The notes under the pieces are model-generated. The model made no database searches. It was not told the DNA's origin and saw only the letters and a program-made list of their open reading frames with translations. Positions 1 through 32,929 of a DNA stretch of 32,929 nucleotides are shown in pieces. Origin of the DNA: Candidatus Magasanikiibacteriota bacterium (GTDB lineage Bacteria > Patescibacteriota > Patescibacteriia > Magasanikbacterales > 2-02-FULL-50-9b); assembly GCA_023246755.1 (NCBI GenBank), contig JAHFHU010000009.1, positions 1 to 32,929 on the forward strand, written 5' to 3'. Numbering within the stretch: position 1 is the stretch's first letter; every line of letters starts with the position of its first letter. The translations under genes and the position numbers were made by a program.

Positions 1-1
1 A

Positions 2-70
2 GTAATCGGCCGCCCAGATAGATACTCGTCGCGCGGCGTTAAATCGCTGCGTACAAAATCCGGCTTATAG
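2..70 (+). CDS. possible C-terminal fragment of a CDS entering from the left edge (..VIGRPDRYSSRGVKSLRTKSGL*)
   Basis: Open frame from the window edge to TAG at 68-70, followed directly by an intrinsic terminator-like hairpin at 83-120. Confidence 0.4.
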   Translation, partial: VIGRPDRYSSRGVKSLRTKSGL

Positions 71-81
71 GTGTTGGTAGT

Positions 82-120
82 AAAAATCATCGCTCGCAAG
101 GGCGGTGATTTTGTTTTTTT
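82..120 (+). terminator. rho-independent terminator
   Basis: AAAATCATCGC (83-93) pairs with GCGGTGATTTT (102-112), then TTGTTTTTTT. Confidence 0.8.
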
Positions 121-148
121 GATATACTGTCGTGACACACGAATCGGT

Positions 149-649
149 ATGCCTCCGTTTGACGGTCAACATGATTTTATCAGCGCGCACATCGACAACG
201 TTGAGGCCGAATTTTTAAGAAACCGTGCGACGCAGCCGCCTAAGTTGCACGAAGATACGGATGTTGTTTTTTTGAATAACATGCTGTCTGCTCATGAGCG
301 TCGACGCGCGCAAATAATTCAGCGCGCGAAATTAACGGACGCGGATTTGAAACACGGCGCGTATATTTTTTCGCTGCACACAAAAAAATTTGACGCCGAA
401 CGCGCGCTTCTCGCCCAGCATCAAAAAATGATGCACACGCGCAAAAATCATCAGACCGTCCATCCAGACGAATATTTAAAATTGCATGATCTTGAAGAAG
501 CGCATGAAGCTGCGCGGTGGGCGTTCGAAGCACAGCCGTTTCATGACGAGTTGCTGCAGATTTACGAATGCGATTATTACAAAAAATTATTTACCGAAAA
601 ATTAGGACACGCACATGAGCGGGCGCGGGTGCGTGCGGCGCTCCGCTAA
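149..649 (+). CDS. hypothetical alpha-helical protein
   Basis: ORF 71..649 trimmed to ATG at 149 because the upstream part overlaps a terminator; TATACT at 123-128. Confidence 0.65.
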   Translation: MPPFDGQHDFISAHIDNVEAEFLRNRATQPPKLHEDTDVVFLNNMLSAHERRRAQIIQRAKLTDADLKHGAYIFSLHTKKFDAERALLAQHQKMMHTRKNHQTVHPDEYLKLHDLEEAHEAARWAFEAQPFHDELLQIYECDYYKKLFTEKLGHAHERARVRAALR

Positions 650-1609
650 TTATCGCAGACCGGTTTTAATCCGCACTTCTTCCATTGTCTGTTGCGCGAT
701 TGCCCGTGCGCGCGCGCGACCCGTTTCAAGCACGGCCGCGACTTCTGCGTCCGAAATCTCTTCTTTGCGGTTGCGAAAATCAGCGAACGCGGCCGCAATT
801 AATTCTGCGAGCGTGTCTTTGAGCTCAACATTTTTGAGTGCGCCCGCGTCGAAATCTTTTTTGAGATGTGCGTAGGTGAGTGTCGATACATCAAATAATT
901 TTACGAGCTCCAATAAATTCTGGACACCTTGTTCATCAGTGACCGCCTTGCGAATTTTTGTGGCAATGATGTCGGGCGAATCTGCAACAAATACACACGA
1001 TTTGTCGCCGCCGCTTTTACTCATTTTTTTGTTTGACTCCGTAAGCGACATCACGCGCGGAACTTCGGTGAGCATTGCTTTTGGTTCGGGAAATGTTGTG
1101 CCGAATTTGTTGTTAAATTTTTTTGCAATCACGCGCGCGAGCTCAACGTGCTGCACCTGATCTTCACCAGCAGGAACGATCATACTTTTGTACATCAAAA
1201 TATCCGCAGCCATGAGCACGGGGTAGGTGAACAATCCGACGTTGACATTTTCGACGTGCTTTGCGGCTTTGTCTTTGAATTGCGTCATTTTTTCAAGCTC
1301 GCTCATCGGGGTCACGGTCAAAAAATTCCAACACAATTCGAGATGTTCCGGAATGTGCGACTGCACGAAGAGTGTCGATTTTTTTGGATCGATCCCGAGC
1401 GCAAGCAGATCGCGCACGAGATTTTTGATGAGCCGTTGTTTGGTTGCGGGTTCGTAGTCGATCGTCATCGAATGCCAGTCGGGGATGAAAAAAAAACGAT
1501 CATATTGCGCGTCATTTTGGAGGTCGACCCAATTTTTGACCGCACCCAAATAATTCCCAATGTGCATTTCGCCGGTTGGTTGGATTCCTGACACGATGAC
1601 TTTTTTCAT
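650..1609 (-). CDS. trpS: tryptophanyl-tRNA synthetase
   Basis: MKKVIVSGIQPTGEMHIGNYLGA N-terminus and KMSKS motif (TESNKKMSKSGGDKS); start trimmed to MKKVIVSG. Confidence 0.96.
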   Translation of the reverse strand: MKKVIVSGIQPTGEMHIGNYLGAVKNWVDLQNDAQYDRFFFIPDWHSMTIDYEPATKQRLIKNLVRDLLALGIDPKKSTLFVQSHIPEHLELCWNFLTVTPMSELEKMTQFKDKAAKHVENVNVGLFTYPVLMAADILMYKSMIVPAGEDQVQHVELARVIAKKFNNKFGTTFPEPKAMLTEVPRVMSLTESNKKMSKSGGDKSCVFVADSPDIIATKIRKAVTDEQGVQNLLELVKLFDVSTLTYAHLKKDFDAGALKNVELKDTLAELIAAAFADFRNRKEEISDAEVAAVLETGRARARAIAQQTMEEVRIKTGLR

Positions 1610-1633
1610 AGTGAGGCGCATTATAGCCGACAC

Positions 1634-1662
1634 TTGACAAAATAAGCAAAAAGTGGTATGCT
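1634..1662 (+). promoter_or_regulatory. sigma70-type promoter for the gene at 1755
   Basis: TTGACA (1634-1639), 17-nt spacer, TATGCT (1657-1662). Confidence 0.7.
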
Positions 1663-1754
1663 GCTCGGTCCAGTTTTGAAAGAGCTTTCGAAACGAATGA
1701 CTGGTCACGCCACGGCAATTTCGCCGATGCGGTTTGCTCTTCACAAGGATTATC

Positions 1755-2483
1755 ATGAGTCAGATTCGCATGTGCTCGTTTTGTGTCGGCGGAAACGCCC
1801 GTCCCGTTCGTTATGCATTCAAGTTGGGCGCGCTCGAAATGGCGTTCAACATGGACCCGCGGCGGATCGGTCCGCAAGGCACTATGGCGCTGGCCATGTG
1901 CTCGGTTCACAAGGTCGAGATGGACGCTCTGTACGCATTCGAGTTCCCGCGGCGCAGCCACGACATGCCGACGTGCGAAATCGCTGACGTCATGTGGGCC
2001 GATTTTGGCCTCGATGACGAGGATGTCAATGCGATCATGGTTTCTCGCGAAGTTGTTGATGCGGCGTTCGCGCTGTTCAACAACCGGTTCGGCGGCAGGC
2101 AGATTCGGGGGAAGCTCGAAAGGCAGCGGCATGCCGAGTGCCAAGAGCTCGTTACGCGGAAGCTCGAGCTGAAGGCGCTCGCGGAGAAGTTCGAGGCGTC
2201 GCAAGCGACTGCACCAAAGTCGTCGGCCAACACACGGCACGTCGAGAGCAAGTCGACACCGAAGCCCGCGCAACAGAAGCCCGCCGCCGAAGCGTCGGCG
2301 CTCAAGCCGTCGCAGGAAAAGAAGCCGCCGGCTGACCGCAGCGCACCTAACTATGGTGCGTGCAAGGTCGAGCGCAAGGTGCGCGGTTCGAAAAAGCCGG
2401 ACCCGATGCACAAGGCACGCCGCGGCGCTGTCGTGCCCGGTGTCGGCAAGCACAGCAAGGCGGCGGCCACAAAAAAGAAGTGA
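1755..2483 (+). CDS. hypothetical protein with N-terminal CxxC and long basic Lys/Ala/Pro-rich C-terminal tail
   Basis: ATG at 1755 preceded by AAGGATTATC; starts MSQIRMCSFC and ends GKHSKAAATKKK. Confidence 0.75.
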   Translation: MSQIRMCSFCVGGNARPVRYAFKLGALEMAFNMDPRRIGPQGTMALAMCSVHKVEMDALYAFEFPRRSHDMPTCEIADVMWADFGLDDEDVNAIMVSREVVDAAFALFNNRFGGRQIRGKLERQRHAECQELVTRKLELKALAEKFEASQATAPKSSANTRHVESKSTPKPAQQKPAAEASALKPSQEKKPPADRSAPNYGACKVERKVRGSKKPDPMHKARRGAVVPGVGKHSKAAATKKK

Positions 2484-2513
2484 GACTCGAGACGGAGCCT
2501 CACGCGCTGGCCA

Positions 2514-2571
2514 ACGGCGCAAGTATGGGATCACACACCGTGTGACACCCAGCTTGCGCCGGTTTTAATTT
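2514..2571. terminator. long hairpin terminator, probably bidirectional
   Basis: CGGCGCAAG-TA-TGGG-ATCACAC / GTGTGAC-ACCCA-GCTTGCGCCG followed by GTTTTAATTT. Confidence 0.7.
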
Positions 2572-2776
2572 ATAGAATCGCTGATGGTTTCTTGCTTAGG
2601 CTGGTGTCCATGAAATTGAAAATTTTTCGCGCATTGAGAAGTGTGATGTAAACAGGTACACGATCCGGCGAGACCTCGATAATTAAATCGCCGTATACGA
2701 TCGAATCATCAATTGGTAATGAATTCAATTCCCACGAAAGCACGTCACCTTCAGGATCGTAGTTGATTTTTGACAT
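2570..2776 (-). CDS. DUF2283-like small protein
   Basis: MSKINYDPEGDVLSWEL...IVYGDLIIEVSPDRVPVYITLLNARK pattern. Confidence 0.8.
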   Translation of the reverse strand: MSKINYDPEGDVLSWELNSLPIDDSIVYGDLIIEVSPDRVPVYITLLNARKIFNFMDTSLSKKPSAIL

Positions 2777-2880
2777 AGAGCGTGATTACAAGCATGTAGT
2801 TGAACTCTTTTCTACATATTATCCGCAATACGTGGCGCTCGTCAATGTTCGGAAGGGGCTGCGCAGGCGATTGGAATAGT

Positions 2881-3028
2881 TAAGAAAAATAAAACCTCCC
2901 CGAACGTGTCTCTCGGAGGCATTGCGGGCCGGTGTCGCGCATGGCGCGACGAGCAATGTCGAGAGAGAGCGGAATTTTCCGCTGGGAAAATTAACGCGTG
3001 CACGTATGGGGAGGTTTTATTTTTCTTA
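2881..3028 (-). terminator. terminator-like inverted repeat downstream of RNase J whose loop contains structured element copy A
   Basis: TAAGAAAAATAAAACCTCCCC (2881-2901) pairs with GGGGAGGTTTTATTTTTCTTA (to 3028); T-rich 3' side on the minus strand. Confidence 0.75.
2909..3000 (+). repeat. dispersed structured element, copy A
   Basis: CATTGC-GGGCCGGT-GTCGCGC-ATG-GCGCGAC-GA-GCAATG, then AATTTTCC-GCTG-GGAAAATT. Confidence 0.7.
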
Positions 3029-5092
3029 CACTTCGATAATCACCGGCAGCACCATCGGTCGGCGCTTGGTTTGCGCGAACAAAAATTGTCCGACGTCGTT
3101 GCGAATTTTATTTTTGATGAATTCATCGAACGCTTGTGATTTGTGGTCCGACGCTTCGAGAATTTTGTGGACGAGCATGCGCGTTTTGTCGATGATCTCT
3201 TTGTTTTCTTTGACGAAGATGAATCCGCGCGAGATGATGTCGGGACTGCCGATGAGTTCGCCGGTGCGCTCTTCGATCGTCGCGATGACAACGAGCATAC
3301 CGTCTTCCGACATTTGCATGCGATCGCGGAGCACAATTTCAGAAACATCGCCGACACCAAGTCCATCAACCATGACATAATCCGCGGGCACGCGCTCTTC
3401 GGTCAAGCGGCCACCATTCACATCGAACGACATGATCTGTCCGTTGTCTGCGAGGAAAATATTTTCTTTCGGAACGCCAACACCCGCTGCGATGCGGCCA
3501 TGCGCCGCAAGCATAAAACGATTGCCGTGAATCGGGACGAAGAATTTCGGTTTGGTGAGGCGCAACATCAATTTGAGGTCCTCTTGTTTTGCATGACCAC
3601 CCGCGTGCACATCCATGTTTGCATAATGCACGACGTGTGCGCCGTGACGCACGAGCGTGTCTTTGAGACGCTGCACGCTACGTTCGTTTCCGGGAACGAC
3701 GGATGATGAAAAAATTACGGTGTCACCTTCTTGCAGGTGCAAAAATTTGTGTTCACCCGTTGCGATGCGCATGAGCGCTGCGTTCTTTTCGCCTTGCGCA
3801 CCCGTGCACAAAATTACCAATTGTTCATCGCGATATTTTCCAAACTCTTCTTCGGTGATGATGGTTCCGGGTTTGAATTGGAGGTAACCAAGTTCGTGCG
3901 CGAGATCAACATTTTTTTGCATCGAGCGCCCTTGGATCAAAACGCGGCGTCCATATTTTTCGCAGAGCGCGAGAATAATTTGTACGCGCGTTAAGAGCGA
4001 TGAAAATGTGCCGATGATGAGACGTGACGGTGCTTTGCCGATGATGCGATCGAGTTCGTCGAAGACGACCTGTTCTGAAATTTGGTGCCCCGGAGTGTCT
4101 GCGCCGGTTGAATCCGACATGAGTGCGAGCACACCTTTTGAACCAAACATCGCGATGCGATTAAGGTCGGCCGGCTCTTCGTTGACCGGGGTGAAATCAA
4201 ATTTGAAATCGCCGGTTACGAGTACCGTGCCAAATGGGGTGTGGATCGCGGCGCCGAATGCGTCCGAGATTGTGTGGTTGATGTGGAATGGTTCGAAGAT
4301 GAAATTTTTTCCGAGATGAAATCGTTCGTCTGCGTGTTGCACGATCACCATGTTAAGTTTCGGAAGGTTGGGATATTCTTCGTGGCGCGCGCGAACAATA
4401 CCGGCGGTGAGAGGCGCGGTGTAGATTGGTGGGTTGCCGATTTTTGGCAACACATGTGAGATGGCGCCGACATGGTCTAAATGTCCATGCGTGATGACAA
4501 CGCCGCGAATATTTTTTTCGCGGCCTTTGAACGTTGAGATGTTCGGGATGATGTAATCGATGCCCGGCATGCCTTCTTCAGGGAATTGAAGACCGACGTC
4601 AACGATGATGATGTCATCGCCACATTCGAGCACGGTGCAGTTACGGCCGATTTCTTCAAGGCCGCCGAGTGCGTAAATTTTGAGTTTGAGATTTGAATCC
4701 GCAGTTGGAGTTACGAGCGGTTCAAACACGTCGGCCTCGCGTTGTGAGCGTTTGACATCGATTCCTTCCGTGTTAAAATTTGGCGCATATTTTGCGTTGT
4801 TGCTTGTATGCGCGTGATACGCTTGGCGTTGTGCAAGCGGTGGAATGCCGTTGGTGTGTGTAGGACGCGGCGTTGGTGCACCTGCTGGCGCGTTGTGTGC
4901 GTATGATCCGCCGCCGCTGCTGCGATGGGCGGGCGGGCGCGACGAATTATACGGAGGTCGTGATGACGACGGACCGTTGCTGTTGAATCGGCGACCTGTT
5001 GCGGGTGTTGTTGTAGGTCGTCGTTGTGGGCTGATTCCACGTCGAAGTGGAGGGGTTGGCATCGAAGGCGATGCGGTTACGGGGGTTGGCAT
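3026..5092 (-). CDS. rnj: ribonuclease J (metallo-beta-lactamase/beta-CASP RNase) with long low-complexity N-terminal extension
   Basis: ALGGLEEIGRNC, VVITHGHLDHVGAI, HVHAGGHAKQEDLKLML-type motifs. Confidence 0.93.
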   Translation of the reverse strand: MPTPVTASPSMPTPPLRRGISPQRRPTTTPATGRRFNSNGPSSSRPPYNSSRPPAHRSSGGGSYAHNAPAGAPTPRPTHTNGIPPLAQRQAYHAHTSNNAKYAPNFNTEGIDVKRSQREADVFEPLVTPTADSNLKLKIYALGGLEEIGRNCTVLECGDDIIIVDVGLQFPEEGMPGIDYIIPNISTFKGREKNIRGVVITHGHLDHVGAISHVLPKIGNPPIYTAPLTAGIVRARHEEYPNLPKLNMVIVQHADERFHLGKNFIFEPFHINHTISDAFGAAIHTPFGTVLVTGDFKFDFTPVNEEPADLNRIAMFGSKGVLALMSDSTGADTPGHQISEQVVFDELDRIIGKAPSRLIIGTFSSLLTRVQIILALCEKYGRRVLIQGRSMQKNVDLAHELGYLQFKPGTIITEEEFGKYRDEQLVILCTGAQGEKNAALMRIATGEHKFLHLQEGDTVIFSSSVVPGNERSVQRLKDTLVRHGAHVVHYANMDVHAGGHAKQEDLKLMLRLTKPKFFVPIHGNRFMLAAHGRIAAGVGVPKENIFLADNGQIMSFDVNGGRLTEERVPADYVMVDGLGVGDVSEIVLRDRMQMSEDGMLVVIATIEERTGELIGSPDIISRGFIFVKENKEIIDKTRMLVHKILEASDHKSQAFDEFIKNKIRNDVGQFLFAQTKRRPMVLPVIIEV

Positions 5093-5107
5093 AATTTTTT
5101 AGTAGCA

Positions 5108-5245
5108 GTTCATTGTTCGAGCGCACGTGTCGAAATCCCCTGCGAGGATTTCGCACTCTCTCTCGGTCTCGCTCGTTTTGCTTCGCAAAACTCCCTGCCC
5201 GCTCGACCTGCGAGAGACGCTCTCGCAATGACTGCTAACAGATAA
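5108..5245. repeat. three tandem hairpins directly upstream of rnj (leader RNA or REP-like element)
   Basis: CGAAATCC/GGATTTCG (5131-5153), GTTTTGC/GCAAAAC (5175-5191), GCGAGAG/CTCTCGC (5210-5226). Confidence 0.6.
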
Positions 5246-5341
5246 GTTTGCCAAGTTTGTGAGCAAAATTTTAATCAACAAACAAAATGAATCAATTTTT
5301 AAATATTTTTTTTAATGGTGGAAAGGTTTAACGGGGGTTCC

Positions 5342-5490
5342 CCACGTTGGAAAAAAACTTTTGAGAGAGACTGCGCAACCCGTCCGGGCCGGTGTCGCGC
5401 AACGCGCGACGAGGACGGGTGAGGAAGTCGAGTGTTTCCCGCTGGGGAAACATGAGATGGTCTCTCGAAAAAGATTTTTTCCAACAGTGG
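5342..5490 (+). repeat. dispersed structured element, copy B, inside long terminator-like arms downstream of tRNA-Leu
   Basis: Outer arms CCAC..GTTGGAAAAAAACTTTTGAGAGAGAC / GTCTCTCGAAAAAGATTTTTTCCAAC..GTGG; core CCCGTCC-GGGCCGGT-GTCGCGC-AAC-GCGCGAC-GA-GGACGGG; TGTTTCCC-GCTG-GGGAAACA. Confidence 0.75.
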
Positions 5491-5573
5491 TGCCGCGGGC
5501 GGGACTTGAACCCGCATACCCTTGCGAGCGCTGGCACCTGAAGCCAGTGTGTCTGCCATTTCACCACCGCGGC
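5488..5573 (-). tRNA. tRNA-Leu (anticodon CAG), CCA encoded
   Basis: GCCGCGGTGGTGAAATGGCAGACACACTGGCTTCAGGTGCCAGCGCTCGCAAGGGTATGCGGGTTCAAGTCCCGCCCGCGGCACCA; CTGGC-TTCAGGT-GCCAG anticodon arm and extended variable arm. Confidence 0.95.
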
Positions 5574-5604
5574 AGACGGGATGGAAGAAGAATCAAGAAA
5601 ACAA

Positions 5605-5634
5605 ATTATAGCACACCGATCACACGTCTGTCAA
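5605..5634 (-). promoter_or_regulatory. promoter for tRNA-Leu
   Basis: Minus strand TTGACA, 18-nt spacer, TATAAT. Confidence 0.8.
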
Positions 5635-5648
5635 ACGCCGCGCAGATT

Positions 5649-7379
5649 TCATTTTTGAACACGTTTGGTGTTCAAAAACCAAGAAACAACGGTCGCGAAC
5701 CGATCGTTTGGGTCGCCAGAATTTGAAATCGTCACGCCAGACAGCTTATTTGCGATGTAATACTGATAAATCGGTTGGAAAAGAAACACCGCGGGGACAT
5801 CTGCAACGAGGCGCTGGTTGATTTTTTGCAAGAGCGCCGTGCGCGCGTCCGGACGATTTTCGACGCTCAACTGCTCAAGCCAGCCATCAACCTCTTTGAT
5901 CTGATAGCGAGCGTAATTTGCGCCTGATTCAGCGCTCGCCGTTGTGCTCCAAAACGGAATCGGGTTTGCGTTGAGACCGTAGTCTTGACCAAGTAGTAAT
6001 AAATCGTAGGAAAGAAGCGCGCCTGTTTTTGTTCCGGATCCGATGATTTGAGGGACGATTGTCACGCCAAAGGGCGCGAGCTGTTTTTTGATGTTTTCAG
6101 CAACTGCACCAAACGCGGGAAGCGCGGGAATACCGAGTGTGAAGGTGCTCGAGGTGGCCGCATTGTTGGCAGACAGATTTTTTTTGAACAGATCCGTGGC
6201 TTGCACGACATTAAGATCAGGCTCGGTTGAATTAGGACTGCTCAGCATTGATGAGGGGAATGGAGCGCGGGTCGCCACACCAATTCCTTTGAGATCTTGA
6301 GAAATGAGGTCCGAACGATTGAGGGCAAGCGCAAACGCGGTGCGCACATCTCGCTTTTTTAAATTGGCGTTGTGTGTCGGATTGAAAAACAGGCTGATAA
6401 TTATCGGCGGGGTGACGGTGAATTGTTGGACATCGCGTTTAACCAGCTCATCGGTTTGTACCGTGTCATGCACAAAAAGAGCGTCGACTTGACGTGTGCG
6501 AAACATGTCATACGCGGATGAATTATCTGGGGCGATACGAAAATTGAGTTCGTCGATAAAGGCGCGTTGCGGTTTAAAATTTTTGAACACGTCGAGATTG
6601 AAACTGTCAATGCCACCGTCACGATCAAAGGTTATGGAGCCGAACCGGAATGGCCCCGAGCCGACCGGTTTTAAATTTAAGTCGCTCATGATCATGCGAG
6701 CAGGATCAACGGCTGTCCATAGATTGTGCGGAATGATGCCGAGAGAGGTGAGCGTTTTTAATTCGGGAGTCGGTTGTTTTGTCGTGATGATCACCCGACC
6801 GGACGGATCTTTTGACGCAACGACGCGTGCGGCAAGCGCGCGCCACGGGCTTCCAACCGCCTTATTTTGCATCGCGGTAATGGTGAAAATTACGTCGTCC
6901 GATGTGATGGGGGTGCCATCGTGCCAAACGCGATCATCGAGGGTGATCGTTACCGATTTTGGATTTGAAAAATCACAGGTGCGCGCGAGCGTGGGGATGC
7001 CGCGATTGTATACGTCGCACAAGGGCAGAAAAAAAATATTTGACAGTGTGCGATCAGTATCCGTTACTGCAAAAAGCGGATTGATGTGACGCGGCGCGCC
7101 GACCAAAACTTCTTGAAGCGTTCCGCCTTCTGTTGGGGCCGCGACGGTATTCAGGAGGTGAATGCTGACAAAAATACCAACAAACGAAAGCAGCGCAACA
7201 AATCCGAGTGCGCCGATGAGATTTTTTTCCCATGTTTCCAAAAAAAGATCGATGTGTTGCAGTTGTGCAAGCGATGGAATTTTGGGTCGGGTGATTGACG
7301 GGGTAAGTGCTCGGCCGGGACGCTTCACCGAAGTTGTGAAATCCCGAATTCGCTCGCGAGCCTTCTCGAGAAGGCGCAT
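5649..7379 (-). CDS. ABC transporter substrate-binding protein, family 5 (peptide/nickel-type), membrane-anchored
   Basis: N-terminal TM segment; FLPLCDVYNRGIPTLA, DDRVWHDGTPITSDDVIFTI, DVRTAFALALNRSDLI motifs. Confidence 0.88.
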   Translation of the reverse strand: MRLLEKARERIRDFTTSVKRPGRALTPSITRPKIPSLAQLQHIDLFLETWEKNLIGALGFVALLSFVGIFVSIHLLNTVAAPTEGGTLQEVLVGAPRHINPLFAVTDTDRTLSNIFFLPLCDVYNRGIPTLARTCDFSNPKSVTITLDDRVWHDGTPITSDDVIFTITAMQNKAVGSPWRALAARVVASKDPSGRVIITTKQPTPELKTLTSLGIIPHNLWTAVDPARMIMSDLNLKPVGSGPFRFGSITFDRDGGIDSFNLDVFKNFKPQRAFIDELNFRIAPDNSSAYDMFRTRQVDALFVHDTVQTDELVKRDVQQFTVTPPIIISLFFNPTHNANLKKRDVRTAFALALNRSDLISQDLKGIGVATRAPFPSSMLSSPNSTEPDLNVVQATDLFKKNLSANNAATSSTFTLGIPALPAFGAVAENIKKQLAPFGVTIVPQIIGSGTKTGALLSYDLLLLGQDYGLNANPIPFWSTTASAESGANYARYQIKEVDGWLEQLSVENRPDARTALLQKINQRLVADVPAVFLFQPIYQYYIANKLSGVTISNSGDPNDRFATVVSWFLNTKRVQK

Positions 7380-7389
7380 ACGACGTTGA

Positions 7390-7608
7390 TTATTGGATCA
7401 ACAAATTTGCCGCGGCTGTTGCAAAGAATAGAACCGCAAGCACAATTGTCGCGCGAAAAAGAATTTTGTCGACGCCACGTTTCGTTGAATAAACATTGCT
7501 TGAGCCGCCAAAAGCCGCGCCCAATCCAACACCCTTTTGTTGCAACAAAATTGAGGTGATCAAGAGAACTGATATGATGATTTGGACGATGTTTAAAGCA
7601 AATTGCAT
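7390..7608 (-). CDS. secG: preprotein translocase subunit SecG
   Basis: LLITSILLQQKGVGLGAAFGGSSNVYSTKRGVDKIL motif, two TM segments, 72 aa. Confidence 0.93.
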   Translation of the reverse strand: MQFALNIVQIIISVLLITSILLQQKGVGLGAAFGGSSNVYSTKRGVDKILFRATIVLAVLFFATAAANLLIQ

Positions 7609-7665
7609 ATGGGGGGACTATATCAGAATTATGGGTGGTGCGTCAAGACTCAACTAATACCTATT

Positions 7666-7773
7666 CGAGAGACCACCTCACATTTTCTCAGCAGAAAACG
7701 CTCGGCTTCCTCGGCGTTGCTCGCCGTGCTGTGCACGGCACTGGCCCGCAACGCCTGTGCAGTTTCTCTCTCG
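7666..7773 (-). repeat. dispersed structured element, copy C (minus orientation)
   Basis: Reverse complement GGCGTTGC-GGGCCAGT-GCCGTGC-ACA-GCACGGC-GA-GCAACGCC, then CGTTTTCT-GCTG-AGAAAATG, flanked by GAGAGA/TCTCTC. Confidence 0.7.
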
Positions 7774-7810
7774 TTTGGGGGAACGACACCAGATGTGAAT
7801 GTTGGGTGGG

Positions 7811-7877
7811 GGATGTGTGGCTGATTCGCGAAACGCGTTGCGGGCCTCTCGCGTGAGAGCGAATTAGCCACACATCC
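7811..7877. repeat. long inverted repeat between copy C and the DsbA-like gene
   Basis: GGATGTGTGGCTGATTCGC / GCGAATTAGCCACACATCC (19-bp stem with one G-U), inner CTCTCgcgtGAGAG. Confidence 0.7.
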
Positions 7878-7924
7878 GGCATCGGAAATTCATCTCCGGT
7901 GTGGTATACTTTAAAAACTTTCAT

Positions 7925-8668
7925 ATGTCTGACATCCTTATCGCTCCTTTGATTAAGTTGCCGTGGTACAAACGTACGTGGGGAATTATTATTTTAATTT
8001 TGCTCGGGCTCGGGATATTTTTTTTCACATGGTTTGGATATCAGGTTTACACAAGTCTTCAATTGATGCGGTCGGGCAAGCTCAAGCCAATCACCAATTT
8101 TGGGTCAGATTTTACAGAAACGGCAACGAAACTGAAAACAGCCGGTGGGGTGGTGACGGATATCGCTCCGAAAACATCTCCATCTCGCGGCGAGGAGGAT
8201 GCGCGGGTGACTGTTGTTGAGTTTGCGGATTTTCAGTGTCCGTATTCGCAAAAAGAATTTTCAATTATTCGTCCGCTCATGGAAACCATCGGCGGCGTCA
8301 AATTTGTGTATCGAAATTTTCCGTTGTCCGACATTCATCCGGATGCAATTCGTGCGTCTGAAGCGTCGCTGTGCGCGCAAGAGCAAGGAAAGTTTTGGGC
8401 ATTCCACGATCAAGTGTATGTTAATGCGGCGGGTCTTGCGGAAGATGCGCTTAAAACTTACGCGCGAAATATTGGGCTTGATGAGGAAAAATTTCGCGTT
8501 TGTTTGAAATCTGAAAAATATAAAGCCCAAGTTTTGAAGGATCTTCAAGATGGAATTGCGCTCGGCGTTCGTGGCACACCAACTTTTTTCATCAATGGGG
8601 TGAAATTTGAAGGCGCGATTCCGACCGATGCATGGAAAACGATTTTTGATCGCCTGAAATCATTTTAA
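7925..8668 (+). CDS. DsbA-family thioredoxin-fold protein with N-terminal TM and CPYS active-site motif
   Basis: VVEFADFQCPYSQKEFSIIRPLM..., FVYRNFPLSDIHPDA, GVRGTPTFFINGVKFEGA; TATACT at 7905-7910. Confidence 0.88.
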   Translation: MSDILIAPLIKLPWYKRTWGIIILILLGLGIFFFTWFGYQVYTSLQLMRSGKLKPITNFGSDFTETATKLKTAGGVVTDIAPKTSPSRGEEDARVTVVEFADFQCPYSQKEFSIIRPLMETIGGVKFVYRNFPLSDIHPDAIRASEASLCAQEQGKFWAFHDQVYVNAAGLAEDALKTYARNIGLDEEKFRVCLKSEKYKAQVLKDLQDGIALGVRGTPTFFINGVKFEGAIPTDAWKTIFDRLKSF

Positions 8669-8670
8669 CT

Positions 8671-11313
8671 ATGACGTTGTCGCGCGCTGCCGTAAAGTTC
8701 GCAATCGTTGGCGCGTGCGCGGTGACTTTTTTTTCCGCGCATGTTGTTGTGGCGGCGGAACAGTGTTGTGTGTATTCTGTTGATAAGGCGCAAAATCCTC
8801 CTGCATGGCTTGGGTCGGGCGGTCTCGGTGACTCCACATATTTTTTGAAAACTGCACCGGCGGATGGAACGTGCAGCGCTCCGAAGGACACGCCACAAGT
8901 TGCGTTGTACGCCAATTATTATGCGGAGGATCTCGTTGATGGAAAATGCGCGAACACGACCGAAGCGAAATATTTTAAGCAAGATCTTGCAAATATTCAA
9001 TGTTGTTTACTCACCGACGAAGCGGGTAAGGCGCTCGCGTGTGAAGACAAAGAAAAAACAGATACAACGAACAATTGTTTTGCGTTGCTCCAAAAAACGG
9101 GAAAATTAACGTCGAGCAAACTTCAAATTTTTAAAGGCACGGAACCTTGTTCAAAAATCGATAAATGTGTTGCGCTAAAAACGCCACCAACGGGCGCTGC
9201 GGCAACTGCTGCAGCCGCAAATGCAATTCCAAAAAGTGATCCACTTGCGAGCAACGGCGCAAACGGAAGGCCGGTGTGGACAAAAGATGAGTGTGAAGGA
9301 ATCAAAAATCAAAAAACAAGTGAGGCTGCATATCTTTGGATTCCGCCCAAATCTGACCCCAGCGCGCAAAAAGGTGATTTTTGTTTTGTTCGACAATTAC
9401 CAACCACCCTCCAAGTCAATATCGGGCAAATATCAGTTCTAAACGGGCTTCCACAATATATCAATGTAGTTTACAAATACGCCATCGGTTTTAGTGTCAT
9501 CGTGATGATTGTCGTGATCATGTTTTCAGGAATTCAGTGGATGATGTCGGGCGTTGCGAGTTCGATTAATGATTCGCGTGAACGAATTAAAAATGCATCG
9601 CTTGGACTGCTGTTGCTTTTTGGGGCGAACACAATTTTGTACACTATTAATCCGCAATTGTTAAATTTGAAATTGCCGCCGATGCACGCGGTGCGGCCGG
9701 ATGCGTTTGACGTCGTGAAAAAAGGAGATGAGGGGGTTCGGTGTGATCCGGGTGATGAAACTGCGTGTCAGGCAATGGGTGCGACATTTAAGTGTAAGCC
9801 GACCGGGTACTACGTTGGTAATAAATGCGAGAAACAAGCAAATGCGCTTATGGGCGTTGTGCTTGGTGGTGCGGCAATTGCAGTTGCAGGACCATTCATT
9901 TTGGGTGCAGGTACCGCGACGATTGCAGAGCAAGGTGCTGGACAAATTTTGAAAAAAGTCGCAACTAATGTTGCTGAAGAGGTTGCGACAAATGCGGTGA
10001 CGGGCAGTGGCACATCAGGATCGGACGCTGCATCGAGCGCAGCTAGTTCTGTTGGTGGTGTGCCGGGAAAAGTGATCGTGCAAGGTGTTGCGCTCGCGGT
10101 TGGCATGGCTGAAGCGTATGACATTTATGATGCGTTAACACCGACGCAAGGTCCCGCCAATGGCTATTGCAAACAAATCCTGCCCGAAAAACCAGATTTT
10201 TCTGTGTGTCAGTGGGATGGTGAGTGTCAAAGTGGCGCGTGTCTCATTACGAGCAGCGGTGCGTGTGGCGCGGGGAAATATGGTGTATGCGTGAGTGGAA
10301 AAATGAGTCAGATTTGTATCATTCCAAAATCGTATTCATTTGGGCTGATTGATGCGTTCTCAAATCAAGATGCGGTTGCAAAATATGGATGCAAAGGAAC
10401 GAAGTGTGTTGATAATGGGCGTGGCGCGTCAAAGGGTGGTATTGGGATGTGTTCGGATGGATCTCAAATCGGTTATGCATGCGATAGCAATACGCCATGC
10501 AAAAATTTATTGAACCCCTTGGAATGCATTAAAGGTTTTTGTCGTGAAAAAGGATATTTTAACTCACAGGGCGTTTTGCTCGATACGGATTTCATCTCAC
10601 ATCCGCGGTGCATGGTTGCAACGGATTGTTCGGACACGAATATTGGCGGCCTCGCTTCCTTTCAAAAAACTATTATCGCGGGTTGTCTTAAATATCCGTC
10701 GAAAGAACTCGGTTTGCCCGGGCGATTTTTGTTGCCACAACTTAATGCGGCGATTGATGAGCGTTATTATCGCGAGCTTTCAACGTATGGTTTTTGTACG
10801 ACCGACCGATCATATTTTCTCGAGTATGGTGATAAGACAGATGCGAGTAGCAATGTCTCCAAGGTGTGGTCGAATCGTTGTTTTGTAAATATGTATCCAT
10901 CGGGTGGTTTTGTCGCGCAAACAAAAGAGGTTTATGATTACCTTAAATCGCAGAGCGTTTTTCTGCCTGCGTGGTTCGACAAAGGATTTTCGGTTGGAAA
11001 AGTTGGGTGTCAGAAGGGGTCTGCGTGTCGGATAAAGTACAGCGATTTTGCAACAGACGGTGTTCAAAGTGATAAGTTTGTTTCAGTTAAAGGTTCGTGT
11101 TCGTATGAATCGCTCGCGGGTATAGTCAATAGTCCCTATGCAAATGTTTCCGTGCCAGAACCAAAAGAAGGAATCGCTTTGATTTCGAATGATCCAATCC
11201 AAACAAAATTAAAAATGATTTATGTAACAAGTGAGGATGAAAAATATAATAGCATCAAAATGCCCAATTTAATCGATTTACAGTATACATTCGCGGGTGC
11301 GCCGGGCAGCTAA
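8671..11313 (+). CDS. large cysteine-rich exported membrane protein with a TrbC/VirB2-like TM pair
   Basis: Signal-like N-terminus; YAIGFSVIVMIVVIMFSGIQWMMSGVASSINDSRERIKNASLGLLLLFGANTILYTINPQLL; many Cys in flanking regions. Confidence 0.75.
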   Translation: MTLSRAAVKFAIVGACAVTFFSAHVVVAAEQCCVYSVDKAQNPPAWLGSGGLGDSTYFLKTAPADGTCSAPKDTPQVALYANYYAEDLVDGKCANTTEAKYFKQDLANIQCCLLTDEAGKALACEDKEKTDTTNNCFALLQKTGKLTSSKLQIFKGTEPCSKIDKCVALKTPPTGAAATAAAANAIPKSDPLASNGANGRPVWTKDECEGIKNQKTSEAAYLWIPPKSDPSAQKGDFCFVRQLPTTLQVNIGQISVLNGLPQYINVVYKYAIGFSVIVMIVVIMFSGIQWMMSGVASSINDSRERIKNASLGLLLLFGANTILYTINPQLLNLKLPPMHAVRPDAFDVVKKGDEGVRCDPGDETACQAMGATFKCKPTGYYVGNKCEKQANALMGVVLGGAAIAVAGPFILGAGTATIAEQGAGQILKKVATNVAEEVATNAVTGSGTSGSDAASSAASSVGGVPGKVIVQGVALAVGMAEAYDIYDALTPTQGPANGYCKQILPEKPDFSVCQWDGECQSGACLITSSGACGAGKYGVCVSGKMSQICIIPKSYSFGLIDAFSNQDAVAKYGCKGTKCVDNGRGASKGGIGMCSDGSQIGYACDSNTPCKNLLNPLECIKGFCREKGYFNSQGVLLDTDFISHPRCMVATDCSDTNIGGLASFQKTIIAGCLKYPSKELGLPGRFLLPQLNAAIDERYYRELSTYGFCTTDRSYFLEYGDKTDASSNVSKVWSNRCFVNMYPSGGFVAQTKEVYDYLKSQSVFLPAWFDKGFSVGKVGCQKGSACRIKYSDFATDGVQSDKFVSVKGSCSYESLAGIVNSPYANVSVPEPKEGIALISNDPIQTKLKMIYVTSEDEKYNSIKMPNLIDLQYTFAGAPGS

Positions 11314-11395
11314 ACAGTGGTTACGCCCCCCGGCCTCTTGATGATTCTTGACATACATGGTAGTATGCAAAGCATCGTATTTTTGCATGCAAATT

Positions 11396-14296
11396 ATGTC
11401 CGAAAAAAATGAAAAATTAATCGTTCGAGGCGCGCGTGTTCATAATTTAAAAAATGTTTCGATCGAGATTCCAAAAAATTCTTTGACGGTGATTACCGGA
11501 CTCTCGGGTTCAGGAAAATCGTCGCTCGCATTCGACACGATTTACGCAGAAGGTCAGCGTCGGTATGCGGAAAGTTTGTCGAGTTATGCGCGTCAATTCA
11601 TGGGCATGCAAGATAAGCCCGATGTTGATGAAATCAAAGGACTTTCTCCAACGATTGCGATTGATCAAAAAACCGCGGCGCTTAATCCGCGTTCGACCGT
11701 TGGGACGGTTGCGGAAATTTACGACCACCTGCGTTTGTTGTTTGCGCGGATTGGTCGTCAACATTGTCCGGTGTGTGGTGGCGAGTCGCGCGAATTTTCG
11801 CGTGGGCAAATTGTTGAAGAGGTGCGCCGTCTTGCGCGCGACCGCGGCGAAATTTATATTTTGGCGACGGTTTACAAAGACGAGGCGATTACTGACTACG
11901 CGCTCGCAAGTGCTATGGAAAAAGCAGAGGTTGAAATGGCGCGTGTTGATGGAATGTTTGTGCGCAAATCCGAGGTACAGCATCTGAATTTATCGCCCGA
12001 TTTGTCGCACACCATCGAGCTTGTTGTCGGGCGCATCGAAGACGTTAAAAAAGCTGACGTGAGCGGATGCGTGACGAAGGCGCTTGAGTGGGGGAATGGA
12101 TTTTTGATTGTAACCGTGATGGATTCGGGTGAGGACATCGTGTATTCAACAGAACGGTTGTGTGCAAATTGTGGCACGCGGCTGCCATCGCTTGAACCCG
12201 GATTTTTTAGTTTTAATTCGCCGCACGGTGCGTGTTCGCGCTGTTCAGGTCTTGGCATCACGCTCGATGTTGACCCTGATTTGGTGATGCCGAATGATCG
12301 TTTGACGCTTGCCGAGGGCGCGATTCAGCCGTGGACGCGCATCACCGGCAACCAACAATATTATCAAAAATTATTGCTGGCAGTCGCGACGACACATAAT
12401 TTTTCAGTTGATACGCCCGTTGCTCAGTTAAAAAAACAAGCGCTCGATATTTTGTTATATGGCACGGGTCAGCAACAATATATGGTTGAGGATAAGCCGG
12501 TGGTTTTTGAGGGCGTTGTTGCAAATCTGACGCAACGTCACGCGGAAACAACATCGGATTATATTCGCAAAGAGATCGAAGGGTACATGCGCGAACGCGT
12601 GTGTCCGGTGTGTAGTGGTAATCGGTTGCGCAAGGAAGCGCTTGCGGTTACGATTCTCGGAAAAAATATCGCCGAGTACACCGCGTTTTCGATTGAAGAA
12701 TCGATTGAAGTTTTTCGTGCGTTGCAGAGCGATAAAAAAACTGATGCCGTCGTCACCGCCGCTACAAAAAAGAAATCGTCGTCAGCGGCATCATCAGTAT
12801 ATCCAAGCGGCGCGGAATTTTCCGAGCGCGAACGAATGATCAGCACGCCGATTCTCAAAGAGATTTTGAAGCGACTCGAGGATTTAACCAAAGTTGGTCT
12901 TGAATACATGACGATTGATCGTTCGATGAATACGTTGTCGGGCGGCGAGGCGCAGCGCGTGCGATTGTCAACGCAATTATCATCGGCGCTCACCGGCGTG
13001 ATTTATATTTTGGATGAGCCATCGATCGGTTTGCATCCGCAGGACACGCAAAAATTGATCGCAACTTTAAAATCACTGCGCGACATCGGCAATACGGTGA
13101 TCGTTGTTGAACACGACGAAACGATGATGGAGCACGCGGATTATGTAATTGATGTTGGGCCGGGCGCGGGGCGATATGGCGGAGAAATTATGGCAGCCGG
13201 CACGCTCAAAGAAGTTTTGAAATCAAAAGATTCGCTGACTGCACAATATCTTTCGGGCAAGCGTAAAATTGAGCCGCCGAAAAAAATGCACAAAGGTAAT
13301 GGCAAGTCGCTCGTTGTTAAGGGCGCAACTGCATTTAATTTGTGCAATGTTGATGTTGCGTTTCCGCTTGGAAAATTTGTGTGTGTGACAGGCGTGTCAG
13401 GGTCGGGAAAGTCAACGCTCGTGATCGATATTTTGGGCAAAGCGCTTGCGAAACATTTTTATCGGGCGAAAGATGAGCCGGCGGCACACAAAACAATTAC
13501 CGGTCTTGAGAATATCGACAAGGTGATTACAATTGATCAATCGCCCATCGGTCGCACGCCGCGTTCAAATCCAGCGACGTACACGAGTGTGTTCACCGCG
13601 ATTCGTGATCTTTATACGGAGCAGCCGGAAGCGAAGATGCGCGGGTATGACGCGGGAAAATTTTCGTTCAATGTAAAAGGTGGTGGACGATGCGAGGCGT
13701 GTAGTGGCGAGGGTTACGTTCGCATCCCGATGCAATTTTTGGCTGATGTGTATGTTGAGTGTGATGAGTGTCACGGCAAACGGTATAATGCAGAAGCGCT
13801 CGAGATTCATTATCGCGGAAAACATATCGCGGATGTGCTTGCGATGACCGTTGATGAGGCGCGACAATTTTTTCACGACATCGCCGCGATCGCGGACAAG
13901 TTGCAAATTCTGTATGACGTGGGGCTTGGATATTTGCAGCTTGGTCAACCCGCAACAACCTTGTCGGGCGGTGAGGCGCAGCGCGTGAAACTTGCGACCG
14001 AATTATCGCGTCGCGCAACGGGGAAAACGTTGTATATTTTGGATGAACCGACGACCGGTTTGCATTTCGAAGACATCAAGCGCTTGCTCGATGTTTTACA
14101 GCAACTCGTTGACAAAGGAAATTCATTGCTCGTTATCGAACACAATCTTGATGTGATTAAATGCGCGGATTGGGTGATTGACATGGGGCCGGGCGGGGGC
14201 AAACATGGGGGTATGGTTGTGGCGCACGGAACGCCAAAAGATGTTGCGAAAATTAAAGATAGCATCACCGGACAAAATCTTAAAAAATTATTATGA
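11396..14296 (+). CDS. uvrA: excinuclease ABC subunit A
   Basis: [40 protein letters not shown] zinc motifs, [10 protein letters not shown] twice. Confidence 0.98.
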
Positions 14297-15012
14297 CACA
14301 GATTCTTGAGCCGGAAATTATCGAGCGCACCGAGGATTATGTTGTACTGGTGAAGCCAGCAGGGCTTCTCGTTCATCAGGCCGATTCGAGCCCGGATGAA
14401 AAAACGCTCGTCGACTGGCTCGTCAAAAAATTTCCGAAAATAAAATTGATTGGTGATGATCCGGAAGTGCGGCCGGGAATTGTGCATCGCCTCGATCGTG
14501 AGGCGAGCGGGCTCATGGTTGTTGCGCTCACGCAGCCGATGTTTGATCTGCTTAAAGAACAGTTTGCTGCACGCACGATTGAAAAAGAATATTTGGTAGT
14601 TGTGCATGGGAAAGTTGCGCGTGATTTTGGAGAAATTAATTTGCCGATTAGTCGGATGACGCGCGGCGGGCGCATGGCGGCGCATTCGGCGGGTTTCGAA
14701 GATGCGAGTGACGCGCGGACAGAATATTTTGTTGAGCGTCGATTCACGACAACGACATTGCTTCGCGTGCATATTCACACAGGTCGCACGCATCAAATTC
14801 GTGTGCACATGTTTGCGCTGCAACATCCGGTTGTGGGCGATCCGCTCTATCCGGTTAAAAAAACAGGTAAATCGTTTCCGTCAGCGCCGCGTCTTTGTTT
14901 GCATTCGGCGCGACTTGCTTTCACAGATTTGGCGGGCGCGCGCAAAAATTTTGTTATCCCGCTTGCGTCCGACATTGCGGAATATTTGAAAAATTTTAAA
15001 GCCGCCGTATGA
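14293..15012 (+). CDS. RluA-family pseudouridine synthase
   Basis: RPGIVHRLDREASGLMVVA, HTGRTHQIRVHM; ATGA overlap with uvrA. Confidence 0.93.
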   Translation: MTQILEPEIIERTEDYVVLVKPAGLLVHQADSSPDEKTLVDWLVKKFPKIKLIGDDPEVRPGIVHRLDREASGLMVVALTQPMFDLLKEQFAARTIEKEYLVVVHGKVARDFGEINLPISRMTRGGRMAAHSAGFEDASDARTEYFVERRFTTTTLLRVHIHTGRTHQIRVHMFALQHPVVGDPLYPVKKTGKSFPSAPRLCLHSARLAFTDLAGARKNFVIPLASDIAEYLKNFKAAV

Positions 15013-15593
15013 GTGCGCCACACATTTTTATTTTGATGGGCCCATCGGGCGTTGGAAAAACGGTGATCGGTCACGCGTTGCTTCGCCGTTTTAAGCGTCT
15101 CAAAAAAATCATCACCTACACAACACGCACGGCGCGTCCGGGTGAAGTCGATCATGTCGATTATCATTTTGTGACGCCGGAAATTTTTGCGCGCAAAGTT
15201 ACGGCCAGCGATTTTATCGAGCACGCAGTTGTGCATGGCGATTCATATGGGAGTGCATGGGAAGATTTGGAGCAGCTGCAGCGACAGGGGATCTCCGTGC
15301 TTTTTATTATCGACATTCAGGGTGCAAAAATTTTGAAACGTAAACTTAAAAACGCGGTTACGATTTTTTTAATGCCGGATTCGATGGATTCTTTGCGTGC
15401 GCGCATCGAACGACGTCGTTCAAAAGAAACGTCTGAGCAAGTTGAGCGTCGGATGCAAACGGCGCGTCGGGAGATCGCACAAAAAGATTGGGCACGCCAT
15501 GTAGTGTTTAATAAACAAGGCGCGCGGCAGGTTGCGATTGCGGCGGTTGCGAAGCTGGTAAAAGGCTACATGTACCCGTTTGCGACTAAATAG
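15009..15593 (+). CDS. gmk: guanylate kinase
   Basis: MGPSGVGKTVIGHALL, TTRTARPGEVDHVDYHFV, FIIDIQGA; 4-nt overlap with the upstream gene. Confidence 0.92.
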   Translation: MSAPHIFILMGPSGVGKTVIGHALLRRFKRLKKIITYTTRTARPGEVDHVDYHFVTPEIFARKVTASDFIEHAVVHGDSYGSAWEDLEQLQRQGISVLFIIDIQGAKILKRKLKNAVTIFLMPDSMDSLRARIERRRSKETSEQVERRMQTARREIAQKDWARHVVFNKQGARQVAIAAVAKLVKGYMYPFATK

Positions 15594-15601
15594 CCCAAGA
15601 C

Positions 15602-15630
15602 TTGACGGCAACGGCTGTGTTTGATAAACT
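15602..15630 (+). promoter_or_regulatory. promoter for rplS
   Basis: TTGACG, 17-nt spacer, TAAACT. Confidence 0.65.
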
Positions 15631-15639
15631 ATTCCCACT

Positions 15640-15957
15640 ATGGAACTTTACGCAGAAATCCGCCCAGGACAGGTCGTTCGCGTCCACCAGGCGATCAAAG
15701 AAACAACTCCAAAAGGTGAAATTAAAGAACGCGTTCAGGTGTTCGAAGGTTTGGTTTTGAAGCGCTCACATCGCAAAGAAGTTGGCGCGACCATTATCGT
15801 ATACAAAAAATCTGGTACGGTCGGTGTTGAAAAAATTTTTCCCGTCGCGTCACCAACGATTAAAAAAATTGAAATTGTTCGTGCACACCACGTCCGTCGT
15901 GCAGACATTTCATACGCAAAAACGACAACGCGTAAGATGAAAGAAAAGCGCGCATAA
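15640..15957 (+). CDS. rplS: 50S ribosomal protein L19
   Basis: RPGQVVRVHQAIKE..KERVQVFEGLVLKR..GVGVEKIFP-type L19 sequence. Confidence 0.96.
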   Translation: MELYAEIRPGQVVRVHQAIKETTPKGEIKERVQVFEGLVLKRSHRKEVGATIIVYKKSGTVGVEKIFPVASPTIKKIEIVRAHHVRRADISYAKTTTRKMKEKRA

Positions 15958-15982
15958 ATTTTTGCAGAGTCAGAAATTTTCT

Positions 15983-16020
15983 AAAAATACCCCGCACCAT
16001 GCGGGGTATTGATTTTTTAA
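15983..16020 (+). terminator. rho-independent terminator
   Basis: AATACCCCGC-accat-GCGGGGTATT then GATTTTTT. Confidence 0.9.
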
Positions 16021-16074
16021 ACCATGTGTGATATCGTGTTTTTCTCCCACGAAATAACTGTGGTGGAGGTGGTC

Positions 16075-16626
16075 ATGAAAATTGGTGCGAATCAAAGGAA
16101 ACGGATTATTCTTGTACGAGAGGGTTGGCCGATAACTGCTCCACGGCGCAAAATTGACGCCGCATCAGAGGCGGCGCACCATGTTGCGCTGCAACTCCGC
16201 GGCGAGTTTCTGAGCTCGGGAATCTCGAGTCACATGCTCGTTCACACGTCGGTTCGCGAGGGTGCATGTGCTGTCGGGCGCGTGTACGCAAAGACGCTCG
16301 GGGCCCGCCACGTGATGGTAAGTTCGTTGCCAACAGCGCGTCGTGAAATGCCTGATGATTTCACGGCACACGTCCAACAGGTGCGAGCGCACATCACGAT
16401 GCATCTGCAGACGTGCGACACCTTTGTCGTCTGCATCGATCATCAGATGATCGCCATGCTGGTCACGGATTTTTCCCGCACGATGTCGGGTGACTGCATG
16501 CGCATGCCGGAGGTGTTAGATCCCGGCGAAGCGTGTGTTGTCGAGATGGACGGTTCATTCAAACTCGAATTGTATCGCCATCGATCAGTTGCGGAAACTG
16601 CTGCAGTCGAATGTGCGATGGCGTGA
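16075..16626 (+). CDS. hypothetical protein resembling a degenerate histidine phosphatase
   Basis: SD GGAGGTGG before ATG; RIILVREGWP (RHG to REG), LVHTSVREGACAVGRVYA, FVVCIDHQMIAML. Confidence 0.6.
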   Translation: MKIGANQRKRIILVREGWPITAPRRKIDAASEAAHHVALQLRGEFLSSGISSHMLVHTSVREGACAVGRVYAKTLGARHVMVSSLPTARREMPDDFTAHVQQVRAHITMHLQTCDTFVVCIDHQMIAMLVTDFSRTMSGDCMRMPEVLDPGEACVVEMDGSFKLELYRHRSVAETAAVECAMA

Positions 16627-16699
16627 TACGTTCGACGGGCGACCGATCATGTCCGGCGCATCAATTTTCTTCGCGACGCGGGGAAGGTTGGTGCGCATT

Positions 16700-18172
16700 T
16701 TATTTTTTTGACGGTTCAATTTTTTTCAAAAACGCACGCGCTTGTAATTTTGTTTTAATTGCACCGGAAAGTTGCGCTTCTCGCACCGCGTTCAAGAGCT
16801 CGCCAATTTTTGGACCGGGCGATAATTTCAGTGCGGTCATAATTTCAGTTCCATCGATGATCGGTGGCGGAAGTTGCTGGCGGCCACCGCGCATTTTGAT
16901 GAGACGACGAATGCGCACGAGAACGTCATCGAGATGGCGTTTTTTATCTTTCGTGTTCGATGGAATTGTTGCCGAGCCATCGCCAAATAACATCGTTAAG
17001 AGTTCGCGGCCACGTTCAAGGTCGCGCAAAAAATATTTTTCAATCGTCGTCTCTTTCATTTCGCGCACGTCAGCCTGCACCGCGAGCAGGTGATGTTCAA
17101 CAAGCCAGACGAGCAATTCTGTGTCGATGTTGACACCCTCGACCGACGATAAGCGTAGACGTTCGGCGATGCGGCGGGCAACCTTCGCGCCTTCGGTGTC
17201 ATGGCCGGTGAAGCGGATGCGATCAACACCATCTTTTTTTGGAGTTTGAATCGTCAGTGGTTTTGCAACGTCGTGTAAAAGCGTTGCAACATATTGTGTG
17301 GGCGACGGTTTTTTTGGCGCACCAAAAATCGGCGGTAACTTTTTAAGAAATTTTTGATACGGCGCGCCGTGAAGATTTTTGAGCGCGAGCACGGTATGCT
17401 CCCACACATCACCTTCGTTGTGATAATTTTTTGGTTGCGGACATTTGTGCATTTTCAAAAGTTCGGGCGCCACAAATTTAAATGCACCTGTTGCGTTCCA
17501 CAAATCCATACAGCGCACCGGATTCGCAACGAGTGATTTGACGAGTTCGCGACCGATGAGTTCGTTCGGGACATGGCCTTCAACGAGTTTCGGCAAAAGT
17601 TTTTTAATCGCCGTTGCGGTTTTTGGTTCGATCGCAAAATTTAATTGACAGGCAAATCGGAGCGCGCGGAGCAGGCGTGTGTTATCTTCGGCAAAACGAT
17701 CAGCCGGTTTTCCAACCGCACGAATAATTTTAGCGCGAATGTCGGCGCGGCCGCCAAACGGATCCGTGATCGCACCCGTTGCCAAATTCAGTGCCATCGC
17801 ATTGATGGTGAAATCGCGGCGCCCCAGATCTGCTTCGATCGGCATTGCGTGATCAAAATGCACCGCAACATCCCGATAGGCGCCGGAGCCGCCGGCAATT
17901 TCGGTGCGGGGAAGCGCGATATCAATCTGTGGTGCGTTTTTATATCCGAATTTGATAACGCCAAAAGTTTTTCCAACGACGTCGACGGTGCCCTCGCGTT
18001 TCAAAAACGAAATTAATTTTGGCATCGGCACGCCGCGCACGACGAGGTCAATGTCTTTGCTCGGGCGGCGCAGCAGCACGTCACGAACCATCCCGCCAAC
18101 AAGAAAAATTTCCGCGTCAGGAAAGGATTTTTTGAGTGGTTTGAGCCATGGGAGGTTGAGGTTATGCTGCAT
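16700..18172 (-). CDS. cca: CCA tRNA nucleotidyltransferase / poly(A) polymerase family with HD domain
   Basis: LVGGMVRDVLLRRPSKDIDLVV, RRDFTINAMAL, DPFGGRADI, LLHDVAKP. Confidence 0.9.
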   Translation of the reverse strand: MQHNLNLPWLKPLKKSFPDAEIFLVGGMVRDVLLRRPSKDIDLVVRGVPMPKLISFLKREGTVDVVGKTFGVIKFGYKNAPQIDIALPRTEIAGGSGAYRDVAVHFDHAMPIEADLGRRDFTINAMALNLATGAITDPFGGRADIRAKIIRAVGKPADRFAEDNTRLLRALRFACQLNFAIEPKTATAIKKLLPKLVEGHVPNELIGRELVKSLVANPVRCMDLWNATGAFKFVAPELLKMHKCPQPKNYHNEGDVWEHTVLALKNLHGAPYQKFLKKLPPIFGAPKKPSPTQYVATLLHDVAKPLTIQTPKKDGVDRIRFTGHDTEGAKVARRIAERLRLSSVEGVNIDTELLVWLVEHHLLAVQADVREMKETTIEKYFLRDLERGRELLTMLFGDGSATIPSNTKDKKRHLDDVLVRIRRLIKMRGGRQQLPPPIIDGTEIMTALKLSPGPKIGELLNAVREAQLSGAIKTKLQARAFLKKIEPSKK

Positions 18173-18213
18173 ATGCAGGGTATTGTAGCGCGAACGGCTT
18201 CGAAAGTCGAGCG

Positions 18214-18242
18214 TTGACAGATTCCGTTTTTTGTGCAACAAT
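18214..18242 (+). promoter_or_regulatory. promoter for the gene at 18265
   Basis: TTGACA, 17-nt spacer, AACAAT. Confidence 0.55.
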
Positions 18243-18264
18243 TGCCGCTAACGGAGGTGGAATC

Positions 18265-18750
18265 ATGTCGCGCGTCACAAACAAACTCAAGCGGAATCGT
18301 GGGTGCAATCAGCTACCAGTCATGGAAAAAAACCAGGAGGTGTGCGTGCTTGCACAACAAAGTGGTAAGGTCATTGTCTATGGGTGTGGTCATCGGGCAC
18401 GCGAACACTATACCTGTTTGCTCGGCGGTGAGGTCTACGACAGCGACACATCAAAAAATACCGCTTTGTGTGGGGCATGTTTTTTGAAATGTATTCGCAG
18501 CGCAAGCGGTCAGTGTTCGCTCTGTGGAGGTGTAATACTACCGGGTGACCCGTTTGGTTACGACTATAAGATGAACGAGACACAAGAGCGGAAATTTCCG
18601 GCGAGCAGCTTCGTCTGTTGTCGAATCGGATGCTGTTCCACAGGGCATATGGCTGGTACGTGGACCGCCCGTCGTTTGATGATTGCACCAAAAGTTGTCA
18701 AACTGATTTTGCGGGGTGGTTCGACGATACATTGGGTGCGCCGAAAATAG
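18265..18750 (+). CDS. cysteine-rich putative zinc-binding hypothetical protein
   Basis: SD GGAGGTGG; CGACFLKC...CSLCGG pairs. Confidence 0.7.
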   Translation: MSRVTNKLKRNRGCNQLPVMEKNQEVCVLAQQSGKVIVYGCGHRAREHYTCLLGGEVYDSDTSKNTALCGACFLKCIRSASGQCSLCGGVILPGDPFGYDYKMNETQERKFPASSFVCCRIGCCSTGHMAGTWTARRLMIAPKVVKLILRGGSTIHWVRRK

Positions 18751-18755
18751 ACGTG

Positions 18756-18797
18756 AATCCCCGCACTAGCTAACATGGTGCGGGGTGATTTTTTTTG
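18756..18797 (+). terminator. rho-independent terminator
   Basis: ATCCCCGCAC ... GTGCGGGGTGAT then TTTTTTT. Confidence 0.85.
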
Positions 18798-18846
18798 GTG
18801 CAAAACCGCCGATCGCTGTATACTTATTTTAAATAAAATTTGTCGT

Positions 18847-19401
18847 GTGAAAATAAAAGTTGGAAAAGATCGGCTCGTGTGGGAGGGAAAGTTTTCGCGT
18901 GTGTATGAGCGCGAATTTTTTGGCGTTGATGGGAAACCGGGTACGTGGGAAGTTTTTGCGCGCAAAACGCATGGGCCCGTTGCGATTGTGATTCCCGTAA
19001 CTGAGAAGGGTGACGTGATTTTTTTGAAACATTTTCGTGTGCCACGCGCGGGGTATGTTTTGGAAACCCCGGCAGGCCTCATGGATCGGCGCGGCGAAAA
19101 GTCGATCGCGCTCGCACGACGCGAGTTGCTCGAAGAAACGGGCTATGTCGCACGGCGGATAAAATTTGTGGGGAGCGGCGCAAATAATGGCGGATTGCAA
19201 AACGAAGATTATCATTTTTTTATCGCGACTGGTTGCGTCAAAAAATCCGAGCCTGCATATGAAGCCGCAGAAGACATCGAAGTGTTACTCGTGCCACTCG
19301 CGCGTGTTGAAAAATTTTTGTCTGCTCGGCGCAATTTTGCCGTCGCTGCGCCGCTGTTCGGTGTTCCATATTTTCTTCGTCGCGCCGGGCTTCTCAATTG
19401 A
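18847..19401 (+). CDS. NUDIX hydrolase (ADP-ribose pyrophosphatase-like)
   Basis: Nudix-box region ETPAGLMDRRGEKSIALARRELLEETGYV; GTG start suggested. Confidence 0.88.
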   Translation: MKIKVGKDRLVWEGKFSRVYEREFFGVDGKPGTWEVFARKTHGPVAIVIPVTEKGDVIFLKHFRVPRAGYVLETPAGLMDRRGEKSIALARRELLEETGYVARRIKFVGSGANNGGLQNEDYHFFIATGCVKKSEPAYEAAEDIEVLLVPLARVEKFLSARRNFAVAAPLFGVPYFLRRAGLLN

Positions 19402-19426
19402 AATTTTTATCGGTAAATGCTAGACT
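19398..19426 (+). promoter_or_regulatory. promoter for tRNA-Ile
   Basis: TTGAAA, 17-nt spacer, TAGACT. Confidence 0.6.
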
Positions 19427-19447
19427 GCTGACGCAGCGAATTTATAC

Positions 19448-19521
19448 GGGCCCGTAGCTTAGTTGGTTAAAGCACAGTGCTTATAACGCTGGGATCGAGG
19501 GTTCGAGTCCCTCCGGGCCTA
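19448..19521 (+). tRNA. tRNA-Ile (anticodon UAU), CCA not encoded
   Basis: GGGCCCGTAGCTTAGTTGGTTAAAGCACAGTGCTTATAACGCTGGGATCGAGGGTTCGAGTCCCTCCGGGCCTA; arm CAGTG-CTTATAA-CGCTG. Confidence 0.9.
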
Positions 19522-19662
19522 TTTCAATGGATTTTGCAGCAAATTCAGCCAGTATTACAGCCAAAATTTCGTCGTTCAGTGTGAGGTTCGAGCAGAGGAC
19601 GCAGCGATGGTGCTCTTTTTTCGTTGTCGCTAGCGATGTGCGTAGGTTCGTTGCAGTTTAGC

Positions 19663-19725
19663 TCTTCCACGTGGAAGACTCGATCTGCCACGAGATTTGA
19701 AAGTGCTTTCAACAAGCGGTATCAT
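19663..19725 (+). promoter_or_regulatory. promoter with two dyad symmetries
   Basis: TCTTCCACGTGGAAGA (19663-19678); TTGAAAGTGCTTTCAA overlapping -35 TTGAAA (19697-19702), 17-nt spacer, TATCAT (19720-19725). Confidence 0.65.
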
Positions 19726-19733
19726 TGGCCTAT

Positions 19734-20318
19734 ATGTCAACACTTCAGATTCGAATACTCTTGGCCAATGTCGGCCTCGTCTTGGTCGCATTGGCGACAT
19801 GGAGCGGCTGTAAGGAGGATCCTACAGTCGTTGCCCCACATGGCTCTGTGAGCAACTGGGACCATGGGGTCATTTCGGTTTTTAGGGACGAAATCGTCGA
19901 GCGACAAATGTCGAATCCTAATCAGCGGGTTCAGGCCGAAGTCGCACTGCATGCGGCAGAACCTTTTGATACCCTTCAAAAGATCTGTGCATCTGGGAAG
20001 ATCGAAATTCGCAGCGTGTTATTTCAATTCCGCAACGGCATCGCCGGTAGAGTAGATCTCCAGCCGCGAACGGGTGCAAATTGCGCCACAGAATTTCGGG
20101 ATTTGGCCGCAAAGTCCTACGTAGATGCAGACCAAGATCAGGAAGGCGAATCATCAGACATACTGAATGGTAGGTTTACTGTCTATGGCCTCTACGTCGA
20201 AGGTTTGCCGGTTGAGATTATGAACGTCTGGAACGCAATCGCCGCAGTGCGAGCAATTCGTCTGGGTGTAGACTGGATGATTCCGACATCAACGATGCCG
20301 ATTTCTAATCTCAGGTAG
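19734..20318 (+). CDS. putative lipoprotein
   Basis: MSTLQIRILLANVGLVLVALATWSGC signal peptide with lipobox-like end. Confidence 0.7.
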   Translation: MSTLQIRILLANVGLVLVALATWSGCKEDPTVVAPHGSVSNWDHGVISVFRDEIVERQMSNPNQRVQAEVALHAAEPFDTLQKICASGKIEIRSVLFQFRNGIAGRVDLQPRTGANCATEFRDLAAKSYVDADQDQEGESSDILNGRFTVYGLYVEGLPVEIMNVWNAIAAVRAIRLGVDWMIPTSTMPISNLR

Positions 20319-20362
20319 GGCGTTGTGGGGGTGAGGATGCGCTGTCTGTACACAAAAATAAT

Positions 20363-21505
20363 TTACCCTCGCATCTTTGCACGCAATACATTGGTCACGC
20401 GGGTCGTCGCGTCGCCGAGTGAATAATTTTCAAGGTCAGAATGCGCATGTTCAGCAGTGCCGATCGTTTTGGAAAATCCGCTGCTTAAAAAATCCGCACG
20501 ATATGGTTTTTGCGCATCAATCATGACGCGAATATTGTGAGAGTTTTCCGGTGTTTCGTAGACGAGCGCGAAAACTTTGGTGTTCGGCGCGGTGTGAATT
20601 ATTTCGCCAACTAAATCAGCCAAATCAGATTCGGTCGCGCCCGCACGAACAAAATCCTCACGCGTCAAAACACTCCACATGAGCGGTTGCTGCACATCAG
20701 TTTGCAGGTGAGCTAAAACCGCACCCCACAATTTGAGCGCTGCAACGGAACGTTGACGGTAGAGGTGGTGTACAATCAGTTCGCGATCGCCACCGAGTGC
20801 GATCAATGCGCTTGCTGTTTGCAGCGTGTGTGCACTGACCGCACGTGTTTTAAAACTTTGTGTCGCGGCGATCATTCCCGTCAAGAGTAGATTTGCAGTT
20901 GGCGCGGTGATGCTCACGTGCGTTGCAATAAAAAGTTCATAGACAATTTCGGAAACGCTGGTGCGGGTGATATCAACAACATTGACGTGACCAAACTGTT
21001 CGTTCGATGCCGCGCAATCAACATTAACGATCGGTGCCGAATTGAAGAGCGCTGTGTTTGCAGAATACGTTGCACCGAGTGACGAAAAATCTTGTGCACC
21101 AACAACGATGATGAGATCAAAACGGAATTGCGACGAGTGCAGCGCGATGCGTTCGGTGTTGATCACACCCGATTTTGGTGCAACGGTAATGACGACAGCG
21201 CCATCGATAATTTCGTGTCGGATATTTTCGAGTCCATCAGGGCCGAGCGGAACGGTGATGGTTATGTCATGTAATTGTCCAACGTGCGGTTTGATTTGTG
21301 CGATGTCAGGCAAAAATTTTAGTGCGTGCGGCGCTGAGAAATGATCAGAAACAACCGTTGCGGTTTTACCGATTTGCGCGACGTATGCGGCAATAGCCAA
21401 GCTCGCCACGATTTCATCATGACTTGGATTGGGGCGACACACGATAAGCGCGGATCGCGTCGTGCGTAACACCTGCTCAAATTGTGCGGCGATAGCTAGT
21501 GCCAT
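20363..21505 (-). CDS. DHH-family phosphoesterase-like protein with degenerate motifs
   Basis: NPSHDEIVASLAIAAYV (motif I-like), IVNVDCAASNEQFGHVNVVD (DHH position), TANLLLTGMIAATQSFKT. Confidence 0.75.
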   Translation of the reverse strand: MALAIAAQFEQVLRTTRSALIVCRPNPSHDEIVASLAIAAYVAQIGKTATVVSDHFSAPHALKFLPDIAQIKPHVGQLHDITITVPLGPDGLENIRHEIIDGAVVITVAPKSGVINTERIALHSSQFRFDLIIVVGAQDFSSLGATYSANTALFNSAPIVNVDCAASNEQFGHVNVVDITRTSVSEIVYELFIATHVSITAPTANLLLTGMIAATQSFKTRAVSAHTLQTASALIALGGDRELIVHHLYRQRSVAALKLWGAVLAHLQTDVQQPLMWSVLTREDFVRAGATESDLADLVGEIIHTAPNTKVFALVYETPENSHNIRVMIDAQKPYRADFLSSGFSKTIGTAEHAHSDLENYSLGDATTRVTNVLRAKMRG

Positions 21506-21715
21506 TTTTCGCTAAAATTAGCCTCTAATTGATTCAATATCATACGATAAAATAGGTCGACGGTCAAGGCTTTTTTTGTCTGATTATCACTTTACAAAAA
21601 ATTATGCTAATGTTAAGCACAAATAATGGTTTATACGAATGATTTTGTTTACCGGCTTGACAACATTGCGCAGGTACGATTTTTTCGTTACTATTATCAA
21701 ACACATGATACCCGT

Positions 21716-24700
21716 ATGACCGAGATGCCCAAGGCTTACGAGCCACAACAATTTGAAGATGATTTATACGCGCGGTGGGAAAGTGCGGGTGCGTTTACGC
21801 CGGAAAATTTGCCGGATTTTCAAAATCGCGAACCGTATACGATCGTCGTGCCGCCGCCGAATGCAACAGCGACGCTGCATGTCGGTCACGCGTCAATGCT
21901 TGCGATTGAAGATGTTTTGATTCGGTATCATCGGATGAATGGTAAACGCGCGCTCTGGATTCCGGGCACGGATCACGCCGCACTCGCGACGCAAAACGTC
22001 GTTGAAAAAATGATTCAAAAGGAAGAGGGCGTGACGCGCCACGATTTGGGACGCGCGGAATTGGTGCGTCGGATCGAGGAGTTTGTTGAAAGCAAACGCG
22101 ATCGGATTAAATTGCAATTTCGAAAAATGGGTGCGTCGCTTGATTGGACACGTGAGGCGTTCACGCTTGACGCGCCGCGTTCGCTTGCGGTTCGAACGAT
22201 TTTTAAACGCATGTATGATGAAGGGGTGATTTATCGGGGTGACCGCGTGGTGAATTGGTGTCCGCGATGCGCTTCGACATTGTCGGACGACGAGTTAGAA
22301 ACAAAAACGCGAACGGCGTCACTGTATTATTTTAAATACGCGAAAGATTTTCCGATCACGATTGCGTCAACGCAGCCAGAAACAAAACTCGGTGACACGG
22401 CGGTCGCAGTGCATCCGCGCGATGAGCGTTATCAAAATTTGATTGGCGGGGTGTTGCAAGTTCCGTTTGGTGGGTCACGCGGCGTGGTGTTGCATCTGCG
22501 CGTGGTTGCGGATCACGGCGTTGAAAAAGATTTTGGAACGGGTGCGCTTGGTGTGACGCCGGCGCACAGCATGGTTGATTACGGCATGGCGATCGCACAT
22601 CAAATTCCGCTGGTGCAAATTATTGGCGAGGATGCGCGGATGCTTGAAACAGCGGGGCCAGATTACGCGGGCATGTCGGTTGCGGACGCGCGCACGAAGG
22701 TCGTTGCGTGGCTGCGCGCTGAAGGCCTGATCGAAAAAGAGGAGGAGACGGAACAAAATGTGCCGGTGTGTTCGCGGTGTGCGAGTGAAATTATTCCGTT
22801 GCCGAAGTTGCAGTGGTTTGTAAACGTCAACAAAAAATTTTCGTTTAAACATTCGCCGCGCGCGCCGCTTGCGGGAATTGAGGCGGGTTCGCTCGTGACG
22901 CTCAAAGAGACGATGCGGCATGTTGTTGAAACGCATCAGACCGCGATTATTCCGGAGCGTTTTGAAAAAATATATACGCACTGGGTTGATAATTTACGCG
23001 ATTGGTGTATCTCGCGACAGATTTGGTATGGTCATCGGATTCCGGTGTGGTATTGCGTTGCGCAAAAAACGGCGGAGTGTGGCGCACCGATTTGTTCCAT
23101 TGATGATCTGCTCATGTGTCCACATTGTAACGGCGCGGTTGATCAAGATCCCGATGTTTTGGATACATGGTTTTCAAGCGGGACGTGGACATTCACGACA
23201 CTCGGGTGGCCATATACGCGGGTGATTTTCGTGCGACATGGTGAGGCGTGGAGTAATGTGAACGGGGTGATGGATGCGGAAATTTTTGATGCGCAAAATG
23301 GATTGACGCCCGAAGGTGTGGCGCAGGCGCTTGTGTGTGCGGGGACATTGGTGCGCGAGGACGCGGCGATTATTTTGGCATCGCCGGTTTTGCGAACGAA
23401 AGAAACGGCGGAAATTTTGTCGGAAAAGTTGGGCCTTGAAATTCGATTCGATGAGCGGCTGCGCGAAATGGCGACGAGCGAGAATTTTAACGATCGTTCA
23501 GAGTCATTCATGCGGGACGCGCTTGAAGAATTTCAGGGGCGTACGGTTATTGTCGTGACGCATGCGGCGACGATTAGTTTGCTGAAAAATTATGGTGTAA
23601 GTTCGATGGAGACGACCGAGGCGTATCCGGCGCATGCGTGCGCGGTTGTTCGCGAGTTTGACGCGAGCGGTTCGCAGGTCGGGGATTTAAATGTGTATCA
23701 TCCGAACGCCGTGCTTGAAACGGGTTACGATATTTTGCCGAATTGGGTTGCGCGTATGATTTTGATGACAACGTATGCGCTCGGCGAAGTTCCGTTTCGC
23801 ACCGTGTATTTGCATGGGCTCGTGCGCGACGCAGAGGGGCGCAAGATGTCGAAGTCGCTTGGTAACGGGATCGATCCGCTCGATGTGATTCCAAAATATG
23901 GAACGGATGCGGTGCGTTTAGCGTTGCTGCTCGGGCAGTCGCCGGGAAATGATTTGCGCATGTCAGAAGAAAAAATTGCGGGCTTTCGGAATTTTACGAA
24001 TAAGTTGTGGAACGTTGCACGATTTATTTTGTCGTCGGGCGATTCATGTGTGGTCACCGCATCTGAAATTGATGAGTTGGAGCTCACCACGCTCGACAAA
24101 TGGTTGTTGTCGCGATTTGCCGATGTTGCTGCTGCGTTTAGTGGCGCGCTTGAGCGTCTTGAATTTTCGCGCGCCGGCGAATTGCTCCGTGATTTTACCT
24201 GGAACGAGTTGGCGGATTGGTATTTGGAGGGTGCGAAAGTTGAGGGTGGCAAAAGCGTGGTTTTGAACTATGTGTTGCAGAATTTGTTGAAGCTGTGGCA
24301 TCCATTTATGCCGTTTGTGACAGAGACGATTTGGCAGACGGCGTATGCGAAGGATGATAATGATTTTTTGATGGTTGCGCCATGGGTTGATTTTGGTGCG
24401 ATGACATTATATCCCGAGGCTGAGCATGAATTTGCACGTGCGCAACGGGTGATTGGTGCAATTCGTGCGCTTCGGGCGGACTACAAAGTTGCGGCGGGCG
24501 CGATCGTGCCGGTGACGATCGTGACAAAATTTAAACAGACACTGGCGTTGCAACAGCCGGTGATTGAAAAACTAGCGCGATGCGTGGTGTTGTTTGCGGA
24601 TACGGCGCCCGACGGTCAGCTCGCAACGGTCATTGAAGAGGGAACCATCACGATTCCGAAACCTGAAGCGGTTGGCGATTCACCCGACGAAAAAATCAAA

Positions 24701-24865
24701 CTCGAAGCCGAGCGCGATTCAGTTGCACATTATATCGAAAGTTTGCGTTCGAAATTGTCGAACGAAGAATTTGTTGGGCGTGCGCCGGCAAGCGTGATCG
24801 AAAAAGAGCGCGCGAAGTTAGCCGAGGCCGAGGAGCGGTTAGCGGCTATCGCAGAGCGACTCTAA
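21716..24865 (+). CDS. valS: valyl-tRNA synthetase carrying an internal histidine-phosphatase domain
   Basis: PPPNATATLHVGHA (HIGH), TQPETKLGDTAVAVHP, DVLDTWFSS, GRKMSKSLGN, C-terminal coiled coil; insertion about 23216-23686. Confidence 0.96.
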   Translation: MTEMPKAYEPQQFEDDLYARWESAGAFTPENLPDFQNREPYTIVVPPPNATATLHVGHASMLAIEDVLIRYHRMNGKRALWIPGTDHAALATQNVVEKMIQKEEGVTRHDLGRAELVRRIEEFVESKRDRIKLQFRKMGASLDWTREAFTLDAPRSLAVRTIFKRMYDEGVIYRGDRVVNWCPRCASTLSDDELETKTRTASLYYFKYAKDFPITIASTQPETKLGDTAVAVHPRDERYQNLIGGVLQVPFGGSRGVVLHLRVVADHGVEKDFGTGALGVTPAHSMVDYGMAIAHQIPLVQIIGEDARMLETAGPDYAGMSVADARTKVVAWLRAEGLIEKEEETEQNVPVCSRCASEIIPLPKLQWFVNVNKKFSFKHSPRAPLAGIEAGSLVTLKETMRHVVETHQTAIIPERFEKIYTHWVDNLRDWCISRQIWYGHRIPVWYCVAQKTAECGAPICSIDDLLMCPHCNGAVDQDPDVLDTWFSSGTWTFTTLGWPYTRVIFVRHGEAWSNVNGVMDAEIFDAQNGLTPEGVAQALVCAGTLVREDAAIILASPVLRTKETAEILSEKLGLEIRFDERLREMATSENFNDRSESFMRDALEEFQGRTVIVVTHAATISLLKNYGVSSMETTEAYPAHACAVVREFDASGSQVGDLNVYHPNAVLETGYDILPNWVARMILMTTYALGEVPFRTVYLHGLVRDAEGRKMSKSLGNGIDPLDVIPKYGTDAVRLALLLGQSPGNDLRMSEEKIAGFRNFTNKLWNVARFILSSGDSCVVTASEIDELELTTLDKWLLSRFADVAAAFSGALERLEFSRAGELLRDFTWNELADWYLEGAKVEGGKSVVLNYVLQNLLKLWHPFMPFVTETIWQTAYAKDDNDFLMVAPWVDFGAMTLYPEAEHEFARAQRVIGAIRALRADYKVAAGAIVPVTIVTKFKQTLALQQPVIEKLARCVVLFADTAPDGQLATVIEEGTITIPKPEAVGDSPDEKIKLEAERDSVAHYIESLRSKLSNEEFVGRAPASVIEKERAKLAEAEERLAAIAERL

Positions 24866-24875
24866 AATTGTCGGG

Positions 24876-25430
24876 CTAGACCGCGAACGGGGAGGTGTTG
24901 AGCATTGACACACATTCGCTGCGGCTTATAATTTTTTTGCGCTCCAGCGTCACGACGACGTCATCCGTGCGGCCATCGGATTTTTTGACGAGCCGCATAA
25001 CATCTTCGCGAACTTTTTCACACTCGACGCTTACGTGTGTTTTGAGATCTGTCGTGATTTCATCTTTGAGATCTTTTCCAAATTCAGCAAGTTTTTCATC
25101 AAGCTCATCATGCGTTACCGTCTCTGAAACGAGAAATGCTTGAGTTTCGATGATGTCGGCAGTGTTTCGTTCGAGATTTTCGACTTTGGTTGTCAGCGTT
25201 GTGAGTGATTTGATAACGTATTCCTCAAAAAGACTCGCGCCTTTGAGTGCGGCGATAACATGTTCTTCGAATGCGCTAGCACGTTTGAGCGCGGTGATAA
25301 CATGTTCTTCGAATGCGTTTGCATGTTTAAGTGAACTGATAACGTATGCTTCGAATGGTGTCGTTGGCTCGGGCGCCGCCGCTGGCTGAGTTGTGAGTTC
25401 TGCAAAATTTCCCCCCATAGGATTTTTCAA
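24876..25430 (-). CDS. hypothetical coiled-coil protein with 14-aa tandem repeats
   Basis: FEAYVISSLKHANA/FEEHVITALKRASA/FEEHVIAALKGASL/FEEYVIKSLTTLTT. Confidence 0.75.
   Translation of the reverse strand: MKNPMGGNFAELTTQPAAAPEPTTPFEAYVISSLKHANAFEEHVITALKRASAFEEHVIAALKGASLFEEYVIKSLTTLTTKVENLERNTADIIETQAFLVSETVTHDELDEKLAEFGKDLKDEITTDLKTHVSVECEKVREDVMRLVKKSDGRTDDVVVTLERKKIISRSECVSMLNTSPFAV
25188..25355 (-). repeat. 42-bp tandem repeat, 4 units, coding
   Basis: Period-42 repeats, e.g. GATAACATGTTCTTCGAATGCG twice. Confidence 0.85.
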
Positions 25431-25554
25431 AAAAATTACGATGACTGATGAGGCGAGTATAGCACCGGTATTTTTGTCGTCAAGTGTGGAAAACCAGTGG
25501 ATAAAAAATGAGCCACCCGACCCGCATGTGTTGTGCGAGAGGGGTGGTTGTTGG

Positions 25555-26067
25555 CTAAACCGAGATTCCTACGAGCGTGTCAGCGATTAGTTTCATCGCC
25601 GCACGTTCGATGAGGTTGTTCATCGTCGCGCCCCACTGATGCCATTTGATCGGCAAAAATTCTGCGTGGTGGGTGAAATATCCACGCATGATGCGTGTAC
25701 ATTTTGTGGCGTTCTTCAGACTTTGGAAGTTCACGTACGTTGGCAGCCCTCCCATCCTACGAGCGATTGAAGGGTCAATCGTCTCAGGGAGTCGGCTCAC
25801 GGGCAACTCCCATTCGATGGACGCAATGTTCCACGCATAATTTTTGACAGCAACGCATACGCAGCGACCGCGCGGGCCGATCATGATGCGTTCAATTCCG
25901 TCTAACGGACTTTTGACAACGCGTGACTCCTGGCCTGCGAGCACGATTCGAACAGTTTCTTGTGTGGTAAATTGTCCGAATTCTTGGCAGGCTGTAAGCT
26001 CATAGAAAACCCAGATGTCGTCCGGATTAAGTTTGACACGCAAGAATTGTTCAAGATCTTTTTCCAT
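25555..26067 (-). CDS. hypothetical protein
   Basis: 170-aa ORF, SD GGAGG on the minus strand upstream of ATG. Confidence 0.65.
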   Translation of the reverse strand: MEKDLEQFLRVKLNPDDIWVFYELTACQEFGQFTTQETVRIVLAGQESRVVKSPLDGIERIMIGPRGRCVCVAVKNYAWNIASIEWELPVSRLPETIDPSIARRMGGLPTYVNFQSLKNATKCTRIMRGYFTHHAEFLPIKWHQWGATMNNLIERAAMKLIADTLVGISV

Positions 26068-26089
26068 TAGAAACCTCCAAAGTGCACGG

Positions 26090-26443
26090 TTAGCGTTGTA
26101 ATACCCACAACACCATCAAATGAAGTTGTTTAATGTTTTCAGCATCGAACACACCGATTGGCGTGTTTATTTGCTCGTACTCACGGTGGTGACTTCGAGC
26201 TTCACCGATGTTGTGGATGTTGCCACCCAAAAATGTGTGCGACCAGATACCGCGATCGAGGTCGATTCTAACGCCGTATTTGTTGAGGTTTTGGCGTGTT
26301 GGGCGGACGAGCGCGACGCTGCATCCTGATCCATCAACCACCATCAGCACGAGGTGTTTTGAGCGGTACGGTTTTTTTAGGATCTGATAGTCTGCAACTG
26401 TTTTCCTCTGTTTTTCGATGTATGCATCCCAGACATTGCTCAT
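26090..26443 (-). CDS. hypothetical protein
   Basis: 117-aa ORF, SD AGGAAG upstream of ATG. Confidence 0.6.
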   Translation of the reverse strand: MSNVWDAYIEKQRKTVADYQILKKPYRSKHLVLMVVDGSGCSVALVRPTRQNLNKYGVRIDLDRGIWSHTFLGGNIHNIGEARSHHREYEQINTPIGVFDAENIKQLHLMVLWVLQR

Positions 26444-26523
26444 TTGATGCTTCCTGTGCGATTATCGCGTGCCTAGTGTGTCATGTGGATGGCTTGGTTG
26501 TCAATGGATGTGAGAGTTGGTGT

Positions 26524-26553
26524 TTGACAATTGGGCAACGAATGAATTAGTAT
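26524..26553 (+). promoter_or_regulatory. promoter for the first MazF-like gene
   Basis: TTGACA, 18-nt spacer, TAGTAT; AAGGAGGG before ATG 26589. Confidence 0.6.
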
Positions 26554-26588
26554 CAAACAAAATTTATAAACTTATCTTTAAGGAGGGT

Positions 26589-26990
26589 ATGTTTGGAATC
26601 ATTGCGCAGTTTAGAAATTGGTGCGGTCAGAAGGCTGAGTTGCATACAGGTACTGATGAGCCACTGATGTTTCGACAAGGAGAGATTTGGTGGTGCAGTA
26701 TCGGAATGAATGTGGGGAGCGAGCTATTTGGGAAAGGTGATCGATTTTTGCGTCCGGTTTTGGTACTCAAAAAATTTAGCAGAACCATGTTTCTTGGATT
26801 ACCACTAACGCTTCGTGAAAAACAAGGAAGTTGGTTTGTGGAAACTAATGTTGGCAGCGTACGTCGATGGGCGATACTAAGTCAGGCGCGCACGTATGAT
26901 TCTCGGCGATTTAACAATTGTGTTGGCGAGGTTGATCGCGAAACTCTCTCCCGGATTTTGTTGCAGTTTGTAAAATTAATTTCCTCTTAA
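26589..26990 (+). CDS. MazF/PemK-like toxin family protein (paralog 1)
   Basis: QGEIWWCSIGMNVGSELFGKGDRFLRPVLVLKKFSRTMFLGLPLT...AILSQARTYDSRRF. Confidence 0.8.
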   Translation: MFGIIAQFRNWCGQKAELHTGTDEPLMFRQGEIWWCSIGMNVGSELFGKGDRFLRPVLVLKKFSRTMFLGLPLTLREKQGSWFVETNVGSVRRWAILSQARTYDSRRFNNCVGEVDRETLSRILLQFVKLISS

Positions 26991-26993
26991 AAA

Positions 26994-27038
26994 AATCATC
27001 ACCCGCCCATTGCTGGGCGGGATCGCTGGGTAACCCCA
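26994..27038. repeat. 3' hairpin element, copy 1
   Basis: TCATCA-CCCGCCC-attgct-GGGCGGG-ATCGCTGGGTAACCCCAA. Confidence 0.65.
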
Positions 27039-27072
27039 AAGTATGTTTGAATGATAGCGCGGCTCGTTTTAG

Positions 27073-27126
27073 TTGTCAAATTGTGTGGCGGTATGATAAT
27101 TTCATGGCATTACAAACTATCGGGAG
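27073..27126 (+). promoter_or_regulatory. duplicated promoter/leader, copy 1
   Basis: TTGTCAAATTGTGTGGCGGTATGATAATTTCATGGCATTACAAACTATCGGGAG. Confidence 0.65.
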
Positions 27127-27133
27127 TAGTTTT

Positions 27134-27550
27134 ATGGAGGGATATAAAACAAAAGCAGGCAAAATCACGGGCATCACGTGGTCCGAGATTTCAAAAAAGG
27201 CGATGGTGCTGCATAAGCAGATCGCAGCAAGGACAAAGCGGCGGCCATATGTGCGCGCGGCGTACTTTGATAAACAGAAAATTTTTTTGGAATTGTATTG
27301 GCACCATCTGTACGAAAAACAAAATGTGCGCGATAAGGCGCGGCGCGTAAAATATTTTGCGTGCGCAATTGAATTGATTGAGCGGTCGCGGATGGAACCG
27401 ACGGTGAAAGAAAATCCAAACCGGCATGGGGAATTGCTGTATCGTTTTGTGGGGACAGCTGCGGGCGGCGAAGTGTTTATTGTGCAAATCAAAGAGGTGA
27501 AGCGTACGGGCGAAAAATGGTTGATGTCAGTGTTTCCAAAAAATGTGTAG
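27134..27550 (+). CDS. hypothetical protein, candidate BECR/RelE-like nuclease
   Basis: RRPYVRAAYFDKQKIFLELYWHHLYEK..RRVKYFACAIELIERSRMEPT..GELLYRFVGTAAGGEVFIVQIKE; overall pattern only. Confidence 0.55.
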   Translation: MEGYKTKAGKITGITWSEISKKAMVLHKQIAARTKRRPYVRAAYFDKQKIFLELYWHHLYEKQNVRDKARRVKYFACAIELIERSRMEPTVKENPNRHGELLYRFVGTAAGGEVFIVQIKEVKRTGEKWLMSVFPKNV

Positions 27551-27650
27551 CGGGTTGAGGAAAAAACAGAAAAAGGCTCCCGCCAAGTTGTGGTGTATAA
27601 ACCACGGAGGAAGTCTTTCTCTGAGTTTAGAGTAGCAGGAGCGAATTGGG

Positions 27651-27704
27651 CTGTCAAATTGCGTGGTAGTGTGATAAGGTCTGGCCATTACAAACTATCG
27701 GGAG
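27651..27704 (+). promoter_or_regulatory. duplicated promoter/leader, copy 2
   Basis: CTGTCAAATTGCGTGGTAGTGTGATAAGGTCTGGCCATTACAAACTATCGGGAG. Confidence 0.65.
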
Positions 27705-27707
27705 GGT

Positions 27708-28109
27708 ATGTTTGAAGTTTTGGAACAATTTAGAATTTGGTGCGGACAGAAAATGCGGTTGCATACGGAAACGCGTTCGTCGCCGCTGTTTAAACAGGGC
27801 GAGGTGTGGTGGTGTGCAATCGGCATGAATGTTGGGCACGAAATGTATGGCAAGGGCGCGTATTTTACGCGGCCGGTTTTGGTGCTTAAAAAAATTAATA
27901 CGGAAATGTTTCTTGGACTACCGGTTACGTCAAAAATAAAAACAGGGGTGTGGTATGCACCTGTTTCGTTTCATGAGCGTGCACGCACCGCTGTTTTATC
28001 GCAGGCTCGCGTGTTTGATGCACGGCGGCTTTCTAAACGCATATGTGCGCTTCCGGAAAATGAGTTGTTGGATGTGCAGAAACGTTTTGTTCAGTTTTAT
28101 GGCTCCTAA
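27708..28109 (+). CDS. MazF/PemK-like toxin family protein (paralog 2)
   Basis: QGEVWWCAIGMNVGHEMYGKGAYFTRPVLVLKKINTEMFLGLPVT...AVLSQARVFDARRL; clear paralog of 26589..26990. Confidence 0.8.
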   Translation: MFEVLEQFRIWCGQKMRLHTETRSSPLFKQGEVWWCAIGMNVGHEMYGKGAYFTRPVLVLKKINTEMFLGLPVTSKIKTGVWYAPVSFHERARTAVLSQARVFDARRLSKRICALPENELLDVQKRFVQFYGS

Positions 28110-28110
28110 A

Positions 28111-28158
28111 AATATTCATCCCACGTCTTGCGACGTGGGAATCGGTGGGTAACCCCAA
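28111..28158. repeat. 3' hairpin element, copy 2
   Basis: TTCAT-CCCACGTC-ttgc-GACGTGGG-AATCGGTGGGTAACCCCAA. Confidence 0.65.
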
Positions 28159-28190
28159 TAATGAACAAACTATACCGCACTAGATTTCAG

Positions 28191-28219
28191 TTGTCAAACG
28201 CCGGGTTTTCCGTTAAGAT
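28191..28219 (+). promoter_or_regulatory. promoter for tyrS
   Basis: TTGTCA, 17-nt spacer, TAAGAT. Confidence 0.6.
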
Positions 28220-28241
28220 GTCTGTAATTGAGCAGAATTTT

Positions 28242-29450
28242 ATGGCAAAAATTTCAACAGACAAGAAAAAAATTGCGGAATTATTGGACCGCGGCGTGGC
28301 CGAGGTGATTGTGCGCGAGGATTTGGAGAAAAAATTGGCGAGCGGGGAGCCGCTGCGCGTGAAGTTGGGCATTGACCCGACGTCGCCGAATTTGCATCTC
28401 GGGCGATCCATTCCGCTTTTGAAATTGCGCGATTTTCAGGAGCTCGGCCACAAAATTGTTTTTATCGTGGGCGATTTCACGGGCATTATCGGCGACACGT
28501 CGGACAAAGATGCAGAGCGGCCGATGCTGACCGAGGCGGCGATTGCGGCGAATTTGGAAACCTACGTGGCGCAGGCCGGAAAAATTATTGACCTGGACGC
28601 GGCCGAGATTCATTTTAATTCCACGTGGCTCGGGAAGCTCGGCTTCAAGGAAATTGGCGAGCTCGCGAACGTGTTTAGCGTCGCGGAATTTATCGCGCGC
28701 GAAAATATTGCCAAGCGGCTGGACGGCGGCCGGCGCGTGTCGCTGCGCGAGGTGCTGTACCCCTTGATGCAGGGCTACGATTCGGTGGCGATCAAGGCCG
28801 ACGTTGAGCTCGGCGGCACGGACCAGCGTTTTAATGTGCTCGCCGGCCGCACGATTTTGCCGCACTACGGTTTGGCCGCGCAGAATATCGTGCTGAATCC
28901 GCTGATTGCGGGTTTGGACGGGCGCAAAATGTCGTCGTCGTGGGGCAACACGATTAATTTGCTCGACGAGCCGGCGGATATGTACGGCAAGGTGATGTCG
29001 CTCATGGACGAGCTGGTTTTGGAATATTTTATGTGCGCAACGCGCGCGGGCGTGGGCGAAATTTTGGAAATGCGCGAATCATTGGCCGCCGGCGCAAACC
29101 CACGCGACGTCAAAATGCGTTTGGGCCGCGAGTTGGTTGCGATGTATTGGGGCGTGGACGCGGCTGCAGCTGCCGAGGAACATTTTCGCACCGTGCATCA
29201 GCAAGGCGGCGTGCCGGAGGATATGCCGGAGGTGAAAGTGTCGTGGATGCAGGCGCCGCTGGTGGATGTTTTGGTTGAGGTTGGTTTTTGTGCGAGTAAG
29301 GGCGACGCGCGCCGGCAGATTACGGAGGGTGGTGTCAAGGTTGATGGGGTTGTGGTGGAGGATGTTGGGGCGATGGTTGAAATGGATGGACGAGGCGACG
29401 GGGTTGTGGTGCAGAAGGGGAAGAGGTGGTGGGTGAGGATAACTTTATGA
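28242..29450 (+). CDS. tyrS: tyrosyl-tRNA synthetase
   Basis: RVKLGIDPTSPNLHLGRSIPLLKLRDFQELGH, GDFTGIIGDTSDKD, GRKMSSSWGN, C-terminal S4 domain. Confidence 0.95.
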   Translation: MAKISTDKKKIAELLDRGVAEVIVREDLEKKLASGEPLRVKLGIDPTSPNLHLGRSIPLLKLRDFQELGHKIVFIVGDFTGIIGDTSDKDAERPMLTEAAIAANLETYVAQAGKIIDLDAAEIHFNSTWLGKLGFKEIGELANVFSVAEFIARENIAKRLDGGRRVSLREVLYPLMQGYDSVAIKADVELGGTDQRFNVLAGRTILPHYGLAAQNIVLNPLIAGLDGRKMSSSWGNTINLLDEPADMYGKVMSLMDELVLEYFMCATRAGVGEILEMRESLAAGANPRDVKMRLGRELVAMYWGVDAAAAAEEHFRTVHQQGGVPEDMPEVKVSWMQAPLVDVLVEVGFCASKGDARRQITEGGVKVDGVVVEDVGAMVEMDGRGDGVVVQKGKRWWVRITL

Positions 29451-30037
29451 AAGACACACGACTTTTTGACAAACTAAAAGATATGTATTTTTTATTTATG
29501 GCATTTGTCAAAAATCCAGTTTCTATTTCTCTTATTATATTTATCGCTCTTGAATGGACGACATATTATGTGTTTCACACAAAGTTGAATGTTGATAAAG
29601 AGATAGTCGTAGGCAGCATGAGTGTGCTTTGTATTGTTTCTGGCTATTTTATAACGCACTATTTAGAATTAGATCGAAAATCGAAAGAGAAAAGATTTGA
29701 TCAGCATTATGAATTATTAAAAGCTTTGAGAGTATTTCTGTGCGAAACTGATTTAGAAGAAGCGGATAGAAAGGCTTTGGCTGAAAAGTTTCAACATGAA
29801 TATTATGGTTCAGCACTATTTATTTCTCAGAAAGCATTTAAAAAACTCAAAATTACTGCAGATTCGTATAATGAGTTTCAAAATACTAAGGGCAAATTAG
29901 CCGCAGACATACAGAAAGCGCAACTAAATTTTCAAAATGCGCAATCCAATTTTATTAATTCTTTGCGAACAGAATTCTTTCATGATCGTAATCTTGATTT
30001 TAGCGCTTATGATTTTCAATGGAAATTAAAAAAATGA
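29447..30037 (+). CDS. hypothetical membrane protein with C-terminal helices (AT-rich)
   Basis: Two TM segments; ATGA overlap with the tyrS stop. Confidence 0.75.
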   Translation: MKDTRLFDKLKDMYFLFMAFVKNPVSISLIIFIALEWTTYYVFHTKLNVDKEIVVGSMSVLCIVSGYFITHYLELDRKSKEKRFDQHYELLKALRVFLCETDLEEADRKALAEKFQHEYYGSALFISQKAFKKLKITADSYNEFQNTKGKLAADIQKAQLNFQNAQSNFINSLRTEFFHDRNLDFSAYDFQWKLKK

Positions 30038-30675
30038 TTTTTTATATGAAAACTAGAAAAATATTTCTTCCTTTTAGTGGAGATGAAAAATTTCTTAAAG
30101 AAAAATGGTGGCATCGTTTTTTCACTGTGTTATTTGTTATTAGTTTACTCGTGGTGTTCTTGATTGGATCTATCATCTCTGTTGAGAGCGTTAAAGACAG
30201 TATTTCTAATACGACAATCAAAAATAATCTACGGAGCTTCACTCAGAATAGTAGTCCGTCAGTAACAAATACCGTCCCAGATTTTTTAGCTCAAGGCACA
30301 AAGTTTACTTGTTTAAAAAGTGGAATTTTTGATCAAATTTCTGTTTATGATCTTTCGAGTAAAGCTTTTTGCAATTTAAATATCTCAAATTTCGTAGATG
30401 AACTTGCTGAACAGTTTACTGGGGATGGTCGTCTCACACTAGAAGAAAGAAAAGTGGCGATTAAAGATGCTTTAAGCCGCGATAGAGAAAAACGTTATTG
30501 TGTTATACATAAAGATATAGATTGTGCTTCAGAGAATATTGTCGTGTATACACATAACATTTTGTTTTATGCGCAAGTTTTGAGTCGTACATTGGTCACG
30601 GTTTACGTTTTTTCTTTAATAGTGCAACTAATCTACTTTAAGGGGTTGATTTACATATTATATGGTAAAAAATAA
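30034..30675 (+). CDS. hypothetical membrane protein (AT-rich)
   Basis: N- and C-terminal TM segments; ATGA overlap with the upstream gene. Confidence 0.75.
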   Translation: MIFYMKTRKIFLPFSGDEKFLKEKWWHRFFTVLFVISLLVVFLIGSIISVESVKDSISNTTIKNNLRSFTQNSSPSVTNTVPDFLAQGTKFTCLKSGIFDQISVYDLSSKAFCNLNISNFVDELAEQFTGDGRLTLEERKVAIKDALSRDREKRYCVIHKDIDCASENIVVYTHNILFYAQVLSRTLVTVYVFSLIVQLIYFKGLIYILYGKK

Positions 30676-30883
30676 CTATGAAATCGTTTTCATTCTCCCA
30701 TGATGTGAGTATGTTTAATTTCAAGGCTGATTCGAATTAATTTCAAAAATACTTCGTGGCCCAGTTTGTAATTCTTGCGGCTGCAAATTTTTCGGATGTT
30801 GTCGGATTACTCCAGTAGTCCTCCTCCATCCTCATAATTTTCGCGCGCAACAATGAGAAAACTGACTCAAAATTATTTTTGAA

Positions 30884-31069
30884 ATGAGTTCAGCTAAACG
30901 TCCCATCGCGGCAACGCGCCGATGCGCCTGCGGGCACCGTGTTCGCGCGCAGTTCATAGGCGGGTGCATGCACCACGGCGCCGCTCGAGTGCGCCACAGC
31001 ATCGCACCCCGCGCCCGTGAGCATCAGCGCGAGCCCGATGATCGCACACTGTGGACCAACTGTGCATAA
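30884..31069 (+). CDS. possible small Cys/His-rich protein
   Basis: 61-aa ORF CACGHRV..CMHHGAA in a GC-rich patch; no clear SD. Confidence 0.3.
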   Translation: MSSAKRPIAATRRCACGHRVRAQFIGGCMHHGAARVRHSIAPRAREHQREPDDRTLWTNCA

Positions 31070-31075
31070 CCCCTC

Positions 31076-31104
31076 TTGACATTCGGTTTTCGTTCGGGTA
31101 GAGT
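31076..31104 (+). promoter_or_regulatory. promoter for the zeta-toxin-like gene
   Basis: TTGACA, 17-nt spacer, TAGAGT. Confidence 0.65.
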
Positions 31105-31124
31105 ATATGCAAGCGACGTGAACT

Positions 31125-31841
31125 ATGAATCAACTAACCCCCGAAGAGCAAAAACTTTCTGATGAAGCAGTGCTGTTTATAAAACAGCACGTTCATGAAA
31201 TTATTGAGAAATTTGCCGGGCATATTTTGGTAGAGGAAAATTTTCCAACAACAATTTTTACCGCTGGTTCTCCGGGCGCTGGCAAAACTGAATTTGCGCA
31301 TCGTATGATTGAGGCATTTCAAAAAAATCGTGCCCATGTTTTGGCGCACATCGATGCAGATGCGATCAGAAGCATGTTGCCCAACTATACGGGTAGCAAC
31401 TCATACATTTTTCAAAAAGCCGTATCTGATGGGGTGAGTAAAATTTTTGATCATGTCATACGTGCAAGAAAAAGTTGTGTTTTGGATGGAACTTTTTCAC
31501 ACTACTCAATCGCGCGAACAAATATCGTTAGGTGTATTGCACACGATCGGATCGTTGCGATCGCATATTTATGTGAAGACCCAATTCGTGCATGGCAATT
31601 CACACAGGCACGTGAAAAAACAGAAGGCCGCCGAATTTTAAAAGACAAATTCATAGAGCAATTTTTTGCCGCACCCAATGTTGTAATGAAAATTAAAGAA
31701 GAATTTGGCGACAGGGTTAATCTTTGGAACGTAAAGAAGAACTACGAAACAAACGCGTATATTATTGATGCAGGTGTTGCCAAGATTGACGACTCTCTCA
31801 ATTTGCAATATAGTAAAGAACAATTAGAAGCCCTACTATGA
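31125..31841 (+). CDS. zeta-toxin family P-loop kinase
   Basis: IFTAGSPGAGKTEFAHRMIEAF Walker A, HIDADAIRSMLPNYTG, CVLDGTFSHYS. Confidence 0.85.
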   Translation: MNQLTPEEQKLSDEAVLFIKQHVHEIIEKFAGHILVEENFPTTIFTAGSPGAGKTEFAHRMIEAFQKNRAHVLAHIDADAIRSMLPNYTGSNSYIFQKAVSDGVSKIFDHVIRARKSCVLDGTFSHYSIARTNIVRCIAHDRIVAIAYLCEDPIRAWQFTQAREKTEGRRILKDKFIEQFFAAPNVVMKIKEEFGDRVNLWNVKKNYETNAYIIDAGVAKIDDSLNLQYSKEQLEALL

Positions 31842-32011
31842 TTCAAAAAATTCTCGCCTTTTTTGGCTTTAAACAAAAAAAGCAGCCGAGCAGCATATAC
31901 GAATTCATGACCAACACCTCTAAAAAAGAAAAAGAGGAATTTTTAGGGCGTATCATTGAACAAGTCAACGAAGACCAGCGCAAAGTGATTGAAAAAGCAA
32001 AATTGTTATAA
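31838..32011 (+). CDS. 57-aa small protein translationally coupled to the zeta-like kinase; candidate antitoxin
   Basis: ATGA overlap; MIQKILAFFGFKQKKQPSSIYEFMTNTSKKEKEEFLGRIIEQVNEDQRKVIEKAKLL*, not in the supplied ORF list. Confidence 0.7.
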   Translation: MIQKILAFFGFKQKKQPSSIYEFMTNTSKKEKEEFLGRIIEQVNEDQRKVIEKAKLL

Positions 32012-32093
32012 AAAACAACCCGCAGAGTATTACTCACGCGGGTCGGTGAACGGTTGTGGTTGGTTGTTGCCGCCATTGCCATTGCAGAGGCTA

Positions 32094-32699
32094 TTATTCC
32101 TCGGTTGGCTCGGGCAACAGCGGTTGCTCCGCGATCATTGTGATCGCCCGAGCAAGGTCAAACCCGTAGTCATGAAGAAACGCAGAGTAGCGTGGTTGCA
32201 TGCGGGACAAACCCTTGAGCACCCTTTTTTGACCATCCGCTGTGTGGTTGCTCTCCACTAAAACCAGAATCAGAATGTTCGCCCGCGTCACATGCTGAAT
32301 AACCATGCGCTTCTGAACGACCAGCTCATCGTTATAAATCAGCTCTTGAATCGATGCGAAAGCTTTATTGAGCTTACCGAGGATCACGTTGGTCATGATC
32401 GTATGTCCAAGACTTGTACGCGTCCTTTCTTCGATTTTTTTGATCGCATTCGCAAGTGCGGCTTCGCACGAAGACGCTACGAGGTAAAAGCGCCCATCAT
32501 TCATGCCGTACAAAGCTTTGAGCACGCCTTTTTCTACCGCACATTGCTCCAAAACCCTAAGCAGCTGGTTCGCGCGCTCTGTGTGCTCAAGGAGTTCCTG
32601 CTGGTTGATTGCGGGAACCACCCGCGTGAACTTCTCGTGGAGTACTTGTAGGGAAGTTCTAAGAAGCTCGAGAACTTTTTCTTTAACGCTGTAAAACAT
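32094..32699 (-). CDS. hypothetical alpha-helical protein
   Basis: 201-aa ORF with SD GGAGG and upstream minus-strand promoter TTGACA-17-TACGAT (about 32741-32770). Confidence 0.7.
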   Translation of the reverse strand: MFYSVKEKVLELLRTSLQVLHEKFTRVVPAINQQELLEHTERANQLLRVLEQCAVEKGVLKALYGMNDGRFYLVASSCEAALANAIKKIEERTRTSLGHTIMTNVILGKLNKAFASIQELIYNDELVVQKRMVIQHVTRANILILVLVESNHTADGQKRVLKGLSRMQPRYSAFLHDYGFDLARAITMIAEQPLLPEPTEE

Positions 32700-32870
32700 T
32701 CGTTCCTCCGTCGTTGTTTGTTGGTTGTAGGGAAACTCGCCTAATCGTAGGGCACAGCGACTTTTTTGTCAACACGAGTTGGTGTCGCTCAAACTCCCCA
32801 GCATTGACATCTGCCGGCATACATGGTTATCTATAGTCAGAGGATTCCACCTCTCTCAAGGAGAATTATC

Positions 32871-32929
32871 ATGCGGCTACCATATGTGGTGAATGGCGTG
32901 GGCGTTGTTTTGCGTTCCATCGAACTCGC
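32871..32929 (+). CDS. truncated CDS running off the right edge
   Basis: SD AAGGAG before ATG 32871; open to the window end (MRLPYVVNGVGVVLRSIEL..); promoter-like TTGACA..TATCTA upstream. Confidence 0.55.
   Translation, partial: MRLPYVVNGVGVVLRSIEL

Follow-up and report, generated by a model that had tools for sequence, protein, structure and literature searches.

An unnamed family of structured repeats at gene 3' ends in Patescibacteria and other bacterial lineages

Main finding

The genome of a Candidatus Magasanikiibacteriota bacterium (GCA_023246755.1) carries copies of a real, unnamed, and widespread structured repeat family, four of which lie in the 32,929 nt of contig JAHFHU010000009.1 analyzed here (the window). 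What we demonstrate is the family, its fold, and its patchy multi-copy spread, along with the fact that copies lie next to gene 3' ends in a specific orientation and within locus-specific arms. The explanation that we retain, with a probability of around 0.5, is that of a dispersed, non-autonomous structured repeat element that uses gene-end hairpins as insertion sites, landing at or within them, possibly in the form of folded single-stranded DNA (ssDNA); its movement and the mechanism behind it are inferred. Structured, dispersed, and probably non-autonomous intergenic elements are a known kind. We cannot match any known system to this element's combination of spread across phyla, locus-specific arms, and a fixed gene-end orientation.

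The genomes of Patescibacteria are small, and few mobile elements have been described in them. With up to around 15 copies per genome, strict gene-end orientation, and copy-specific ends, this element falls outside the usual definition of transposable elements, which relies on shared ends. It is a natural test case for whether long palindromes are built by template switching or by insertion into hairpin loops. In the absence of an Rfam family, annotators can use the covariance model to mark such sequences.

Copies in the window

The first-pass annotation of the window described three copies, at 2909-3000, 5342-5490, and 7666-7773 (minus strand). The strands that it quoted for helices P2, P3, and P4 are present exactly, and the GGGCCRGT/GA internal loop and the GCTG loop of P4 occur in all three copies. 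Its list was incomplete, since a fourth copy is found at 5116-5224 on the minus strand. The single architecture that it proposed holds for the common helices and loops and not for the junction, which separates copies 2 and 3 (subtype A, GACTGCGCA..GAGGAA) from copies 1 and 4 (subtype B), where a GTCTC..GAGAC pairing extends P2. Two further features, the most unusual of the family, were absent from that annotation: the long outer arm around the core, often unique to its locus and present in copies 1 and 2, and the placement at gene 3' ends.

To describe the copies, we used two covariance models: R1, trained on eight copies of the same genome (including copies 2 and 3 and excluding copies 1 and 4), and R2, trained on 41 copies. 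R1 recovers copy 1, which is outside its training set, at E = 1.3e-14 (68.0 bits). Hence, the observation is not due to chance. A control pattern read backwards gave 0 hits, against 9 for the true pattern.

The core of copy 1 (2903-3006, plus strand; R2 108.2 bits, E = 5.2e-21) comprises P1, P2-P3 with a GGGCCGGTG/GA internal loop, and P4 with its GCTG loop. It is enclosed by an outer arm, P0, made of a 28-nt inverted repeat: the distal side (TAAGAAAAATAAAACCTCCCC...; 2881-2908) is 93% complementary to the gene side (3001-3028), in which the RNase J gene (3026-5092, minus strand) has its stop codon. Copy 4 (core 5116-5224, minus strand; R1 44.8 bits, R2 92.9 bits, E = 1.3e-17) has imperfect outer arms on both sides. 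The core of copy 2 (5364-5467, plus strand; R1 114.3 bits, R2 87.2 bits, E = 2.4e-16) lies within a 26-nt inverted repeat whose distal side (5346-5371) is 88% complementary to the gene side (5460-5485); the latter ends around 5 nt from the 3' end of a tRNA-Leu gene (5491-5573, minus strand). Copy 3 (core 7666-7769, minus strand; R1 112.1 bits, R2 87.6 bits), between the divergent secG and thioredoxin-like genes, has lost its outer arms. The RNA folding energies of copies 1, 2, and 3 are -81.6 kcal/mol (z -10.5), -71.9 kcal/mol (z -7.0), and -52.4 kcal/mol (z -2.2), respectively.

Copy number and spread

We identified 14 copies in the 0.92 Mb genome using R1, and 8-15 copies in each of four congeners (10, 14, 15, and 8 with R2 in G001-G004), where R1 had already detected several per genome. 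R2 also gave four copies in a further genome, G005, and scattered matches in six other genomes of the order. Across the phylum, 24 of the 384 genomes sampled had R2 matches, with up to ten per genome. Good matches were confirmed by R2 on contigs labelled Patescibacteria/Parcubacteria, Uhrbacteria, Omnitrophota, Aminicenantes, WOR-3, Auribacterota, and Bipolaricaulota, and several of these, folded with their flanks, showed the same arms and P4. The counts from the pattern scan of GTDB contigs are lower bounds (at least the number given), and a few odd taxon labels, among which one deltaproteobacterial MAG, could be binning errors.

No element match was found in Rfam 15 at the gathering threshold for the window and 17 loci from several phyla; the best sub-threshold match, in a low-threshold scan, had E = 9.1 and was on copy 2. 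Our literature searches found no description of the element. The first-pass annotation had proposed an undescribed structured repeat family under constraint, and suggested searching with a covariance model and against Rfam. The further copies that the model found genome-wide and across phyla, the covariation described below, and the absence of an Rfam family matching the element all support this proposal. Of the outcomes that the annotation had named as refuting it, none was observed, ISfinder not being among the databases searched.

Fold and covariation

The core has about 105 bases, or about 150-200 with the arms, and forms a three-armed fold. On the sense strand its parts are ordered as P0, a GA-GA step, P1, P2, GGGCCRGTG opposite GA, P3, P2', a GAG.. 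linker, P4 with a GCTG-type loop, P1', and P0'. The compensatory changes initially claimed from three copies extend to the family, where no shuffle and no slid control reaches the observed covariation. Among the eight copies of the genome that were used for R1, 19 of the 37 pairs have two-sided changes, with 42 double-change cells against 12 in shuffles. With 41 copies, two-sided changes affect 32 of the 36 pairs, and the double-change cells number 305, against 90 in shuffles and 38-69 in slid controls. Relatedness is not accounted for in these shuffles, and the sequences tested are those that served to derive the structure; the gap is still large. Covariation alone is not proof of an RNA, as part of it could come from template-switch repair of palindromes.

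The purine of the internal loop tracks the loop-closing pair of P4, being A with T-A in 7/7 copies and G with C-G in 31/34. From this covariation, we infer that the P4 loop probably docks onto the P2/P3 internal loop, which remains suggestive since related copies are not independent. In the genome under study, two Watson-Crick pairs replace the tandem GA step of P4 in three copies.

The stems and arms contain 76 G.U pairs against 30 A.C mismatches on the sense strand. This strand is the more stable one in 51/52, 41/43, and 44/44 copies when the core alone is folded, an advantage that holds for nearly all copies under both RNA and DNA parameters. It thus appears to be the sense strand that selection sees.

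Placement at gene 3' ends

Gene 3' ends within 35 nt of a core are found 46 times on the 3' side of the element and 5 times on its 5' side (p = 2e-9). In other words, the folded (sense) strand is antisense to the abutted gene. The same clustering at gene ends, at around 13-25 nt, is observed in other phyla. The outer ends of the arms are close to the stop codon, usually within a few bases, and in 11 cases the arm extends into the coding sequence by 4 nt or more. The neighbors vary: in the window they are secG and the genes for RNase J and tRNA-Leu, and elsewhere other tRNAs and many other genes. Genes were called with a simple codon-usage script and ARAGORN, and single distances may be off.

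A functional non-coding RNA, either free or antisense to the abutted gene, would account for the covariation, the conserved unpaired bases, the probable tertiary contact, the more stable sense strand, and the preference for G.U over A.C: the junction and the docking would serve an RNA function, and the copies would be kept by selection. Yet promoters are not enriched on the sense strand (4% vs. 4% in shuffles), whereas they are on the opposite strand of the same flank (15%). The presence of the element in only 24/384 genomes, its locus-specific arms, and the lack of a consistent neighbor gene also fit poorly with such an RNA, which we regard as unlikely. Since the folded strand is antisense to the gene and lacks promoter enrichment, while the opposite strand has it, we consider a DNA strand folding when single-stranded more likely than a routinely transcribed RNA. 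This evidence is indirect and does not exclude a transcribed RNA. The choice between non-coding RNA and folded ssDNA, left open by the first-pass annotation, hence leans towards an ssDNA or DNA element and is not settled.

Plain palindromes of the same genomes have the geometry of the element, with a loop 15-18 nt past the stop codon and an arm overlapping it. At the end of the RNase J gene, the place that copy 1 holds in our genome is taken by a plain terminator in G001 and by a looser one in G002. Taken together, these two observations suggest that the element sits in gene-end hairpins. Orthologous gene ends without the element exist in sister species. Its placement and geometry might also be explained by a host 3'-end element, i.e., a terminator or mRNA stabilizer with an elaborated loop, maintained for the preceding gene. 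It would be found at the 3' ends of genes and tRNAs with the stop-to-loop distances of plain palindromic terminators, and copy 1 does occupy a site where RNase J orthologues have them. We find this distinctly unlikely, because the conserved and better-folding strand is antisense to the gene and sister species manage without the element. Copy 1 and about ten copies of the genus look terminator-like by eye, but U-tracts are not clearly enriched at the arms (38/95 and 37/95 vs. 31/95 shuffled), and the copies as a whole fall short of the criterion for an intrinsic terminator, a stem and then a U-tract on the strand of the gene (38/95 vs. 31/95 shuffled). Moreover, arms are equally well paired away from gene 3' ends (median stem score of 13.5 vs. 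12.5). Terminator loops therefore cannot be the only target, and we rejected terminators as the sole origin of the arms.

Outer arms

Around most copies, pairing continues into further arms of around 15-25 bp. In the genome under study and its congeners, the arms look unrelated from copy to copy, even when the cores are similar. For example, the cores at C21:23156 and C19:11679 (L052 and L054) differ at around 8/100 bases and have arms that look unrelated. Whole copies including their arms are shared within G396, G294, G003, and an Omnitrophota MAG. Copies with shared arms carrying compensatory differences were found in G396, G294, and L067/L069. An intermediate situation occurs in G142/G184 and in G263, where the inner 9 bp or so of the arms are in common and the outer part is unique. 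At L057, the gene-side arm is the conserved coding end of the gene (..SVTLI-stop), and the G005 orthologue without the element (L086) ends in ..SVTII-stop. Given the coding origin of the gene-side arm, it is the distal one that must be a copy, matched to the former.

Hairpins can be created and maintained by template switching (PMC8794818), and the arms, together with part of the covariation, may be mutational products of this process: switching at hairpins would copy one flank onto the other and correct mismatches, resulting in pairing without strong selection, and the cores would be homogenized by gene conversion. The matched distal arm of L057 and the common inner arms of G142/G184 and G263, which continue into locus-specific outer arms, are in line with such a process, which we hold to be possible, at less than even odds. 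It leaves unexplained the conserved unpaired loops, the docking covariation, and the orientation bias at gene ends.

Mobility

Under the preferred reading, an element inserting at or into gene-end hairpins, copies would spread when a folded single strand inserts into or beside such a hairpin, often a terminator-like palindrome, and the target hairpin would become the outer arm of the inserted copy. Such spread is supported by the similar cores with unrelated-looking arms at C21:23156 and C19:11679, by the whole copies shared within other genomes, and by the orthologous gene ends of sister species that are without the element. The driver could be some enzyme or template switching alone, and neither was identified. 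We find it rather doubtful that this is a transposase-less mobile element common to several candidate phyla, whose folded ssDNA would enter the loops of gene-end hairpins in one orientation and adopt the host hairpin as its arm, hence the differing ends. No insertion event was seen between close strains, the nearest comparisons being between species. Some orthologous loci hold the element in more than one species, a pattern also compatible with ancient insertions plus gene conversion. Classic MITEs have terminal inverted repeats conserved between copies and a target-site duplication. Here, such repeats are shared in G396, G294, L067/L069, and an Omnitrophota MAG, and are not common to most copies in G000-G003 (G000 being the genome under study); visual inspection of a single recent pair (L213/L267) showed no target-site duplication.

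Three enzymes were considered as mobilizers and rejected. The Y1 transposase domain (PF01797, Y1_Tnp) shows no association with the element, occurring in 6/24 positive genomes and 6/24 negatives; it is absent from G000-G005 (five members of the genus and G005), although the search detected it in 12 of 48 genomes and in control genomes. Reverse transcriptase is absent from many positive genomes and does not track with the element. Tyrosine recombinases, counted as one class without singling out the integron integrase IntI, number one or two per genome, with none found in G244, and do not track with the element (no negative genomes were compared). Given these distributions, no mobilizer is identified.

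Comparison with known systems

In integrons, the bottom strand of attC folds just after the stop codon, antisense to the gene, and its structure matters more than its sequence. The folded strand of the element is likewise antisense and just past a stop codon. In contrast to attC, it has no R-box pair, its neighbors include housekeeping genes and tRNAs, and it is the core that is conserved, not the base. The attC boxes RYYYAAC/GTTRRRY were found at the stem base of 1/95 copies, against 0.3 expected.

Group IIC introns, among others, target terminator hairpins and insert in a specific orientation. The orientation-specific location at gene-end hairpins is similar, whereas the element has no intron or ORF, and the reverse transcriptase is missing from many genomes that carry it.

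The bcr1, ERIC, and BOX repeats are foldable intergenic sequences of 100-200 bases with conserved ends and no transposase of their own. They resemble the element in foldability, size, location, and lack of a transposase (no direct sequence comparison was made), but its ends often vary between copies and its core has a fixed orientation against gene 3' ends. Among these repeats, bcr1 appears in PMC6542083 and PMC3446304.

REP sequences have 20-40 bp and a GTAG or CGTC tag (PMC3733652, PMC3116915). Like REPs and REPINs with their RAYT transposases, the element is an intergenic, palindromic, multi-copy repeat that is probably mobile, non-autonomous, and folded on one strand. These likenesses could point to an element of REP/REPIN type or derived from IS200/IS605 and mobilized by a Y1 (HUH) transposase. 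This possibility is already weakened, and we regard it as very improbable: the domain is found in 0/6 of the genomes of its own family (G000-G005) and is equally frequent in positive and negative genomes, the host has no RAYT, and the core, a 105-base three-way junction set in locus-specific arms, is much longer than a REP. It also lacks the tag, since GTAG and CGTC were each found at the hairpin foot in 6/95 copies, whereas shuffles give 12.3 and 8.3, respectively.

Variant copies and other palindromes

A third subtype, at L071:6894-6997, L068:4214-4316, and L079:3-106, keeps GACTGCGCA..GAGGAA..GGTC and is devoid of the GGGCC internal loop. Further derived or degenerate cores in long unique arms were observed at L066:4123-4264, L077:3345-3493, L073:3524-3646, and L068:4422-4553. 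The first was recovered by R2 (G003:C30:14139), and the others only by a palindrome scan. As to carriage by viruses, IMG/VR, a viral collection, gave only one contig with a match for each of two patterns (L311, L312). In the 1.0 Mb single-contig genome G396, all ten copies listed lie on the same strand (loci L139-L147); their flanks are alike outside the arms too, and some tandem duplications, partial ones, occur.

These genomes commonly have plain bidirectional hairpins, 13-21 bp in length, with an arm starting at the stop codon and the loop 15-18 nt past it (L054:326-371, L055:2233-2274, L058:3719-3766, and others), which are possibly a compact terminator style of this lineage. Finally, the window has a perfect 19-bp palindrome with a 29-nt loop (GAAACGCGTTGCGGGCCTCTCGCGTGAGA) at 7811-7877, just upstream of the thioredoxin-like gene. 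It matches neither R1 nor R2, yet its loop contains GTTGCGGGCC.
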